Below are positions 1 to 64,000 of a stretch of DNA of 64,000 bases, piece by piece. Made by a program: the position numbers and the translations under genes. The stretch lies in the NCBI RefSeq assembly GCF_009735645.1, contig NZ_CP032550.1, forward strand, positions 2,790,001-2,854,000. The letters run 5' to 3'. Below the pieces are notes generated by a model. That model worked only from the letters and a program-made list of their open reading frames with translations. It had not been told where the DNA came from and made no database searches. How positions within the stretch are numbered: position 1 is the first letter of the stretch; each line of letters opens with the position of its first letter. This stretch comes from Microbacterium oryzae (GTDB taxonomy: Bacteria > Actinomycetota > Actinomycetes > Actinomycetales > Microbacteriaceae).

Positions 1-440
1 GGGCCGAGCTGGAAGATCGCGGTGGTGTCGTCGATGTTCGTCTTCCCGAGGATGTTGAACGACTTGCGGAGGGTCTTGCCGGCGTCGTCGAACGCTTTCT
101 TGAACCGCTTGAGGATGTCGTCCTGAACGTCGGCGACGGCTCGGACTGCTCGGTTCTCGACGGCGTTGAGCGCTGCGTACTCGAGGTCCCCGCCTTCGAG
201 GAGCACGTTGGTGAGGACGGCGCGGAACACTTCGCGGTCTTCGGCCGGGTCGCGTCCATCGAGGACGGCATCCGCCCAGGTGCTCGCCATCGCGGCGTAA
301 CCGTGGTTGCGGTACTTGCGGACTTCCTCGCGGATGCGGTCGGATTCGTCCTCGGCGTTGGTGATCGCCTCGGGGATGGTGTCGCCGGTGGCCTTGAGGG
401 CGTTGACGACGAACGTCAGGTTCGGGTTTCGCATGTTCAT
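1..440 (-). CDS. Hypothetical protein of the integrated element (3' end beyond the window)
   Basis: An open frame of 146 codons starts at ATG 440-438, preceded by an AAAGG ribosome site, and runs off the left edge without a stop. The product begins MNMRNPNLTFVVNAL and is rich in charged helices (KRFKKAFDDAGKTLRKSF near the edge). I do not recognise the family. It is the last visible gene of the leftward operon and starts ten bases after the preceding gene. A second ATG two codons in (434-432) could also be used. Confidence 0.75.
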   Translation of the reverse strand, partial: MNMRNPNLTFVVNALKATGDTIPEAITNAEDESDRIREEVRKYRNHGYAAMASTWADAVLDGRDPAEDREVFRAVLTNVLLEGGDLEYAALNAVENRAVRAVADVQDDILKRFKKAFDDAGKTLRKSFNILGKTNIDDTTAIFQLG

Positions 441-450
441 GAGGTGCCTT

Positions 451-723
451 TCAGTCGAAGGTGTCGAGGGGGTGGGAGGGTTCGTTGAACAGCTCGTTGA
501 CGTAGGTCGCGAACCGCTGCTCGCTGCTCGAGCCCGGGGAGACGTACTGACCTTCCCGGCGTGCGACGTTGCCCTTGGTGAGGTCGCGGGGCGGTTCGAG
601 GTAATCCGCCTGCGCGAGGAGGGTGGTCTCGTCGGTGCCGGTGAGGAGGAGGTCGCGGTCTTCGTCGCTGATGCCGCGTTCGGCGGCGAGCTTGTCTCGG
701 AACGCGAAGTGGTCGTCGGTCAT
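451..723 (-). CDS. Hypothetical acidic protein of the element
   Basis: The product is 90 residues and starts MTDDHFAFRDKLAAERGIS; I do not recognise it. The ATG at 723 is preceded by AAAGGAAC and overlaps the stop of the upstream gene in an ATGA arrangement, so translation is probably coupled. The long open frame upstream of this ATG lies inside the neighbouring gene in another frame and is not part of it. The protein is acidic and soluble, with no membrane segment or metal motif. Confidence 0.7.
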   Translation of the reverse strand: MTDDHFAFRDKLAAERGISDEDRDLLLTGTDETTLLAQADYLEPPRDLTKGNVARREGQYVSPGSSSEQRFATYVNELFNEPSHPLDTFD

Positions 724-950
724 GGTTGTTCCTTTCGTCGGGCTCGAATGGTGATCTGTGAGGAGCGGGCGTGGACGGAGACGTCCCACCCGTTGACGAG
801 CAGGAAGCCGAGGTCTCGGACGCCGCGGGGTGAGAGGAAACCGGATCGGTAGGTCCACTGGTTCTCGCCGGTCTGCTCTTCGGAGTCCGCCCACGGTGGG
901 CGGCCCAGCCCGAGGGCCTGCAGTTGGATTACGGGGGTGTTGTCGGGCAT
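720..950 (-). CDS. Hypothetical small protein of the element
   Basis: The product is 76 residues, starting MPDNTPVIQLQALGLGRPPW. An AGGAG site sits just before the ATG at 950. It shares four bases (ATGA) with the following gene and lies eight bases after the preceding one, as expected for a phage-type polycistron. No domain is recognised. The C-terminal half is basic (TIRARRKEQP). Confidence 0.65.
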   Translation of the reverse strand: MPDNTPVIQLQALGLGRPPWADSEEQTGENQWTYRSGFLSPRGVRDLGFLLVNGWDVSVHARSSQITIRARRKEQP

Positions 951-958
951 GGGGTCTC

Positions 959-1351
959 CTAGCCGCCGTGCGCGCGCATGGCAGGGTCTGCGGGGGAACC
1001 GTCCGGGTGCGGGCGATTCGAGTCGTCTGGGTCGACGCTGCGGAGCAGTTGTCCCAGTGCGCCAGGCTCGGAAATCGGCGCGAGATGGAACGTCGGCCAG
1101 GATGCGATTTCCGCGTTGCTCACGATCACGTTGGCCGGCTCGGTGGTGGTTCCGAGGTGCAGCGGGTTCCCTTCGAGGCTGATCGCCGTGTCGTTGAGGA
1201 TCAGAACGGGCGCAGCGCCCTCAAGGGGAGCGAATGCAGCGCGAGCAGAAAGCCCGGACGTCGGCGCGATCGTCATCGAGCCTTGGACGACCTCCTGGCC
1301 CTTGTAGAGGACACCGTCCTCTATGCCGCGAACGAGGTGCCAGTACCTCAT
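959..1351 (-). CDS. Hypothetical protein of the element
   Basis: The product is 130 residues, starting MRYWHLVRGIEDGVLYKGQE. The ATG at 1351 overlaps the stop of the upstream gene by four bases. The protein has beta-rich stretches (GAAPVLILNDTAISLEGNPL) and a disordered proline- and aspartate-rich tail. No family is recognised. Its pairing with the 203-residue product just upstream, with coupled translation, suggests that the two are used together, but nothing in the sequence shows how. Confidence 0.65.
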   Translation of the reverse strand: MRYWHLVRGIEDGVLYKGQEVVQGSMTIAPTSGLSARAAFAPLEGAAPVLILNDTAISLEGNPLHLGTTTEPANVIVSNAEIASWPTFHLAPISEPGALGQLLRSVDPDDSNRPHPDGSPADPAMRAHGG

Positions 1352-1959
1352 CGCGCTGGCTCCTCGGTCTTGAACCACAAGCTTCGCTGGGGCTTTCTGC
1401 GGGCTGTGAGGTGACCGAACCCCTGCTCCATGTAGTGACGCCGTTCGGGGCTGTCGGGTAGCTCCTGCACAGTGACGCCCATGTTCGGGAGGGTCGCGAC
1501 CGGTCCATGGTCGAAGACCACCAGCCACGACGGGTCGATGATCCACTCCCACCCGTTGATGACCGCGAGCACTCGCTCAGCGGGAACGACGGCTGAGAAC
1601 AGGCGAGCGTTGGGATGCTTGACGAGGGCGCTGCTGCCACCCTTTGCGAAGCAGTCGACGAGGTCGCCGACGTTCGCTGACCAGAACATCGAAGCCTCGC
1701 GTCCGGGGTCGCACACCCGGAACAGCCGCACGGAGACGCGTGGACGTGACTCGGAGAAGTCAACCATTCCCAGCATCGTCGGCTCGCCGTCGAGGTCTGC
1801 GAATGCCCCTATGACCGCAGAGAAGAACCCGATTTCGCGAAACTCGCCCACCCATGCGCTGGTATCGCGGAGGTCGGTGGGGCTCGCCTTCTGGTGGCGC
1901 GTGACCTGTAATGCGAGGTTGATGGCTGATCGTTCACGGCTGGTCAGATGCTCGAACAT
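1348..1959 (-). CDS. Hypothetical protein of the element, 203 residues
   Basis: The product starts MFEHLTSRERSAINLALQVT and looks like a folded soluble protein with alternating helix and strand. I do not recognise the family. The start at 1959 has a good AGAGGAC ribosome site, which lies inside a 20-codon ORF overlapping this gene by 16 bases. It is one of the larger unknown genes of the leftward operon. No signal peptide, membrane segment or nuclease motif is visible. Confidence 0.65.
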   Translation of the reverse strand: MFEHLTSRERSAINLALQVTRHQKASPTDLRDTSAWVGEFREIGFFSAVIGAFADLDGEPTMLGMVDFSESRPRVSVRLFRVCDPGREASMFWSANVGDLVDCFAKGGSSALVKHPNARLFSAVVPAERVLAVINGWEWIIDPSWLVVFDHGPVATLPNMGVTVQELPDSPERRHYMEQGFGHLTARRKPQRSLWFKTEEPAR

Positions 1960-2006
1960 GCGAAGTCCTCTCTTTCGTACTCCTCCGCGCCTGCAGTGCG
2001 GCTCAT
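1944..2006 (-). CDS. Possible 20-residue peptide overlapping the next gene
   Basis: The ATG at 2006 follows a GAGGAG site at usual spacing and overlaps the stop of the preceding gene (ATGA). The frame reads MSRTAGAEEYEREDFACSSI and stops 16 bases inside the next gene. It could be a real tiny peptide, or a device that carries ribosomes onto the start at 1959. Coding status cannot be settled from one sequence. Confidence 0.35.
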   Translation of the reverse strand: MSRTAGAEEYEREDFACSSI

Positions 2007-2173
2007 GGTGTTCTCCTCGGAGCGGTCCTGTCCGGGGTTGGTGTTCTGTACCCGTCCTGTTCGAGCTGCGAGTAGTACCGCGCGAGCTCGGCGGCGAAGC
2101 GCTCAGGGTTGTTCCACGCGTTGCTCAGGGCGTCGAAGTTGTTCGGCTTCGGGGTGAGGTCGCGTCGGATCAT
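2003..2173 (-). CDS. Hypothetical 56-residue protein of the element
   Basis: The frame starts MIRRDLTPKPNNFDALSNAW and is joined to both neighbours by ATGA overlaps (2170-2173 and 2003-2006). The central part (NNPERFAAELARYYSQLEQ) is a likely amphipathic helix and the tail is basic. No family is recognised. Support comes from the unbroken chain of coupled starts along this operon rather than from homology. Confidence 0.55.
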   Translation of the reverse strand: MIRRDLTPKPNNFDALSNAWNNPERFAAELARYYSQLEQDGYRTPTPDRTAPRRTP

Positions 2174-2334
2174 CGGCGGGCCTCTCGTGCTCGGAGGGTG
2201 GGGCAGGTGTCGTCGTGCACGACTTGCAGGACGGTGATCTTCGGCGCGATCTCGACGGTGCGTGATTCGGGGTTGCAGTCGGGGCAGAGACCGGTGGCGA
2301 GGCGTCCGAAGGTGTCTCGGTTAGCGCGCGTCAT
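2170..2334 (-). CDS. Small putative zinc-binding protein of the element
   Basis: The 54-residue frame starts MTRANRDTFGRLATGLCPDC. It contains a CPDC pair and, about 25 residues later, HDDTC, giving a plausible C-C-H-C zinc site of the ribbon type common in small actinophage proteins. Zinc binding is inference. It overlaps the stop of the ATPase gene (ATGA at 2331-2334) and the start of the next gene, so all three are probably translated in sequence. Confidence 0.6.
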   Translation of the reverse strand: MTRANRDTFGRLATGLCPDCNPESRTVEIAPKITVLQVVHDDTCPTLRAREARR

Positions 2335-3488
2335 TGGGTGTCACCTCCCCGGCGGGAGGCGAGGTCGATCACCGGTGCGGGGTCAAAGGTGCCAAAGGTG
2401 CCTGCGCTCTGCGCCCGTGCATGTTTGGAATCTTTGGGTGCATCTTTGGTCAGATCGAGGGTCCAGACCCAAGCGCCCTGGTAGCCGGTCTTCTTCTTCT
2501 CGACGACCTTGCGGCTCCACTTCTGGACCGTTCGCCACTCGAAACCGTCTGCGAGAGCTGCCTTCCGGATGTCGCCGGCCGGTGCCGATCCGCCCTTGTC
2601 CTCGAGGTGTCCGATGAGCCAGCGTTCGGCCTCGCTGCGGTCGTCGGACTCGTCATCGTCGGAGCGGTTGATGATGCTGTCGACGGTCATGTCGGTCTCG
2701 CCGAGGTCCTGCACCCGGCCGATGTGAAGGACGTCGCCTTCTGCCGTTTCGACCGTGGTGTCGACCATCGCGAACGCCCACGACTTCCCGGTGTATGGGC
2801 CGTAATTGGCCTTGTCGACCGTGATGATGCGCTGGTCGGTCTCGTCATCTCTGGCGACGAGCAGGACCGAACGAACGGCATCGCGGAGAGCGTGCGACCC
2901 CGAGATCTTCTCCGAGGCCCTGCCCCTGCCCTTCGCGAGGTGCATGACGAGCACGATCGCGACGTCGAGCTCCTGCGCGAGCGCGGAGAGCGCGTCGAGC
3001 GAGCGGCGAGCGTCCTCCCTCTTGTTGAGGTCGCCGGACATGAGGCTCGAGGCTGGGTCGAGGATGAGCAGTTTCGCGCCGGACTGCAGCAGTGCGTCGC
3101 GGAACGCTCCGATGTCAAGCGGAAGGCTGGGGATCGTCTCGCGCGTGATCTCGTCTACGGTGCTGTCGATAGTGAGGAACAGGACCTTGTCGAGGTTCGC
3201 TCCGGCTGCGGTGAGCCGGGGAACCTGCACGCGGCTGGGGTCGTCCTCGATGTTCGTCCAGATGGTCGTGATGGGGACGCCGTTGAGGTCACCGTCGAGA
3301 TGTCCGAGCGAACCAAGAGCCGTGACATGCACGAGCCAGGACGACTTACCTTCGCCCGCGTATCCGGCGACAAGCGTGACGGTGCCGAGCGGGATGCGGG
3401 AGGTGAACAGCTCGCGCTGTCGGGTCATGAAGACGTTCGACGCTGCCGTGAGGCGTGCGCGTCGGGTCTCCGTAGCGGTTTCGGTCAT
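2331..3488 (-). CDS. RecA-like ATPase, RepA/AAA_25 type, with C-terminal winged helix
   Basis: The product is 385 residues. Walker A is GYAGEGKSSW near residue 45 and Walker B is AKLLILDPASSL near residue 140, followed by the RecA-fold segment VAIVLVMHLAKGRGRASEKISG. The last 120 residues look like a winged-helix domain (GDIRKAALADGFEWRTVQKWSRKVV). This layout matches RepA-like hexameric helicases and phage replication ATPases, so a role in replicating the excised element is likely. The ATG at 3488 follows GAGGAGACCCAT. The in-frame extension upstream to 3671 has no better start. Confidence 0.8.
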   Translation of the reverse strand: MTETATETRRARLTAASNVFMTRQRELFTSRIPLGTVTLVAGYAGEGKSSWLVHVTALGSLGHLDGDLNGVPITTIWTNIEDDPSRVQVPRLTAAGANLDKVLFLTIDSTVDEITRETIPSLPLDIGAFRDALLQSGAKLLILDPASSLMSGDLNKREDARRSLDALSALAQELDVAIVLVMHLAKGRGRASEKISGSHALRDAVRSVLLVARDDETDQRIITVDKANYGPYTGKSWAFAMVDTTVETAEGDVLHIGRVQDLGETDMTVDSIINRSDDDESDDRSEAERWLIGHLEDKGGSAPAGDIRKAALADGFEWRTVQKWSRKVVEKKKTGYQGAWVWTLDLTKDAPKDSKHARAQSAGTFGTFDPAPVIDLASRRGGDTQ

Positions 3489-3577
3489 ATGGGTCTCCTC
3501 TGGGGAGTGGAATGTGATGGAACGGGTGCCGGGCACTCGGAAGCGCAGTTGCAGCAGCGGAGCCGGCGGCGATGTGG

Positions 3578-3961
3578 TTAGGCGGCGCGGCGGAGCGGTC
3601 CGCGGTCCTGAGCCCCCGGTTGCGGACCGGACCGGACCGCTTCGGGACTGTCGTGGAGGGTTGAGATCCACTCGCGGTAGGCGGCGAAGAGGTGGTCGTC
3701 GACTTCAGCACTGTCAACGACTTCGGCGGCATGATCGAGGCGTGCCAGCACGACGTCACGCCGATCGTCAGGCTTCTGCGCGAGCAGCCACCACCTGTCG
3801 ACTTCGATACGCAGGGTCCGGTTCTCAGCCTGCAGACGACGGATCTCCTCGAGCAGGAACGCGACGACTCCGGTCGGTCGAGGATCGGCGGCTGGTGCGA
3901 CGAAGGCCGCCCCCAAACCGGGAACGGCCTCCGCTGTATGCGTCGAGCTAGTCGAGCGCAC
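3578..3961 (-). CDS. Hypothetical protein with a short coiled coil
   Basis: The product is 127 residues from a GTG start at 3961 with GGAGA nine bases upstream; it overlaps the end of the preceding gene by 14 bases. Residues around 35-58 (LLEEIRRLQAENRTLRIEVD) form a leucine-zipper-like coiled coil, suggesting a dimer. The N-terminus is alanine- and proline-rich and probably disordered. It lies immediately upstream of the ATPase gene, separated by 89 bases that hold no other gene. Confidence 0.6.
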   Translation of the reverse strand: MRSTSSTHTAEAVPGLGAAFVAPAADPRPTGVVAFLLEEIRRLQAENRTLRIEVDRWWLLAQKPDDRRDVVLARLDHAAEVVDSAEVDDHLFAAYREWISTLHDSPEAVRSGPQPGAQDRGPLRRAA

Positions 3962-4199
3962 GAAGATGGGTCTCCGTGTCCACGACGCGCTTGATCAGCC
4001 TCGGGGGCTCAGGTAGCTGCAGGGCGAGCGCTTGGATGCGTTCTGCTACAGCGAGAGCAAGCTCACGATCGAGGACGTGCGCGACCTCGTCGGTGTCGTC
4101 GAGCAGGACGACCGAGTTCGGAGTGTCCGAGCGCGCATCCCGTCCCAGCGTGACGATGTCGACGGCGTTCTCCGCGTCGAACTGCTGGAAGCTGATCAT
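3948..4199 (-). CDS. Hypothetical 83-residue protein of the element
   Basis: The frame starts MISFQQFDAENAVDIVTLGR at 4199, sharing ATGA with the preceding gene. The middle part (HVLDRELALAVAERIQALAL) is a predicted helix. No family is recognised. The longer open frame that extends upstream to 4520 is out-of-frame reading through the neighbour and is disregarded. Confidence 0.6.
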   Translation of the reverse strand: MISFQQFDAENAVDIVTLGRDARSDTPNSVVLLDDTDEVAHVLDRELALAVAERIQALALQLPEPPRLIKRVVDTETHLRALD

Positions 4200-4570
4200 G
4201 CGGTCACCTCCGAGCTGAGGTCGACGTACTTCGTGATCTCGGCGAACGCCTCGTCGACGTCGATCTTCCTGCCGATGGCGATGCGGAACCGGTGCTTGCC
4301 GTCCTCGAGCCGGCTGCGGGTTCCGGCCGGGCCGAACCACCACCCTCCTCGAGCGGCGACCCTCAGGAGGTACCGCATGACGCGCTCTGTTTCTTCGGCG
4401 GGCGCATCGGCGAAGATCTGCGCGTAGAGCAGTCTCCGTGACGGAATCCGGGTGACGGACGCCACGTTGCGGACCAGCTCGCCGCTCGGATTCCGAGAAA
4501 CGAACATCTTGTGGTCGCACGTCTCAATGGAAACCGTCCAGCCGTGCGCTTCGACCTCCGCGAGGATCAT
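4196..4570 (-). CDS. Hypothetical 124-residue protein of the element
   Basis: The start at 4570 (MILAEVEAHGWTVSIETCD) follows a strong GAGGAGGTGG site, and the gene overlaps both neighbours by four bases. The composition is that of a folded soluble protein with a conserved-looking GGWWFGPAG turn near residue 75. No recognised family or catalytic motif is visible. It belongs to the early leftward operon between the excisionase-like gene and the ATPase. Confidence 0.65.
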   Translation of the reverse strand: MILAEVEAHGWTVSIETCDHKMFVSRNPSGELVRNVASVTRIPSRRLLYAQIFADAPAEETERVMRYLLRVAARGGWWFGPAGTRSRLEDGKHRFRIAIGRKIDVDEAFAEITKYVDLSSEVTA

Positions 4571-5094
4571 GCCGCCACCTCCTCGGCCTGCTCGAGGCGC
4601 TGTGCCGCGACGAGCATGGTGATCGCACGATCCCGAAGCACGCGCGCGAGAGGCTTCCGCTTCGTCGCCTTGAAACCGTTCTCGACGCCGGGGAACCATC
4701 CCTCCGGACCCGACATGGAGGATCTGTCGACATCCCCGTCTCGCCATATCGCGACGTCAGCGACCTCGAAGTCCCCGAACGTCGTCTCCATCGTGATCCA
4801 GACGCTTCCGTCGATCGCGACGTGGGACACGTACACCTCGTCCGCCCATGCCGGGACGATCGCGCTGATGTCCGGCCGGCGAGCGATGAACGCTGCGCCC
4901 CACTCCTGATCGCTGTCGGGGTCGATCTCCCAAGTCTCGGTCAGGGCCGAGTGCTCGGTTCCGTCGTGGCCGGGTTCCTTCAGGCACCTGGTGCCGCGCT
5001 CCGGGCGCTGGGAAAGGCAGAACCGGTGCAGATCGCCCACCTGCTCCGTCGAGTCGACAACGTCCGGGGTCTGCGGAATGATGGTGTCAGTCAT
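4567..5094 (-). CDS. Element protein with a small C-C-H-H zinc-like motif
   Basis: The product is 175 residues. The ATG at 5094 follows AAGGAGAAGAAG. Residues 22-50 contain CLSQRPERGTRC followed by GHDGTEH. This C-x(10)-C-x(5)-H-x(5)-H pattern with GH.G.H is seen in many actinophage proteins and probably binds zinc. The rest (PDISAIVPAWADEVYVSHVA and on) is unrecognised. The tail is helical and basic. Confidence 0.65.
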   Translation of the reverse strand: MTDTIIPQTPDVVDSTEQVGDLHRFCLSQRPERGTRCLKEPGHDGTEHSALTETWEIDPDSDQEWGAAFIARRPDISAIVPAWADEVYVSHVAIDGSVWITMETTFGDFEVADVAIWRDGDVDRSSMSGPEGWFPGVENGFKATKRKPLARVLRDRAITMLVAAQRLEQAEEVAA

Positions 5095-5107
5095 CTTCTT
5101 CTCCTTG

Positions 5108-5413
5108 CTAGGGGTGGATGCCATCGCCCTCGCGAGCTGCTGCAACAGCTCCGGGGGCATTCTTCTTGTGAGCGCGGATCGTGTTACGGCCGCGGCGTGT
5201 GAGTGTGAAGTGCAGGAAGGGCAGGAGCGCTGCCAGCACGTTCGGCTTGATGCGGAAAACGACGTTCCCGCGACTGTCGACGACAGCGAAGTCGTCCGAC
5301 TTGGTGCTCGCCATGAGGTTGCGGACGGCGGTCTCACCGGTGGGGTCCGCGTACCAGAGGCGGGAGAGATCCGGGCCCGAAGCAACCGGATCGACGATCC
5401 GCTGTTCGTTCAC
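5108..5413 (-). CDS. Hypothetical 101-residue protein of the element
   Basis: The frame starts MNEQRIVDPVASGPDLSRLW at 5413, overlapping the excisionase-like gene stop by four bases (ATGA). It is basic at the C-terminal half (LTRRGRNTIRAHKKN). A short hydrophobic stretch (VLAALLPFLHFTL) is too short and amphipathic to be a confident membrane segment. The family is unknown. It is the second gene of the leftward operon. Confidence 0.65.
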   Translation of the reverse strand: MNEQRIVDPVASGPDLSRLWYADPTGETAVRNLMASTKSDDFAVVDSRGNVVFRIKPNVLAALLPFLHFTLTRRGRNTIRAHKKNAPGAVAAAREGDGIHP

Positions 5414-5601
5414 CCGGCCTCCGAGAAAAACTCTTCGATCTGCTGCTCAGTGACCACGCGCCGACCACCGATCTTCGAGCTCTTGAGTGCTCCGGTGTGG
5501 ATGAGCCACCGGGTCGCCTTTTCCGAGCGGCGGATCGCGGCTGCCGCTTCGGGGACGAAGTAGAACCTCTGACGAACGGGAGACTGTGCTGTCTGCTCCA
5601 T
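5410..5601 (-). CDS. Excisionase-like / MerR-type helix-turn-helix protein
   Basis: The product is 63 residues with a small winged-helix fold of the excisionase family: FYFVPEAAAAIRRSEKATRWLIHTGALKSSKIGGRR followed by VVTEQQIEEFF (quoted in part). The pattern of recognition helix, wing (SSKIGGRR) and C-terminal helix is typical. It is the first gene of the leftward operon, divergent from the repressor-integrase pair. That is where excision and directionality factors of such elements lie. The ATG at 5601 follows GGAGAAGCG. Confidence 0.75.
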   Translation of the reverse strand: MEQTAQSPVRQRFYFVPEAAAAIRRSEKATRWLIHTGALKSSKIGGRRVVTEQQIEEFFSEAG

Positions 5602-5710
5602 CGCTTCTCCTGACTCTCGTTTCTGCAAGCAATCGCTTGCAAGGACGAAGGTAGCACAGCATTCCCGGTTCTGCACGAGACTTCTGTCAAATCTGTGAGA
5701 GGCTGTGCGC
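5602..5710. promoter_or_regulatory. Divergent control region of the element with an 18-bp palindrome
   Basis: The gap separates the leftward excisionase-led operon from the rightward repressor-integrase operon. Bases 5624-5641 form TGCAAGC-AATC-GCTTGCA, an inverted repeat with perfect seven-base arms and the obvious candidate repressor operator. A TTGACA-like hexamer occurs on the minus strand near 5682-5688, but no well-spaced -10 box accompanies it, so promoter positions stay uncertain. The arrangement is that of a lysis-lysogeny type switch. Confidence 0.6.
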
Positions 5711-6271
5711 ATGGCTCCGGAAGAGAAGTCGCCGTTCGATGTGCGCTTCGGCGGGCGCATCCGCAGCGTTCGCGAAGAGCGCGGGAAGACGCAAGCAGAA
5801 GTCGTGGCTGACATGAGGCGGCGCGGCATTGAGTACATGAACACCTCGACCTTGTCGCGGATCGAGGCGGGCTCCCGTCCCGTTCGCCTCGAGGAGGCGC
5901 GTGTCCTGGCGAGAATTCTGGCCGTCTCCCTCGACGGAATGATCGCCGAGGGGGAGACCATTGCTCTCGTCTCCGCTCGCCATCGCGTCGCGCGTGAGAA
6001 GTATGTCGCGCTGAGGGAGGCGGTGGTCAACGTCACACTGGCGCAGCTCGACATCAAGCACGACGTCGAGCTGCTCGAGGATGAGCTGAAGCTCATGGAG
6101 CGCGACGAGTTCGCTTTCGAGGCGGAAATCCTCAAGGAGAACCTCGAGAGCTTCGGTCGAATTGACATTCTGAAAGACGCGCGCGAGCTGCGGGATGAGA
6201 CATTGAAGGCCCACAAGAGCCTGTCTGGAAGTCGAGCGGGTCGCTTCATAGCGACGCGTCTGCGCAAATGA
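5711..6271 (+). CDS. XRE-type helix-turn-helix repressor of the element
   Basis: The product is 186 residues. Residues 11-70 form an XRE HTH: GGRIRSVREERGKTQAEVV, then TSTLSRIEAGSRPVRLEEA. The second half is a long charged helix region (VELLEDELKLMERDEFAFEA) that may form a coiled coil for oligomerisation. The ATG at 5711 is eight bases after GAGAGG, while the in-frame GTG at 5705 is too close to that site. Its stop overlaps the integrase start (ATGA). It probably represses the leftward operon through the 5624-5641 palindrome. Confidence 0.75.
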   Translation: MAPEEKSPFDVRFGGRIRSVREERGKTQAEVVADMRRRGIEYMNTSTLSRIEAGSRPVRLEEARVLARILAVSLDGMIAEGETIALVSARHRVAREKYVALREAVVNVTLAQLDIKHDVELLEDELKLMERDEFAFEAEILKENLESFGRIDILKDARELRDETLKAHKSLSGSRAGRFIATRLRK

Positions 6272-7479
6272 GCAAGCTCACGAAGTCAGTGGCTCAGTAC
6301 GAGCTCCGCCGACCGCTCAAGGGGCCTGACGGCACGATCCTTTTCGATCCGAACACGGGCAAGCGGATGTCGGAGAAGACGGGCAAGGTCGTCTGGCGCG
6401 CTCGATACCGAGTCGACGGCGGCAAGGAACACGTACGCCACTTCCCCACCAAGAGAGCGGGTGAGGCCTGGCTCAATGAAGCGACCGCCGCGATTGTTAC
6501 TGGCTCGTGGGCGGACCCTGTGGCAGGGCGGCTCTCCTGGTCCGACTGGGTGAAGGTGTGGGAGTCCGGGCAGGTGTGGACTGAGAGTACGTCCGCGACT
6601 GTCGAGACTGCGATGCGGAGCGTCCCCTGGGGCGACAAGGCGATGCGCGAGATCAAGCCGTCGGAGGTGCAACGCTGGGTCGCCGACGAATCCAAGCGAG
6701 GGCTCGCCCCGGCAACGATCAAGACGCGCCTCAACTTTGTGCAGATGTGCTTCCGGGCCGCTGTGAACGAAGGCGTCATTCCGAAGAATCCGGCGACGAC
6801 CGCCAAGGCACCTCGCGGCCGCAAGAAAGACGTCGCCATGAAGCTGCTGACAACGGAGCAGCTGGCCGCGTCGCTGGAGGTCGCCGAGCACTTTCGCCCG
6901 TTCGTGGCTGTGTGCGCATTCGCCGGCTTGCGCCTTGGGGAAGCGGCGGGGTTACAGCTGTCGGACATCGATCTCGATGCGAACACGATCGCCGTCAATC
7001 GACAGGTGCAAGGCACCTCGATCCCGTCGACGAAGATCGTGCCGCCGAAGGCAGGTAGCGAGAGGACGGTCTACGTGCCTCAAGAGCTGTCCGAGATGCT
7101 CCGCGTTCACGTCGAGCGTGAGGGCATCACCAGGCCGGATGAGCACCTGTTCGTGACGCCGCTAGGAAGGCTCTACAACCGCAACAACGCCGGGGACGAG
7201 TGGCGCAGGATCCGCACAGAAGCAGAGCTGCCCAGCGACGTCACCCTGCACGCGCTTCGCCACACTTTCGCGTCCAACCTGATCGCAGCCGGGTGCGACG
7301 TTGTCACCGTGCAGCGCGCTCTCGGGCACTCGCAGCCGTCGATCACGCTCAACGTCTACAGCCACCTGTGGCCGTCCGCGGAGGACAAAACGCGGACGGC
7401 CACAGCGGTGTTCATGGGGGAGGTGCTGGCTTCTGCGGACTCCCAGCGGACTCCTGACAACAAACCCCAGGTCAGCTAA
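6268..7479 (+). CDS. Tyrosine recombinase (phage-type integrase)
   Basis: The product is 403 residues with an arm-binding N-terminus (KVVWRARYRVDGGKEHVRHF), a SAM-like core-binding domain (about 75-175) and a catalytic domain. Catalytic residues are visible: Arg in FAGLRLGEAAGL, the HALRHTFASNLIAAG box (H-x-x-R), GHS in LGHSQPSITLNVYSHLW, and the nucleophile Tyr in that same segment. It catalyses integration and excision of the element. It is translationally coupled to the repressor. The stop at 7477-7479 lies five bases from the convergent yajQ stop, pointing to attachment at the yajQ 3' end. Confidence 0.93.
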   Translation: MSKLTKSVAQYELRRPLKGPDGTILFDPNTGKRMSEKTGKVVWRARYRVDGGKEHVRHFPTKRAGEAWLNEATAAIVTGSWADPVAGRLSWSDWVKVWESGQVWTESTSATVETAMRSVPWGDKAMREIKPSEVQRWVADESKRGLAPATIKTRLNFVQMCFRAAVNEGVIPKNPATTAKAPRGRKKDVAMKLLTTEQLAASLEVAEHFRPFVAVCAFAGLRLGEAAGLQLSDIDLDANTIAVNRQVQGTSIPSTKIVPPKAGSERTVYVPQELSEMLRVHVEREGITRPDEHLFVTPLGRLYNRNNAGDEWRRIRTEAELPSDVTLHALRHTFASNLIAAGCDVVTVQRALGHSQPSITLNVYSHLWPSAEDKTRTATAVFMGEVLASADSQRTPDNKPQVS

Positions 7480-7484
7480 CTCTC

Positions 7485-7973
7485 TTACCGGAAGTTGATG
7501 AACTGCAGGTCGACGTCGAGGTCCGCCGCCTTCAGCAGGCGGATGACCTCCTGCAGGTCGTCGCGGCTCTTGGACGACACCCGCAGCTCCTCGCCCTGGA
7601 TCTGCGACTTCACGCCCTTGGGGCCCTCGTCGCGAATGATCTTGCCGATCTTCTTGGCGTTCTCCTGCGAGATCCCCTCCTTGAGCGTGGAGGTGAGGCG
7701 GTACTCCTTGCCCGAGGCCTGCGGCTCGCCAGACTCGAGGCTCTTCAGCGAGATGCCACGCTTGATGAGCTTCGACTGGAAGACATCCAGCACCGCGTTG
7801 ACGCGGTCCTCGCTGTTCGCCTTGATGACGATCGACTCGCCGCTCCACTCGATGGAGGCGCCGGTTCCCTTGAAGTCGTAGCGCTGCTCGACCTCCTTGC
7901 GCGCCTGGTTCAGGGCGTTGTCCGCTTCCTGACGGTCGATCTTGGAGACGATGTCGAATGAGCTGTCGGCCAT
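7485..7973 (-). CDS. yajQ: YajQ-family nucleotide/cyclic-dinucleotide-binding protein
   Basis: The product is 162 residues, the usual family length. It has the family start [20 protein letters not shown], a central [13 protein letters not shown], and the C-terminal signature [10 protein letters not shown] followed by DLQFINFR. YajQ proteins have two ferredoxin-like domains, and a Xanthomonas homologue is a c-di-GMP effector; the role here is unknown. The ATG at 7973 sits seven bases after TAGGCT on the minus strand with no ribosome site, so the transcript is probably leaderless. The last codons may have been rebuilt by integration of the adjacent element. Confidence 0.92.
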
Positions 7974-8054
7974 GGGGAAAAGCCTACCCACCCGGCCCCG
8001 TGCGACGGGGGCTTCGTAGAATAGCCCGCGAGATCTCAGGCGAGGAGGATGGCC

Positions 8055-8546
8055 ATGCGCCCGCTCACACAGGAGGATGTGCTCGGATCGTTCGTGAACG
8101 CGGATGACCGGGAGCTCAAGCTCGTCGAACTGCCGCACGACTTCATGCTGACCGAGTGGGACCACCTGGACTTCCTGGCCTGGCGCGACCCGAACACCCG
8201 CAGCCGCGGCTACATCGTCGCGGAGATCGACGGCGAGCCGACGGGTGTCGTCCTGCGCGCGGCGTCGACGACGTCGAGCGCCCGCCACGGCATCTGCAAC
8301 ATCTGCCGCACGATGCAGCCCGGCAATCAGGTGACGATGTTCACCGCGCGCAAGGCCGGGCCCGCGGGGGAGAAGGGCGACAGCGTGGGCACGTACATCT
8401 GCGCCGACCTCTCGTGCCATGAGAACGTGCGGCTCGCGCTGCCGCTCGCGCCCAACGAGTACCGCGCCAGCGTCGACCGCAAGATCGACGGAACCGCCAA
8501 GCGCTCCCGCGCGTTCGTCGAGCGCGTCCTCGAGGAAGCGGCCTAG
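8055..8546 (+). CDS. FBP-type treble-clef zinc-finger protein (EF-G-binding-like), copy 1
   Basis: The product is 163 residues. The C-terminal half has CNICRTM and later [11 protein letters not shown] with the intervening [20 protein letters not shown], the pattern of the FBP C-terminal treble-clef zinc finger of fusidic-acid-resistance proteins that bind EF-G. I chose ATG 8055, not 8049, because AGGAGG then has normal spacing. A TAGAAT -10 box lies at 8016-8021. A paralogue lies at 44879-45364. Binding to the ribosome or EF-G is known for the family, not shown here. Confidence 0.8.
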
Positions 8547-8624
8547 GCCATCCCGATCGCTCGTGACGTGAGCGGATGGCCGCCCGCGGGCACCGCGAGG
8601 AAGTCGCGTGAATAGAATCGCGGC

Positions 8625-9020
8625 ATGACCTCGACTGCCCGGGCCATCGGCCGCGTCGCGCTGGGGGCCGCCCTCGCCTTCGCCGGCATCACGCACCTCA
8701 CCGTCGCGCGCCAGGAGTTCCGTGCGCAGGTGCCCGACTTCGTGCCGCTCGATCCCGACACGACCGTCGTCGCGTCGGGTGTCGTCGAAGTCACTCTGGG
8801 AGCCGCGCTCCTCTTCGCGCACCGTCGTCGCAGCCTGGTCGGGAAGATCGCCGCGCTGTTCTTCACGGCGATCTTCCCGGGCAACGTCGCGCAGTGGCTG
8901 CACCGGCGCAGCGCCTTCGGGCTCGACACCGACGGCAAGCGCTTCGGCCGGCTGTTCTTCCAGCCCGTGCTGGTCGCCCTCGCCCTGTGGTCGACGCGCA
9001 CCCCGCGACGCCGCGCCTGA
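8625..9020 (+). CDS. DoxX-like small membrane protein
   Basis: The product is 131 residues with about four membrane segments. The first reads [16 protein letters not shown], followed by a [18 protein letters not shown] segment and two near the C-terminus. The fold and the pattern of an early GITHL and later [10 protein letters not shown] match DoxX-like proteins. The function is not established. The start is leaderless-type: TAGAAT (8613-8618), six bases, then ATG 8625. The next gene converges from the other strand. Confidence 0.75.
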
Positions 9021-9049
9021 GTCCCCCAGCAGCCCCGCGCGAGTGCGGC

Positions 9050-10072
9050 TCAGACCGAGAGCAGCACCTTCGTGGCGCGGCGCTCGTCCATGGCGCGGTA
9101 TCCCTCCGCGGCCTCCTCGAGCGGCAACTCGAGGTCGAAGACGGCGCCGGGGTCGATCTCGTCGGCCATGATCAGGTCGATGAGCTCGGGCAGGAAGCGG
9201 CGCACCGGCGCCGGGCCGCCCAGCAGGCTCACCGTCGCGTTGAAGAGGTCGCGGCCATCGAGCTCCACTCCGTGCGAGACGCCGACGAAGCCGACGTGCC
9301 CGCCGGGACGAGTCGAGCGGATGGCCTGCATCATCGACTCCTGCGTGCCCACGGCCTCCACCGTCGAGTGCGCGCCGTAGCCGTCGGTGAGCTCCTTCAC
9401 GCGGGCGACGCCCTCGGCGCCGCGCTCCTCGACGATGTCGGTCGCGCCGAAGCGGCGGGCGAGGGCCTGCCGGTCGGCGTGACGCGACATCGCGATGATC
9501 CGGTCGGCGCCGAGGCGCTGCGCGGCGAGGATGGCCAGCAGGCCGACCGCGCCATCGCCGACCACCGCGACCGTCTTCCCCGGCCCCGCCTCCGCGGCGA
9601 CGGCGGCGAACCAGCCCGTGCCGAGCACATCCGACGCTGCCAGCAGGCTGCGCATCTGCGCGGGCGTCGGCTCGCCCGGCACCTTCACGAGCGTGCCGTC
9701 CGCCAGCGGGATGCGCGCGAACTCGGCCTGCGTGCCGACCGACCCCATCATCACCTGGTGCTTGCAGCGCGACTGGAACCCCGCCTGGCAGATCTCGCAG
9801 GTGTTGTCGGAGGCGACGAACGACCCGACGACGAGATCGCCGACCGCCACCTCGCGCACCGCGTCGCCGACCTGCTCCACCACGCCGACGTACTCATGGC
9901 CCATCCGCGCCGGCCCGCGGGACTTCTGCGCCCCGCGATACGGCCACAGGTCCGAACCGCAGACGCAGGTCGAGGTGACGCGGATGATCGCGTCCGTCGC
10001 CTCGACGAGGGTCGGCTTGTCGACGTCCTCCACGCGGACGTCGCCCGGGCCGTGCATGATGACTGCGCGCAT
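9050..10072 (-). CDS. Zinc-dependent alcohol dehydrogenase, MDR superfamily
   Basis: The product is 340 residues. Catalytic zinc ligands are in [11 protein letters not shown] and [10 protein letters not shown]. The structural-zinc loop reads [16 protein letters not shown], with three of the usual four cysteines and Asp at the first position. The NAD(P) Rossmann motif is [17 protein letters not shown] near residue 165. The substrate cannot be assigned. ATG 10072 follows GGAGCGATC; a 12-codon upstream extension has no ribosome site. A MarR-type regulator gene lies 98 bases upstream on the same strand and may control it. Confidence 0.88.
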
Positions 10073-10170
10073 GATCGCTCCTTCGAGTGGGGGGTCGCTG
10101 AGATCCATCAGACCCCGCGGCGTCCCGACGCGGTACCCCCTGTCGTCGGGGCGCGCACCGCGGTAGGGGA

Positions 10171-10740
10171 TCAGGCGGACCGCGCGGGCTCCTCGCGCGC
10201 CGGCTCCGCGCGAGCGCTGTCGCCCGGCACGGTGGGGTTCGCCTGCGTCGCGACGAGGATGTCCTGCACGGAGCGCGTCATGTGCTTCAGGAACTTCATC
10301 GCGCCCGCGATCTCGTCGGGTGCGAGCTCCTCCACCGCGCGGATGATCCCCTCATGCACCCCGGAGAGCGTCGCCCGCGCGTCGGCATGCGACGTCGGGG
10401 CGAGGGCGAGCTTGCGTCGATCGGATGGGTGGGGTCGCCGCTCCACGTATCCCGCCTTCTCGAGGCGGTCGATGAGGCCGGTGACGGAGGCCGTCGACAG
10501 TCCGAGCAGCCGTGCGAGCTCGCCCGGCTGCAGGAGGTCGCCGGCCTGCGCCGACCGCGCGACGATGCCGACGGCCAGCAGCTCGTTGTCGCTGAGGCGC
10601 ATCTGCGCCTGGGTGCGCCGCTGCAGGTCCGCCTCGGCGGCTCGATAGTCGCGCAGCGCGGCCAAGAGGGCGGCCGCGGTGTGCTCGTCGTCGCCGGAGC
10701 CGTACCAGTACGACGAGGCAGCAGGATCCGCGGTCACCAT
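10171..10740 (-). CDS. MarR-family transcriptional regulator
   Basis: The product is 189 residues. The winged helix spans about residues 55-120 (LQPGELARLLGLSTASVTGL, then IDRLEKAGYVERRPHPSDRR), the MarR signature, with a long disordered acidic and arginine tail. I start it at ATG 10740 because TACGAT lies seven bases upstream (10748-10753), the leaderless pattern repeated in this genome. ATGs at 10749 and 10761 would overlap that box. The palindrome at 10778-10793 overlaps the likely -35 region, suggesting autorepression. Confidence 0.85.
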   Translation of the reverse strand: MVTADPAASSYWYGSGDDEHTAAALLAALRDYRAAEADLQRRTQAQMRLSDNELLAVGIVARSAQAGDLLQPGELARLLGLSTASVTGLIDRLEKAGYVERRPHPSDRRKLALAPTSHADARATLSGVHEGIIRAVEELAPDEIAGAMKFLKHMTRSVQDILVATQANPTVPGDSARAEPAREEPARSA

Positions 10741-10777
10741 GTACCCCATCGTAATGAACATCTCAAGCCCCGAAACA

Positions 10778-10793
10778 CTAATTGCCCGATTAG
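10778..10793. promoter_or_regulatory. Putative MarR operator
   Basis: CTAAT-TGCCCG-ATTAG is a perfect inverted repeat of five-base arms, AT-rich in otherwise GC-rich DNA. It lies 25-40 bases upstream of the leaderless -10 box of the MarR gene, where a bound dimer would block RNA polymerase. The divergent gene at 10876 could share it. Confidence 0.55.
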
Positions 10794-10875
10794 CTAGTCA
10801 CGGAAGTAATGTCATCTCGGCCCCGCTCGCTGACGACCGGAGCCGATGAGGATTTCGAGGAGCGGGAGGATGGGC

Positions 10876-11214
10876 ATGGGCAAGTTGTTCTACGGGACGA
10901 GCGAGCAGGTCGTCGAGGTCGACGACATGCTCCTCGCTCACGTGCAGAAGGTGATCATCACGAAGCTGCGTCGGGGGGAGTCGTTCCCGCTGACATGGAA
11001 GACCGCCACGGGCGGACGAGAGACCCTCTGGGTCCACGCCTCGCTGCTGCTGCGGTTCGTCCTCGGCTGCGACGAGGCGAGCGAGCGAACCGACGCCCAG
11101 TTGCTGCGGCACCTCGCCGACGGGGCGAACTCCCACCACGGCATGGACCTGACCGACGACGCCGTGCGCCGCCTCTCCCGTCCGGCTCGTCCGGTGCTGA
11201 GGGCAGCAGCATGA
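10876..11214 (+). CDS. Small conserved Microbacteriaceae protein (DUF7882-like)
   Basis: The product is 112 residues, starting MGKLFYGTSEQVVEVDD, with TKLRRGESFPLTW in the middle. This N-terminus is characteristic of a small family restricted to Microbacteriaceae, sometimes mislabelled as DNA ligase. No function is known. Start 10876 was chosen because GGGAGG then has correct spacing; ATG 10870 is too close. The stop overlaps the next start (ATGA), so the two form an operon. Confidence 0.75.
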   Translation: MGKLFYGTSEQVVEVDDMLLAHVQKVIITKLRRGESFPLTWKTATGGRETLWVHASLLLRFVLGCDEASERTDAQLLRHLADGANSHHGMDLTDDAVRRLSRPARPVLRAAA

Positions 11215-11462
11215 GGCGCCAGAACCTCAGCGAGCGTCTGCGCACCCGTCCCACGACCTGGGCGGTGGTCGACGCCGGCTTCCACGTGGCGAGTCGCCGC
11301 GGCGAGTTCGTCGGGGTCGTCGACACCGACAGCGAGGGCCGTTTCCTCGCGTTCGACGGGCGCGGGCAGATCATCGGCGCCTTCGTCGACATCGCCGAGG
11401 CGATGGCCGAGGTCGAGGCGCACGCGAGCGACATGCCGACCAGGCAGCTCGCCGGCGTCTGA
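11211..11462 (+). CDS. Small conserved hypothetical protein
   Basis: The product is 83 residues, starting MRRQNLSERLRTRPTTWAVV, with a beta-hairpin-like middle (EFVGVVDTDSEGRFLAFDGR) and a helical end (DIAEAMAEVEAHAS). It is coupled to the preceding DUF7882-like gene by an ATGA overlap and followed by a strong terminator, so it is the last gene of a two-gene operon. No function can be assigned. Confidence 0.7.
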   Translation: MRRQNLSERLRTRPTTWAVVDAGFHVASRRGEFVGVVDTDSEGRFLAFDGRGQIIGAFVDIAEAMAEVEAHASDMPTRQLAGV

Positions 11463-11471
11463 GCGAGGACG

Positions 11472-11507
11472 ATGCGAGAGGGGCGCCGCGAGGCGCCCCT
11501 CTCGCAT
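11472..11507 (+). terminator. Strong hairpin terminator
   Basis: Sixteen-base perfect arms (11472-11487 and 11492-11507) enclose a four-base loop, ten bases after the stop of the preceding operon. There is no clear T-run. Confidence 0.75.
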
Positions 11508-11626
11508 TTCCCGGGGGCTCTGTAGCCCGTCGCCGTGACGGCGTCAATCGCTGGTTTCGCGCGGGAACCCGCCGATAGGACAAATGGGCGGCCCGATGCC
11601 GGGCCGCAGAAAGGGGCGCGGCGCAC

Positions 11627-13117
11627 ATGTCGCAGGTCAAAGAGGTCCGGTCGCTCGTACCGGCGCGGATGGATCGGCTCCCGTGGTCGAGGTTCCACTG
11701 GCTGATCGTCGTGGGGCTCGGGTTCTCGTGGATCCTCGACGGCCTCGAGGTGCAGATCGTCGCGGCCAACGGGTACGCGCACACCCTCGGGATGGGTCCC
11801 GTCGAGGTCGGCCTCGCCGGCACGTTCTACCTGCTGGGGCAGGTGTTCGGCGCGCTCGTCTTCGGACGCCTCGCCGACAGCCTCGGCCGCAAGAACCTCT
11901 TCCTCGTGTCGCTGGCGGTGTACCTCGTCGGCAGCGCCGTCGCGGGCTTCGCCTTCGCACCCTGGTTCTTCTACATCTGGCGCTTCGTCGCCGGAGCCGG
12001 CATCGGCGGCGAATACGCCGCCATCAACTCGGCGATCGACGAGATCATCCCCTCCAAGTACCGCGGCCGCGTCGACATCGCGATCAACGGCACCTACTGG
12101 GGCGGCGCCGCGCTCGGCGCCGTGGCCAGCATGTTCTTCCTCAACACCGAGGTGTTCGACCAGGACCTCGGATGGCGGCTGAGCTTCTTCGTCGGACCGG
12201 TCCTCGGTCTGCTCCTCATCTACCTGCGCCGGCACATCCCCGAGAGCCCCCGGTGGCAGATGACGCACGGCCGCGAAGAGGAGGCCGAGCGCAACGTCGA
12301 CGCGATCGAGCAGCGCATCCGCGAGGAGGGCCACGAGATCGGCCCCGTCGACGAGTCGCGTGCGATCGTGGTCAAGGAGTACGGCCGCGTGCCGTTCCTC
12401 GTGATCGCGAAGGTGCTGTTTCGCCAGTACCCGCGGCGCACCCTCGTCGGCATCACGATGATGGTGACCCAGTCGTTCCTCTACAACGCGATCTTCTTCA
12501 CCTACGCGCTCGTGCTGGAGAACTTCTACGACGTGCCGCCGGCGTCGGCGTCGCAGTACTTCATCGTGTTCGCGATCGGAAACCTGCTCGGCGCCCTCGT
12601 GCTCGGCCACTTCTTCGACACGTGGGGGCGCCGGCGGATGCTCTTCGGCACGTACGTGCTGGCGGGGCTCATCCTGCTCACGAGCGCGTTCCTGTTCCAC
12701 GCGGGCGTTCTCAACGCGACGACCCACACCCTGTTCTGGTGCCTGTCGTTCTTCTTCGCATCGGCCGGCGCGTCGGCCGCGTACCTCACGGTGAGCGAGA
12801 TCTTCCCGCTCGAGCTGCGCAGCCAGGTGATCTCGTACGTCTTCTCGATCGGCCAGTTCGTCGGCGCCATCGCACCGACGCTCTACGGCTCGCTCATCGG
12901 CGACGGCACGGATCGCGGTCCGCTCTTCTGGGGCTACGTGCTCGGATCGGGCGTGATGATCGCGGGCGGCGTCATCTCCGGCGTCTTCGGCGTCAGCGCC
13001 GCCGGGAAGTCTCTCGAGGACATCGCCGACCCCCTCTCCCTCGTCGAGCAGGCGAAGGGCGGGGTCACGCCAGATGGCGCGGTGCCGGAAGCGAAGGGGA
13101 GCTCGAGACGCGAGTAG
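11627..13117 (+). CDS. MFS transporter, sugar/metabolite:proton symporter type
   Basis: The product is 496 residues with about 12 membrane segments. The family loop motif GRLADSLGRKNLFLVSL lies between segments 2 and 3 and its counterpart GHFFDTWGRRRMLFG in the second half. ESPRW after segment 6 (HIPESPRWQMTHG) and GAGIGGEYAAINS are typical of sugar-porter and niacin/aromatic-acid type MFS carriers. The substrate is unknown. ATG 11627 follows AAAGGGG. A GCGGCCCG/CGGGCCGC hairpin (11588-11607) sits just upstream of that ribosome site and could affect translation. Confidence 0.88.
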   Translation: MSQVKEVRSLVPARMDRLPWSRFHWLIVVGLGFSWILDGLEVQIVAANGYAHTLGMGPVEVGLAGTFYLLGQVFGALVFGRLADSLGRKNLFLVSLAVYLVGSAVAGFAFAPWFFYIWRFVAGAGIGGEYAAINSAIDEIIPSKYRGRVDIAINGTYWGGAALGAVASMFFLNTEVFDQDLGWRLSFFVGPVLGLLLIYLRRHIPESPRWQMTHGREEEAERNVDAIEQRIREEGHEIGPVDESRAIVVKEYGRVPFLVIAKVLFRQYPRRTLVGITMMVTQSFLYNAIFFTYALVLENFYDVPPASASQYFIVFAIGNLLGALVLGHFFDTWGRRRMLFGTYVLAGLILLTSAFLFHAGVLNATTHTLFWCLSFFFASAGASAAYLTVSEIFPLELRSQVISYVFSIGQFVGAIAPTLYGSLIGDGTDRGPLFWGYVLGSGVMIAGGVISGVFGVSAAGKSLEDIADPLSLVEQAKGGVTPDGAVPEAKGSSRRE

Positions 13118-13151
13118 CCCGGTCGGGCGGCGAGCGACCCCACCTCGCGCA

Positions 13152-13184
13152 GGAAGGCCTCGGTCCTCAGGATCGGGGCCTTCC
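13152..13184 (+). terminator. Hairpin terminator after the MFS gene
   Basis: GGAAGGCC (13152-13159) pairs with GGCCTTCC (13177-13184), with further partial pairing toward the loop, 35 bases after the stop. Confidence 0.6.
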
Positions 13185-13216
13185 GCATGCACGGGGAGGC
13201 GCCTAGGGTCAGGGGC

Positions 13217-14368
13217 ATGATGAGGTTCGCGCCCTTCGCCGGTCTCGCGCTCGCGGCAGTGCTGCTGGCGGCCTGCGCACCTGCCGTGCCACGCGCGGCG
13301 GCGCCGCCCGCGGAGTCGTCCGCTGCGGCGGACCCCTCCTCCCCGCCGCCCTCCTCGTCCGAGGCGCTTGCCACTCCCTCTCGCGACGCGGCGGCGCCCG
13401 CAGCAGCTTTCGCCCTGAACGCCGCTCCGCGCGTCGTCACCGAGAAACTCGTCGCTCCCTGGTCGATCGCCTTTCACGGCGACTCTGCGCTCGTCAGCGA
13501 GCGCGACACCGCGCGCATTCTCGAGGTCCAGCGCGACGGCGACGTACGCGAGGCGGCCCTCATCCCGGGTGTGCTGCATGAGGGCGAGGGCGGACTGCTC
13601 GGCCTCGCCGTGCGCGAGGGCTTCCTGTACGTCTACTCGACGGGAAGCGGAGAGAACCGCATCGAGCGCTACCCGATGACGGGGGAGCCCGGGGCGCTCG
13701 GCGTCGGGCAGCCTGAGAAGATCCTCGACGGCATCCCCGCCTCGCACAACCACAACGGAGGCCGCATCGCGTTCGGGCCGGACGGCATGCTCTACGCCAC
13801 CGCGGGCGACGCGGGAGAGGGGGGCCTCGCGCGGGACCTCGGCTCGCTGGGCGGGAAGATCCTGCGGATGACCCCGGACGGCGAGGTGCCCGAGGACAAT
13901 CCCTTCCCCGGCTCGCTCGTCTACAGCTACGGCCATCGCAATCCGCAGGGCATCGCCTGGGCCGACGACGGCACGATGTACGCCAGCGAGTTCGGCCAGG
14001 AGACGTGGGATGAGCTGAACGTCATCACGCCGGGAGGCGACTACGGGTGGGACGAGGAGGAGGGCATCGCCGAGCGCGACGGGATGATCGACCCGATTCT
14101 GCAGTGGCCGCCATCCGAGGCGAGCCCCAGCGGCATCGCGATCGTCGGCGGCACCCTCTATATGGCGAACCTGCGGGGGGCGCGTCTTCGCGCGGTCCCG
14201 CTCGCCGATCCCGATGCGGCCGTCGATCACCTCGTGTCCGAGGTCGGACGCATCCGTGACGTCGCTCTCGCACCGGACGGCGACCTGTGGATCCTCACGA
14301 ACAACACCGACGGTCGGGGAGCGGCAGGTGAGGACGACGACCGGATCCTCGCCTTCGCGCCCGAGTGA
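13217..14368 (+). CDS. PQQ-dependent sugar dehydrogenase-type lipoprotein
   Basis: The product is 383 residues. A lipoprotein signal peptide ends at LLAACAP (Cys near residue 18), followed by a disordered Ala/Pro/Ser linker of about 50 residues. The rest is a six-bladed beta-propeller of the soluble glucose dehydrogenase/Hhip family: APWSIAFHGDSALVSERDT, GGLLGLAVREGFLYVYST, HNHNGGRIAFGPDGMLYATAGDAG, YGHRNPQGIAW and EFGQETWDELN. Family members oxidise aldoses with PQQ, outside the membrane; activity here is inferred. ATG 13217 follows TAGGGT by seven bases, with AGGGG also present. Confidence 0.85.
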   Translation: MMRFAPFAGLALAAVLLAACAPAVPRAAAPPAESSAAADPSSPPPSSSEALATPSRDAAAPAAAFALNAAPRVVTEKLVAPWSIAFHGDSALVSERDTARILEVQRDGDVREAALIPGVLHEGEGGLLGLAVREGFLYVYSTGSGENRIERYPMTGEPGALGVGQPEKILDGIPASHNHNGGRIAFGPDGMLYATAGDAGEGGLARDLGSLGGKILRMTPDGEVPEDNPFPGSLVYSYGHRNPQGIAWADDGTMYASEFGQETWDELNVITPGGDYGWDEEEGIAERDGMIDPILQWPPSEASPSGIAIVGGTLYMANLRGARLRAVPLADPDAAVDHLVSEVGRIRDVALAPDGDLWILTNNTDGRGAAGEDDDRILAFAPE

Positions 14369-14383
14369 GCGGGACGCGATGAA

Positions 14384-14424
14384 GACGCGAGGGGCGCGGT
14401 CCCTGGGATCGCGCCCCTCGCGTC
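14384..14424. terminator. Bidirectional terminator between convergent genes
   Basis: Fifteen-base perfect arms (14384-14398 and 14410-14424) lie between the sugar dehydrogenase gene and the convergent glgB and can serve both strands. Confidence 0.75.
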
Positions 14425-14442
14425 ATCCGAGCGCTCTGCATG

Positions 14443-16701
14443 TCACTCGGTCGGTTGCGCGCACTTCCCAGCGCCCTCCTCGAGCGGCGCTGCCACCGAC
14501 TCGCGGAAGCGGAACCAGACCGTGCCGAGCGGCGGGATCGCGACGAGCGCATGGCCGTCCGGCGCGACCTCGACCCGGCCGAGGTTGCCGACGCCGGAGC
14601 CGCCGTAATCGGCGGCGTCGGTGTTGAGCACCTCATCCCACACGCCGGAGGCGGGGAAGCGGAGCCGGTAGTGGGAGTGCGGCGCGGCGGAGAAATTGCT
14701 GACGCAGACGAGCATCGAGCCCTCGGCGTCACGGCGGACGAAGGCGTAGATGTTCGCTCCGGCGTCGTCGGCGACGAGCCATTCGAAGCCCGCGGGCTCC
14801 GCGTCGAGCGCCCACAGCGCCGGGGTCTCCCGGTACCGGGCGTTCAGATCGCGCACGGCCTGGTGCACCCCGCGGTGGTCGGGCAGGTCCAGCAGCCACC
14901 AGTCGAGCTCCCGCGACTCCGCCCACTCCGACTCCTGGGCGAGTTCGCTGCCCATGAAGAGCAGCTGCTTGCCGGGGTGAGCCCACATGAACGCGAGGTA
15001 CGCGCGCAGAGTGGCCAGCTGACGCCACCGGTCGCCGGGAGCCTTGCGCAGCAGCGACCCCTTGCCGTGCACGACCTCGTCGTGCGACAGCGGCAGCACG
15101 TAGTTCTCGCTCCACGCGTAGGTGAGCGCGAACGTCATGTCGTGGTGATGGTGCATGCGATAGACGGGGTCACGGCCGATGTAGTCGAGCGTGTCGTGCA
15201 TCCACCCCATGTTCCACTTGAAGCCGAAGCCCAGCCCGCCCGTCGATGTCGGCCGAGTCACGCCGGGCCACGAGGTGGACTCCTCGGCGATCGTGACGAC
15301 GCCCGGCACGCGACGGTAGACCGTGGCGTTCATCTCCTGCAGGAACTGCACGGCCTCGAGGTTCTCGTGCCCACCGTGGACGTTCGGCGTCCACTCCCCG
15401 TGCTGGCGCCCGTAGTCGAGATAGAGCATGGAGGCGACGCCATCGACCCGCAGTCCGTCGGCGTGGAACTCCTCGAGCCAGTACAGCGCGTTGGCGTAGA
15501 GGAAGTTGCGCACCTCGCGGTGGCCGAAGTCGAAGATGTGCGATCCCCACTCCTTGTGCCAGCCGCGCTGCGGGTTCGGGTCCTCGTAGAGGGGAGCGCC
15601 GTCGAAGCGCGCGAGCGCCCACTCGTCGGTGGCGAAATGTCCGGGCACCCAGTCGAGGATGACCCCGACGCCAGCCTGGTGCAGCCGGTCGATGAGCAGG
15701 CGCAGGCCGTCGGGGTCGCCGAAGCGGCTGTCGGGAGCGTAGTAGGAGGTGACGTGGTAGCCCCAGGAGCCGCCGAACGGGTGCTGCATGACGGGCATGA
15801 GCTCGACGTGCGTGAAGCCGAGGTCGCTGACATAGGCGACGAGCTCGTCCGCCAGCTGCTCGTAGGTGCGGTCGCGGCGCCACGAGGCGAGATGCATCTC
15901 GTAGATCGCCATGGGGCGGTCGACCTGGCCCCGGGCCGCGTTCTCCGTGCGCTGCCGGATCCACTCGTCATCGCCCCAGGTGTACGACGAGTCGAACACC
16001 ACGGAGGCGGTCAGGGGCGGCTTCTCGGCGTACCGCGCCATCGGGTCGGCCTTCTCACGCCAGACGCCGTCGACGCCGAGAACCTCGTACTTGTAATGGG
16101 TGCCGCTGCCGACGTCGGGCACGAACAGCTCCCAGATGCCCGACGACCCGAGGCTCCGCATGGGATGGCCACGGCCATCCCAGTCGTTGAAGTCGGCCTT
16201 CACCCGCACCGCGCGAGCGCGCGGCGCCCAGACGGCGAACGCCGTGCCCGTGACGTCGGGCGCGACGCCCAGTCCGTCGAAACGCCGCACGTGCGCGCCG
16301 AGCGCCTGCCACAGCGTCTCGTGGCGGCCCTCGCCGATGAGGTGAAGGTCGACCTCGCCCAGCGTGGGCAGGAAGCGGTAGGGGTCGTCGCGGACGTGCG
16401 CGCCGCCATCCTCGTAGGTCGTCGCCACGCGGTACGTCGGGACGTCCTGCTTCGCGCCGGGCGGCAGGGGGAGCACCCCGGCCCATACGCCCTCGTGCTC
16501 GTGCTGCAGCGCGAGGTCCGCCCAGCCCTCGGCGGTCGCGTAGCGGACGGTGACCGACGCGGCAAGCGGCCGGACCACGCGGAAGGTGACGCCGCCCTCG
16601 TGCGGGTGCGGTCCGAGCACCGCGTGGGGGTCGTGGTGCGCTCCGGCGGCGACCGCCGCCAGGGTGTCGCGGTCGATGGGCAGGGCCTGCAGGGTCGTCA
16701 T
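14443..16701 (-). CDS. glgB: 1,4-alpha-glucan branching enzyme
   Basis: The product is 752 residues. An N-terminal carbohydrate-binding module (about 30-230) precedes a GH13 catalytic barrel. Catalytic residues are visible: nucleophile Asp in ADGLRVDGVASMLYLDY, acid Glu in VVTIAEESTSWPG, and the transition-state Asp in LPLSHDEVVHGKGSL; the C-terminal beta domain follows. It forms alpha-1,6 branches in glycogen-like glucan. It is the last gene of treS-mak-glgB, joined by an ATGA overlap at 16698-16701 and with GGAGGAG before its start. In the GlgE route it branches the polymer made from maltose-1-phosphate. Confidence 0.95.
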   Translation of the reverse strand: MTTLQALPIDRDTLAAVAAGAHHDPHAVLGPHPHEGGVTFRVVRPLAASVTVRYATAEGWADLALQHEHEGVWAGVLPLPPGAKQDVPTYRVATTYEDGGAHVRDDPYRFLPTLGEVDLHLIGEGRHETLWQALGAHVRRFDGLGVAPDVTGTAFAVWAPRARAVRVKADFNDWDGRGHPMRSLGSSGIWELFVPDVGSGTHYKYEVLGVDGVWREKADPMARYAEKPPLTASVVFDSSYTWGDDEWIRQRTENAARGQVDRPMAIYEMHLASWRRDRTYEQLADELVAYVSDLGFTHVELMPVMQHPFGGSWGYHVTSYYAPDSRFGDPDGLRLLIDRLHQAGVGVILDWVPGHFATDEWALARFDGAPLYEDPNPQRGWHKEWGSHIFDFGHREVRNFLYANALYWLEEFHADGLRVDGVASMLYLDYGRQHGEWTPNVHGGHENLEAVQFLQEMNATVYRRVPGVVTIAEESTSWPGVTRPTSTGGLGFGFKWNMGWMHDTLDYIGRDPVYRMHHHHDMTFALTYAWSENYVLPLSHDEVVHGKGSLLRKAPGDRWRQLATLRAYLAFMWAHPGKQLLFMGSELAQESEWAESRELDWWLLDLPDHRGVHQAVRDLNARYRETPALWALDAEPAGFEWLVADDAGANIYAFVRRDAEGSMLVCVSNFSAAPHSHYRLRFPASGVWDEVLNTDAADYGGSGVGNLGRVEVAPDGHALVAIPPLGTVWFRFRESVAAPLEEGAGKCAQPTE

Positions 16702-18136
16702 GCTCCTCCGATCCGTTCCAGCGTGGCCAGCGGGATCCCGATCCAGGATGGCCGGTTGCGCTTCTCGTAGACGGCCTCGTAGACCGCCTTGTCGGCCACG
16801 TACGCCTGCAGCAGCGTGTGCTGCTCGGCCGTCAGCTCTGCGCCCTCGCCATCCGCGCCTGCGGTCTGCCCGAGCGCGGCGACGTACGAGCGGAGGAGAC
16901 GGCTGCGCGCGCGCTCGGACCACTCCTGCGCGCGCTCCGCGCGCAGGGCCTGCTCGTCGTCTTCGCTGCCGTGGCTCGCGAGCGACATCTCGACGACGCC
17001 GGGGGCGTAGTCGAACGAGCGCAGCATGCCGGCGACGTCGCGCCATGGAGAGTCGGGAAGCGCGCGCTCGTCGAAGGGACGGCCGGGCTCGCCCTCGAAG
17101 TCGACGATGCGCCATCCGTGCGAGGTGCGGAGCGTCTGACCGAGGTGCAGGTCGCCGTGCACACGCTGGATGTCGAGGCCGTCGAGCGCGGCGACGGCGT
17201 CGTACGCGGCCTGAAGGCGGGCGGCGTAGGGCTCGAGCTCGGGCACCGTGCGCCGGGCGCGGTCGAGCCGGTCCGACATCGAGCGGGCGAGCTCGGCGGT
17301 GCTCTCGGGGCCGCGGTGCTCGGCGGGGAAGCGCTCGCGCAGGACCCCGTGCACCTCGGCGAGTGCCTCGCCGAGGCGTGCCGCCTCGCCGGCGAAGTCG
17401 CCGCCGGACTCATCGATGCTCTGCTCGGGGTCGGCGAGGAGCGTGCGGACGCTGCCCGTCGCGAGCTCGAAGCCGTCGGCGGCGGTGCGGAGGAACTCCT
17501 GCAGCATGGCCAGGTGCATGACCTGGCCGTCGACGTCGGCCTCCACCCACCCGTACAGCTCCGCGATGTGCTCGGATCCGGCGCGCGTGAGCTCGGCGTG
17601 GATCTCGATGTCGGGGTTGATCCCGGGGCTCACTTTGCGGAAGAGCTTCATGATGGCGGTGTCGTCGAAGCGCAGCGACGAGTTGGACTGCTCGCCGGTC
17701 AGCGGCGACGACCGAAGCGCCGGGTCGAGCGCCGGCCCGGCCGACACGCGTCGGAAGCGGATGCTCCCGCTGCCGGCGACTCCGTCGCCCTCCGCGGCCA
17801 CGAAGCCATCCAGCCAGAGGGCCATCGCCTCGCGGTCGTGGACCGCGTCGTAGAGATGGCGCACGTGGCCGTCCGTCTCGATGGGGCCCACGTACGCGTG
17901 CCCGATCCGCTCCTCGATCTCGTCATAGGAGGACAGCGGCACCTGGTACTGCTCCGTGCCGCCCTCCTCGTCGGAGTACGCCACGGTCACCAGGTACAGC
18001 GCGGTGTCGGGTCGCCGCGCGCTGCCGAGCAGCTCGGCGATGGTGTGGACGTCCGTCACCTGGAACGGCCGGCCCTTGCCGCCGAACCAGCGCGTGCGTA
18101 CCAGGTATCCCTCCAGAAGGGCATGATCGATCGCAG

Positions 18137-18140
<4 letters not shown>
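16698..18140 (-). CDS. mak: Maltokinase
   Basis: The product is 480 residues. The N-terminal cap begins [15 protein letters not shown], typical of actinobacterial Mak/Pep2. The kinase lobe carries [11 protein letters not shown] (catalytic Asp) and [11 protein letters not shown] (metal-binding Asp). The enzyme makes maltose-1-phosphate from maltose and ATP. It starts at GTG 18140, overlapping the treS stop (GTGA), with GGAGGAGG upstream. In many actinobacteria the product feeds the maltosyltransferase GlgE, which is not present beside this operon. Confidence 0.92.
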
Positions 18141-19906
<1,766 letters not shown>

Positions 19907-20251
19907 GCGGTTCTCCTCACGCTCCGGTCGAGGCCGCGGCGGTCATCCGGCGCCGACGAGCGCACGTCGTCGACAGGGACCCGTCCGGCCATGTGCCCAA
20001 CTTGGCACATGCCTCCGAGGAGGGCCAGCATCCGATCACCCCTTGCGCCCGCGCTCGGCGAGGGTGTAATCGGCGCGGACCCCCTTCCTCGAAGGCGCGA
20101 ACGATACGCTCCCGCGGACGTCCGCGCAACCCCCTCCGCAGGATCCGCCGATGCGGCCCCGCACGGCCATCCGGCGCGAAGAATGAGAGCGTGCCGCTGC
20201 GCATGATCCACTGAGCCGACCGAGGTCGGGAACCGCATGGAGGAGGACATC
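19907..20251. promoter_or_regulatory. Divergent intergenic control region of treS and a formaldehyde-dehydrogenase-like gene
   Basis: The 345-base gap holds no gene I can support. At 19990-20011, CATGTGCC and GGCACATG flank six bases around CCAAcTTGG, a 22-base candidate operator on the treS side. At 20113-20126, CGCGGACGTCCGCG is a perfect 14-base palindrome, just downstream of a TACGCT -10-like box (20105-20110) directed at the 20252 gene. Both are candidate regulator sites; no regulator gene lies next to them. Confidence 0.5.
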
Positions 20252-21391
20252 ATGAAGGCTGTCGTGTACAAGGGACCGTACGAGGTCGCCGTCGAGAACG
20301 TTCCGGATCCGAGGATCGAGGGGCCGCTCGACGCCGTCATCCGCATCACCTCGGCGAACATCTGCGGATCCGATCTGCACCCCTACGAGGGGCGCGTCGA
20401 GTTCGAGTCCGGCATGGTGTTCGGGCACGAGAACATGGGCATCGTCGAAGAGGTCGGCGCGGGCGTCGACCGCATCAAGGTCGGCGACCGGGTGTCGGTG
20501 CCCTTCAACCTCGCCTGCGGTACCTGCCGAAACTGCAACCAGGGCTTCACCTCCGCCTGCCTGCGGGCGAACCCCTCAGGCCAGCCCGGCGCCGGCTTCG
20601 GCTACCCGGCCATGGGTCCCTACTGGGGCGGTCAGGCCGAGCTGCTGCGGGTGCCGTGGGCGGACTTCAACCTGCTGAAGCTGCCAGAGGGCACCGAGCA
20701 CGAGCTCGACTACACGATGCTGTCCGACATCTTCCCCACGGGCTATCACGGCACCGAGATGGCGAAGGTGGCGCCGGGGAAGACGGTGGCGGTCTTCGGC
20801 GCGGGGCCGGTGGGGCTCATGGCCGCGCACAGCGCGTACCTGCGCGGTGCCGCCCAGGTGTTCGTCGTCGATCACCAGAAGGACCGGCTCGCGCTCGCCG
20901 AGAAGTACGGCGCGACATCGGTCGACGCCGGTGAGGTCGATGTCGTGGAGGCGATCATGGACGCCACCGGCGGGTTCGGCGTGGATTCGGGCGTCGAGGC
21001 CGTCGGCTACCAGGCCCACGATCCTGCCGGCAACGAGCACCCCGCCCTGGTCATGGACAACCTCGTCAGCGTCGTCCGCGCCACGGGCGCCATCGGCGTC
21101 GTGGGCGTCTACAACCCCGTCGACCCCGACGCCGCGACGGAGGAGGCGAAGGATGGCCGCATCGCCTTCGACTTCGGCACCGCCTTCACCAAGGGCCTCA
21201 GCATCGGCACCGGCCAGTGCCCGGTGAAGGCGTACAACCGCGAGCTGCGCGACCTCATCACGCAGGGGCGCGCGACGCCGGGCGACATCGTCTCGCACGA
21301 GCTGCCGCTCGATGACGCCGTCCGCGGCTTCGACCAGTTCGACAAGCGCGTCGACGGCTGGACGAAGGTGGTCCTCCACCCGAGCCACTGA
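20252..21391 (+). CDS. Zinc-dependent dehydrogenase, glutathione-independent formaldehyde dehydrogenase type
   Basis: The product is 379 residues of the MDR superfamily. Catalytic zinc residues are in ANICGSDLHPYEG and FGHENMGIVEE. The structural zinc loop LACGTCRNCNQGFTSAC has all four cysteines. The segment GFGYPAMGPYWGGQAELLRV and the Rossmann motif VAVFGAGPVGLMAAHSA fit the FdhA-like subgroup that oxidises formaldehyde or other small aldehydes with tightly bound NAD. The substrate is inferred from family only. ATG 20252 is set by GGAGGAGG (20239-20246). Confidence 0.88.
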   Translation: MKAVVYKGPYEVAVENVPDPRIEGPLDAVIRITSANICGSDLHPYEGRVEFESGMVFGHENMGIVEEVGAGVDRIKVGDRVSVPFNLACGTCRNCNQGFTSACLRANPSGQPGAGFGYPAMGPYWGGQAELLRVPWADFNLLKLPEGTEHELDYTMLSDIFPTGYHGTEMAKVAPGKTVAVFGAGPVGLMAAHSAYLRGAAQVFVVDHQKDRLALAEKYGATSVDAGEVDVVEAIMDATGGFGVDSGVEAVGYQAHDPAGNEHPALVMDNLVSVVRATGAIGVVGVYNPVDPDAATEEAKDGRIAFDFGTAFTKGLSIGTGQCPVKAYNRELRDLITQGRATPGDIVSHELPLDDAVRGFDQFDKRVDGWTKVVLHPSH

Positions 21392-21404
21392 CGCGGGAAA
21401 CGGC

Positions 21405-21434
21405 GAAGGCCCCGGTCCGAGGACCGGGGCCTTC
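21405..21434. terminator. Terminator hairpin between the dehydrogenase and tRNA-Tyr
   Basis: Fourteen-base perfect arms (21405-21418 and 21421-21434) with a two-base loop sit between convergent transcription units. Confidence 0.75.
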
Positions 21435-21439
21435 TGCTG

Positions 21440-21521
21440 TGGCAAGTGAGGGATTCGAACCCCCGAAGCATGACGCGGCTGATTTACAGTCAGCTCCCTT
21501 TGGCCGCTCGGGCAACTTGCC
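21440..21521 (-). tRNA. tRNA-Tyr (anticodon GUA)
   Basis: The 82-base sequence has acceptor stem GGCAAGT/ACTTGCC, a T-arm with GGTTCGAATCC, the anticodon loop CTGTAAA giving GUA, and the long variable arm expected for bacterial tRNA-Tyr. The 3' CCA is not encoded. It shows no disruption or duplicated 3' end, so it does not look used as an integration site. Confidence 0.95.
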
Positions 21522-21722
21522 AGTGCGCGCCCGCCCGACTTTCACCAGACGACCGGATGCGCGAGACACGATGTTACCCCGTGTGGCGGGCAAGGTGAAA
21601 TCGCGTGGAACTTCGGGCAACCGGGCGCGTTGCGTCCCCCGCCGCGCAAGCCCCGGGCAGGGCGCGGCGGCTCGTGGAAGGATGGCCGCATCGGAGCGCC
21701 GGCTCCGGTGAAAGGGGAGCTG

Positions 21723-22706
21723 ATGTCCGCACCGCACGCTTCGCACGAGCAGCCGCACGGCGACGCCGCCGCTGTGGCCGCACCGGGTCCGCGACCGGCG
21801 TCCCGCCTCATCCGCGGCGCCATCTGGATCGCCATCGGCGCGCTCATCGCCGCCGCCGTGATCTGCGTCGTCTGGGTGCTCGTCGGCGACCAGAACGGCA
21901 TCATCGGCAAGGCGTTCCTCACCGTGCTCCTCCTCGCCGGGTTCGCGGGCGTCGTCCTGCTCGACGCGAGCCTGGCGCCCAAGCGCCCGGACTGGTTCGT
22001 GCTGGCCAGCATGGCGTCGTGGGTGGTCGTCCTTCTGGTCGGCGCGGTGAAGATCTGGCTCGACGTGGTGCCGGATGGCTGGAGCGAGTCGGACTACTCC
22101 TCTTACGGATACGACGGCGAGGGCATCGAGCGGTTCTTCGAGTTCCTGCTGGTCGTCGCGGTGCTGCAGCTCGCGCTGCTGCACCTGCGCCTCTTCTGGC
22201 GTGCGCACGCTCGGTACGTCACCACCTTCACGCGTGCCATCGCGATCGCGACGACGGTCTTCCTCCTCGCGCTCGCGGCGATGCTCGTCTTCTTCCTCAC
22301 GTTCCCCGACTCGTTCGACTATGAGGAGCTGTACTGGCGCATCGTCGTCTCCTTCGCGATCCTCGCCGCCGTCGGCACGACGCTCCTGCCGCTTCTCAAC
22401 GCGCTGTTCGCGCCCAAGCGGCCGCGGCCATCCCTGCCGCCGCAGGCGTACGCGCCGCAGCAGTACGGCCAGCAGCCGTACCCGCAGCAGTACGGGCAGC
22501 CGCAGCAGTGGCCGACGTACTACGACGGCGTGACGCCGCTTCCCGTGATGCCCGACGGCAGCCCGGACTGGAACGCCTACTACACCGGCTACCCCACTTA
22601 CCCGCAGGGCGGGTGGCCGGCGGCTCAGTCCCAGCCGTCGTCCGCGGAGCAGCCGGCCGATCCACCGCAGATCCCGCCGCGCCCGCCGCTGCCGCCGGTG
22701 TCCTGA
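21723..22706 (+). CDS. Membrane protein with a Pro/Gln/Tyr-rich cytoplasmic tail
   Basis: The product is 327 residues. Six likely membrane segments span about residues 30-235 (for example GAIWIAIGALIAAAVICVVWVLV, quoted in part as IAIGALIAAAVICVV). They are followed by a low-complexity tail rich in YGQQPYPQQYG and proline, and a final PPRPPLPPVS. Such tails are common in actinobacterial membrane proteins of unknown role and may mediate assembly or protein contacts. ATG 21723 follows AAAGGGGAG. It is monocistronic and the family is not recognised. Confidence 0.7.
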   Translation: MSAPHASHEQPHGDAAAVAAPGPRPASRLIRGAIWIAIGALIAAAVICVVWVLVGDQNGIIGKAFLTVLLLAGFAGVVLLDASLAPKRPDWFVLASMASWVVVLLVGAVKIWLDVVPDGWSESDYSSYGYDGEGIERFFEFLLVVAVLQLALLHLRLFWRAHARYVTTFTRAIAIATTVFLLALAAMLVFFLTFPDSFDYEELYWRIVVSFAILAAVGTTLLPLLNALFAPKRPRPSLPPQAYAPQQYGQQPYPQQYGQPQQWPTYYDGVTPLPVMPDGSPDWNAYYTGYPTYPQGGWPAAQSQPSSAEQPADPPQIPPRPPLPPVS

Positions 22707-22831
22707 CGCTCGCACGGAGATCCCGTGAATCCCGGACGCTCTGGCCCGAGGGGTCCGGGATCCGCGGGATCTCCGGCGCCAGGGGCCGGAGCGCCTCGGA
22801 GTTCGGGCGGGCGTCCGGCTAGCGTGGAGGG

Positions 22832-23623
22832 ATGACTCTCGAACTCGAGCTCCGCGACCTCGCCGTCGACATCGCCCGCGAGGCCGGCGATCTCGCGCGG
22901 CGCCGCCGGCAGGAGGGCGTCGCGATCGCGGCGAGCAAGACGACGCTCGCCGACATCGTCACCGAGGCCGACCGCGAGGTGGAGACCCTCATCCGGTCGC
23001 GACTGGCGCAGGCGCGGCCGGAGGACGGGTTCCTCGGCGAGGAGTCCGGCGCCGAGGAGGGCACCTCGGGCATCACGTGGGTGGTCGACCCGATCGACGG
23101 CACCGTGAACTACGCCTTCGGGCAGCCGGCGTATGGCGTGAGCATCGCCGCGGTGAGCGGACGCCCCGAGCCCACCGAATGGGAGGCGCTCGCCGGAGTG
23201 GTCGTCGCACCGGTGCTCGACGAGGTCTTCTCCGCCGCCCGCGGGCACGGCGCCCACTTGGGGGAGCGGCGCCTGTCGGTCACCGCGGAGACGCCTGCCG
23301 GCGCCCTCATCGCGACGGGATTCGGCTACGACCCGGAGACGCACGCGGGGGCCCTCGACGAGCTGCGCAAGGTCATGCCGATCGCGCGCGACATCCGCCG
23401 AGCGGGTGCGGCGTCGCTCGATCTCGCCTACGTCGCCGCCGGTCGCCTCGACGCGTATTACGAGCGCGGGCTCAAGCCGTGGGACATGGCAGCCGGCGCG
23501 CTCCTGGTCACCGAGGCGGGCGGCCGGGCCGGATGGCTGGGCGTCGATTCGTGGGGACGCCGGCTGCTCGTCGCCGCCGGAGAGCCGCTGTTCGAGCGGC
23601 TTGCGGGGGTGCTCTCCGACTGA
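22832..23623 (+). CDS. Inositol monophosphatase family phosphatase
   Basis: The product is 263 residues with all three metal-binding motifs of the family: GEESG near residue 70, WVVDPIDGTVNYAF near residue 86, and KPWDMAAGALLVTEAGG near residue 215. The family includes inositol-1-phosphatase, histidinol-phosphatase HisN and bisphosphate nucleotidases, and the sequence alone does not decide between them. The start is leaderless-type: TAGCGT (22820-22825), six bases, ATG, with those six bases (GGAGGG) also able to serve as a weak ribosome site. Confidence 0.88.
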   Translation: MTLELELRDLAVDIAREAGDLARRRRQEGVAIAASKTTLADIVTEADREVETLIRSRLAQARPEDGFLGEESGAEEGTSGITWVVDPIDGTVNYAFGQPAYGVSIAAVSGRPEPTEWEALAGVVVAPVLDEVFSAARGHGAHLGERRLSVTAETPAGALIATGFGYDPETHAGALDELRKVMPIARDIRRAGAASLDLAYVAAGRLDAYYERGLKPWDMAAGALLVTEAGGRAGWLGVDSWGRRLLVAAGEPLFERLAGVLSD

Positions 23624-23829
23624 CCGCACGTCTCGTGCACAGGGGGTTGACGGGACCTTCGTCCTGTGGGATCGGGCGCACGGATGGCGCTCTCAGCCAT
23701 CATCCGGTAGGTTGTTTACCGGATCGTTACTTTCGCGGCCCGAACCGCGAAGCGATGATCGCCCCCCGATGACGTTTCTCGCTGTCCCTCGCAGTGACCT
23801 ACGGAAAGCACTCCTCCTTGCCGCTTGAC
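23624..23829 (+). promoter_or_regulatory. Long 5' region of the M23 peptidase gene with an inverted repeat
   Basis: ATCCGGTA (23702-23709) and TACCGGAT (23717-23724) are perfect eight-base arms around seven bases, a candidate operator or leader hairpin. CACAGG/CCTGTG (23638-23643, 23663-23668) may terminate the preceding gene. I found no match to conserved pieces of the c-di-AMP riboswitch that precedes some actinobacterial cell-wall hydrolases. Confidence 0.4.
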
Positions 23830-25038
23830 ATGCCCACGGCCGAAGCCGCGCACCAGCGCCGCTCGCGTCGCACCCCCGGTGCCGCGCTCACGCCGAACCA
23901 GCAGGGTCAGACGATGCGCACCGCCGACGTGGCGACGACTCTTCCCGAGCCGCCGCTGACCCGTCGCCGGCTGCGTGAGCTCGCCTCCGCAACTCCTGCC
24001 CCCGAGATCATCGACGACGGCGACGCCGACTTCGGCGAGCCACTCAAGGTCGCCGAGCACGTGGCCGGCTCCGCTCCCGCGACCGGCGCCATCCCGCTCG
24101 GCTCCACCGAGTCGGACGAGTTCCTCGCCGCGGCCCGCGCGCTGCAGTTCACGGGCGAGACGCCCGTGACGCCGGCACCCGAGCCGGTCTCGGCCGGCAT
24201 CCCCGCCCCCGCTGTCGAGGAGCACGTCGCACCGCGTCGAGGCCGGGGCTTCCGTCGCATCGCGACGACCACCGCCTCGCTGGGCGCCATGGGCGTCATC
24301 GGACTGCTTGCGGTCGGCATGACGACCCCGCTCGGCGCCCTCGCTCAGGATGGCGGCTCGTCCGCCGCCGCCGTGTCCATCGCGGCCGGCGCGGGTCAGG
24401 AGCTCGGCGACGAGGAGATCCAGGCCTTCGTGGCGTCGTCGGATGTGCAGAACGCCGACGTCGAGCGCGCCCAGGGCTACTCCGCCGAGACGGTTCCGAC
24501 CGTCGCCTCGGCCGACGGCATCAGCACGTCGGGTGCGTTCTTCACGAACGACGCCTCCGCCGACATCCAGTGGCCGTTCGCGGTCGGCACGAGTATGAGC
24601 TCGGGCTACGGCCCGCGCTGGGGTCGCCTGCACGAGGGCGTGGACTTCACGCCCGGCGACGGGGCGCCCGTTCAGGCGATCGCCGACGGCGTCGTGCGCA
24701 TCGCGACCGAGTCGGGCGGCGCCTACGGCGTCACCGTCTACGTCGACCACGTCATCGACGGCCAGGTCGTCACGAGCCATTACGCGCACATGCAGTACGG
24801 CTCGCTGCGCGTCACGCAGGGCCAGCGCGTGCAGGTCGGCGACGTCGTCGGTCTGACGGGCAACACCGGCCGCTCGTACGGTGCGCACATGCACTTCGAG
24901 ATCATCATCAACGGCGCGACGACAGACCCGCTGCCTTGGCTGAAGGAGCACGCCAACACGCGCTACTCCGACGACGAGGCCGCTGCCGCGCAGACCGCCA
25001 TCGGCGACCTGCTCGGCTCGGAGATCGCGGCGGGCTGA
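23830..25038 (+). CDS. M23-family peptidase (peptidoglycan hydrolase), membrane-anchored
   Basis: The product is about 402 residues. A long disordered N-terminal part is followed by a single hydrophobic segment near residue 145 (LGAMGVIGLLAVGMTTPLGA). The C-terminal LytM/M23 domain carries zinc ligands in GRLHEGVDFTPGDG (HxxxD), SHYAHM and AHMHFEI (HxH). It would cleave peptidoglycan cross-bridges outside the membrane. The start is uncertain: GTG 23794, TTG 23818 and ATG 23830 are all in frame and none has a good ribosome site. Confidence 0.82.
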   Translation: MPTAEAAHQRRSRRTPGAALTPNQQGQTMRTADVATTLPEPPLTRRRLRELASATPAPEIIDDGDADFGEPLKVAEHVAGSAPATGAIPLGSTESDEFLAAARALQFTGETPVTPAPEPVSAGIPAPAVEEHVAPRRGRGFRRIATTTASLGAMGVIGLLAVGMTTPLGALAQDGGSSAAAVSIAAGAGQELGDEEIQAFVASSDVQNADVERAQGYSAETVPTVASADGISTSGAFFTNDASADIQWPFAVGTSMSSGYGPRWGRLHEGVDFTPGDGAPVQAIADGVVRIATESGGAYGVTVYVDHVIDGQVVTSHYAHMQYGSLRVTQGQRVQVGDVVGLTGNTGRSYGAHMHFEIIINGATTDPLPWLKEHANTRYSDDEAAAAQTAIGDLLGSEIAAG

Positions 25039-25087
25039 CCGACGCGCGCGGCGGTCGCCCCGGTTCGGGGAACCGCCGCGGAGATGG

Positions 25088-25093
25088 TATTCT
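25088..25093 (+). promoter_or_regulatory. -10 box for the tRNA-Thr/tRNA-Met operon
   Basis: TATTCT lies 18 bases after TTCGGG (25064-25069) and about 28 bases before the first tRNA; a small GCCTG-CAGGC hairpin lies in the leader. Confidence 0.45.
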
Positions 25094-25121
25094 CTTCTGG
25101 TTGCCTGTTGCAGGCAGCATC

Positions 25122-25193
25122 GCCCCGATAGCTCAGTGGCAGAGCACTTCCATGGTAAGGAAGGGGTCGTCAGTTCAATCCTGACTCGGGGCT
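25122..25193 (+). tRNA. tRNA-Thr (anticodon GGU)
   Basis: The 72-base sequence has acceptor GCCCCGA/TCGGGGC, D-arm GCTCAGTGGCAGAGC, anticodon stem CTTCC/GGAAG around ATGGTAA (GGU), and T-arm GTTCAATCC. CCA is not encoded. Confidence 0.95.
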
Positions 25194-25216
25194 CGCGGCA
25201 TCCACGGATGCATCGC

Positions 25217-25290
25217 GGCAGGGTAGCTCAGTTGGTGAGAGCGCACGACTCATAATCGTGAGGTCGCGGGTTCAAGCCCCGCTCCTGCTA
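25217..25290 (+). tRNA. tRNA-Met (anticodon CAU)
   Basis: The 74-base sequence has anticodon stem CACGA/TCGTG around CTCATAA (CAU), T-arm GCGGG-TTCAAGC-CCCGC and acceptor GGCAGGG/TCCTGCT with G-T pairs at both ends. The first G-U pair and overall sequence match elongator Met tRNA of actinobacteria. It is co-transcribed with tRNA-Thr. Confidence 0.93.
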
Positions 25291-25299
25291 CAAGACCTG

Positions 25300-25329
25300 A
25301 AGTCCCCTCGGCGCCGCCGGGGGGGCTTT
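25300..25329 (+). terminator. Terminator after the tRNA pair
   Basis: AAG-CCCC and GGGG-CTT arms around a CGGCGCCGCCG loop end in TTT, ten bases after tRNA-Met. Confidence 0.65.
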
Positions 25330-25448
25330 CTCGTCGTGCAGGCGCAGCTCCCGGGCGCCGCACTGCCTTGTCGCCGACCACCTGCAAGGGGGCCGACACC
25401 GGCGACGCCGTCTTCCACCAGGCTGACAGGCCACCGGAGGAGGAAGCC

Positions 25449-26267
25449 ATGAAGTCCGTCGCCGAGCAGAGCGTTGAGGAACTGGGCGGGCGCCCGAGCG
25501 TCCTCGCCCGGCAGAAGAGCGACCACGTCGCGTTGGACCTTCTGCTGCACCGACTGGGGGAATCGACGCACGAGGAGCAGCTGCCGGTCCTCCTCGATCT
25601 CTACCGGCTGGTGTTCCCGCACGCGTTCGCCGAGGAGTCGGTCCTCTGGCCGGTCATGCGGCGGGTACTGCCCGATGGAGAGGCGCTGACGCTCCAAGTC
25701 GAGCAGGAGCACCAGGAGGTGAACGAGCTCGCCACCCGGCTCGAGGGCCTCGAGCTGAACACTCCCGAGCGTCAGGCCGCGATCGACCGTCTCGTCGAGG
25801 TCCTGCGCGAGGACGTCCGTGACGAGGAGGACGAGCTCTTCCCACGTCTGCAGGAGCGGGTGTCGGCCCGGCAGCTGCGCCTGCTCGGGCTCGCGTGGGA
25901 GGTCGTCGACCGCATCGCGCCGACCCGCGCGCATCCGATCGTGGCGCGGCGCCCGCCGGGGAACGTCATCGCGGCGCTTCCGCTCACCGTGCTCGACCGT
26001 ACGCGCGACCGACTCGACGCGATCCGGCTGCGCGGCGCGGGCGGCGCGGAAGGGGCCATCCGCTCGACGACAGACGCGCTGAGCCGAGCCGCGCGTGCGA
26101 TCGAGCACCTCCCGGCGATGCGGCGCGGCGAGGACGCGTCGACGCGCGTCGACGCGAAGCCCCGCCGCCCCTGGCTGGTCATCGCCGGTGCGGTAGTGGC
26201 CGCCATCGCCATCCCGGTCGCCCTTGCGCGGCGGGGGCGGAAGCACGCCGACACACGCCGACGATGA
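25449..26267 (+). CDS. Hemerythrin-domain protein with a C-terminal membrane anchor
   Basis: The product is 272 residues. A hemerythrin-like four-helix bundle (about 15-145) has putative di-iron ligands in KSDHVALDLLLH, FPHAFAEESVLWP, EQEHQEVNELA and RDEEDELFPRL. A single membrane segment near residues 240-258 (WLVIAGAVVAAIAIPVALA) precedes a basic tail. The family senses or handles O2, NO or iron; the specific role is unknown. ATG 25449 follows GGAGGAGGAA. The upstream frame from 25368 has no ribosome site. Confidence 0.8.
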   Translation: MKSVAEQSVEELGGRPSVLARQKSDHVALDLLLHRLGESTHEEQLPVLLDLYRLVFPHAFAEESVLWPVMRRVLPDGEALTLQVEQEHQEVNELATRLEGLELNTPERQAAIDRLVEVLREDVRDEEDELFPRLQERVSARQLRLLGLAWEVVDRIAPTRAHPIVARRPPGNVIAALPLTVLDRTRDRLDAIRLRGAGGAEGAIRSTTDALSRAARAIEHLPAMRRGEDASTRVDAKPRRPWLVIAGAVVAAIAIPVALARRGRKHADTRRR

Positions 26268-26349
26268 CCGGCTGGGGTCCGGACGCGACCCCCTGGCTCG
26301 CCGACGTCGTGCGTGAGGGCGACGGCGGACGGGCCGGATGGCGGCGAGG

Positions 26350-26988
26350 TCAGTCCAGCGCCACGTGGCGGCGCGGCTGACCGGCGGGAAGGACGGCAAG
26401 CGCCGCCGGCGTCGCATCCGCCCGCTCCACGCGCACCACCGCGAGCAGCATCCCGGCCACCACGCCGCCCAGGGCGCCGAGGATCATGTCGCCGATCGTG
26501 TCCTGGTAGGCGACGTAGATCGTGTCGCTGATGTACCGCCATCCCGCCCATTCGAGCATCTCCCACAGCGCGCTGATCGCGAGGGCGATGATCGGCACGA
26601 CGAACGCCGGCACGCGCCGCCGCACCACCCCGCCGCGGAGGTCGGGCAGCACGCCGGCCCGCGCGAGGCAGACGTAGGCAATCAAGGACAGCACGCCCGT
26701 GCACAGCATGTGCACCGCCAGGTCCCACCGTGGCACCGACGTGTAGAGCCCGAACACGTTGCTCCACGCCGCCACGAGCACGATCGCGCCGTGAGCGAGG
26801 TCGAACCCGGCCCGCATCCCGAGGATGCGCGGCAGCATCACCGCGGGCGACGCGAGCGCGACGATGCCGACGTCGGTCGGCGAGAAGACGAGCGCGGCCA
26901 CGAGGATCCCCAGCACCGCCATCGCTCGCAGGCCGTCGGCCATCCACTCGGTCGTCGTCACTGGGCGACGGAAGAAGTTCTCCTTCAT
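26350..26988 (-). CDS. Multi-pass membrane protein of unknown function
   Basis: The product is 212 residues with about six membrane segments and the motif ALWEMLEWAGWRYISDT followed by YQDTIGDMILGALGGVVAGM. That pattern (E..E near a helix end, then D..GD) resembles VanZ-like or DUF2238-type membrane proteins. ATG 26988 overlaps the stop of the preceding phosphatase-like gene (ATGA) and has GGAGGCG upstream. It is third in a three-gene operon with a glycosyltransferase, which suggests envelope or lipid-linked sugar metabolism. Confidence 0.7.
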   Translation of the reverse strand: MKENFFRRPVTTTEWMADGLRAMAVLGILVAALVFSPTDVGIVALASPAVMLPRILGMRAGFDLAHGAIVLVAAWSNVFGLYTSVPRWDLAVHMLCTGVLSLIAYVCLARAGVLPDLRGGVVRRRVPAFVVPIIALAISALWEMLEWAGWRYISDTIYVAYQDTIGDMILGALGGVVAGMLLAVVRVERADATPAALAVLPAGQPRRHVALD

Positions 26989-27815
26989 GACGCGCCTCCG
27001 GGAATCCGCACGACGGCCGATACGGGCAGATGATCGGATGGCCAGCGCCCGTCGACGGGGCGGCCGTCGATCGCGATCTCCCGCACGTCGACGTCGGGGG
27101 TGGTGACGATCCAGTCGATGCGCTTCCCGTTCTCGCGAGGGGAGCGGTACGCGCCGTACGTTCCCCAAGCCGGCGTGAGACGGATGGCCGCGCCGCGCCA
27201 CGCGTCGACGAGGCGGCCGTTCTCGAGCAGGGTCGTGATGGCCGGCGAGCCCTCCGGAGCGTTCATGTCGCCCATCACGAGGGCGGGGAGCGGCTGCGTG
27301 GCGACGCGCTCGCGGATTGCTCGGGCTGCCCGGACCCGTGACCGTGCGGAGAAGACGTCGAGGTGCGTGTTGACGGCGAGGAACCGGGCGGAGGTCGCGA
27401 GGTCGCGGAAGACGGCGGCGACGAGCACCCGCGGGATGCGATTGCCCCAGCCGATCGAGCCGGCGGTGTGCGGCCGATCGGAGAGCGCCTCCTGCGACCA
27501 GGACTCGGCCTCCAGGCGCTCGGCGTCGTACACGATCGGCACGCCCTCGCCCTGCCCCTTGGCGTTGCGGCCGCGCCCGAGGAGGCGGTACCCATCGCCG
27601 AGTGCGGCCCGGACCGCCTCGCCCGCGCGGGGGAGCGCCTCCTGGACCCCGACGAGCGTCGGGCGCTCGAGGTGCAAGAGCGTCTGGAGAGCCGGGAGGC
27701 GATGGCTCCAGCGGTCCGCGCGCGAGGTGAGCCGGCCATCCATCGCGCGTCGGATGTTGAACGTCATCACAGCGAGATCGGGCGCCGGCCGCGGGCCGAT
27801 GAGCGGCGTGGTCAT
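26985..27815 (-). CDS. Endonuclease/exonuclease/phosphatase family protein
   Basis: The product is 276 residues with the family fold: VMTFNIRRAMDG at the N-terminus (Asn), LVGVQEALPRAG (catalytic Glu), VNTHLDVFSARSR, LPALVMGDMNAPEGSP (GDxN) and WPSDHLPVSAVV (SDH). Members act on DNA, inositol phosphates or phospholipids. Its place between a glycosyltransferase and a membrane protein makes a phosphodiesterase or lipid role more likely than DNA repair, but that is inference. It overlaps both neighbours by four bases. Confidence 0.85.
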   Translation of the reverse strand: MTTPLIGPRPAPDLAVMTFNIRRAMDGRLTSRADRWSHRLPALQTLLHLERPTLVGVQEALPRAGEAVRAALGDGYRLLGRGRNAKGQGEGVPIVYDAERLEAESWSQEALSDRPHTAGSIGWGNRIPRVLVAAVFRDLATSARFLAVNTHLDVFSARSRVRAARAIRERVATQPLPALVMGDMNAPEGSPAITTLLENGRLVDAWRGAAIRLTPAWGTYGAYRSPRENGKRIDWIVTTPDVDVREIAIDGRPVDGRWPSDHLPVSAVVRIPGGAS

Positions 27816-28618
27816 GTCGGCGCTCCGGCCCGCGCGCGCCGCCGCGCTCGCCCTCGCACCGTGCGCAGCGCTCGCCGCGTGCAGCGGACGGGCGGCAGGT
27901 CGTCGGGCCAGTGGCGGAAGACGGTGCGGAACCCGCGCGGCACGCGCCGGAGGAGGAAGTCGCGGCGGTCGCGGAAGGGCCGCATCGACATCCCCACGGC
28001 CGGATGGCCGACGCGGCGGATGCGGTGGTGCTCACCGAGGTGGAAGGAGAGGTCGAAGTCGTCGTGGATCTCCGGGTCGTCGCGGTGCACGCGCGCGGAC
28101 ACCCGGCGCCATGCCTCCCGGCGGAAGCCCATGTTCGACCCGAACAGCGGACGATGGCCGAGGGCGAGCGCGCTCGCCGCCGTGTACGAGCCGAGGTACG
28201 CGGCGAGGAGCGGGGCGCGCAGCGCGGGCGGCCCGTCGATGAAGCGCGCGGCGCCGGTGACGGCGGCGACCTCGGGGTCGTCGAACACCCGCGTCATCGC
28301 CTCGACCCAGTCGGACGGCGGGACGCAGTCGGCGTCCAGGCGGAGAATGAGGCCGCCGGTCGCGGCATCGTATCCGGCCGCGGCCGCTGCGGGGATGCCC
28401 GGCATGGCGCAGGCGACCACCCGCGCTCCCGCCTCCCGGGCCACGGAGGCGCTGGTGTCGCGGGACCCGTTGTCGACGACGATGATCTCGTCGGGCCTGC
28501 GGGTCTGCGCGGCGAGCGCCTGCAGGCATCGCCGCAGCATCGGCGCGTCGTCCTTCACGGGGATGACGACCGAGACGCGGGCGTCGCCGGCGGGGGAGCG
28601 AGGGGCGGCTGACGGCAC
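27812..28618 (-). CDS. Glycosyltransferase family 2
   Basis: The product is 268 residues. The GT-A fold shows VSVVIPVKDDAPMLRRCLQAL, EIIVVDNGSRDTSASVA, and the metal-binding LILRLDADCVPP. The acceptor region includes AVTGAARFIDGPP and GSNMGFRREAW. A very basic C-terminus (RGRARRRARAGAPT) follows. It starts at GTG 28618 with GGAGAAC upstream and leads the three-gene operon. Sugar and acceptor are unknown. Confidence 0.87.
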   Translation of the reverse strand: MPSAAPRSPAGDARVSVVIPVKDDAPMLRRCLQALAAQTRRPDEIIVVDNGSRDTSASVAREAGARVVACAMPGIPAAAAAGYDAATGGLILRLDADCVPPSDWVEAMTRVFDDPEVAAVTGAARFIDGPPALRAPLLAAYLGSYTAASALALGHRPLFGSNMGFRREAWRRVSARVHRDDPEIHDDFDLSFHLGEHHRIRRVGHPAVGMSMRPFRDRRDFLLRRVPRGFRTVFRHWPDDLPPVRCTRRALRTVRGRARRRARAGAPT

Positions 28619-28734
28619 GGGTTCTCCGATCGGGGGTGTGCTTCAGTCCTATCCCGGGCGGTCGCGGCGTTCCAGCCCTTGCCAGGGCGCCGGTTTCACG
28701 CAAGCGGGTCTGCGCGCGCGTCGGGCTAGCGCTC

Positions 28735-28827
28735 GGGGCACTGGTCCTAGCGCGGGGAGCGCCAGGACTAGCGTTCGTCGCCGAGGCTGGTGTTCGGAGC
28801 ACTAGCTTCGACGACGAACGCTAGTCT
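28735..28827. repeat. Intergenic long-stem palindrome
   Basis: GACTAGCGTTCGTCG (28766-28780) and its perfect complement (28812-28826) flank a 31-base loop. A second, imperfect hairpin (TCCT-GCGC/GCGC-AGGA) lies just before it, and CTAG-containing motifs recur five times within about 100 bases. The 258-base gap 28619-28876 contains no gene. There is no T-run, and the flanking genes run the same way, so a simple terminator is not the best explanation. Confidence 0.6.
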
Positions 28828-28876
28828 CGCGGTCGCACTGTCACGCTCACGAGGCGTCTCGAGGCCGTAGCCCTCC

Positions 28877-30061
28877 TCAGAGCCGCCCCTTCACGATGCC
28901 GTGCCAGTACAGCTGCGGCAGCAGGTAGCGGTCGAGCACGTACCACCAGGGCCGCGGCGCGAACGTGTCGAGCAGCGGGATGGTGCTGACGGCGCGATGT
29001 GTGCGCGCGTCGTACTCGCCGAACACCAGCGAGCGGCGCGACGTCGTGATCGGCGCGACCGTGTACCCGTCGTAGTGCGACAGCGCCCGCCCCGTGCGGC
29101 GGCGCTGAATGTTCTCCACCAGGGTCTGGGTCTGATGGCGCAGCGCGCCGCCCGTGCGCGCGTCGTCGAGGTCCGCGGCATCGCCGATCGCCCACACGTG
29201 CGGGTGCGCGCGGTGCTGCAGCGTCTCCCGGTCCACCGCGACGAAGCCGCCGGTGTCGGGAGCGTCGAGTCCCGACGCGCGAACGAGCGGATGGCCGGTG
29301 TACGGCGGCAGCAGGTGCAGCAGATCCGGTCGCATCGTCGCCGTGCCATCCGGGCCCGACAGCGTGACGTCGCCGCCCTCGATCCGCTCGACCCGGGTGC
29401 GCAGCCGCAGCGTGACGCCGTACCGCCGCAGCTCGCGACGCACGGCCGACTCGATCTCCGCCACCGGGTGCAGGCCCTCGCCGTCGTGCACCAGAATGAC
29501 GTCGATCGCCGCGAGCACGCCCATCCGACGCCAGTGATCGCAGGCGAGGAAGAGCGGCTTCAGGGCGGTCTCGCGCCCGGAGGCCGGCTGCTCGTGGAAG
29601 GTGAAGACGGCGGTGCCGGCGGTGAGCGCCGAGATCCGCTCCCACGTCTGCTCCAGGAGCGACGACTCGAAGGTGGAGCAGGCGGGGCCGTTCTCGAGCG
29701 CCTCTCGCGCACCCGGCAGGGCGTCCCAGTCGGTGGGCGCCCCGCAGGCGATGACGATGTCGCCGCCGCGGATGGTGCTCCCGTCCGACAGCACGACCTC
29801 GCGCCGCTCGGCGTCGATGCGCTCCGCGGCCGCGCGATACCAGTGCGCGCCCTTCGGCATGACCTTCGCCTGCGGGCGGGTGAGCGCGGACGGCTTCGCG
29901 AGCCCCGCTCCCACGTAGTTCTGCAGCGGCTTGTACACGTGCTCCTCGGCGGGCTCCACGATCGCCACGTCGCGGGAGCCGCGCTTGAGAAGCCGAGCCG
30001 CGGCCGAGACGCCGCCGTTGCCGGCGCCGACGACCACCACATCATGCCTGGGGATGTCCAT
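28877..30061 (-). CDS. FAD-dependent oxidoreductase, sulfide:quinone reductase-like
   Basis: The product is 394 residues. The N-terminal FAD site is VVVVGAGNGGVSAAARL and the second conserved segment is HVWAIGDAADLDDAR. Tyr- and Trp-rich C-terminal regions (RPWWYVLDRYLLPQLYW) resemble the membrane-binding end of SQR-type enzymes. Only some of the redox cysteines of true SQR are visible (GPACSTF, FLACDHW), so sulfide oxidation is uncertain; NADH dehydrogenase-like activity is an alternative. The start is leaderless-type: TAGGGT, six bases, ATG 30061. Confidence 0.78.
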   Translation of the reverse strand: MDIPRHDVVVVGAGNGGVSAAARLLKRGSRDVAIVEPAEEHVYKPLQNYVGAGLAKPSALTRPQAKVMPKGAHWYRAAAERIDAERREVVLSDGSTIRGGDIVIACGAPTDWDALPGAREALENGPACSTFESSLLEQTWERISALTAGTAVFTFHEQPASGRETALKPLFLACDHWRRMGVLAAIDVILVHDGEGLHPVAEIESAVRRELRRYGVTLRLRTRVERIEGGDVTLSGPDGTATMRPDLLHLLPPYTGHPLVRASGLDAPDTGGFVAVDRETLQHRAHPHVWAIGDAADLDDARTGGALRHQTQTLVENIQRRRTGRALSHYDGYTVAPITTSRRSLVFGEYDARTHRAVSTIPLLDTFAPRPWWYVLDRYLLPQLYWHGIVKGRL

Positions 30062-30136
30062 GCGGGCACCCTAGGACGACCTCGAGTCGACGGGCGCGGG
30101 CTTGCGGACCGGCGACATCCGGCATAGTGACGACGC

Positions 30137-31645
30137 TCAGCGCGCCGCGAGCAGCGCGACCCAGATCTCCGCGCGCGCGGCGAACGACTGCAGGTCGCGG
30201 TCGAGCAGGCGCTCGGCGAGCCGCACGCGGGTGCGGACGGTGTGCCGATGCACGCCGAGGGCTCGCGCGGCATCGTCGAACCGCGCGTCGTGCAGCAGCC
30301 AGACGCGCAGGGTGTCGAGGATGGCCGTGCCGTGGGTCTCATCGTGCGTCGCGATGGGCAGGAGGACCGTCCGCGCGACGCTCGCCGCATCGGGGGAGAG
30401 CGTGCTGAGCACGCCGGCCGACGCGACGTCGCCGAACCGGACCACGCCGGCGCCGCGGTCGCGGGCGATCCGCGCCTCCTCGAGCGCGGGGGCGAACGAC
30501 GCCAGCGCCGTCGGCTCCGACAGTCCGATCGCCACGTCGAAGCGCTCCGCGAGATCATCGAGCGCGAGCGGCGCGGCGGCCGACTGCACGAGCGCGATGC
30601 CGCCGGACGCGTCGGGCCCGAAGAAGAAGCTGCCCTGCTCGCGGCCGGCGCGCAGCTCCAGGAACGCCGCGAGGGCATCCGGAGCCGCGCTCGTGAGGCC
30701 CACCACGACCGGATCGGCGGGGAACCCGCCCCACGTGGCGTCGGCGATCTCACTGGCGAGGACCGTGTCGCCGGTGAGGAGCGCGCGCACCACCCCCGCG
30801 CGCAGCGTGCCACGGGCACGGGCGAGCGCCTCGTTCTGCTCGAGCGCGAACCCCGTCATCGCGACGACCGCCGTGACGACGCTGCGCGCCTCCTCGTCGA
30901 GCCCCTCGGTCGCCACGGCCAGCACACCGCGAAGGCTTCCGCCCGGGCCGAGCGTCTGCAGGGTGACCGACCGCTCCGCGACGCGCACCACGCCCGCCGC
31001 GCTGGCCCCGCGCGCGAGCATCACCTCGCACTCGCTCTGCACGCGGTCGGCGATCTCGCCCTCGAGCGCCCCGGACGCGCGGACGAGCGCGCCGGCGGAG
31101 TCGAACAACCCCGTCCAGACACCCAGCTGACGGGACAGCTCCGAGACGGCCGAGCCCAGGCCATCCCGCCGCAGCGCGGCCAGTGCGACCGCGCGCTGGG
31201 CCGACAGCGCCCACGTGCGGCGGGCGTATGCCGCCGCGGCGATGGCCTCGGCGACCGCGCGCGCGACGGCAATGAAGGGGGTGCGGTAGGGCACCTCGAA
31301 CAGGGGGACGGCGTGCTCCTCGCACGCCTGCGCCAACGCCTCCGGAATGCCGGCGCGGGCGACCTCGGTGCCGAACCCGAGCGCGACCACGCCGCGGTGC
31401 GCCAGCCGCCGCACGTACTCCTCGTACTGCTCGCGCTCGTCTCCGGAGAACTGCGTGCCGGTGGTGAGGATCACCATCTCCTCGGCGAGGAAGGGGGTGG
31501 GGTCGGCGAGATCCGAGCTGTGCACCCAGCGGATGGGCTGCTCGATCGCGGCGGACGGGCGCTCTCCGGGGGCGAGGCGCAGGCCGAGGTCCGCGCGGGA
31601 GAGCAGAGCGCGGAGCGTGGGGGCGGATGGCGCGGGCTGAGACAT
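30137..31645 (-). CDS. PucR-family transcriptional regulator
   Basis: The product is 502 residues. An N-terminal PucR domain (TLRALLSRADLGLRLAPGE, VHSSDLADPTPFLAEEMVIL) is followed by a GGDEF-like/CdaR middle and a C-terminal HTH_30 (LDTLRVWLLHDARFDDAARA, LGVHRHTVRTRVRLAERLL). PucR regulators control purine, GABA or polyamine catabolism. It is divergent from the gabT operon, so it is the likely activator of that operon. A TACGCT box ends nine bases before ATG 31645 with no ribosome site. Confidence 0.87.
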   Translation of the reverse strand: MSQPAPSAPTLRALLSRADLGLRLAPGERPSAAIEQPIRWVHSSDLADPTPFLAEEMVILTTGTQFSGDEREQYEEYVRRLAHRGVVALGFGTEVARAGIPEALAQACEEHAVPLFEVPYRTPFIAVARAVAEAIAAAAYARRTWALSAQRAVALAALRRDGLGSAVSELSRQLGVWTGLFDSAGALVRASGALEGEIADRVQSECEVMLARGASAAGVVRVAERSVTLQTLGPGGSLRGVLAVATEGLDEEARSVVTAVVAMTGFALEQNEALARARGTLRAGVVRALLTGDTVLASEIADATWGGFPADPVVVGLTSAAPDALAAFLELRAGREQGSFFFGPDASGGIALVQSAAAPLALDDLAERFDVAIGLSEPTALASFAPALEEARIARDRGAGVVRFGDVASAGVLSTLSPDAASVARTVLLPIATHDETHGTAILDTLRVWLLHDARFDDAARALGVHRHTVRTRVRLAERLLDRDLQSFAARAEIWVALLAAR

Positions 31646-31729
31646 CGTGTACAGAGCGTATAGCGAGAAGGGCGAAAGTGTACGGAACGGCGAATGCAGG
31701 CGTCGGGGGCACGGTCGTACGCTCGCCGC
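31646..31729. promoter_or_regulatory. Divergent promoter region between PucR regulator and gabT
   Basis: In 84 bases there are two facing leaderless-type -10 boxes: TACGCT on the minus strand (31655-31660) and TACGCT on the plus strand (31718-31723, six bases before the gabT ATG). GTGTAC occurs as a direct repeat at 31647-31652 and 31678-31683, 31 bases (three helical turns) apart. These are the best candidates for PucR binding sites. Confidence 0.5.
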
Positions 31730-33085
31730 ATGAGCACCACTTCCCTCGCCACCACCGCTGTCGGCGGACCGGCCCTGCCGCAGGAGCGCCGCCTCGTCAC
31801 CTCGATCCCCGGACCGCGCTCGCAGGAGCTGCTGGACCGCAAGGCCGAGGCCGTCGCCGCAGGTGTGGGCCACACCGCGCCGATCTCCGCGGTCGCAGCC
31901 GGCGGCGGCGTGGTCGTCGACGCCGACGGCAACTCGCTCATCGACCTCGGCTCCGGCATCGCCGTGACCACGGTCGGCAACGCACACCCGAAGGTCGTCG
32001 AGGCCGTTCAGGCGCAGGTCGCCGCGTTCACCCACACCTGCTTCATGGTCTCGCCGTACGAGTCCTACGTCGCCGTCGCGGAGGCGCTCAACCGCCTGAC
32101 CCCCGGCGACCACGCCAAGAAGTCGGCCCTGTTCAACTCCGGCGCGGAGGCCGTCGAGAACGCGGTCAAGATCGCCCGCAAGCACACCGGCCGCTCGGCC
32201 GTCGTCGCCTTCGACCACGGCTACCACGGCCGCACGAACCTGACGATGGCGCTCACCGCCAAGTCGATGCCGTACAAGAGCGGCTTCGGTCCGTTCGCCC
32301 CCGAGGTCTACCGCGCACCGGTCTCATACCCCTACCGCGACGGCCTGACCGGCGCCGAGGCCGCCAAGCGCGCCATCCAGCAGATCGAGAAGCAGATCGG
32401 CGCCGACAACCTCGCCGCCGTGATCATCGAGCCCATCCAGGGCGAGGGCGGCTTCATCGTCCCCGCCGAGGGCTTCCTCCCCGCGCTCGTCGACTGGTGC
32501 CGCGCGAACGGCGTCGTCTTCATCGCCGACGAGGTGCAGACCGGCTTCGGCCGCACCGGCGCCATGTTCGCCAGCGAGCACTTCGGCATCGTCCCCGACC
32601 TCATCACGACGGCGAAGGGCATCGCCGCGGGCCTGCCGCTCGCGGCCGTGACCGGCCGCGCGGAGATCATGGACGCCTCGCACGCGGGCGGCCTCGGCGG
32701 CACCTACGGCGGCAACCCGATCGCGTGCGCGGCGGCGCTCGCCGCCATCGAGGCGTTCGAGAACGACGGTCTCGTCGAGCGCGCCCGCGAGATCGGCGCG
32801 CTCATCACCGGCCGCTTCGGCGAGCTGCAGGCGAGCGACCGCCGCATCGGCGACGTCCGCGGTCTCGGCGCGATGGTCGCGGTCGAGTTCGTCGACCCCG
32901 CCACCGGCGAGCCCGACGCCGCCCTCACCGGCGCTGTCGCGAAGGCGGCCATCGCCGCGGGCGTGATCGTGCTCACCTGCGGCACGTTCGGCAACGTCAT
33001 CCGCTTCCTCCCGCCGCTCTCCATCGGCGACGAGCTGCTCGCCGAGGGCCTGTCCGTCGTCGCCGACGCGCTCGCCGCGGCCTGA
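31730..33085 (+). CDS. gabT: 4-aminobutyrate (GABA) aminotransferase
   Basis: The product is 451 residues, class III PLP aminotransferase. Features are the phosphate-binding NSGAEAVENAVKIARKHTGR, FDHGYHGRTNLTMALTAKSMPY, IIEPIQGEGGF, the PLP-contacting Asp in VFIADEVQTGFGRTG, and the Schiff-base Lys in LITTAKGIAAGLPL. It converts GABA and 2-oxoglutarate to succinate semialdehyde and glutamate. ATG 31730 follows TACGCT by six bases with no ribosome site, so a leaderless transcript is likely. It heads an operon with putrescine oxidase, permease and aldehyde dehydrogenases. Confidence 0.93.
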   Translation: MSTTSLATTAVGGPALPQERRLVTSIPGPRSQELLDRKAEAVAAGVGHTAPISAVAAGGGVVVDADGNSLIDLGSGIAVTTVGNAHPKVVEAVQAQVAAFTHTCFMVSPYESYVAVAEALNRLTPGDHAKKSALFNSGAEAVENAVKIARKHTGRSAVVAFDHGYHGRTNLTMALTAKSMPYKSGFGPFAPEVYRAPVSYPYRDGLTGAEAAKRAIQQIEKQIGADNLAAVIIEPIQGEGGFIVPAEGFLPALVDWCRANGVVFIADEVQTGFGRTGAMFASEHFGIVPDLITTAKGIAAGLPLAAVTGRAEIMDASHAGGLGGTYGGNPIACAAALAAIEAFENDGLVERAREIGALITGRFGELQASDRRIGDVRGLGAMVAVEFVDPATGEPDAALTGAVAKAAIAAGVIVLTCGTFGNVIRFLPPLSIGDELLAEGLSVVADALAAA

Positions 33086-33111
33086 CCTCCCCCTCGACCA
33101 AGGAGCACGAC

Positions 33112-34470
33112 ATGACTGAGATCACACGCGACGTCGTCATCGTGGGCGCGGGCGCCGCCGGCACCACCGCGGCGAACGAGCTGAAGAAGGCCGGGCTGTC
33201 GGTCGCCGTCCTCGAGGCACGCGACCGCGTCGGCGGGCGGCTCTGGACCGACGTCGTCGACGGCGCCACCCTCGAGATCGGCGGCCAGTGGGTGTCGCCC
33301 GACCAGGACGCGCTCAAGGAGACCATCGCCGAGCTGGGGCTCGAGACGTACAGCCGCTACCGCGAGGGCGAGAGCGTCTACATCGGTCCCGACGGCGAGC
33401 TCACCCGCTTCACGGGCGAGATCTTCCCCGTCGCGCCCGCCACCGAGAAGATCATGGTGGAGCTCATCGAGAAGCTCGACCGGATGACCGCCGAGATCGA
33501 CCCCGCTCACCCCTGGTCGCACCCCGACGCGGAGGAGCTCGACACGATCTCGTTCGAGGGCTGGCTCGCGCGCGAGACCGACGACCAGGAGGCGCGCGAC
33601 AACATCGCGCTCTTCATCGCCGGCGCCATGCTCACCAAGCCCGCGCACGCGTTCTCCACCCTGCAGGCGCTGCACATGGCGGCGAGCGCCGGCAGTTTCT
33701 CCAACCTCGTCGACGCCGACTTCATCCTCGACAAGCGCGTCGTCGGCGGCCTGCAGCAGGTGCCGCAGCTCCTCGCCGAGCGCCTCGGCGACGACGTGCA
33801 CCTCGATGCTCCCGTGCGCACGCTGCGGTGGGGGGCGGAGGGCGTCGTGGCGGAGGCCGAGGGGATCACCGTCCGCGCGAAGTACGCGATCCTCGCGCTC
33901 GCGCCCGTGCTCTACGACCGCATCTCGTTCGTCCCGCCGCTCCCGCGTCGCCAGCACCAGATGCACCAGCACCTCTCGATGGGCTTCGTCATCAAGGTGC
34001 ACGCGGTCTACGACCGTCCGTTCTGGCGCGAGCAGGGTCTGTCGGCCACGGCCTTCAGCCCCTACGAGCTCTGCCACGAGGCGTACGACAACTCGAACCA
34101 CGGCGACGAGCGCGGCACCCTGGTCGCCTTCGTCTCCGACAAGCACGCCGACGGCGTGTTCGAGCTGAGCGCCGAGGAGCGCAAGGAGCGCATCCTCGAG
34201 TCGCTTGCGCACTACTACGGCCCCGAGGCGAAGAACCCCGTCGTCTACTACGAGAGCGACTGGGGCACCGAGGAGTGGACCCGCGGCGCGTACGCGGCGA
34301 GCTTCGACCTCGGCGGTCTCCACCGCTACGGCAAGGACCAGTCCGCGCCGGTCGGCCCGATCCACTTCGCGTGTAGCGACCTCGCCGGCCTCGGCTACCA
34401 GCACGTCGACGGGGCGATCCGGATGGGCCGCCTCGCCGCCGCCGACATCGTCGAGCGGTCGCGGTCGTGA
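33112..34470 (+). CDS. puo: Flavin amine oxidase, putrescine oxidase type
   Basis: The product is 452 residues. FAD binding is VVIVGAGAAGTTAANELKKA, followed by LEARDRVGGRLWTD and LEIGGQWVSPDQDALKE. The C-terminal FAD segment is GAYAASFDLGG and LGYQHVDGAIRMGRLAA. The resemblance to actinobacterial putrescine oxidase, together with neighbouring gabT, agmatine deiminase and aldehyde dehydrogenase genes, supports oxidation of putrescine to 4-aminobutanal with H2O2. Other primary amines are possible. ATG 33112 follows AAGGAG. The stop overlaps the next gene (GTGA). Confidence 0.87.
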   Translation: MTEITRDVVIVGAGAAGTTAANELKKAGLSVAVLEARDRVGGRLWTDVVDGATLEIGGQWVSPDQDALKETIAELGLETYSRYREGESVYIGPDGELTRFTGEIFPVAPATEKIMVELIEKLDRMTAEIDPAHPWSHPDAEELDTISFEGWLARETDDQEARDNIALFIAGAMLTKPAHAFSTLQALHMAASAGSFSNLVDADFILDKRVVGGLQQVPQLLAERLGDDVHLDAPVRTLRWGAEGVVAEAEGITVRAKYAILALAPVLYDRISFVPPLPRRQHQMHQHLSMGFVIKVHAVYDRPFWREQGLSATAFSPYELCHEAYDNSNHGDERGTLVAFVSDKHADGVFELSAEERKERILESLAHYYGPEAKNPVVYYESDWGTEEWTRGAYAASFDLGGLHRYGKDQSAPVGPIHFACSDLAGLGYQHVDGAIRMGRLAAADIVERSRS

Positions 34471-35342
34471 CCGCGTCGCTCGTCGTCGGCTACACCGCCA
34501 CCCCCGCGGGCGCAGACGCCGTCGCGCTCGCGGGGCGTCTCTCCGCCGCCACCGGCGCGGCGATCGAGATCGTCCTCGTGCTGCCGGCGGAGGGGCGCAA
34601 CGCCCTCACGCCGCCGAACGCGTCGTACGACGAGTACGTCCGCGGTCAGGCGCGGGACTGGCTGCGTGACGCCGCGGCCGCGCTCCCTGCGGGCGTCGAC
34701 CACCGCGCGCACGTGCGCACCGCGGAGTCATTCGCGGAGGGGCTCCACTCGGCCGCGCGCGAATTCGGCGCCTCGCACATCGTCGTCGGGGCGGCCGACG
34801 GCGGACGCCGCGGGCGCCATCGGGTGGGGTCGGTTGCCAACGAGCTGCTGCACTCCTCCGACATCCCCGTCGTGCTCGCGCCCGCGGGCTCGGCCGAGGT
34901 CGACGCTCCGCTCGACCGCGTCACGGCGGCGATCGGCACGCGGCCCGGCGCCGACGTGCTCCTCGACGACGCGGTCGCGCTGGCCGCGGCGGCGGGCGTC
35001 CCGCTCCGTCTGGTCTCTCTCGTCACCGTCGACCTGCCGGCCGGCGTCCAGACCGCGGCCATCCGCGTCGTCGGCGACACCCACGCCGACGAGGTGCTCG
35101 TCGCCGCGCGCGCCGAGCTGCCTGCCGACGTGCCGGTCGAGGTGGTCGTCGCCGAGGGCGACTCCATCGAGAGCGCCGTCGCTCAGCTCGACTGGCTCCC
35201 CGGCGAGGTCGTGCTCGTCGGCTCGAGCCGGCTCGCGCGCCCGCGCTTCCTGTTCCTCGGCTCCACCGCGGCGAAGATGCTGCGCGAGCTCCCCGTCCCC
35301 TTCATCGTCGTCCCGCGCACCCGAGCGCCCGAAGAATCCTGA
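34467..35342 (+). CDS. Universal stress protein with two Usp domains
   Basis: The product is 291 residues. Two tandem Usp folds are visible: residues 1-140 starting VVGYTATPAGADAVALA and ending ELLHSSDIPVVLAPAG, and residues 148-288 ending with GSTAAKMLRELPVPFIVVP. The nucleotide-binding G-x(2)-G-x(9)-G(S/T) type segment is present in both in approximate form. It is translated from GTG overlapping the amine oxidase stop. Its place inside the catabolic operon suggests it helps cope with H2O2 or aldehyde stress, which is inference. Confidence 0.82.
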   Translation: MTASLVVGYTATPAGADAVALAGRLSAATGAAIEIVLVLPAEGRNALTPPNASYDEYVRGQARDWLRDAAAALPAGVDHRAHVRTAESFAEGLHSAAREFGASHIVVGAADGGRRGRHRVGSVANELLHSSDIPVVLAPAGSAEVDAPLDRVTAAIGTRPGADVLLDDAVALAAAAGVPLRLVSLVTVDLPAGVQTAAIRVVGDTHADEVLVAARAELPADVPVEVVVAEGDSIESAVAQLDWLPGEVVLVGSSRLARPRFLFLGSTAAKMLRELPVPFIVVPRTRAPEES

Positions 35343-35347
35343 GTCAC

Positions 35348-36895
35348 ATGACCTCGAACCCGCACACCGTCGTGTCTGACCCCGTCACCACGGGGATCTC
35401 CAGCAAGGGCCTCAGCGCCGGCACCCTCGGCCTCATCGGCGCCGTCGTGATGGGCGTCTCGACCGTCGCTCCCGCATACACCTTCACGGCGGCGATCGGC
35501 CCGACCGCCTCCGAGGTCGGCACCCAGGTGCCCGCGATCATCATCGTCGGGTTCATCCCGATGCTCCTCGTCGCGCTCGGCTACCGCGAGCTCAACAAGG
35601 TGATGCCGGACTCCGGCACCTCCTTCACGTGGGTCACGCGGGCCTTCGGACCCTGGATCGGCTGGATGGCCGGATGGGGCCTCGTCGCCGCGACCATCCT
35701 GGTGCTGTCGAATCTCGCCGGCATCGCCGTCGACTTCCTCTTCCTCCTCATCAGCCAGATCACCGGCAACGGCGAGATCGCCGAGCTGACGCGCAACCCC
35801 TTCATCAACGTCGGAGTCTGCCTGCTGTTCGTCCTCGCGGCGACGTGGGTGTCGTACCGAGACCTGCAGACCTCGCAGCGCCTGCAGTACGTGCTCGTCG
35901 GCTTCCAGGTCGTCGTGCTCGTCGTCTTCGCCGTCACGGCCATCGTGCGGGCGTCGTCGGGCGAGGCCTTCGACCCGACCCCCTTCGACGCGAACTGGTT
36001 CAACCCGTTCGCGGTGCCGTCGTTCAGCGCCACGGTCGCGGGCCTGTCGCTGTCGATCTTCATCTTCTGGGGCTGGGACCTCGTCCTCACCATGAACGAG
36101 GAGACGAAGAACCCCGAGAAGACGCCCGGCCGCGCGGCGACCGTCGTCGTGCTCGTGGTGGTGTTCCTCTACCTGCTGCTCGCGATCGGCATGATGATGT
36201 TCGCCGGTGTCGGCGAGGGCGAGCTGGGCCTCGGCAACCCCGACATCCAGGAGAACGTGTTCTTCGCCCTGTCGAACCCGATCATGGGCTCGCTCGGGTT
36301 CCTCGTCTCCCTCGCGGTGCTGACCAGCTCGGCGTCGTCGCTGCAGGCCACCTTCGCCTCGCCGACGCGCACGCTCCTCGCGATGGGGCACTACGGCGCC
36401 CTGCCGAAGCGCTTCGCCGCCGTGCACCCGCGCTTCTTCAGCCCCGGGTACGCGACCATCGTTGCGGCCGTCGTGACGAGCGTCTTCTACGCCGTGATGC
36501 GCTTCGTCAGCGAGAACACGCTGTGGGACACCATCCTCGCCCTCGGCATGCTCATCTGCTTCTACTACGGCCTCACCGCGTTCGCGTGCGTGTGGTACTT
36601 CCGCCGCCAGTGGTTCGACTCCGTCCGCAACTTCTTCTTCATGCTGCTGTGCCCGCTCGTCGGCGGCGCGATCCTGGCCGTCCTGTTCGTGACCACCCTC
36701 ATCGACACCATGGACCCCGCCTACGGCAGCGGCTCCGAGGTGGGCGGCATCGGTCTCGTGTTCATCCTCGGCATCGCCGTCATCGTCATCGGCGTCGTGC
36801 TGATGATCTGGCAGGCCGTGCGCGAGCCCGCGTTCTTCCGCGGCAGCGTGCTGACGATGGACGCCCCGCCGAGCCGCCGCCGCGCGCGTCGCTGA
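35348..36895 (+). CDS. APC-family amino acid/polyamine permease
   Basis: The product is 515 residues with about 12 membrane segments. The APC signature near the N-terminus reads GLIGAVVMGVSTVAPAYTFT, followed by LGYRELNKVMPDSGTSFTWV and a conserved FWGWDLVLTMNEETKNPEKT (substrate-gate helix 6-7 region). Family members import amino acids, GABA or polyamines by proton or substrate exchange. In this operon GABA, putrescine or agmatine is the likely cargo. It starts five bases after the stress-protein stop. Confidence 0.88.
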   Translation: MTSNPHTVVSDPVTTGISSKGLSAGTLGLIGAVVMGVSTVAPAYTFTAAIGPTASEVGTQVPAIIIVGFIPMLLVALGYRELNKVMPDSGTSFTWVTRAFGPWIGWMAGWGLVAATILVLSNLAGIAVDFLFLLISQITGNGEIAELTRNPFINVGVCLLFVLAATWVSYRDLQTSQRLQYVLVGFQVVVLVVFAVTAIVRASSGEAFDPTPFDANWFNPFAVPSFSATVAGLSLSIFIFWGWDLVLTMNEETKNPEKTPGRAATVVVLVVVFLYLLLAIGMMMFAGVGEGELGLGNPDIQENVFFALSNPIMGSLGFLVSLAVLTSSASSLQATFASPTRTLLAMGHYGALPKRFAAVHPRFFSPGYATIVAAVVTSVFYAVMRFVSENTLWDTILALGMLICFYYGLTAFACVWYFRRQWFDSVRNFFFMLLCPLVGGAILAVLFVTTLIDTMDPAYGSGSEVGGIGLVFILGIAVIVIGVVLMIWQAVREPAFFRGSVLTMDAPPSRRRARR

Positions 36896-36927
36896 GACCC
36901 CCAGACATCACCACCGGAAGGAAAGAC

Positions 36928-38394
36928 ATGACGAACGACCGCGAGAACACGCTGCTGGCCTCCGTCCCGACCCGTCTGTTCATCGGAGGGGAGTGGGTCG
37001 ACGCCCCCGAGGGCGCGACCTTCGACGTCCGCGACCCCGCCACGAACGAGGTCATCGCCCGCGTCGCCGACGCCTCCGCCGATGACGCCACCCGCGCTCT
37101 CGACGCCGCCGTCGCCGCGCAGGACGCGTGGGCCGCCACCGCTCCGCGCACCCGCGGCGAGATCCTCCGCCGCGCGTGGGAGCTCGTGCAGGAGCGCAAG
37201 GAGGACATCGCGCTCCTGATGACCCTCGAGATGGGCAAGCCGCTCGCCGAGGCCCGCGGCGAGGTCGGCTACGGCGGGGAGTTCCTCCGCTGGTTCAGCG
37301 AGGAGGCCGTGCGCATCACCGGCCGCTACGGCCTCAACCCCGAGGGCACCGGCCGGATGGTCGTGTCGCAGCGACCGGTCGGGCCGTCGTTCTTCATCAC
37401 GCCGTGGAACTTCCCGTTCGCGATGGCCACCCGCAAGATCGCCCCGGCCCTCGCGGCCGGCTGCACCGTGGTCATCAAGCCCCCGCAGCTGACCCCGCTC
37501 ACCACGCTGTTCTTCACGCAGCTGCTCGCCGACGCCGGCGTGCCCGCCGGCGTCGTGAACGTCGTGACCTCGGCGTCGTCGCGCCGCGTGTCGGAGCCGA
37601 TCATCTCCGACCCGCGCCTGCGCAAGCTGTCGTTCACCGGCTCGACCGAGGTGGGCCGCAAGCTCATCGCGCAGGCTGCCGAGGGCGTGCTGCGCGTGTC
37701 GATGGAGCTCGGCGGCAACGCGCCGTTCGTCGTCTTCGAGGACGCCGACCTGGACAAGGCCGTGGAGGGCGCTCTCGCCGCGAAGTTCCGCAACATCGGC
37801 CAGGCCTGCACGGCCGCCAACCGCTTCATCGTGCACTCCTCGGTCGCCGAGGAGTTCGCCGCGAAGATCACCGAGCGCGTCCAGGAGATGCGCATCGGCC
37901 GCGGCACCGAGGACGGCGTGGCCATCGGCCCGCTCATCGACGGCGACGCCGTGGCGAAGGCCGACGAGCTCGTCACCGACGCCACCGAGCGCGGCGCGAC
38001 CCTGCTCACGGGCGGCGACAAGCTCGAGGGCCCCGGCACGTTCTACGCGCCGACCGTCATCACCGGCGTGCAGCCGGGCAGCGCCATCCTGCGCGAGGAG
38101 ATCTTCGGCCCCGTGCTGGCGATCGCCACGTTCGACACCGAGGACGACGCCGTTCGCCTCGCGAACGACACCGAGTACGGCCTCGTGTCGTACGTCTACA
38201 CGCAGGACCTCGCGCGCGGCCACCGCATGATCGACCGCCTCGAGACCGGCATGATGGGCCTGAACGCGGGCGTCGTCTCGAACGCCGCTGCGCCGTTCGG
38301 CGGCGTCAAGCAGTCCGGCGTCGGCCGCGAGGGCGGCTTCGAGGGCATCCACGAGTACCTCTCCACGAAGTACACCCTCATCCCCAACGACTGA
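36928..38394 (+). CDS. gabD: Succinate-semialdehyde dehydrogenase (NAD(P)+), aldehyde dehydrogenase family
   Basis: The product is 488 residues. Key motifs are ITPWNFPFAMATRKIAPALA, FTGSTEVGRKLIAQA, catalytic Glu in MELGGNAPFVVFEDADLD and catalytic Cys in NIGQACTAANRFIV; the C-terminal FGGVKQSGVGREGG is typical of GabD. It would oxidise succinate semialdehyde from GabT to succinate. A second aldehyde dehydrogenase follows directly, so one of the two probably handles 4-aminobutanal. ATG 36928 follows GGAAGGAAAG. Confidence 0.9.
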   Translation: MTNDRENTLLASVPTRLFIGGEWVDAPEGATFDVRDPATNEVIARVADASADDATRALDAAVAAQDAWAATAPRTRGEILRRAWELVQERKEDIALLMTLEMGKPLAEARGEVGYGGEFLRWFSEEAVRITGRYGLNPEGTGRMVVSQRPVGPSFFITPWNFPFAMATRKIAPALAAGCTVVIKPPQLTPLTTLFFTQLLADAGVPAGVVNVVTSASSRRVSEPIISDPRLRKLSFTGSTEVGRKLIAQAAEGVLRVSMELGGNAPFVVFEDADLDKAVEGALAAKFRNIGQACTAANRFIVHSSVAEEFAAKITERVQEMRIGRGTEDGVAIGPLIDGDAVAKADELVTDATERGATLLTGGDKLEGPGTFYAPTVITGVQPGSAILREEIFGPVLAIATFDTEDDAVRLANDTEYGLVSYVYTQDLARGHRMIDRLETGMMGLNAGVVSNAAAPFGGVKQSGVGREGGFEGIHEYLSTKYTLIPND

Positions 38395-38413
38395 TCGCCG
38401 CGAGAGGAGCATC

Positions 38414-39775
38414 ATGAGCGACTACGCCGTCGTCGACCCCGCCACGGGGGAGACCGTCGCCGAGTACGACACGTTCACCGACGAGCAGATCCAGGACGCG
38501 ATCGCGCGCGCAGCGGAGGGCCACCGCACGTGGTCGGCGCTGCCGGTCGCGGAGCGGGCCGAGGCGGTCCGCCGCGCCGCGCAGCTGCACCGCGATCGCC
38601 GCGACGACCTCGCCGCCATCGCCGTGCGCGAGATGGGCAAGCCCCTGGAGGCCGCGCTCGGAGAGGTCGACTTCGCCGCCGACATCATCGAGTACTACGC
38701 CGACAACGCCGAGGCGATCACGGGCGACCAGCCGATCGACATCCTCGGCGAGGGGAGCGCGGTCATCCGCCGCTCGTCGCTCGGCGTGCTGTTCGGGATC
38801 ATGCCGTGGAACTTCCCGACCTACCAGGTCGCGCGGTTCGCGGGCCCGAACCTGATCGTCGGCAACACGATCATCCTGAAGCACGCGCCGCAGTGCCCCG
38901 AGTCCGCGGCCGCCATCGAGCAGATCTTCCGCGACGCGGGTCTGCCCGAGGGTGCGTATGTGAACGTGTACGCCACGAACGAGCAGTCGGCGACGATCAT
39001 CGCCGACCCGCGCGTGCAGGGCGTCTCGGTCACGGGCTCGGAGCGCGCGGGTTCCGCCGTCGCCGCGCTGGCCGGGCAGCACCTCAAGAAGGTCGCGCTC
39101 GAGCTCGGCGGGTCGGACCCGTTCATCGTGCTCTCGGCGGACGACCTCGACCAGGTCGTGCAGGCCGCCGTGGACGCGCGCCTCGACAACAACGGCCAGG
39201 CGTGCAACGGCGCCAAGCGCTTCATCGTCGTGGACGGGCTGTACGAGGAGTTCCTCACGAAGTTCGCCGCCGCGATGGACGCCGCCAAGGTGGGCCACCC
39301 TCTCGAAGAGGACACCGTGCTCGGGCCGCTGTCGTCGCTCGCCGCCGCGGAGCGCCTGCAGGAGCAGGTCGACCGCGCCGTCGAGCAGGGCGCCCGCCTG
39401 GTCGTCGGCGGCACGCGCGACGGCGCGTACTTCCCCGGCACCGTGCTCACCGACGTGACGCCCGAGATGGACGTCTACCGCGAGGAGCTGTTCGGCCCCG
39501 CCGGCGTCGTCTACCGCGTCGCCGACGAGGAGGAGGCCGTGCGCCTCGCCAACGACACCCCGTTCGGCCTCGGCTCGTACGTCTTCACGACGGACGCGGA
39601 GCAGGCGCAGCGCGTGGCCGATCGCATCGAGGCCGGCATGGTCTACGTCAACGTCGTCCTCGCCGACAGCCCCGAGCTGCCCTTCGGCGGCGTCAAGCGC
39701 AGCGGCACCTCCCGCGAGCTCGGCCTGCTGGCCGCCGACGAGTTCGTCAACAAGAAGCTCATCCGCATCGGCTGA
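38414..39775 (+). CDS. Aldehyde dehydrogenase family protein (SSADH / 4-aminobutanal dehydrogenase-like)
   Basis: The product is 453 residues, the shorter GabD1-like form. It has MPWNFPTYQVARFAGPNLIV, VTGSERAGSAVAALAG, catalytic Glu in ALELGGSDPFIVLSADD and catalytic Cys in NNGQACNGAKRFIV, ending LPFGGVKRSGTSRELG. Either succinate semialdehyde or 4-aminobutanal may be the substrate. Together with the upstream enzyme it would complete putrescine to succinate. It starts 19 bases after the gabD stop with GAGAGGAG, and is followed by a terminator. Confidence 0.87.
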   Translation: MSDYAVVDPATGETVAEYDTFTDEQIQDAIARAAEGHRTWSALPVAERAEAVRRAAQLHRDRRDDLAAIAVREMGKPLEAALGEVDFAADIIEYYADNAEAITGDQPIDILGEGSAVIRRSSLGVLFGIMPWNFPTYQVARFAGPNLIVGNTIILKHAPQCPESAAAIEQIFRDAGLPEGAYVNVYATNEQSATIIADPRVQGVSVTGSERAGSAVAALAGQHLKKVALELGGSDPFIVLSADDLDQVVQAAVDARLDNNGQACNGAKRFIVVDGLYEEFLTKFAAAMDAAKVGHPLEEDTVLGPLSSLAAAERLQEQVDRAVEQGARLVVGGTRDGAYFPGTVLTDVTPEMDVYREELFGPAGVVYRVADEEEAVRLANDTPFGLGSYVFTTDAEQAQRVADRIEAGMVYVNVVLADSPELPFGGVKRSGTSRELGLLAADEFVNKKLIRIG

Positions 39776-39780
39776 GCCCT

Positions 39781-39823
39781 GCGAGAGGCCCCTCGTCCGC
39801 ACCGCGGGCGAGGGGCCTCTCGC
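39781..39823 (+). terminator. Terminator of the gabT operon
   Basis: Fifteen-base perfect arms (39781-39795 and 39809-39823) lie six bases after the last stop. Confidence 0.75.
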
Positions 39824-39865
39824 ATGTCCGGATGGCGCTGGCCGGGCGCCCAGGTCGCGTCCCCA

Positions 39866-40260
39866 CTCCGAGACTGCGCGTTCGCTCACGCCGCCCGCGT
39901 CGCTGCTCCGAGATTGCGCGTGGTGCGCGCGGTGCCGGAGCGTGCGCGCGCTCGGCGAGCGATGACGCGGTCTCGGCGCGCTCCGGTGTTGGCGCTCCGA
40001 GACTGCGCGTTCGCTCATCTACCGCGTGGCCGCTCCGAGACCGCACGTGGTGCACGCGGCCAGGGAGCGATGACCCGGCGCCCGAGCGATCACGCGGTCT
40101 CGGAGCGATGATGCAGTCACGGCGTGGCGCTCCGAGACTGCATCATCGCTCGCGTCCACAGCACGGTCGCTCCGAAACCGCACGTGGTGCACGCGGCTTC
40201 GGAGCGATGCCCCGGCGCCGGAGCGACGGCGCGACCGGGGAGCGAAGGCTCAGCCGGCGA
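39866..40260. repeat. Three tandem degenerate ~130-bp units built of inverted repeats
   Basis: CTCCGAGACTGC starts units at 39866, 39994 and 40130; the first two share 23 identical bases. Each unit continues with a second CTCCGA.A copy about 40 bases later, followed by a CGTGGTGCxCGCGG stretch, and by reverse-complement forms such as GAGCGATGACGCGGTCTCGG. One perfect hairpin has 16-base arms at 40103-40118 and 40136-40151. The region is non-coding, between a terminator and the end of the convergent amidase gene; the whole gap 39776-40346 holds no gene. Confidence 0.7.
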
Positions 40261-40346
40261 GGGATGGTCACGCACGCGAGCGAGGACGCTGTCCGAGAGC
40301 CGCGGCGCGCGGCCCGACCCGTGCCGCCCGGAGCCGCCCTCCCCGC

Positions 40347-42047
40347 CTACAGCGCGGGCGTGCGGGGCGGCACCGTGCGACGCACGCCGGTCGCCTCGAA
40401 CGCCGCGCCGAGGCCGAGCAGGGCGGCGTCGTCGTACGCGCGGCCGGCGAACGTGAGCCCGACCGGCATGCCGATGTCGGACATCGTCCCCATCGGCACG
40501 GTCACCGTCGGCACGCCGAGGTGCCGGATCGCCAGGTTGCCGTTCGCGACCCACACGCCGTTCCGCCAGCCGAGGTCTGCGGAGGTGGAGTTGACGTCCA
40601 TGTCTGCCGGCCCGACGTCGGCCATCGCGGGGAAGATCACGGCGTCGAGGCCGAGCTCGTCCATCCACTGCTCGAGATCGACGCGACGGGTCTCCTCCAG
40701 CCCGCGCACGCCATCCGCGAGCTCGGGGATCTCGGCGATGTCCGTCACCGGGTGCTCGCGCACCTGCGCGGGATACGCCGCGATGTCGTCGTCGAAGCCC
40801 GTGTACCGGTCGGGAAGCGCGCCCTCGGGCTGCGGGAAGATCCGCGCGCCGTCGACCACGTCGAGCGAGGGGATGGCCGGATCCCCGTTCGCGCGCAGGA
40901 AGTCGTCCCACGCCCAGGCCGAGAGGTCGAGGATCTCGCGCTGCAGGTACTCCGGCATGACGAGCCCGCGCGTGAAGATCGTCGGTGCGCCGGGCCGGTC
41001 GCCCTCGTAGTTCGACACGAGCGGGAAGTCGACCTCGACGACGGTCGCGCCGGCCGCCTCGAGGTCTGCGCGGGCGGCCTGCCACAGGGCGATGACCGAG
41101 TCGCGCGTCTCGACGCGCTGCCCGGTCGGCCCGCCGATGCCGGGAGCCTCGGCCGTGCCGGCCTCGGGGTCGGCGTTGATGTACATGCGCGGCACGCCCA
41201 GGCGCTTGCCCTGCAGCGACGCGCCCTCGGCGAGCGCGGGGTACGAGGCGGGGCGGATGGCGGTGGCCGCGGGGATCTCGACCCACGGCTGCACGCGCCA
41301 GAAGTCTCCGCGCGGCTCATCGTCGTCTGCCACGACGACATCGAGCACGGCGAGGAGGTCGGCCATGGTGCGGGTGTGCGGGACGACGACGTCCATGGTG
41401 GGGACGAGCGGCCAGTTGCCGCGCACGGAGATCACGCCGCGCGAGGGCGTGTACGCGCACAGCGCGTTGCACGACGCCGGCGCACGCCCGCTCGACCACG
41501 TCTCCTCGCCGAGCCCGAACGCGGCGAAGCTCGCAGCCGTGGCGGTGCCCGAGCCGTTCGACGAGCCGGACGCGAACGCCGACGTCAGGTACTCGGCGCT
41601 GTAGGGGCTCTCCGCCCGACCGTAGAGGCCGCGCTGCATGCCGCCGTTGGCCATGGGCGGCATGTTCGTGAGGCCGAGGCAGATGGCCCCCGCGCCCCGC
41701 AGCCGCTCGATCGTGAAGGCGTCGCGCTGGGCGACGAGGTCGGCGAACGCGGGGCTGCCGGACGCGGCTGTCAGCCCGCGCACCAGGTAGCTGTCCTTCG
41801 CGGTGTAGGGGATGCCGTCGAGCGGGCCGAGGGCGTTGCCGCCGGCGCGGCGTGCGTCGGATGCCTCAGCCTCCGCGAGGGCGTCGGGGTTCCGCACCAC
41901 GACCGCGTTGAGCGCGGTCGCGGTGTCCGCGGCGTCGTACGCATCGATGCGCGCGAGGTACGACGTGACCAGCTCGACGGCCGTCGTGCGGCCATCCGCC
42001 AGCGCCCGCTGCAGATCGGCGATCGACGCCTCGACCACGTCGAACAT
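40347..42047 (-). CDS. Amidase-signature family hydrolase
   Basis: The product is 566 residues. The catalytic Lys lies in GIPYTAKDSYLVRG. The serine-rich signature reads [19 protein letters not shown], then ETWSSGRAPAS, where the nucleophile-position Ser is kept but the usual GGS is WSS. The C-terminal part includes GVPTVTVPMGTMSDIGMPVG. It hydrolyses an amide of unknown identity. It is coupled (TGATG) to the agmatine deiminase gene, so N-carbamoylputrescine is an attractive substrate. That step is normally done by a nitrilase-type enzyme, so this is inference. Confidence 0.85.
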   Translation of the reverse strand: MFDVVEASIADLQRALADGRTTAVELVTSYLARIDAYDAADTATALNAVVVRNPDALAEAEASDARRAGGNALGPLDGIPYTAKDSYLVRGLTAASGSPAFADLVAQRDAFTIERLRGAGAICLGLTNMPPMANGGMQRGLYGRAESPYSAEYLTSAFASGSSNGSGTATAASFAAFGLGEETWSSGRAPASCNALCAYTPSRGVISVRGNWPLVPTMDVVVPHTRTMADLLAVLDVVVADDDEPRGDFWRVQPWVEIPAATAIRPASYPALAEGASLQGKRLGVPRMYINADPEAGTAEAPGIGGPTGQRVETRDSVIALWQAARADLEAAGATVVEVDFPLVSNYEGDRPGAPTIFTRGLVMPEYLQREILDLSAWAWDDFLRANGDPAIPSLDVVDGARIFPQPEGALPDRYTGFDDDIAAYPAQVREHPVTDIAEIPELADGVRGLEETRRVDLEQWMDELGLDAVIFPAMADVGPADMDVNSTSADLGWRNGVWVANGNLAIRHLGVPTVTVPMGTMSDIGMPVGLTFAGRAYDDAALLGLGAAFEATGVRRTVPPRTPAL

Positions 42048-43078
42048 CAGCGCACCTCCGGCTGCTGCTGCGTGATGCAGTGGATGCCGCCGCCGCGGGC
42101 GAAGATCTCGCGCGCGTCGACGGTCTTCACCGTGCGACCCGGGTACACCTCGGCGAGGATCTCCCGGGCACGGCCATCCGCCTCGGGCTCGCCGAAGCCG
42201 CACGCGATCACGCCATCGTTCACGACGAGGTGGTTGACGTAGCTCCAGTCGACGAAGCCCTCCTCGTCGCGCAGCGCGGCGGGCGCGGGCAGGTCGACGA
42301 TCTCGAAGGGGCGGCCGGCGGCATCGGTCTCCTGTGCGAGATGCGCGCGCAGCTCGCGGGTGACGGCGTGGTCGGGATGGCCGGGGTCGCGCTGCTCGTG
42401 GAGCAGGAGGACCCCGGGGGAGGGGATCGTCGCGACGATGTCGACGTGGCCGTTCGTGCCGAACTCGTCGTAGTCGCGCGTGAGGCCGCGCGGCAGCCAG
42501 ACCACGCGCGTCGCGCCGATCGTGCGGGCGAACTCGGCCTCGATCCGCTCCTTGTCGGCGTACGGGTTGCGGCGGGGGTCGAGCTGCACGGTCTCCGTGG
42601 CGAGCACGGTGCCCAGACCGTCGACGTGGATGCCGCCGCCCTCGTTCACGAGCGCGGAGCTCACGATCTCGGCGCCGACGGCGCGGCCGACGATGCGCCC
42701 GAGCTCGGCGGAGAGGCGCCACTCCGCCCAGGCGGGCGCACCCCAGCCGTTGAAGGTCCAGTCCACCGCGCCCAGCGCGCCGGGGCGGTCGTCGTCGACG
42801 ACGAACGTCGGGCCCGCGTCGCGCATCCAGAACTCGTCGAGCGGCGCCTCGAGGATGTCGACGTGCGAGCCGAGCATGCGACGTGCGCGGTCGGTCTCGC
42901 TGGGATCGACGACCATCGTGACCGGCTCGAACTCCGCGACCGCGTGCGCGACCTCGGTCCAGGCGGCGTATCCGGCCGCGCGCTCGGCGTCGGTGTCGCC
43001 GAGGGTGAAGCCCTCGCGCGGGAACGCCATCCAGGTGCGCTCGTGCCGGTCGGTCTCCGCGGGCATCCGCCAGGTCAT
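42047..43078 (-). CDS. aguA: Agmatine deiminase
   Basis: The product is 343 residues of the PAD_porph family. It has the N-terminal RMPAETDRHERTWMAFP, substrate-binding WMRDAGPTFVV, DWTFNGWG and GGGIHVDGLGTVLATE, the catalytic GTNGHVDIVATI (His/Asp) and the nucleophile Cys in ARGGGIHCITQQQP. It converts agmatine to N-carbamoylputrescine and ammonia. It is first in a two-gene operon with an amidase and divergent from a TetR regulator across a clear palindrome. The ATG at 43078 has a weak GAGGAT site. Confidence 0.92.
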   Translation of the reverse strand: MTWRMPAETDRHERTWMAFPREGFTLGDTDAERAAGYAAWTEVAHAVAEFEPVTMVVDPSETDRARRMLGSHVDILEAPLDEFWMRDAGPTFVVDDDRPGALGAVDWTFNGWGAPAWAEWRLSAELGRIVGRAVGAEIVSSALVNEGGGIHVDGLGTVLATETVQLDPRRNPYADKERIEAEFARTIGATRVVWLPRGLTRDYDEFGTNGHVDIVATIPSPGVLLLHEQRDPGHPDHAVTRELRAHLAQETDAAGRPFEIVDLPAPAALRDEEGFVDWSYVNHLVVNDGVIACGFGEPEADGRAREILAEVYPGRTVKTVDAREIFARGGGIHCITQQQPEVR

Positions 43079-43095
43079 CGTCGATCCTCACTTCT

Positions 43096-43113
43096 ATTGA
43101 TCATTCGATCAAT
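43096..43113. promoter_or_regulatory. Putative TetR operator in the aguA/tetR divergent gap
   Basis: ATTGATC-ATTC-GATCAAT has perfect seven-base arms and is AT-rich amid GC-rich DNA. It lies midway between the divergent starts at 43078 and 43142, 17 bases upstream of the TAGGGT -10 box of the TetR gene, where it could repress both directions. Confidence 0.65.
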
Positions 43114-43141
43114 AACACGATTGTCCGGCTAGGGTGAGGAC

Positions 43142-43756
43142 ATGTCAAGCGAAGCCGCCGTCCCGCGCCGTCGCGCGGCGCGGCTCGCGCCCGCCGAGCG
43201 TCGCGCGGCCATCCGCCGCGCGGCTCGGGCGGCGGCGCTCGCCGACGGGCTCGGAGCCGTGACGCTGCGCGCGGTGGCCGCGAAGGCGGGTGTGGCTCCC
43301 GCGCTGGTGGCGCACTACGCGCCGTCGATGGAGGAGCTCGTCGCCGAGACGTTCGCGGCCATCGTGCGCGAGGAGCTCGACGAGGTGACCGCGCTCGTCG
43401 CCGACCGCGAGCCCCGGGCGGCGCTGACCGGGCTCATCCAGACCCTGCTCGCCGGCACGCGGGACGACGTGACCGCCGTGTGGGTCGAGGCCTGGGCGCT
43501 GGGGCGCCGCAATGAGTCGCTCGCCGCCGCCGTGCGCGACGAGATGGACGCCTGGGCGGGCCTTCTCGCGGCCATCATCGAGGCGGGCGTCCGGACCGGG
43601 GCCTTCCGCGTCGACGACCCGGCGGCCGCCGCGTGGCAGCTGCTGGGCATGATCGACGGCCTCAACGCGCAGGCCCTCGTGCGCTGGGGTGAGGCGTCGG
43701 AGCGCTCGGCGCTCATGCTGCGCGCCGCCGAGGGGATGCTCGGCGGCGCGCGCTGA
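43142..43756 (+). CDS. TetR-family transcriptional regulator
   Basis: The product is 204 residues. The N-terminal HTH (about 20-65) reads DGLGAVTLRAVAAKAGVAPA, followed by LVAHYAPSMEELVAETFAA, and a typical all-helical ligand domain with RWGEASERSALMLRAAEGML at the end. It is divergent from aguA and probably represses it through 43096-43113, perhaps with agmatine or a related amine as inducer. The start is leaderless-type: TAGGGT (43130-43135), six bases, ATG; the intervening GAGGA could also act as a ribosome site. Confidence 0.87.
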   Translation: MSSEAAVPRRRAARLAPAERRAAIRRAARAAALADGLGAVTLRAVAAKAGVAPALVAHYAPSMEELVAETFAAIVREELDEVTALVADREPRAALTGLIQTLLAGTRDDVTAVWVEAWALGRRNESLAAAVRDEMDAWAGLLAAIIEAGVRTGAFRVDDPAAAAWQLLGMIDGLNAQALVRWGEASERSALMLRAAEGMLGGAR

Positions 43757-43897
43757 GGGTCAGCCCTTGTGCTGCGTGCGTCCCGCCCGGCTCGGCCATC
43801 CTGCTCGAGTCGCTGGCGCGCGTCTCGCGACCCGCCCCTGACCCGCTCGGTGCGCGACTCGCCCGGCCCCGGCCGCTCGCGGAGATACGGTGAGGGG

Positions 43898-43936
43898 ATG
43901 AGCTGTCTCACCATCTCCGCGGAGTCGCCCTCGTGA
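43898..43936 (+). CDS. Twelve-codon leader ORF overlapping the TSUP transporter start
   Basis: TACGGT (43886-43891), six bases, then ATG 43898: the exact leaderless spacing seen at many genes in this window. The frame reads MSCLTISAESPS and its TGA overlaps the GTG start of the transporter (GTGA at 43933-43936). A cysteine codon is third. It is likely a translated leader that couples or attenuates expression of the downstream gene. GAGAT..GGTGAG and CTCACCATCTC (43882-43917) form an inverted repeat around its start. Confidence 0.55.
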   Translation: MSCLTISAESPS

Positions 43937-44727
43937 TCGAGGAGCGCCCGACGGGCTACCGCGCGATCGGGTCGTTCGTCCTCATCGGGGCGCTGTCGGG
44001 ATTCCTGTCCGGGCTGTTCGGCGTCGGCGGCGGCACCGTCATCGTGCCGCTCCTGGTCCTCCTGGTGTCGTTCTCGCAGCGGCTGAGCGCCGGAACGTCC
44101 TCGGCCTCGATCATCCCCACGGCCGCGGTCGGGGTGATCACCTACGCGCTGCACGGTGATGTCGACTGGGTCGCGGCGCTCCTCATCGCCGCGGGAGCGG
44201 TCGTCGGAGCGCAGATCGGCGTGCGGCTGTTGCACGCGCTGTCGGAGCCGGTGCTCCGCTGGATCTTCGTGGGCTTCCTCGTCGTCGTGATGATCAGCCT
44301 CTTCCTCATCGTCCCCTCGCGGGATGCCGAGCTCCAGCTGCACCTCCTCAGCGGCATCGGGCTCGTCGTCCTCGGGCTCGTCACGGGCATTGCATCGGGG
44401 CTCATCGGCGTCGGTGGCGGCATCGTCGTCGTGCCGGTGCTCATGCTGCTGTTCGGCATGAGCGACCTCGTCGCCAAGGGCACGTCGCTGCTCATGATGA
44501 TCCCCACGTCGCTGTCCGGCACGGTGGCGAACATCCGCAAGCGCAACGTCGACATCCCCGCGGCGATCGGCGTCGGCCTCACGGCGTGCGTCACCGCCCC
44601 GCTCGGGGCCTGGGTCGCCAACCTCGTCGACCCGCGGCTGGGGAACATCCTCTTCGCGGTGTTCCTCGTCGTGATCATCGCCCAGATGACCCAGCGGGCC
44701 ATCCGCGCCTCGCGTCGCGGGCGCTGA
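43933..44727 (+). CDS. TSUP (TauE/SafE) family membrane transporter
   Basis: The product is 264 residues with about eight membrane segments in two similar halves. Each half carries the family motif G-x-GGG: SGLFGVGGGTVIVPLLVLL near residue 25 and SGLIGVGGGIVVVPVLMLLF near residue 155, followed by AGTSSASIIPTA and KGTSLLMMIPTSLSGTV. The family exports sulfite, sulfoacetate or other organic anions. The substrate is unknown. The GTG start has no independent ribosome site and overlaps the 12-codon leader ORF, so it depends on translational coupling. Confidence 0.87.
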   Translation: MIEERPTGYRAIGSFVLIGALSGFLSGLFGVGGGTVIVPLLVLLVSFSQRLSAGTSSASIIPTAAVGVITYALHGDVDWVAALLIAAGAVVGAQIGVRLLHALSEPVLRWIFVGFLVVVMISLFLIVPSRDAELQLHLLSGIGLVVLGLVTGIASGLIGVGGGIVVVPVLMLLFGMSDLVAKGTSLLMMIPTSLSGTVANIRKRNVDIPAAIGVGLTACVTAPLGAWVANLVDPRLGNILFAVFLVVIIAQMTQRAIRASRRGR

Positions 44728-44770
44728 GGCGGCGCCGCCGACACCGGGGGCGCGGGGGGCATCCGGCCGG

Positions 44771-44829
44771 GCCGTGTCTCACCCCTGGTGGGTTCGGACG
44801 TGGGCTGGCCGCGCGGAGTGAGACACGGC
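44771..44829. repeat. Intergenic palindrome near the second FBP-type gene
   Basis: GCCGTGTCTCAC (44771-44782) and GTGAGACACGGC (44818-44829) are perfect 12-base arms around 35 bases. A degenerate third copy (GCCGTGTC-GG-CTCAC) lies at 44868-44882, running into the end of the FBP-type gene. There is no T-run. It could terminate the convergent transcripts, but it has the same design as the other palindromes in this window. Confidence 0.55.
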
Positions 44830-44878
44830 GGCACGCGACCGACCGCACGCAGCGCAGCCCTCGCCCCGCCGTGTCGGC

Positions 44879-45364
44879 TCACGCGCCCAGCTCGCGCACG
44901 AACGCGCGCACGTGCTCGCCGAGCCGCCGGATGCGCTCGTCGCGCGCGGCCTCGCGGTCGAAACCCTCGTAGGCGAGGGGCGGGAGCTTCCGCACCGCCG
45001 CCGAGCAGCCGAAGTTCGCGCACACGAGGGTTCCGATGGTGTCGCCCTTGCGACCGGCGGGCCCGGCCTTGCGCGCGGAGAAGAACTGCACGTCGTTGGC
45101 GAGGGTCACGTCGTCGCACCACGAGCACATGGCGCGAGCGCCGACGCGCTGCTCGGCCTGGCGCAGGAGGACCGCCACCGGGCGGTCGTCGATCTCGACC
45201 ACGACGTACGCGCGACGCGGCAGCTTGGGGTCGGCCCAGCCGAGGTAGTCGAGGCGGTCGAAGTCGCGCTCGGCGAAGTCGACGGGCAGGGTGAGGTCGG
45301 CGACCTCCTTGCGGGAGGCGTTGACGAAGGCAGCGCGGATGTCGCGCTCGGTGATCGGGGTCAT
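44879..45364 (-). CDS. FBP-type treble-clef zinc-finger protein, copy 2
   Basis: The product is 161 residues, clearly paralogous to the 8055-8546 gene: shared [20 protein letters not shown] versus [20 protein letters not shown], and four zinc cysteines in CSWCDDV and CANFGCSAAVR. It has RLDYLGWADPKLPRRAYVVV in the N-terminal half. The family binds EF-G on the ribosome and can relieve fusidic acid inhibition. The start at ATG 45364 has only a weak site. The 269-base gap to 45634 has no gene and a GC-rich run with no clear structure. Confidence 0.8.
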   Translation of the reverse strand: MTPITERDIRAAFVNASRKEVADLTLPVDFAERDFDRLDYLGWADPKLPRRAYVVVEIDDRPVAVLLRQAEQRVGARAMCSWCDDVTLANDVQFFSARKAGPAGRKGDTIGTLVCANFGCSAAVRKLPPLAYEGFDREAARDERIRRLGEHVRAFVRELGA

Positions 45365-45633
45365 GATGTCCGTTCGGATGGCCCGGGCTCTGCCGGCAGG
45401 GGGAAGCGGCCGCGCGGGCGGTCGCGGAGGAGGCGTCGAGGACGCACGAGAAGACGGCGCGCGGCGCGCCGGGCACGGGGCTCGCGAGAGGCGAGCGCGC
45501 TCAGCCTCTGCCGCCGACGCGGATGGCGTCGGCGACCTCCTCACGCCCGCGAGGCGGGCTCACCGGAAGGGACATGCGCGCCAGTCTAACTTCGGCCCGC
45601 CGTCGTTCAGGCCGCCCTCGTTAGGATGGCCCG

Positions 45634-46092
45634 GTGCCTGTGAACCCCGAACTGGTCGGCCGCGAGTTCCCGCCGACGCCCCCGTACCTGGTGGGTCGCG
45701 AGAAGGTGCGCGAGTTCGCGCGCGCCGTCTTCGCCGACGCGCCGCAGCACTCCGACCCCGAGGCCGCACGCGCCCTCGGCTACACCGACGTTGTAGCGCC
45801 GCCGACCTTCGCGATGGTCGTCCAGGACCACACCCTGCAGCAGCTGCTCGGCGAGCCCGACAGCGGCATCGCGCTCGAGCGCACGATCCACGCCGAGCAG
45901 CGGTTCCGCTACACGCGTCCGATCGTCGCGGGCGACGAGCTCACCGCTCGCCTGACCGTCACGGGCATCCGCTCGGTCGGCGCGAACGCCATGATCACGA
46001 GCGACGCCGAGATCGTCGACAGCACCGGAGCCCACGTCGTGACCGCCACGTCCGTGCTGCTCGTCGGGGGAGAGGACGCTGCGAATGTCTGA
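45634..46092 (+). CDS. FAS1-like / MaoC-type dehydratase domain protein (HadA-like)
   Basis: The product is 152 residues from a GTG start six bases after TAGGAT (45622-45627), a leaderless pattern. It has the N-terminal VNPELVGREFPPTPPYLVGR and PPTFAMVV of the FAS1-like dehydratase half of (3R)-hydroxyacyl-ACP dehydratases, and FRYTRPIVAGDELTARLTV. It overlaps the MaoC-type gene by eight bases, and the two halves normally form a heterodimer. Placement before murB is a common actinobacterial arrangement. Confidence 0.83.
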   Translation: MPVNPELVGREFPPTPPYLVGREKVREFARAVFADAPQHSDPEAARALGYTDVVAPPTFAMVVQDHTLQQLLGEPDSGIALERTIHAEQRFRYTRPIVAGDELTARLTVTGIRSVGANAMITSDAEIVDSTGAHVVTATSVLLVGGEDAANV

Positions 46093-46489
46093 CCTGACCG
46101 TGGGCGACGTCGTCGCCGAGCGCACTGTGCACCTCACGCGCGAGTCCCTCGTGCGCTACGCCGGTGCATCCGGCGACTTCAACCCGATCCACTACCGCGA
46201 CGACGTGGCGGTCTCGGTCGGTCTCCCCGGCGTCCTCGCGCACGGGATGCTCACCATGGGGCTTGCCGTCGGCACGATCGCCGAGTGGCTCGGCGACACC
46301 GGCCGCATCCTCGAGTACGGCGTCCGCTTCACGCGCCCGGTCGTCGTCGATCCCGAGACCGGCGCCGACGTCTCCGTCGTCGCCAAGGTCGGGCAGCTGA
46401 CCGACGACGTCGCCCGCATCGACCTCACCGTCTCACACGCCGACACCACGGTGCTCGGCAAGGCGCAGGTGCGCGTGCGGGTCGCATGA
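46085..46489 (+). CDS. MaoC-family hydratase (HadB-like)
   Basis: The product is 134 residues. The hydratase motif GASGDFNPIHYRDDVA (catalytic Asp and His) is followed by LPGVLAHGMLTMGLAVG, a hot-dog fold with active-site residues intact. With the upstream FAS1-like protein it would dehydrate hydroxyacyl thioesters in fatty-acid elongation or a related route. The start overlaps the partner by eight bases, and the stop overlaps the murB start (ATGA). Confidence 0.87.
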   Translation: MSDLTVGDVVAERTVHLTRESLVRYAGASGDFNPIHYRDDVAVSVGLPGVLAHGMLTMGLAVGTIAEWLGDTGRILEYGVRFTRPVVVDPETGADVSVVAKVGQLTDDVARIDLTVSHADTTVLGKAQVRVRVA

Positions 46490-47622
46490 GCGAGGTCGCT
46501 CCGATCCCGTTCTCGCAGCTCACGACGCTGCGCGTCGGCGCCGCCCCCGAGCGGATGGTCGAGGCCCGCACCCGAGAGGAGCTCGTCTCCGCGCTTCGCG
46601 ACGTCTGGAGCGACGACGACGAGTGGATGGTGCTGGGCGGCGGATCCAATCTGCTCGTCGGCGACGAGCCCTTCCCCGGGACCGTGATCCGCATCCTCAC
46701 CAGCGGCTTCCAGCTCGTCGACGGGGCGCGCGAGGGCTTCGTGCGGCTGCGCGTCGAGGCGGGGCAGAACTGGGACGAGCTCGTCGCGTACGCCGTCGCC
46801 CACGGGCTCGCCGGCATCGAGGCGATGTCGGGCATCCCCGGCACGACCGGCGCTGCGCCCATCCAGAACGTCGGCGCGTACGGTCAGGAGATCGTGCAGA
46901 CGCTCGTCGAGGTCGAGCTCATCGACGAGGCGACCGGCGAGATCTCGACCGTCCCCGCCGCCGACCTCGGACTCGGCCCGCGGACATCCGTGCTGAAGCG
47001 CCACTACGGCTCGGCGCCCGAGCGCGAGGCGGTCATCCTCTCGCTGACCCTCGAGCTCGAGAGCGTGGGCACCGGCCCGAGGCCGCTTCACGACGCACGG
47101 CTCCGTGGCGCCCTCGGTGTCGCGGACGGCGCCGAGGTGTCGCTCTCGTGGATCCGCGAGCATGTGCTGGCCATCCGCGCCGCCAAGGGCATGGTGCTCG
47201 ACGACCCCGACCCCGACACGCACAGCGCGGGATCGTTCTTCCAGAACCCGATCCTGCCGGAGGCCGTCGCCCGCACGCTGCCGCCCGAGTGCCCGCGGTG
47301 GCCGGTCGAGCCCGACCTCGACCCGGTCGTCGTCATCCCGCTCGCCGCGTACGACGGCGCGCTGCCGCCCATCGTGTCGTCGCGCACCGACGTGAAGGTG
47401 CCGGCCGCGTGGCTCATCGAGCACGCGGGGATCGAGAAGGGCTTCCGACTGCCGCGCTCGCGCGCCGGCGTCTCCACGAAGCACGCCCTGGCCCTGACCA
47501 ATCGCGGCGGTGCCACGGGCGGCGAGGTGGGGGAGCTCGCGCGCTTCATCCAGAGTCGCGTCGCCGCCGAATTCGGCATCGTGCTGCAGCCGGAGCCCGT
47601 GCTCGTCGGCGTCGAGCTGTAG
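46486..47622 (+). CDS. murB: UDP-N-acetylenolpyruvoylglucosamine reductase
   Basis: The product is 378 residues. The FAD-binding part has TLRVGAAPERMVEA, VLGGGSNLLVGDEPFPG and the signature SGIPGTTGAAPIQNVGAYGQ; the substrate domain has SAGSFFQNPIL, with catalytic Ser, and KGFRLPRSRAGVSTKHALAL. It reduces UDP-GlcNAc-enolpyruvate to UDP-MurNAc with NADPH, an essential cytosolic step of cell-wall synthesis. ATG 46486 overlaps the MaoC stop, so it is third in a coupled operon. Confidence 0.94.
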   Translation: MSEVAPIPFSQLTTLRVGAAPERMVEARTREELVSALRDVWSDDDEWMVLGGGSNLLVGDEPFPGTVIRILTSGFQLVDGAREGFVRLRVEAGQNWDELVAYAVAHGLAGIEAMSGIPGTTGAAPIQNVGAYGQEIVQTLVEVELIDEATGEISTVPAADLGLGPRTSVLKRHYGSAPEREAVILSLTLELESVGTGPRPLHDARLRGALGVADGAEVSLSWIREHVLAIRAAKGMVLDDPDPDTHSAGSFFQNPILPEAVARTLPPECPRWPVEPDLDPVVVIPLAAYDGALPPIVSSRTDVKVPAAWLIEHAGIEKGFRLPRSRAGVSTKHALALTNRGGATGGEVGELARFIQSRVAAEFGIVLQPEPVLVGVEL

Positions 47623-47638
47623 CGGCTGACGCGGAAGG

Positions 47639-47662
47639 GGCCGCCGTCCGAGGACGGCGGCC
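47639..47662. terminator. Terminator between murB and the convergent aminotransferase gene
   Basis: Eleven-base perfect arms (47639-47649 and 47652-47662) with a two-base loop, followed by GCTTTCT. Confidence 0.75.
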
Positions 47663-47679
47663 GCTTTCTGCACCCGGGC

Positions 47680-48879
47680 TCAGGCGAAGAGCTCCTGCAT
47701 GCGCTGGATGCCCTCGAGCAGCTGGTCATCGCCGAGCGCGTATGAGAGCCGAAGGTAGCCGCTCGGGCCGAAGGCCTCGCCCGGAACGACCGCGACCTCG
47801 ACCTCGTCGAGGATGAGGTCGGCGAGCTCCAGCGACGTCTCGACGCGGCGGCCGCGCCATTCGCGGCCGAGGAGACCCCGGACATCCGGGTAGGCGTAGA
47901 ACGCGCCGAGCGGGTTCGGCACCGTCACGCCCTCGATCTTCGACAGCTCGGCCACGATGAGGCGCCGGCGCCGGTCGAACGCCGTGCGGAACTCCTCGAC
48001 CTCGGTCTGCGGGCCGCTCAGGGCGGCGATCGCCGCGCGCTGCGCGATGTTGTTGACGTTGCTCGTCAGGTGCGACTGCAGATTCGCGGCGAGCTTGATC
48101 GCATCGGCGGGCCCGACCATCCAGCCCACGCGCCAGCCGGTCATGGCGTACGTCTTGGCGACGCCGTTGAGGAGCAGCGCCTGGTTCGCGAGCTCCGGGA
48201 CGGCCTCCACGATCGACACCGCGCGGGCGCCCTCGTAGACGAGGTTCTGGTAGATCTCGTCGGTGATCACCCAGATGCCGTGCTCGAGGGCCCACCGGCC
48301 GATGGCCTCGGTCTCCTCGAACGTGTACACGGCGCCGGTCGGGTTCGACGGCGACACGAAGACGAGCACGGTGGTGCGCTCGGTGCGGGCGGCCTCGAGC
48401 TGCTCGACGGTGACCTTGTACTCCTGGTCGGCGCCGGCGAAGACCTCCACCGGCACGCCGTCGGCCAGGCGGATGGCCTCGGGATACGTCGTCCAGTACG
48501 GCGCGGGCAGGAGCACCTCGTCGCCGGGGTTCACCACGGCCTGGAACGCCTGGTACACGGCCTGCTTGCCGCCGTTGGTGACGACGATCTGGGCGGGGGA
48601 GACCTCGAGGCCGGAGTCGCGCAGCGTCTTCGCGGCGATCGCCTCGCGCAGCGGGAGGAGGCCGGCTGCCGGGGTGTAGCGGAAGTTCGCCGGGTCGGTC
48701 AACGCGGCGGCGGCGGCGTCGACGACGAACTGCGGGGTCGAGAAGTCCGGCTCGCCGGCGGCGTAGGAGATGACGGGCTTCCCCTCCGCCTTGAGGGACT
48801 TCGCCTTGGCGTCGACCTTGAGGGTCGCCGATTCGGCGATGGCGGAGAGCTTGCGAGAGAGCGGGGCGCGGTCGGTCAC
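47680..48879 (-). CDS. Pyridoxal-phosphate aminotransferase, aspartate aminotransferase type
   Basis: The product is 399 residues, class I/II. It has [63 protein letters not shown] and the Schiff-base Lys in [18 protein letters not shown], with the C-terminal substrate Arg in [10 protein letters not shown]. The segment order matches AspC/AspB of group Ib. It most likely interconverts aspartate and oxaloacetate. GTG 48879 lies six bases after TACGCT, the leaderless pattern, so the longer frame to 48948 is not used. Confidence 0.9.
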
Positions 48880-48954
48880 GCTCTCAGCGTAGTGGGAGCG
48901 CCACCGCGCGACCACGGCGACGTCATGGACCGTGACGCGGCCGGCCACCCAGGG

Positions 48955-49872
48955 TCAGCCGTGCACGTGCGCGGGCGACTCGCCGCCCTCCGTGAAGCTC
49001 GGGCGGCGCCCGATCATCCGTCCGACGAGGAGGACCACGCCGACGATCACGAGGCCGACCGCGAGCCCGGCGATCGCCGACGCGAGGGTGTCGCCGAACC
49101 AGACGACGACCGCGCCGAGCGGCTCCAGCACGTGCTCGATCCCGTGCAGCACGTCCATGGGCGCGTGCAGGCCGACCTCGCCGAGGTTCGCCAGCACGAG
49201 GTGCCCGCCGACCCACAGCATCGCGACGGTGCCGATGACGCTGATGACGCGGAACACCGCGGGCATGGCGCGGACGATCCCGGTGCCCGTGCCGCGCACG
49301 CGCGCGTTGCCGCTCGTGGCCATCCGCAGGCCGACGTCGTCGATCTTCACGAGGAGGGCGACCACCCCGTAGACGACGCCGGTCATGATGAGCGCGATCA
49401 CCGCGAGCGTGCCCAGCGTCATCCAGATGCCGATGTCGGGGTCGAGGTTCGACAGCGAGATGAGCATGATCTCCGCCGACAGGATGAGGTCGGTGCGGAT
49501 GGCTCCGAGTACGAGGCGCTTCTCGTCGCGGGCGCCCTCGTCGGCCTGGCCGTGCTCGATGCCGAACCACTCCAGCACCTTCTCCGCGCCCTCGAAGCAG
49601 AGGAAGGCCCCGCCCGCGATGAGGAGGTACGGCAGCGCCCACGGCGCGAACGCCGTCAGCAGCAGCGCGACCGGGATGATCACGATGAACTTGTTCGCGA
49701 TCGACCCGAGGGCGATCTTCCCGACGACCGGCAGCTCGCGGGCGGGCGTGATGCCCTGCACGTACTGCGGCGTCACGGCGGCGTCGTCGATGACGACGCC
49801 GGCCGCCTTCGAGGAGGCCTTCAGAGCCGCGCTGAGGATGTCGTCGACGACGGCGAGCAATCCGACGGACAT
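48955..49872 (-). CDS. DUF808 family membrane protein
   Basis: The product is 305 residues with about six membrane segments. The start MSVGLLAVVDDILSAALKAS, with SKAAGVVIDDAAVTPQYVQG and LGAIRTDLILSAEIMLISLS, is the DUF808 (YedI-like) signature. The function is unknown. It starts at ATG 49872 after GGAGGCACCTC and is monocistronic. Confidence 0.85.
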   Translation of the reverse strand: MSVGLLAVVDDILSAALKASSKAAGVVIDDAAVTPQYVQGITPARELPVVGKIALGSIANKFIVIIPVALLLTAFAPWALPYLLIAGGAFLCFEGAEKVLEWFGIEHGQADEGARDEKRLVLGAIRTDLILSAEIMLISLSNLDPDIGIWMTLGTLAVIALIMTGVVYGVVALLVKIDDVGLRMATSGNARVRGTGTGIVRAMPAVFRVISVIGTVAMLWVGGHLVLANLGEVGLHAPMDVLHGIEHVLEPLGAVVVWFGDTLASAIAGLAVGLVIVGVVLLVGRMIGRRPSFTEGGESPAHVHG

Positions 49873-49976
49873 GAGGTGCCTCCTGGAGGGTACGGGGTGG
49901 CAACACTACCGGGCCGAGGCGGCCATCCGCCGTCGTCGTCGACACGCCTCGGTTCGCGGTGCCGAGCGGCATGCCC

Positions 49977-49982
49977 TATGCT
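49977..49982 (+). promoter_or_regulatory. Candidate -10 box for the tRNA-Trp-secE-nusG unit
   Basis: TATGCT lies 18 bases after TTCGCG and about 90 bases before tRNA-Trp; a GAGGTC/GACCTC hairpin (50054-50069) abuts the tRNA. The rest of the 198-base gap 49873-50070 has no gene. Confidence 0.35.
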
Positions 49983-50070
49983 GGAGAGCGCAGTGCTCGT
50001 CTGCATTCTTCCGCTGTGCCTCGTGCGGGGCGGATGGTCGGAAGGGCATTCCTGAGGTCGCGAGACCTCT

Positions 50071-50143
<73 letters not shown>

Positions 50144-50178
50144 CGCGTCAGCGACAGCTGGCTCACGAAAGGTAACCC

Positions 50179-50442
50179 ATGGCCCACGACGCTTCCGGCG
50201 GCGAGATCGTCGCGGCGAATGGCGCGGCTGACGGCAAGAAGGCAGGGTTCTTCGCCCGGATCGCCCTCTTCGTCCGTCAGGTGATCGCCGAGCTCCGCAA
50301 GGTCGTCACGCCCACGCGCAAGGAGCTGCTGAAGTTCACCTCCGTCGTGCTGGGGTTCGTGGTGGTCATGATGGCCCTGGTCTACGGGCTGGACTACCTG
50401 TTCTCGTGGGTCACGACGGTGGTGTTCGGCGTTCCGAGCTGA
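50179..50442 (+). CDS. secE: Preprotein translocase subunit SecE
   Basis: The product is 87 residues. The family motif FVRQVIAELRKVVTPTRKEL precedes one membrane segment (FTSVVLGFVVVMMALVYGLD). It stabilises the SecYEG channel in the cytoplasmic membrane. ATG 50179 follows GAAAGG. It lies between tRNA-Trp and nusG, the standard context. Confidence 0.95.
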   Translation: MAHDASGGEIVAANGAADGKKAGFFARIALFVRQVIAELRKVVTPTRKELLKFTSVVLGFVVVMMALVYGLDYLFSWVTTVVFGVPS

Positions 50443-50540
50443 TCCAGCCGGTCGGATGACGGCCGTGCCCTCTCCGCGTCACAATGGGGAGAGCAAGTCT
50501 GCGCGACGCCTCCCGGCGTCCGGAACGGAAGAGAAACCAC

Positions 50541-51560
50541 GTGTCTGAGAAGTACGCCGACGACGTCGACCTCGCGACGGCTGCTGAGCAGTCGAGCGAA
50601 GAGGACGAGGCCCAGGAGGGCAGCGTGCTCACCGCCGAGGAGCGCGCGAGCGCTTCCGCCGAGCACGCCGCCATGCACATCGATGGCGAGGATGAGGGCT
50701 CGAACGAGGACATCGCCCTCGACATCGACGACCCGGAGGCCGACGCGGTCGTCAACGACGCCCTGAACCTCGACGAGACCGCAGAGGTCGAGGCCGCGGC
50801 GGAGGTCCTCACGGACGCCGCCGAGGAGGAGGCCGACGAGGCCGAGGCCGCAGCCGCCGACGAGATCGCTCCCTACGACGGCCCCGAGCTGGGCGACGGC
50901 ACCGAGGGCGACGAGGAAGAGGGCGACGACGACGACCCGTACGAGGCCTTCCGTCGCGAGCTCCGCTCGCTCGAGGGCAAGTGGTACGTCATCCACTCCT
51001 ACGCCGGATTCGAGCGCAAGGTGAAGGCCAACATCGAGCAGCGCAAGTCGACGCTCGAGGTCGAGGACGACATCTACCAGGTCGAGGTCCCCATGGAGGA
51101 CGTCGTCGAGATCAAGAACGGCCAGCGCAAGATGGTCACGCGCGTGCGCATCCCGGGCTACGTGCTCGTGCGCATGGAGCTCAACGAGGACACCTGGTCG
51201 GTCGTGCGCCACACTCCGGGCGTCACCGGCTTCGTGGGCAATGCCCACAACCCGACGCCGCTGCGCTTCGAAGAGGCCTTCAACATGCTGAAGCCCCTCG
51301 CGGAGCTCAAGGAGGCGCAGGCGCAGGCATCCGGCAAGGGCACCGCGAAGAAGGGCCAGCAGGCCCCCGCGCGCGTCATCGCCGCCGAAGTCGACTTCGA
51401 GATCGGCGAGACGATCACCATCAAGGAGGGCTCGTTCGCCGGTCTTCCCGGGTCGATCAGCGAGATCAAGCCGGAGAGCGGCAAGCTCACCGTGCTCGTG
51501 TCGCTCTTCGAGCGCGAGACGCCGGTCGAGCTCTCGTTCGACCAGGTCACCAAGCTCTGA
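50541..51560 (+). CDS. nusG: Transcription termination/antitermination factor NusG, with long acidic N-terminus
   Basis: The product is 339 residues. About 150 N-terminal residues are extremely acidic and low-complexity, as in other actinobacterial NusG. Then come the NGN domain (KWYVIHSYAGFERKVKANIE, RIPGYVLVRMELNEDTW) and the KOW domain (GETITIKEGSFAGLPGSISE). It binds RNA polymerase and links it to Rho or the ribosome. A linker of about 30 residues (AQAQASGKGTAKKGQQAPA) lies between the domains. It starts at GTG 50541 after GGAAGAG. Confidence 0.94.
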   Translation: MSEKYADDVDLATAAEQSSEEDEAQEGSVLTAEERASASAEHAAMHIDGEDEGSNEDIALDIDDPEADAVVNDALNLDETAEVEAAAEVLTDAAEEEADEAEAAAADEIAPYDGPELGDGTEGDEEEGDDDDPYEAFRRELRSLEGKWYVIHSYAGFERKVKANIEQRKSTLEVEDDIYQVEVPMEDVVEIKNGQRKMVTRVRIPGYVLVRMELNEDTWSVVRHTPGVTGFVGNAHNPTPLRFEEAFNMLKPLAELKEAQAQASGKGTAKKGQQAPARVIAAEVDFEIGETITIKEGSFAGLPGSISEIKPESGKLTVLVSLFERETPVELSFDQVTKL

Positions 51561-51595
51561 CGCGACGCGACTCCTCGCAGCGCTTCTGAACGACG

Positions 51596-51623
51596 AGCGG
51601 CCGTCCCATCGGGGGCGGCCGCT
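51596..51623 (+). terminator. Terminator after nusG
   Basis: AGCGGCCG (51596-51603) pairs with CGGCCGCT (51616-51623), with further CCC/GGG pairing inside. A TAGACT -10 box for rplK follows at 51652-51657. The 199-base gap 51561-51759 holds no other feature I can support. Confidence 0.65.
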
Positions 51624-51759
51624 TCGTCGTGCTCGGTCAGGAGACATGCGGTAGACTCTTGTGGTTTGCGTCTTGCGACGTGGATCCCACCGCACCCGGG
51701 CCATCCGAGGTGCGGGAGAGCGGATGCAACCGGCATCCGTTCGATGAAAGGAAGAGGAA

Positions 51760-52191
51760 ATGGCACCGAAGAAGAAGGTGACCGGCCTGATCAAGCTTCA
51801 GATCAACGCCGGTGCAGCCAACCCGGCGCCGCCGATCGGACCCGCTCTGGGTCAGCACGGCGTCAACATCATGGAGTTCTGCAAGGCGTACAACGCGGCG
51901 ACCGAGTCGCAGCGCGGCAACGTCATCCCCGTGGAGATCACCGTCTACGAGGACCGCAGCTTCACGTTCATCCTGAAGACCCCGCCGGCCGCTGAGCTGA
52001 TCAAGAAGGCCGCGGGCGTCGCGAAGGGCTCGTCCACGCCGCACACGGTCAAGGTCGCGAAGCTCACCAAGGACCAGGTCGTCGAGATCGCCAAGACGAA
52101 GCAGCCCGACCTGAACGCGAACGACCTCGAGGCCGCCTCGAAGATCATCGCCGGCACCGCCCGCTCCATGGGCATCACGGTCGAGGACTGA
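51760..52191 (+). CDS. rplK: 50S ribosomal protein L11
   Basis: The product is 143 residues, standard length. The N-terminal domain has [20 protein letters not shown] and [15 protein letters not shown]. The C-terminal RNA-binding domain has KEQ-type residues near [17 protein letters not shown] and [11 protein letters not shown]. It forms the GTPase-associated centre with L10 and L7/L12. ATG 51760 follows AAAGGAAGAGG. Confidence 0.97.
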
Positions 52192-52205
52192 GGGGGATAA
52201 CGGAT

Positions 52206-52898
52206 ATGACTACCAAGTCCAAGGCATACGCCGCCGCGGTCGAGAAGATCGAGGCCGGCAAGTTCTACACTCCCGCCGAGGCCGTCGCCCTCGCGAAGGA
52301 GACCGGCTCGAAGAAGTTCGACTCGACCGTCGAGGTCGCGCTGAAGCTCTCGGTCGACCCCCGCAAGGCGGACCAGATGGTGCGCGGCACCGTCATCCTG
52401 CCCCACGGCACCGGCAAGACCGCCCGCGTCATCGTGTTCGCCAACGGCGCTGCGGCTGAGGCCGCCATCGCCGCGGGCGCCGACGAGGTCGGCGGCGCCG
52501 AGCTCATCGAGAAGGTCGCCGCCGGCTGGACCGACTTCGACGCGGCCGTGGCCGTGCCGGAGCTCATGGGCCAGGTCGGTCGTCTGGGCAAGGTCCTCGG
52601 TCCCCGCGGCCTGATGCCGAACCCCAAGACGGGCACCGTCACCCCCAACACGGCGAAGGCCGTCGAGGAGATCAAGGGCGGCAAGATCGAGTTCCGCGTC
52701 GACAAGCACGCCAACGTGCACTTCGTCGTCGGCAAGGCCTCGTTCTCGACCGAGCAGCTCAACGAGAACATCGACGCCGCGCTCGAGGAGATCGTGCGCC
52801 TCAAGCCGTCGAGCTCGAAGGGCCGCTACATCCAGAAGGGCGCCGTCTCGACCACCTTCGGTCCCGGCATCCCGCTGGACGTCAACGCGATCGTCTGA
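52206..52898 (+). CDS. rplA: 50S ribosomal protein L1
   Basis: The product is 230 residues. The L1 signature is present: [48 protein letters not shown], then [16 protein letters not shown]. It forms the L1 stalk and in many bacteria represses its own rplK-rplA mRNA. It starts 15 bases after rplK with GAGGGGG and is followed by a strong terminator. Confidence 0.97.
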
Positions 52899-52912
52899 CA
52901 CGCGCTGCAGCA

Positions 52913-52943
52913 GGAAGGCCCCGTCCATCGGACGGGGCCTTCC
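52913..52943 (+). terminator. Terminator of the rplK-rplA operon
   Basis: Fourteen-base perfect arms (52913-52926 and 52930-52943) around ATC, 15 bases after the rplA stop. Confidence 0.8.
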
Positions 52944-52988
52944 TCGTACCCGGGGGATGACGCGGCGTGGGTGCCGGCCCCGGTGCGG

Positions 52989-53510
52989 TCAGCGCGGGTC
53001 GGGCGCGGTCCCGTTCGTGAGCGCGCGCAGCAGGGTGGCGAGGTCGCGAACGCGATCGACGTCCCATGCGAGGAGACTGTTGTGCAGCAGCGTCTGATTG
53101 CCCGAGCGGGCGGCCGTCAGGCGCTCGACGCCGAAGGGCGTCGCCTCGAGCAGACTCGCCCGCCGGTCGCCGGGATCCGGCGTGCGGGCGATGAGCCCCA
53201 GATCCTGCAGCTCTCGCAACGTGCGGCTCAGCTGCCCCTTGTCCAGGGCCATCCGCTCGGTCATGTCGGACGCCTTGATCGGGCCATCGCGGACGATGGT
53301 GGTGAACACCTTGTAGGCACCGGGGTTGAGCCCGGGGGAGACGCGCTCGGCCATCTCGTTCGTGATGCGGCGCACCTTCGTCATCAGCTCGCCGAACTCC
53401 GCTTCGACGGCCAGGATGGCCTCGGCCTGCTCGGAGGAGGTGGCGCGCGCCTCCCCGGAGGCCGCCGGCCCGGAGTGCTCGAAGGCGCTCGGTGCGAGAT
53501 CCGCAGTCAT
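52989..53510 (-). CDS. MarR-family transcriptional regulator
   Basis: The product is 173 residues. The winged helix (about 75-135) reads GPIKASDMTERMALDKGQLS, then RTLRELQDLGLIARTPDPGD. The N-terminal 35 residues are disordered. It lies between rplA and an exonuclease-like gene, both accessory in this position. No operator is obvious near its start at 53510. Its target is unknown. Confidence 0.82.
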   Translation of the reverse strand: MTADLAPSAFEHSGPAASGEARATSSEQAEAILAVEAEFGELMTKVRRITNEMAERVSPGLNPGAYKVFTTIVRDGPIKASDMTERMALDKGQLSRTLRELQDLGLIARTPDPGDRRASLLEATPFGVERLTAARSGNQTLLHNSLLAWDVDRVRDLATLLRALTNGTAPDPR

Positions 53511-53565
53511 GAGCCCATTCTCCCGGATTGGGCTCGGCGCTTCTTGGCAGGCGGCTGCGCGCAGC

Positions 53566-54249
53566 TCAGTCGGAGAGGGCGAGTGCGCGGTAGGCCGAGC
53601 GCTGGAGGGCCCGCTCGCGCGGCGTGAGCGCGGGAGCGGCCTCGATCGGGCGCTGCGGCAGCTCCTTGCCGGTGGTGCGGCGGTAGAGCTCGTCGATGAG
53701 CGCCGTCGCCAGCTTCACGAGCTTGCCGATCTCCACGTCGTCGCGATCGATCCACATGGACTTGGGCTCGTCGTGCAGGGGCTGGAAGTCGCGGTGCTCC
53801 TCCCAGGCGAACAGCGTGCGCTCGGCGCCGAGCACATGCTGCTGCCACCACACCTGGCGCAGGTAGGTGCGGGGGATCGACCGCCACGTCTTGTTCGTGG
53901 TCTTGATCTCCGCGAGGAGGACGCGGCCGCTCGTGTCGACGGTGATGCCATCCGGTGTGGCGAGGTGGCGGCGCTCGACGGTCGCGTGGAAGAGGGCGCT
54001 CGAGGGATGGATGCCGTGCGTCGCCGCGACCCAGGCGGCGATCTCAGGCTCCCGGCGCCGACCGTGGTCGGTGTAGGCGTTGCCGCCGAAGGACGACCCG
54101 CGCAGCTTCTGCTCCGCCGCGCGGGGGATGACGCGCTCGCTGGTGATCGTCGCGATGTCGGTGGCGGTGATCCCCTGCGAGCGTGCTCGCAGCCAGGCGA
54201 CCCGATCGCGGGAGTCCGCGACGATCCGGGCGGCGATTTCGGGGGTCAC
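53566..54249 (-). CDS. YqaJ-type viral recombinase / exonuclease family protein
   Basis: The product is 227 residues. The N-terminal pattern WLRARSQGITATDIATITSE and FGGNAYTDHGRRREPEIAAW precede the nuclease motif TPDGITVDTSGRVLLAEIKT (D...E-x-K), a PD-(D/E)XK core as in phage lambda exonuclease and YqaJ. It is expected to resect duplex DNA. No partner RecT/Bet annealing protein is present. It starts at GTG 54249 six bases after TAGGGT, the host leaderless pattern, so it may be a resident gene rather than a recent prophage remnant. Confidence 0.82.
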   Translation of the reverse strand: MTPEIAARIVADSRDRVAWLRARSQGITATDIATITSERVIPRAAEQKLRGSSFGGNAYTDHGRRREPEIAAWVAATHGIHPSSALFHATVERRHLATPDGITVDTSGRVLLAEIKTTNKTWRSIPRTYLRQVWWQQHVLGAERTLFAWEEHRDFQPLHDEPKSMWIDRDDVEIGKLVKLATALIDELYRRTTGKELPQRPIEAAPALTPRERALQRSAYRALALSD

Positions 54250-54291
54250 GAATAGACCCTAACGCCGACCCCTGACGGCATCCCGGACACC

Positions 54292-54392
54292 GCCCGCGCG
54301 TCGCGCTCACGCCGGCACGTGGGGCCTCCCGCGCGTCGCGCTCACGCCGGCGGGTGGGCCGCGCGCGGGTCGCGCTCACGCCAGCGGGTGGA
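54292..54392. repeat. Three tandem 34-35-bp direct repeats
   Basis: GTCGCGCTCACGCCGGC recurs at 54300-54316, 54335-54351 and (one mismatch) 54369-54385, each followed by a GTGGG-like stretch. The repeats directly precede the 54397 palindrome in a 365-base gap (54250-54614) that holds no gene. Confidence 0.7.
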
Positions 54393-54396
54393 GCCG

Positions 54397-54474
54397 CCAG
54401 ACGATGTCGTCTCACCGCCGCGACACCGAATGCCCGCAATTCTCGTGTGCGCTCGATGAGACGACATCGTCTGG
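54397..54474 (+). repeat. Palindromic element, copy 1 (boxes the AbiEi-like gene)
   Basis: Perfect 18-base arms (54397-54414 and 54457-54474; arm core GACGATGTCGTC) flank 42 bases with an inner hairpin of ACAC/GTGT and GAAT/ATTC pairs. The same element recurs in opposite orientation at 55597-55666, on the far side of a single gene. The inner sequences align as well, so the two copies share descent rather than only the stem. Confidence 0.7.
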
Positions 54475-54614
54475 TCGCCCTGCGCCCGCCGTCGCGCCCG
54501 CAGTATGCGCCACAGAGGGCCATCGCCGTGTGCACAGCCCGCCTGCTGGCGGCGCGTCGCAGGTCGGTTTTCCTCGAGCGGGATCGGCCAGCGTCTGGAC
54601 GGGAGCATCGGGGG

Positions 54615-55655
54615 ATGGCTGACCTGCGAGTGAACGACGTGCTCCGCCATCTGTGGTCGCGGGAGCGGCTGCGGATCGAGGGTTGGCGCCCCTCGCGCAT
54701 CCAGCAGGCGCTGCGGCGGGGCGACCTCAGGCGGGTTCGCCACGGCTGGTACGTGGTGACGGACTTCTGGGATGGTCTCCACCCGCGCCAGCAGCACCTC
54801 GTCGAGATCGTCGCGGCCGCGTGCGAGATGCGCGGCGGCGGCGTGGTCGTCTCGCACCTCTCGGCGGCCGTCTTGCACGGGTTCCCGCTCGTCGGCGCGC
54901 GCCCGGAGCGCGTGCACGTCACGCTCCCCGGCGAGGTCGGCGCGTCCGGCACCGGCGACGTCGCTCGCCACCGACTGGCTCTCGACGAGGAGGACATCAC
55001 TGTGGTCGACGGCATCCGCTGCACGGGAGTGGAGCGGACTCTCTTCGACGTCGCCCGCAGCGAGCCCGCGGAACGGGCCATCGCCATCCTCGACGCGGGT
55101 CTCGCCGCTGCGGCGCTCGATCATCGCGCGATCGATGAGGAGAAGGAGACCGCCTGGCGCTCGGCGCTCCTTCGGCGGGTGGTCGATGCACGCGGCGCGC
55201 GCGGGCTGCGCCGGGGAGCGTGGCTCATCGGCTTCGCGGACGGCCGGGCGCAGCTTCCCGGGGAGTCACTGAGCCGACTGCAGCTGCACCGCCTGGGCTA
55301 CGCGCCGCGTCTGCAGGTTCCGGTGGCGAATCCCGCGGGCGGGTGGTGGTGGATGGACTTCGCGCTCGACGAGGCGAAGGTCTTCGGCGAGTTCGACGGA
55401 CGGGGGAAGTACCTCGACTCGGAGATGCGGGCCGGGCGCACAGCCGAGGAGGTGGTGCTCGACGAGAAGAGGCGCGAGGACGGCGTGCGCGGCGTGACCG
55501 GCTGGCGCATCGTCCGGTGGGGGATGGCCGAGGTGCGCAGCCCGGACGCGCTCGCCAAGCATCTGGCCGCGTTCCACGTGCCCCTCCCGCCGTCAAACGA
55601 TGTCGTCTCGTCGCGCGCACACGGTATTCAGCGGAAACCCGTGTCCTTTCGGTGA
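54615..55655 (+). CDS. AbiEi-like protein with C-terminal DUF559/PD-(D/E)XK-like domain
   Basis: The product is 346 residues. The N-terminal winged helix ([40 protein letters not shown]) and the [20 protein letters not shown] segment match type IV antitoxin AbiEi-like proteins. The C-terminal part ([35 protein letters not shown]) resembles DUF559-type nuclease folds. No AbiEii toxin gene is adjacent. The last ~20 codons, including the stop, lie within palindrome copy 2, so the repeat supplies the C-terminus. ATG 54615 has GGGAG upstream at loose spacing. Confidence 0.7.
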
Positions 55656-55666
55656 GACGACATCGT
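55597..55666 (-). repeat. Palindromic element, copy 2 (inverted relative to copy 1)
   Basis: Thirteen-base perfect arms (55597-55609 and 55654-55666) are identical in core to copy 1. Read on the minus strand, the loop aligns with the copy 1 loop (GACAC...CCGC...CGTGTGCGC). Its left arm and loop are translated as the end of the AbiEi-like gene. Confidence 0.7.
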
Positions 55667-55719
55667 CTGGTCGCCGGGCCCTGGCCGCTGGGCCCCGGCT
55701 CCCGCGAAGCCCGGGCGAT

Positions 55720-55748
55720 TTGGCACCCCGCCTCGCGTGGGGTACTCT
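55720..55748 (+). promoter_or_regulatory. Promoter of the rplJ-rplL operon
   Basis: TTGGCA (55720-55725), a 17-base spacer and TACTCT (55743-55748) give a good vegetative promoter about 218 bases upstream of rplJ. Confidence 0.65.
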
Positions 55749-55754
55749 GGTTCA

Positions 55755-55965
55755 AGCCGAAGACCGCCGGTCATCGTCGTGTGCGCAAGTGCATGGTGAT
55801 CGAAGCTCTGCGAAGCAGGGGCCCGCGCAGGTGTCACGAACGAATCCCGTGAGAACGGGAATCCAGCTCCGTGCGCTTGCGCCGGAGCTTTTTTCTTTGT
55901 CGGGGCGGGCGGTGCGGCCGGGGCCCCACTTCCGTGGAGCTCCTCAGGACAATCAAGGAGTGGCC
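55755..55965 (+). promoter_or_regulatory. Ribosomal L10 leader with intrinsic attenuator
   Basis: The transcribed leader contains CCCGT-GAGA-ACGGG (about 55848-55861) in the region where L10(L12)4 binds its own mRNA. It then has a classical terminator: AGCTCCG (55865-55871) paired with CGGAGCT (55883-55889) and followed by six T. A terminator lying inside the leader of an essential operon implies attenuation, in line with the known L10 leader autoregulation in bacteria. Confidence 0.7.
55865..55894 (+). terminator. Attenuator terminator in the rplJ leader
   Basis: A seven-base G+C-rich stem with an 11-base loop is followed by a six-T run, about 72 bases before the rplJ start. It is the only classical T-run terminator I see in the window. 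Confidence 0.75.
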
Positions 55966-56481
55966 ATGGCGCAGAAGGAAGCATCGGTCGCCGAGCTCAC
56001 GAAGCAGTTCGAGAGCTCGACCGCCGTTCTGCTCACCGAGTACCGCGGTCTGACGGTTGCCGAGCTCAAGGAGCTCCGCAGCGCGATCCGTCAGGACGCG
56101 GAGTACGCCGTGGTGAAGAACACGCTGACCAAGATCGCCGCGAACAACGCGGGGATCACGGCGCTGGACGACGACCTCAAGGGTCCGTCGGCCGTCGCCT
56201 TCGTGCACGGCGACCCCGTCGCCGTCGCCAAGGGTCTGCGCGCCTTCGCCAAGGCACACCCTCTTCTCGTGGTGAAGGGCGGCTACTTCGATGGCGCCGC
56301 TCTCAGCCCTGAGGAGGTCAGCAAGCTCGCTGACCTCGAGAGCCGTGAAGTCCTGCTCGCCAAGGTCGCGGGCATGATGAAGGCATCGATGTCGAAGGCT
56401 GCCGCCCTCTTCCAGGCGCCGCTGTCGAAGACCGTTCGCACGGTCGAGGCGCTGCGCGAGAAGCAGGAGAACGCGGCCTGA
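55966..56481 (+). CDS. rplJ: 50S ribosomal protein L10
   Basis: The product is 171 residues, standard. The N-terminal rRNA-binding part is [35 protein letters not shown] and [14 protein letters not shown]; the C-terminal helix [15 protein letters not shown] binds L7/L12 dimers. It forms the base of the stalk and represses its own operon. ATG 55966 follows AAGGAG. Confidence 0.97.
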
Positions 56482-56532
56482 TCAGGCTGCGTATCAGCAA
56501 CCCCACAAACCCCGAACAGTAGGAGATACATC

Positions 56533-56916
56533 ATGGCGAAGCTCAGCACCGAAGAGCTGCTCGACCAGTTCAAGGAGCTCACGCTCATCGAGCTCAGCGA
56601 GTTCGTGAAGGCGTTCGAGGAGACCTTCGACGTCACCGCTGCTGCCCCGGTCGCCGTCGCGGCTGCTGGTGGCCCCGCCGCCCCGGCCGAAGAGGCCGAG
56701 GAGAAGGACTCGTTCGACGTGGTCCTCGAGGCCGCTGGCGACAAGAAGATCCAGGTCATCAAGGTCGTCCGCGAGCTCACCTCGCTCGGCCTCGGCGAGG
56801 CCAAGGCTGTCGTCGACGGCGCTCCCAAGGCCGTCCTCGAGGGCGCCAACAAGGAGACGGCCGAGAAGGCCAAGGAGGCCCTCGAGGGCGCCGGCGCCAC
56901 CGTCACCCTCAAGTAA
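56533..56916 (+). CDS. rplL: 50S ribosomal protein L7/L12
   Basis: The product is 127 residues. It has the N-terminal dimerisation domain ([20 protein letters not shown]), an Ala/Pro hinge ([20 protein letters not shown]) and the C-terminal factor-binding domain ([34 protein letters not shown]). It recruits translation GTPases to the ribosome. It is second in rplJ-rplL with AGGAGATACATC before the ATG. Confidence 0.97.
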
Positions 56917-56945
56917 GTCTCTTCCTCGCGAAGAACTCGCTTCTC

Positions 56946-56975
56946 GAAGGCCCCGGGCTTCTGCCCGGGGCCTTC
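56946..56975 (+). terminator. Terminator of the rplJ-rplL operon
   Basis: Thirteen-base perfect arms (56946-56958 and 56963-56975) with a four-base loop, 29 bases after the stop. Confidence 0.8.
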
Positions 56976-57023
56976 GTGCGTCCGCCATCGGACGGAAGTT
57001 ACCCGTCCGTGACTGTCGAGACA

Positions 57024-57053
57024 TTGTGGAAGCGCTCCTATCGCTCATAGCTT
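57024..57053 (+). promoter_or_regulatory. Promoter of the sugar ABC operon with a LacI-like operator
   Basis: TTGTGG (57024-57029), an 18-base spacer and TAGCTT (57048-57053) form a plausible promoter. GGAAGCGCTCC (57028-57038), with its central AGCGCT palindrome, overlaps the -35 box and resembles LacI/GalR-type operators, suggesting repression lifted by sugar. The regulator gene is not in the window. Confidence 0.5.
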
Positions 57054-57099
57054 GGGATCCATAGCATTCCTACACATGCCCTGGAGATAGGAGCAGACG

Positions 57100-58443
57100 A
57101 TGAAGACTGCAGGACGCAAGCGCATCCTCCTCGCCGCAAGCGGGCTGGGGATCGCCAGCCTCGCTCTGGCGGGATGTACCAGCGGACCGGGCGCCTCCTC
57201 GGGCGGCGGCGGTGGCGGCGGAGACGAGGGGGGGGACGGCGGCTCCGCGAAGGTGACCGTCTACGGCACGATCGTCGACGCCGAGGCGGAACTCCTCGAG
57301 CAGTCCTGGGCGGACTGGGAGGAGGAGAACGGCATCGACATCGTGTACGAGGGCTCGCAGGAGTTCGAGGCGCAGATCGCCGTTCGCGCGCAGGGCGGCA
57401 ACCCGCCCGACCTCGCGATCTTCCCGCAGCCCGGCCTCCTCTCCGACATGGCGAGCCGCGGCTACATCATGGAGGCGCCCGAGGGTGTCGTGTCCAACCT
57501 CCGCGAGTACTGGGCCGAGGACTGGGAGACGTACGCGTCGCACGACGGCACGGTCTACGGCGCGCCCCTCATGGCCAACGCCAAGGGCTGGATCTGGTAC
57601 CCGCCCCAGACGTTCGAGGAGAACGGCTGGGAGATCCCGAGCGACTGGCAGGGGCTCCTCGACCTCACTCAGCAGATCCGAGACGACACCGGCAAGGCGC
57701 CCTGGTGCGCGGGCTTCGGCTCCGACGCGGCGACCGGATGGCCGGGCACCGACTGGATCGAGGACCTCGTCCTCCGTCAGGCCGGCCCCGACGTGTACGA
57801 CCAGTGGGTCGCCAACGAGGTCCCGTTCACCGACCCGCAGATCAAGTCGGCCTTCGACGCGACCGGCGAGATCCTGCTGAACCCGGACTACGTCAACGCC
57901 GGGTTCGGCGATGTCGCGTCGATCGGCTCCACGCCCTTCGGCGACGTGGCCAACGCGCTCGTGTCCGGCGACTGCCTCCTCACGCACCAGGCGTCGTTCC
58001 TCGACGGCTTCATCGTCGAGGCCGGCGGCGAGGTGGGCGAGGATGGCGATGTCTGGGCCTTCATGCTGCCTCCCGTCGAGGCCGGCTCGGGCGACGTCAT
58101 CACCGGCGGCGGCGAGATCGTCGGCGCGTTCAGCGACGACGAGAATGTCGTGAAGGTGCAGGAGTACCTCTCCAGCCCGGAGTGGGCGAACTCCCGCGTC
58201 TCGCTCGGCGGCGTGATCAGCGCGAACAACGGGCTCGACCCGGAGAACGCGCAGAGCCCCATCCTGAAGGCGGCCATCGAGATCCTGCAGGACGAGAACA
58301 CGACGTTCCGCTTCGACGGCTCCGACCTGATGCCCTCCGCCGTCGGCGCTGGCACGTTCTGGACGGGCATGCGCGACTGGGTGAACGGCGCCTCGACCGA
58401 CGACGTGCTGGAGCAGATCGAATCGGGCTGGCCGGAAGAGTAA
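57100..58443 (+). CDS. Sugar ABC transporter substrate-binding lipoprotein (alpha-glucoside type)
   Basis: The product is 447 residues. The lipobox LALAGC (Cys at 26) is followed by a glycine-rich linker. The mature protein is a family 1 carbohydrate-binding protein: TVYGTIVDAEAELLEQSWAD, NPPDLAIFPQPGLLSDMASR, YGAPLMANAKGWIWYPPQTF, and CLLTHQASFLDGF. The segment order fits AglE-like alpha-glucoside binders. It is anchored on the outer face of the membrane and followed by two permease genes. The sugar is not proven. ATG 57100 follows AGGAG. Confidence 0.88.
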   Translation: MKTAGRKRILLAASGLGIASLALAGCTSGPGASSGGGGGGGDEGGDGGSAKVTVYGTIVDAEAELLEQSWADWEEENGIDIVYEGSQEFEAQIAVRAQGGNPPDLAIFPQPGLLSDMASRGYIMEAPEGVVSNLREYWAEDWETYASHDGTVYGAPLMANAKGWIWYPPQTFEENGWEIPSDWQGLLDLTQQIRDDTGKAPWCAGFGSDAATGWPGTDWIEDLVLRQAGPDVYDQWVANEVPFTDPQIKSAFDATGEILLNPDYVNAGFGDVASIGSTPFGDVANALVSGDCLLTHQASFLDGFIVEAGGEVGEDGDVWAFMLPPVEAGSGDVITGGGEIVGAFSDDENVVKVQEYLSSPEWANSRVSLGGVISANNGLDPENAQSPILKAAIEILQDENTTFRFDGSDLMPSAVGAGTFWTGMRDWVNGASTDDVLEQIESGWPEE

Positions 58444-58452
58444 CGACCAGCC

Positions 58453-59586
58453 ATGAAAGCGTTCCTCGACTGGCTGAGCACGCTCTCACCCTGGCTGGAG
58501 ATCCCGATCATCATCGGGGTGTTCCTGGTCGCGGTGGGCATCCTGCTCTTCTTCATCGAGATCGCGCCGCGAGCGGGCCGGGTGTACACGTACATCCGGC
58601 TCGCCGCGTGCGTGCTCTTGCCCCTGGGGATCATGTGGATCCTCCAGTCGTACTGGTGGGCGATCATCGCCGCCGGTGCGCTCGGACTGCTGTTCTTCTG
58701 GCTCGACTACCGCGGGAAGGAGGGCGCGGGATACCTGTTCCAGCTGGTCGGGTTCCTCGCACCGGCGCTGCTGCTGCTCGTCGTCGGCCTGATCTTCCCG
58801 GTGATCCAGACGTTCGGACAGTCGCTGTTCAACGCCAGCGGGACGCGCTTCATCGGGCTCGACAACTTCATCTGGATCTTCACGCAGCCGCAGGGCATCC
58901 GCACGGTCGTGAACACGATCGTCTGGGTGCTCGTCGCGCCCGTGCTCTCCACGGTGATCGGGCTCGTGTACGCGTACTTCATCGACAAGACGCGCGGGGA
59001 GAAGGTCTACAAGATCCTCGTGTTCCTGCCGATGGCGATCTCGTTCGTGGGCGCGTCCATCATCTGGCGGTTCATGTACACCGCGCGCCCGGCCGACGCG
59101 GATCAGATCGGCTTCGTCAACCAGATCATCGTCTGGCTCGGCGGCAGCCCGGTGTCGTTCCTCCAGGTCGAGCCGTGGAACACGCTGTTCCTCATCGTGG
59201 TGTTCGTCTGGATCTACACCGGATTCGCGATGGTGGTGCTCTCCGCCGCCATCAAGGGCGTCCCGGCGGAGCAGCTGGAAGCGGCTGAGCTCGACGGGGC
59301 GAACGCCTACGAGCGGTTCATGAACGTCGTGGTGCCGGGCATCCGGCCATCCATCGTGGTGGTGCTCACGACGATCGCCATCGCGTCGATGAAGATCTTC
59401 GACATCGTCCGCACCATGACCGCCGGCGCCAACAACACCTCGGTGCTCGCGAACGAGATGTACTCGCAGTTCCGCAGCTTCGAGGGGGGACGAGCCGCGG
59501 CGTACGCCGTGGTCCTGTTCGTGCTCGTGCTGCCGCTGGTCATCTACAACGCGCGTCAGCTCAAGGCGCAGAGGGAGGTGCGGTGA
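58453..59586 (+). CDS. Sugar ABC transporter permease 1 (AglF-like)
   Basis: The product is 377 residues, longer than typical (about 300) because of an N-terminal extension with extra membrane segments (residues 1-90). The core has GLDNFIWIFTQPQGIRTVVN and the EAA loop EQLEAAELDGANAYERFMNV that contacts the ATPase. It starts nine bases after the binding-protein stop. The extra N-terminal segments are typical of AglF-like permeases. Confidence 0.88.
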   Translation: MKAFLDWLSTLSPWLEIPIIIGVFLVAVGILLFFIEIAPRAGRVYTYIRLAACVLLPLGIMWILQSYWWAIIAAGALGLLFFWLDYRGKEGAGYLFQLVGFLAPALLLLVVGLIFPVIQTFGQSLFNASGTRFIGLDNFIWIFTQPQGIRTVVNTIVWVLVAPVLSTVIGLVYAYFIDKTRGEKVYKILVFLPMAISFVGASIIWRFMYTARPADADQIGFVNQIIVWLGGSPVSFLQVEPWNTLFLIVVFVWIYTGFAMVVLSAAIKGVPAEQLEAAELDGANAYERFMNVVVPGIRPSIVVVLTTIAIASMKIFDIVRTMTAGANNTSVLANEMYSQFRSFEGGRAAAYAVVLFVLVLPLVIYNARQLKAQREVR

Positions 59587-60518
59587 TGACCACGACCGCA
59601 GCAGTGACCACGGGCAAGCCGTCGCGCGCCCGGGCGCTGAACGACACCAAGCGCCGTCTGACGTCGCCGTGGGCGACCATCGCGGCTCTCGTGATCGCGG
59701 TGCTCTGGACGATCCCCACCTTCGGCATCTTCATCTCCTCGTTCCGTCCGCGGGTGGAGATCCAGACGACCGGATGGTGGACGGTCTTCCAGAACTGGGG
59801 CTGGACGATCGACAACTACGTCGAGGCGCTCAACACCTCGACGGGTGGTCTGACGCTGCTGGGCTCGTTCGTGAACTCGTTCGCGATCACGCTCCCGGCC
59901 GCGATCATCCCGCTCATCCTCGCGACGCTCGCTGCGTACGGGTTCGCCTGGATGGACTTCAAGGGCAAGAACGTGCTGTTCGTGCTCGTCTTCGCGCTGC
60001 AGATCGTGCCGATCCAGATGGCGTTCATCCCGCTTCTGCAGCTGTTCTCGCAGGGCACGCTGTTCGGCGTCCCGGTGATCCAGGCGGTGGGGTCGTCGGG
60101 CTACGCGCAGGTGTGGCTCGCGCACACGATCTTCGGCCTGCCGCTGGCGATCTTCCTGCTGCACAACTTCATCGCGCAGATCCCCGGTGACGTCATCGAG
60201 GCCGCGCGCGTGGATGGTGCAGGGCACGGGCAGATCTTCTTCCGCATCGTGCTGCCGCTCAGCATGCCCGCCATCGCGTCGTTCGCGATCTTCCAGTTCC
60301 TGTGGGTCTGGAACGACCTGCTGGTGGCGCTGATCTTCGCCGACGGCAACGTGGCGCCGATCACGAAGCTGCTCGCGCAGATGACGGGCTCGCGCGGTCA
60401 GGACTGGCACCTGCTCACCGCGGGCGCGTTCATCGCGATCATCGTGCCGCTGCTGGTGTTCCTGTTCCTCCAGCGGTACTTCGTGCGCGGCCTGCTGGCC
60501 GGCTCCGCCAAGGGCTGA
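59586..60518 (+). CDS. Sugar ABC transporter permease 2 (AglG-like)
   Basis: The product is 310 residues with six membrane segments and the EAA motif DVIEAARVDGAGHGQIFFRI. The N-terminus has WTIPTFGIFISSFRPRVEIQ, typical of the MalG/AglG class. ATG 59586 is preferred (GGGAGG eight bases upstream); GTG 59583 is an alternative. No ATPase gene is adjacent, so the importer probably uses a shared MsiK-like ATPase encoded elsewhere, as in many actinobacteria. Confidence 0.9.
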   Translation: MTTTAAVTTGKPSRARALNDTKRRLTSPWATIAALVIAVLWTIPTFGIFISSFRPRVEIQTTGWWTVFQNWGWTIDNYVEALNTSTGGLTLLGSFVNSFAITLPAAIIPLILATLAAYGFAWMDFKGKNVLFVLVFALQIVPIQMAFIPLLQLFSQGTLFGVPVIQAVGSSGYAQVWLAHTIFGLPLAIFLLHNFIAQIPGDVIEAARVDGAGHGQIFFRIVLPLSMPAIASFAIFQFLWVWNDLLVALIFADGNVAPITKLLAQMTGSRGQDWHLLTAGAFIAIIVPLLVFLFLQRYFVRGLLAGSAKG

Positions 60519-60543
60519 CGACACCCGCCTCCACCCCGCACCG

Positions 60544-60602
60544 GCATGTCCCGGTCATGCACCTCACAGCACTCGCTTGGCGCGCATGACCGGGACATGC
60601 CG
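60544..60602. repeat. Intergenic palindrome with 18-base arms
   Basis: Perfect 18-base arms (60544-60561 and 60585-60602; core TGTCCCGGTCAT) flank a 23-base loop. It lies 25 bases after the permease stop and before the convergent DUF305 gene. It lacks a T-run and its sequence is private to this locus. It may also stop transcription. Confidence 0.65.
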
Positions 60603-60686
60603 CGTCAGGGGGCGGATGGTCCGGGGCGTGGCAGGGGGGATGGTCCGGCAGCGCGGGTGGGACGCCGCGCACCCGGGCGCAGTGCG

Positions 60687-61340
60687 TCAGGAGCAGCCGA
60701 GACGCCGTTGCGCGGACTCCATCGCCGCGATCTCCGCGGTCTGCGCCTGGCCCATGTTCCGCGCCGTCTCGAGCACGCGCGGCACGCTGCCGAGCCGGAC
60801 GACGGCATCCGTCATGTCGATCGCGCCGGTGTGATGGCGGATCATGAGGTCGAGGAAGAGGCAGTCCTGCCCGGCGCCGTCGAGCTGCGCGAGCCGCGTG
60901 AGCTCCGCGTCCGTCGCCATGCCCATCTGCGCCTCGAGCTCCGCCGTCGTCGCCGCGCCCGAGCCGTGCGCATGGCCCGCGTCGGCCATCCACGACATCA
61001 GCGGGTCGCCCGCCTGCGGCAGATCCCACTCCACGAGCCATCCGAACATCTCGCCGCGCTGCGCGGACTGCGCGGTGGCGATGTCGTACGCGAGCGAGCG
61101 CAGCTCGTCGTCGTCGGTGCCGCGATACTCGATCATCGCCATCTCCACCGCCTGAGCATGATGGACCTGCATGTCGCGAGCGAAGCCGGCGTCGGCGGCG
61201 TTCGGCCCGCCGTCCGCCCCGCTCGCGTCGGCGAGCGCCCCGAACGTCGTGAACCGCCCGCCCGCGAAGGCGAGCCCCGCCACGAGCACGACGCCGACGG
61301 CGACCGCGATCCAGGTGCCGCGCCGCCGGGACTGCGCCAT
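60687..61340 (-). CDS. DUF305 domain protein, membrane-anchored
   Basis: The product is 217 residues. An N-terminal membrane segment (TWIAVAVGVVLVAGLAFAGG) is followed by two four-helix-like repeats with metal-binding style motifs: DMQVHHAQAVEMAMIEY and DLMIRHHTGAIDMTDAVV. DUF305 proteins are often linked to copper handling; the actual role is unknown. It lies five bases after the DUF3105 gene in the same operon, a common pairing in actinobacteria. Confidence 0.83.
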   Translation of the reverse strand: MAQSRRRGTWIAVAVGVVLVAGLAFAGGRFTTFGALADASGADGGPNAADAGFARDMQVHHAQAVEMAMIEYRGTDDDELRSLAYDIATAQSAQRGEMFGWLVEWDLPQAGDPLMSWMADAGHAHGSGAATTAELEAQMGMATDAELTRLAQLDGAGQDCLFLDLMIRHHTGAIDMTDAVVRLGSVPRVLETARNMGQAQTAEIAAMESAQRRLGCS

Positions 61341-61345
61341 GCCGC

Positions 61346-62059
61346 TCAGCCGACCTTCCCGGGGCCGTCGATCGCGCCCGTGCACATCGCGCCCGGCTCG
61401 GGCACGCTGTCGTTCCGCCAGTACTCCTCGAAGAAGTCGGCGATCCGCTCGTCGTCGGCGGAGTCGACCTTGAGCTGCGCGTTCCATGCGCTCACCGCGA
61501 TGGGCGTGCCCATGTCGGGGTAGGGGGAGAGGAGCGCATAGCTCGACGGGAGGTACCCCTCGAGCGTCTCGACGTCGTCGTCGCTCACGAGCTCCGGGTC
61601 GTAGGTCACCCACACCGAACCGTGCTCGAGGGAGTGCACGGCGTTCTCGTTCTGCTGCGGCTCCGTGTAGACGCCGCAGTTCAGCCAGTAGGCGTTGTGC
61701 GGTCCGCCCGCCGGCGGCGTCTGCTCGTAGTCGACCGTGCCCTCGACGTGGGTGTTCGTGTTCGAGAACGTCTCGACGCCCTCGATCTCGGCGCCGGTTC
61801 CGCCGATGTCGTACGACGCCTGCTTCGAGGCCGGCGCGAAGACGAACGAGGCCACCACGGCCGCGACGACGGCGACCGCGGCGACGGATCCGACCGTCCA
61901 CCAGAGGACCCTGCCCCGCTGACGGCGCTTCAGCTGGCGCTGGTACTCGGCGAGCTTCTCCTGCCGCTGCGCCTCGCGCTGCTGCTTGAGGGACTGCGCG
62001 ATCTGAGCCTGCTTCGCGGGGTTGCCACTGGACTGCTGAGGGCGCTTCTGCGTCGACAC
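61346..62059 (-). CDS. DUF3105 family protein, membrane-anchored
   Basis: The product is 237 residues. A basic, glutamine-rich cytoplasmic stretch (AQSLKQQREAQRQEKLAEYQ) precedes one membrane segment near residues 52-75. The extracytoplasmic domain has NAYWLNCGVYTEPQQNENAV, HSLEHGSVWVTYDPEL and EPGAMCTGAIDG. The His/Cys pattern suggests metal binding. The function is unknown. It starts at GTG 62059 six bases after TAGGAT, a leaderless pattern, and leads the operon with the DUF305 gene. Confidence 0.83.
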   Translation of the reverse strand: MSTQKRPQQSSGNPAKQAQIAQSLKQQREAQRQEKLAEYQRQLKRRQRGRVLWWTVGSVAAVAVVAAVVASFVFAPASKQASYDIGGTGAEIEGVETFSNTNTHVEGTVDYEQTPPAGGPHNAYWLNCGVYTEPQQNENAVHSLEHGSVWVTYDPELVSDDDVETLEGYLPSSYALLSPYPDMGTPIAVSAWNAQLKVDSADDERIADFFEEYWRNDSVPEPGAMCTGAIDGPGKVG

Positions 62060-62239
62060 GCTCCGATCCTATGCGCGCGAATGGGGCGGCCGGCTGAGAG
62101 TGCGCGGCGAGACCAGCCGATGATCAGGCAAACCCATAGGATGGCCGTCGTCCCCTTCGCGCGGATTCCTCCGCCGTCGTCAGGGACATTCTTCATTTCC
62201 CCGCACCTCTCGTCAGCGAAAGCAGCGCCCACGCCCACG

Positions 62240-63601
62240 ATGACTCACGAATCCCGCTCCTCCCGCGACCCGCGCACCGGCATCATCCCGACCGCCACCG
62301 GCATCCTCCCGGTGCCCACGGGGACGATCGCGCTGCCCGACTACGCGCGGGCGGCGGCGGGCGAGATGCCCACCACGCACCGCGGCGACGCCCTCTCGAG
62401 CCGACGCCGGCTGGCGTACGTGCTGCTGCTGGGTGCGCTCACCGCGCTCGGCCCGTTCACGATCGACCTGTACCTGCCGGCGTTCCCGCTGCTGGAGCGG
62501 GATTTCGCGACGACGAGCGCGGCCATCCAGCTCACCCTCACGGGCACGATGATCGGGTTCGCGCTGGGGCAGCTCGTGGTGGGGCCGCTGAGCGACAAGG
62601 TCGGGCGACGGCGTCCCCTGCTCATCGTCACGGGGCTGCACGTGCTGGCCAGCGTCGCGGCGGCTCTCGCCCCGTCGCTCGAGCTGCTGGGCGCCGCGCG
62701 CGTGCTCATGGGAATGGGCGCGGCGGCCGGCGGCGTGGTCGCCATGGCGATGGTGCGCGATCTCTTCGGCGGGCGACGGCTGGTCGTCATGCTCTCGCGG
62801 CTGGCGCTCGTCACGGGCGTCGCCCCGGTCATCGCGCCGCTCATCGGCTCGGCGCTGCTGTCGGTGTTCCCGTGGCGCGGGCTGTTCATCGTGCTCGCGT
62901 CCTACGGCGTGATCATGCTGCTGTGCGCGATCTTCGCCCTGCCGGAGACCCGCCCCGCCGCCGACCGCGTCGCGCATCAGACCGTGTCGGTGTGGCACCG
63001 CTACCGCGTCGTCCTGACCGACCGCGTGTTCCTCGGCGTGCTGCTCATCGCGGCGATGACGTTCTCGGGACTGTTCTCGTACCTCTCGTCATCGTCGTTC
63101 CTGTTCCAGCAGACGTACGGCTTCTCCCAGCTGCAGTACGGGGCGCTGTTCGCGACGAACTCGATCGGCCTCGTCATCGGCAATCAGATCGCCGCGCGCC
63201 TCGCGGCCCGCTTCGGGCCGCAGTGGGTGCTCGCCTTCTCGACGGCGGTCCTGCTTCTCGCCGGCGCCGCGATCGTCGTGTGCGACCAGCTCGAGCTCGG
63301 CGTGTGGGGCATCATGGTGCCGCTGTTCGTCTTCATGTCGATGTGCGGCTTCACCTTCCCGTGCGGTCAGGTGCTCGCGCTCGACCGTCACCCCGAGGCG
63401 GCGGGCACCGCGGCGTCGATCCTCGGCGCGACGAACAACGGCGTCGCCGGTCTCGTCTCGCCGCTCGTGGGCGTCATCTCCGCCGGATCGGGCATCACCG
63501 GCACGACGATGGCCAGCGTCATGGTCGGCTGCTCGGCGATCGCCGTCGTGTCGCTCTGGCTCATAGTCCGTCCGCGCACGCTTGGCAAGCTCGCCGACTG
63601 A
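62240..63601 (+). CDS. MFS drug-resistance transporter, Bcr/CflA type
   Basis: The product is about 453 residues with 12 membrane segments after a 50-residue hydrophilic N-terminus. It has ALGPFTIDLYLPAFPLLERD, IGFALGQLVVGPLSDKVGRR and RVLMGMGAAAGGVVAMAMVR, the Bcr/CflA signature. It probably exports drugs or small metabolites with proton antiport. The start is uncertain: ATG 62240 has no clear ribosome site and an in-frame ATG at 62141 overlaps a TAGGAT box. If that box is the promoter, a leader of about 90 bases precedes 62240. Confidence 0.87.
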   Translation: MTHESRSSRDPRTGIIPTATGILPVPTGTIALPDYARAAAGEMPTTHRGDALSSRRRLAYVLLLGALTALGPFTIDLYLPAFPLLERDFATTSAAIQLTLTGTMIGFALGQLVVGPLSDKVGRRRPLLIVTGLHVLASVAAALAPSLELLGAARVLMGMGAAAGGVVAMAMVRDLFGGRRLVVMLSRLALVTGVAPVIAPLIGSALLSVFPWRGLFIVLASYGVIMLLCAIFALPETRPAADRVAHQTVSVWHRYRVVLTDRVFLGVLLIAAMTFSGLFSYLSSSSFLFQQTYGFSQLQYGALFATNSIGLVIGNQIAARLAARFGPQWVLAFSTAVLLLAGAAIVVCDQLELGVWGIMVPLFVFMSMCGFTFPCGQVLALDRHPEAAGTAASILGATNNGVAGLVSPLVGVISAGSGITGTTMASVMVGCSAIAVVSLWLIVRPRTLGKLAD

Positions 63602-63628
63602 TCCCGCACGCTCGGGCACAATGGCCCG

Positions 63629-64000
63629 ATGACGACGTGGCGGCGGAGCATGGTGTGGTGGGGGATCGCCCTCATCGCGGTGGCGGCGGTGCTGGGATGG
63701 GCCACCGTGCTGCACCGCGACCCGTTCGACATCGACACCTGGTGGTCCGATGTGCTCTCGCAGCCGCCATCCGGTGGGCAGCTGTGGTTCTCGCTCCTGC
63801 TCGACGACGTCGGCGGCGGGTGGTGGGCCATCCTCATCCTGCCGCTCGCGATCGCGGCCATCCTGTTCGCGACGCGTCGCCGATGGGGTGCGCTGTACTT
63901 CCTCGTCGCGACGGCGGTCAGTGCGGGATTCGTGCAGCTGCTCAAGCAGCTCTTCAGCCGTCAGCGCCCCGAGGACATCCTCGTCGTCGTGGACGCCGGC
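63629..64000 (+). CDS. PAP2-family phosphatase, N-terminal part (runs off the window)
   Basis: An open frame of 124 codons continues beyond base 64000. It has membrane segments near residues 8-27, 65-80 and 85-100, and the first PAP2 motif KQLFSRQRPED (K-x(6)-RP) near residue 110. Family members dephosphorylate lipid phosphates at the membrane. ATG 63629 lies six bases after CACAAT, a weaker version of the leaderless -10 box. Confidence 0.8.
   Translation, partial: MTTWRRSMVWWGIALIAVAAVLGWATVLHRDPFDIDTWWSDVLSQPPSGGQLWFSLLLDDVGGGWWAILILPLAIAAILFATRRRWGALYFLVATAVSAGFVQLLKQLFSRQRPEDILVVVDAG

Follow-up and report, generated by a model that had tools for sequence, protein, structure and literature searches.

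Among the described sequences closest to the locus considered here are the REPs and REPINs: dispersed, mostly intergenic palindromes, often in inverted pairs, with conserved arms and a variable middle, and with a cognate gene flanked by them (excerpt of PMC3733652). The same excerpt describes CGTC-tagged REPs, mirrored palindrome pairs of which some lie inside genes, and presents them as having no dedicated transposase. On the protein side, MTES_1575 is described as a Vsr-type restriction endonuclease (REase), and such REases as belonging to conflict systems (excerpt of PMC3710099).

The window, the whole stretch of 64,000 nt of Microbacterium oryzae DNA that was analysed, contains a 78-bp palindromic element on either side of an AbiEi-type gene. 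Like REPs and REPINs with their RAYT, this element is a dispersed, mainly intergenic palindrome with conserved arms (21 copies in the genome, 18 of them outside predicted genes), and a gene is flanked by it in the same way. It differs in its partner, a winged-helix protein with a probable restriction-nuclease-like part, no Y1 transposase having been found here; in half-site pairs at 19/20 bp; and in its foot, which is CCGCCAG in the 21 copies of the window genome, the GTAG tetranucleotide being absent by eye from the ends of all of them. With the CGTC REPs it shares palindromic mirrored pairs, some in genes, and in several relatives within the genus the element starts with CGTCGAG (by eye); the CGTC foot is not seen in the window genome, however, and the window family does have a cognate gene. 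Miniature inverted-repeat elements (MITEs) and insertion sequences offer a third comparison: in one family of homologues (f21, below) the gene flanks are inverted with a common outer tip, and there are short solo copies, but the gene showed no known transposase domain, target duplications were not seen, and each terminal repeat is itself palindromic.

In the open-licence literature, nothing was found joining DUF559 with AbiEi, REP with Vsr in Actinobacteria, or AbiEi with miniature inverted repeats. Papers retrieved for DUF559 and palindromic were off topic by title, and AbiEi with palindromic repeat or endonuclease domain gave only an archaeal genome paper, again by title. The results below suggest a gene-plus-repeat system across actinobacteria that was previously unrecognised.

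The AbiEi-type gene and its two flanking elements

The gene lies on the + strand at 54615..55655 (346 aa from an ATG at 54615; searches with the protein used a 341-aa version, from a GTG at 54630), between a YqaJ-like gene and rplJ. Its neighbours are MarR and YqaJ by profile search, and rplA and rplJ as read from the ORF list, which bears out the setting given in a preliminary description of this DNA. That description had placed two copies of a palindrome around this gene and no other, and the pair is real. The 5′ copy (54397..54474, exactly as first proposed) is ~140 bp upstream of the start codon, and its outer arms are at 54398..54413 (- strand) and 54458..54473 (+ strand); the 3′ copy (55593..55670, slightly longer than the 55597-55666 first proposed) has them at 55594..55609 (- strand) and 55654..55669 (+ strand). 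No strand is assigned to either copy as a whole. The arm 16-mer, GAGACGACATCGTCTG, is matched with 0 mismatches at 54398, 54458, and 55654, and with one mismatch at 55594.

Homologues terminate about where the element begins in the window gene, and the 3′ copy adds the last 20 codons; it had been read correctly as translated, and is so likewise in the strain M. oryzae ZSM5. The two copies match as claimed, their designation as inverted being apt only in part: identity is 75.6% with one copy reverse-complemented and 70.5% directly, and the term has little meaning here because the element is itself nearly palindromic. By eye, it also contains a direct half-site repeat (AGACGA, in copy A1 at columns 3 and 22). 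Separately, three direct repeats of ~35 bp each (GCGTCGCGCTCACGCCGGC...) occupy 54290-54398 and run up to the 5′ element; this block is missing in M. oryzae ZSM5.

The encoded protein has the AbiEi-type N-terminal region of the AbiE type IV toxin-antitoxin systems (PADLOC E=1.7e-18; Pfam AbiEi_1 E=0.0062, below its cut-off), but it differs from these in having no adjoining AbiEii toxin gene, in its putatively nuclease-like C-terminus, and in its two flanking palindromes with dispersed copies. The C-terminal likeness is to DUF559/MTES_1575-type proteins of the Vsr fold: the E, D, ExD pattern is conserved, and models identify two relatives, L009 and L086, as DUF559. Unlike those proteins, that of the window is fused to an AbiEi-type region, has cognate palindromes, and is itself unrecognised by models, its nuclease part finding no match in Pfam. 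The putative catalytic residues (E212, D243, E254, D256, K260) are invariant over 55 aligned sequences, the 54 relatives in the alignment having been picked from 120 among the matches listed, of 221. By profile comparison the C-terminal half aligns to L086 (probability 88.7), while the comparison with L009 covered the N-terminal half only (probability 16.5); the nuclease link of the window protein rests on these two relatives and one profile comparison. Taken together, the invariant residues, the alignment to L086, and the description of MTES_1575 make a C-terminal restriction-nuclease-like (DUF559/Vsr-type) domain likely. Nineteen members are without an NCBIfam family, and no relative was found in the PDB. 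Homologues of this little-studied gene occur at E<=1e-15 in 101 of 148 genomes of the class, with up to 14 per genome, and at E<=1e-40 in 123 of 198 genomes of the genus, annotated as hypothetical proteins or AbiEi antitoxins.

Since AbiEi models derive from defence systems, and MTES_1575-type Vsr REases are described in conflict systems (same excerpt of PMC3710099), the gene might encode a single-protein defence or restriction-like device, with the nuclease attacking foreign DNA and the palindromes marking or regulating the locus. This seems improbable: no adjacent AbiEii nucleotidyltransferase toxin, methylase, or other defence gene was found beside the window gene (rplA, MarR, YqaJ, rplJ), and the dispersed copies would be left unexplained.

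Dispersed copies and their distribution in close relatives

With <=2 mismatches allowed, the arm 16-mer has 53 matches in the whole window genome (3,040,780 bases), against 0 for the reversed pattern. The matches include 21 full copies, counted as facing arm pairs; in this search, made without a restriction on spacing, every pair has an arm spacing of 60 nt. Chance is excluded by these results. Over the 21 copies, aligned ungapped, conservation is 97% in the outer arms, 93% in the inner half-sites, and 70% in the centre. Eighteen lie outside genes as called by a predictor with a simple codon score, and only three do not: the 3′ copy of the window and two that are read in frame, in L015 and L017. 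Many dispersed copies are 3′ of genes, often shortly past stop codons, and some are inside coding frames.

The two in-frame 78-bp copies (26 codons, no stop; L017:2038-2115 and L015:2003-2080) are both common to M. oryzae ZSM5, and the idea that they are insertions finds no support there. We take the L017 gene, by eye, to be protoporphyrinogen oxidase-like (HemG), with the copy internal, and the L015 gene to be an ABC ATPase, with the copy at the gene end; infA and the L10 leader are likewise presumed assignments, made by eye. A third arm beyond the full element is seen at L003:2110-2125 in the window genome (41 bp) and at another site in M. oryzae ZSM5 (G342:C20:93811-93826, 51 bp).

A perfectly symmetric 78-bp hairpin, found many times shortly past stop codons, could be expected of RNA hairpins or terminators. 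Paired columns of the copies do not compensate, however: 84.5% of cells are paired vs 86.3% in shuffles, with covariation of 0.086 vs 0.111. Nor did an Rfam search place any family near its cut-off, or inspection by eye find a T-run beside the copies. An RNA function was therefore rejected as highly improbable; given the absence of compensation, the constraint on the element looks like that of DNA sites rather than of an RNA stem.

In M. oryzae ZSM5 the gene occupies the corresponding place (88% identity), with the 3′ element present and the 5′ element missing. All of its 11 full copies are at sites common to the window genome, which argues that movement is not recent; it lacks 10 of the 21 copies of the window genome. 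Differences at polymorphic sites span most of the intergenic block, and the blocks that differ from M. oryzae ZSM5 are mostly >78 bp, one of ~1.83 kb including a gene between two elements. That gene, boxed by two 78-bp copies at L018:3014-4843 (G000:C1:2653514-2655342), is presumably an MFS transporter from its appearance (by eye), and M. oryzae ZSM5 lacks the 1.83-kb block entirely.

A second close relative, G037 (rplJ 98% and YqaJ 90% identical to those of the window), has its YqaJ gene directly adjoining the rplJ leader region. Homology to the window stops at 54285 and restarts at 55716, so the block between (54286..55715, no strand assigned), with the gene and both elements, is without a counterpart there. 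No homologue at E<=1e-40 and no covariance-model match to the element was found in G037; 1.6 Mb of it, nearly half of the genome, contains one arm-like match, ten counterpart sites are all without the element, and neither the model nor the arm search showed a full copy. At L303 and L337, two sites occupied by 78-bp copies in the window genome, G037 has a different repeat, GTTGAGCGAGCGGAGCGAG...CGAAACGTCGCGA (by eye).

Clean empty sites were sought in both relatives, but the blocks differ, without a precise 78-bp junction; no clean 78-bp indel or target duplication was seen at the 8 sites aligned with M. oryzae ZSM5 or the 9 against G037. For the window locus, the comparison of empty sites proposed in the preliminary description thus yields a relative lacking gene and both repeats, but not the clean junctions expected of a cassette. 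Its minimal unit of one gene and two repeats is too narrow, in that 19 of the 21 full copies lie away from the window gene. It had also been said that the element at many sites, with no tie to AbiEi-like genes, would refute it; those 19 copies bear out the first half of this, but a tie of the repeats to the enclosed protein is supported. Nor is the gene conserved at this position in all relatives without repeats, as it adjoins rplJ in only 7 of the 30 loci examined (one of the 30, L257, being too short to tell).

AbiEi antitoxins are known as repressors of their own promoter that bind to inverted repeats. The window protein might accordingly be an autoregulated DNA-binding protein and the elements its operators, with the dispersed copies a regulon or decoys, and with no nuclease action on the element and no mobilisation. 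The copy ~140 bp 5′ of the start codon suits such a role, and the contrast in conservation between arms (0.97) and centre (0.70), with the loss of compensatory changes, fits protein-binding DNA sites. Arguments against it, which lead us to consider it unlikely, are the second flanking copy at the 3′ end of the gene, the many dispersed copies 3′ of genes or in coding frames, the coming and going of copies between close species, and the invariance of the putative catalytic residues in the 55 sequences.

Matched flanks and half-site spacing across homologues

Dyad scans of homologue flanks in the window genome and three others of the genus (G064, G067, G139) found many two-sided palindromes, their type differing from gene to gene. 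Similarity between left and right 350-bp flanks has a median of 26 over 43 loci of the genus (of 50; 7 under 3.7 kb were dropped), vs 11 for far flanks, and 31 of the 43 exceed the largest far-flank control value (17.0). A comparison with the flanks of other homologue loci, harder because related loci share element types, leaves 18 of 43 above its 95% mark of 29. In the class the medians are 47 vs 12 for the control, with 25 of 28 loci (of 29; 1 dropped) above the largest control value (16.5). Matched flanks are thus absent from 12 of 43 loci in the genus and 3 of 28 in the class; both sets consist of the best-scoring matches and were not drawn at random, and the far-flank control windows are largely coding. 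Among 46 window genes, flank similarity is >17 only for the AbiEi-type gene (20.0, or 35 with the whole 3′ copy) and one other (17.5).

Elements of 57 of the 71 loci, those with matched flanks, were searched for 7-mer direct repeats: these are 19 bp apart in 22 loci and 20 bp apart in 9, while any other distance from 8 to 45 bp occurs in <=2 loci each, and shuffles gave <1. The element is thus laid out as two half-sites separated by two helical turns, followed by a spacer and then by their mirror image. Element similarity follows protein similarity, with rho of 0.27 over 57 loci, 0.39 over 32 in the genus, and 0.34 over 25 in the class (p=0.001 each, permutation), a correlation owed in part to the common descent of whole loci; mean protein similarity is 0.69 for the 20 element pairs most alike, vs 0.22 overall. 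Gene and element co-diverge, and each gene lineage therefore has its own palindrome. Across the class, gene and palindrome form a cognate pair.

Further pairs are of the same kind. A second gene in the window genome (C1:1602221-1603063), with AbiEi_4 and DUF559 domains, has its own element, of the GGAGGAGATG type, on both sides; this palindrome gives 16 arm matches at 12 places, 9 of them away from the gene, with 0 for the reversed control. In the class family f21 the gene is flanked by inverted repeats whose outer tip reads AATGATCA(C/T)GTT. Terminal inverted repeats as a feature are thus represented by the matched flanks (31/43 and 25/28 loci), and are clearly inverted in f21. Tip counts over 12 genomes are 82, 26, 27, 30, 105, 78, 4, 46, 0, 11, 1, and 26 (highest in G214 with 82, G274 with 105, and G284 with 78), with 0 throughout for the reversed control. 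These genomes have 2 to 6 homologues each; G313 and G329 have 4 and 2, yet 0 and 1 tips. Among the solo copies of f21 are 86-bp palindromes that carry the tip at each end. At five f21 loci (L125, L126, L127, L131, L136), the gene with its inverted flanks is found in one gap between constant neighbours, in several genomes and in both orientations.

A covariance model of the window element has matches at E<=0.001 in 23 of 198 genus genomes, the weakest of which include differing lengths and may in some cases be chance. Genomes G064, G067, G139, G061, and others have elements of equal length (78-79 bp when well matched) and plan with different arms, the arm sequences being alike within each genome. 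A close homologue (E<=1e-40) is present in 20 of the 23 element-bearing genomes vs 103 of 175 others (Fisher p=0.006). Element matches without a close homologue occur in G111, G124, and G153. In G049, G064, and G067 the 78-bp-type element adjoins a homologue of the gene and recurs elsewhere in the genome; in G139 the dispersed element was not seen next to any of five homologues.

Some other enzyme might spread the elements, which would then merely tend to adjoin these genes, for example in common permissive gaps. The position of 18 of the 21 full copies, outside predicted genes, agrees with this, as does the finding, by eye, that the same gaps in relatives can carry other repeats. We think it a poor candidate, since it leaves unexplained the match between the two flanks, the way element type follows protein lineage, and the class-wide 19/20-bp spacing. 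Nor was a RAYT found as partner: a search for the Y1 transposase (PF01797) gave no match in 25 genomes of the genus, including 10 of the 23 element-bearing ones, and was positive in 5 of 14 known control genomes.

A candidate REPIN/RAYT-like pair

The best reading, to which we give a probability of roughly one half, is a pair resembling REPIN and RAYT, in which the winged-helix protein with its restriction-nuclease-like part takes its own palindromes as targets. The AbiEi-type winged-helix part would recognise short half-sites, and the element would offer two of these in direct repeat two helical turns apart, then a central spacer, then both mirrored, an arrangement on which several protomers could assemble symmetrically. 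The C-terminal part may then cut or nick the element, which repair or copying would carry to other places, the gene-bearing copy staying between two elements and solo copies spreading as REPINs do with RAYTs. Binding, cutting, and mobilisation by the protein are what we infer from the pairing; at the sites compared with M. oryzae ZSM5 and G037 there is no direct sign of movement, in the form of a fresh copy or clean junction. A more far-reaching proposal, possible though somewhat doubtful, is that these are self-propagating actinobacterial palindromes, mobilised not by an HUH or DDE transposase but by a protein that combines a restriction-nuclease fold and an AbiEi-type DNA-binding domain, and that each gene lineage has a half-site code of its own and populates its genome with solo copies.

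As interpretation, the preliminary description is upheld in part, namely in assigning the repeats to the enclosed protein: most of the homologous genes examined have matched, lineage-specific flanking palindromes, and G037 lacks the gene and both repeats as one block. The paired palindrome is the first concrete candidate substrate to test for these common homologues, and it bears on the question, posed in the excerpt of PMC3733652, of what spreads palindromic repeats in the absence of a RAYT. If palindromes are indeed mobilised by such nucleases, many of the genes at present labelled orphan AbiEi antitoxins or DUF559 proteins would code for the enzymes of such elements.
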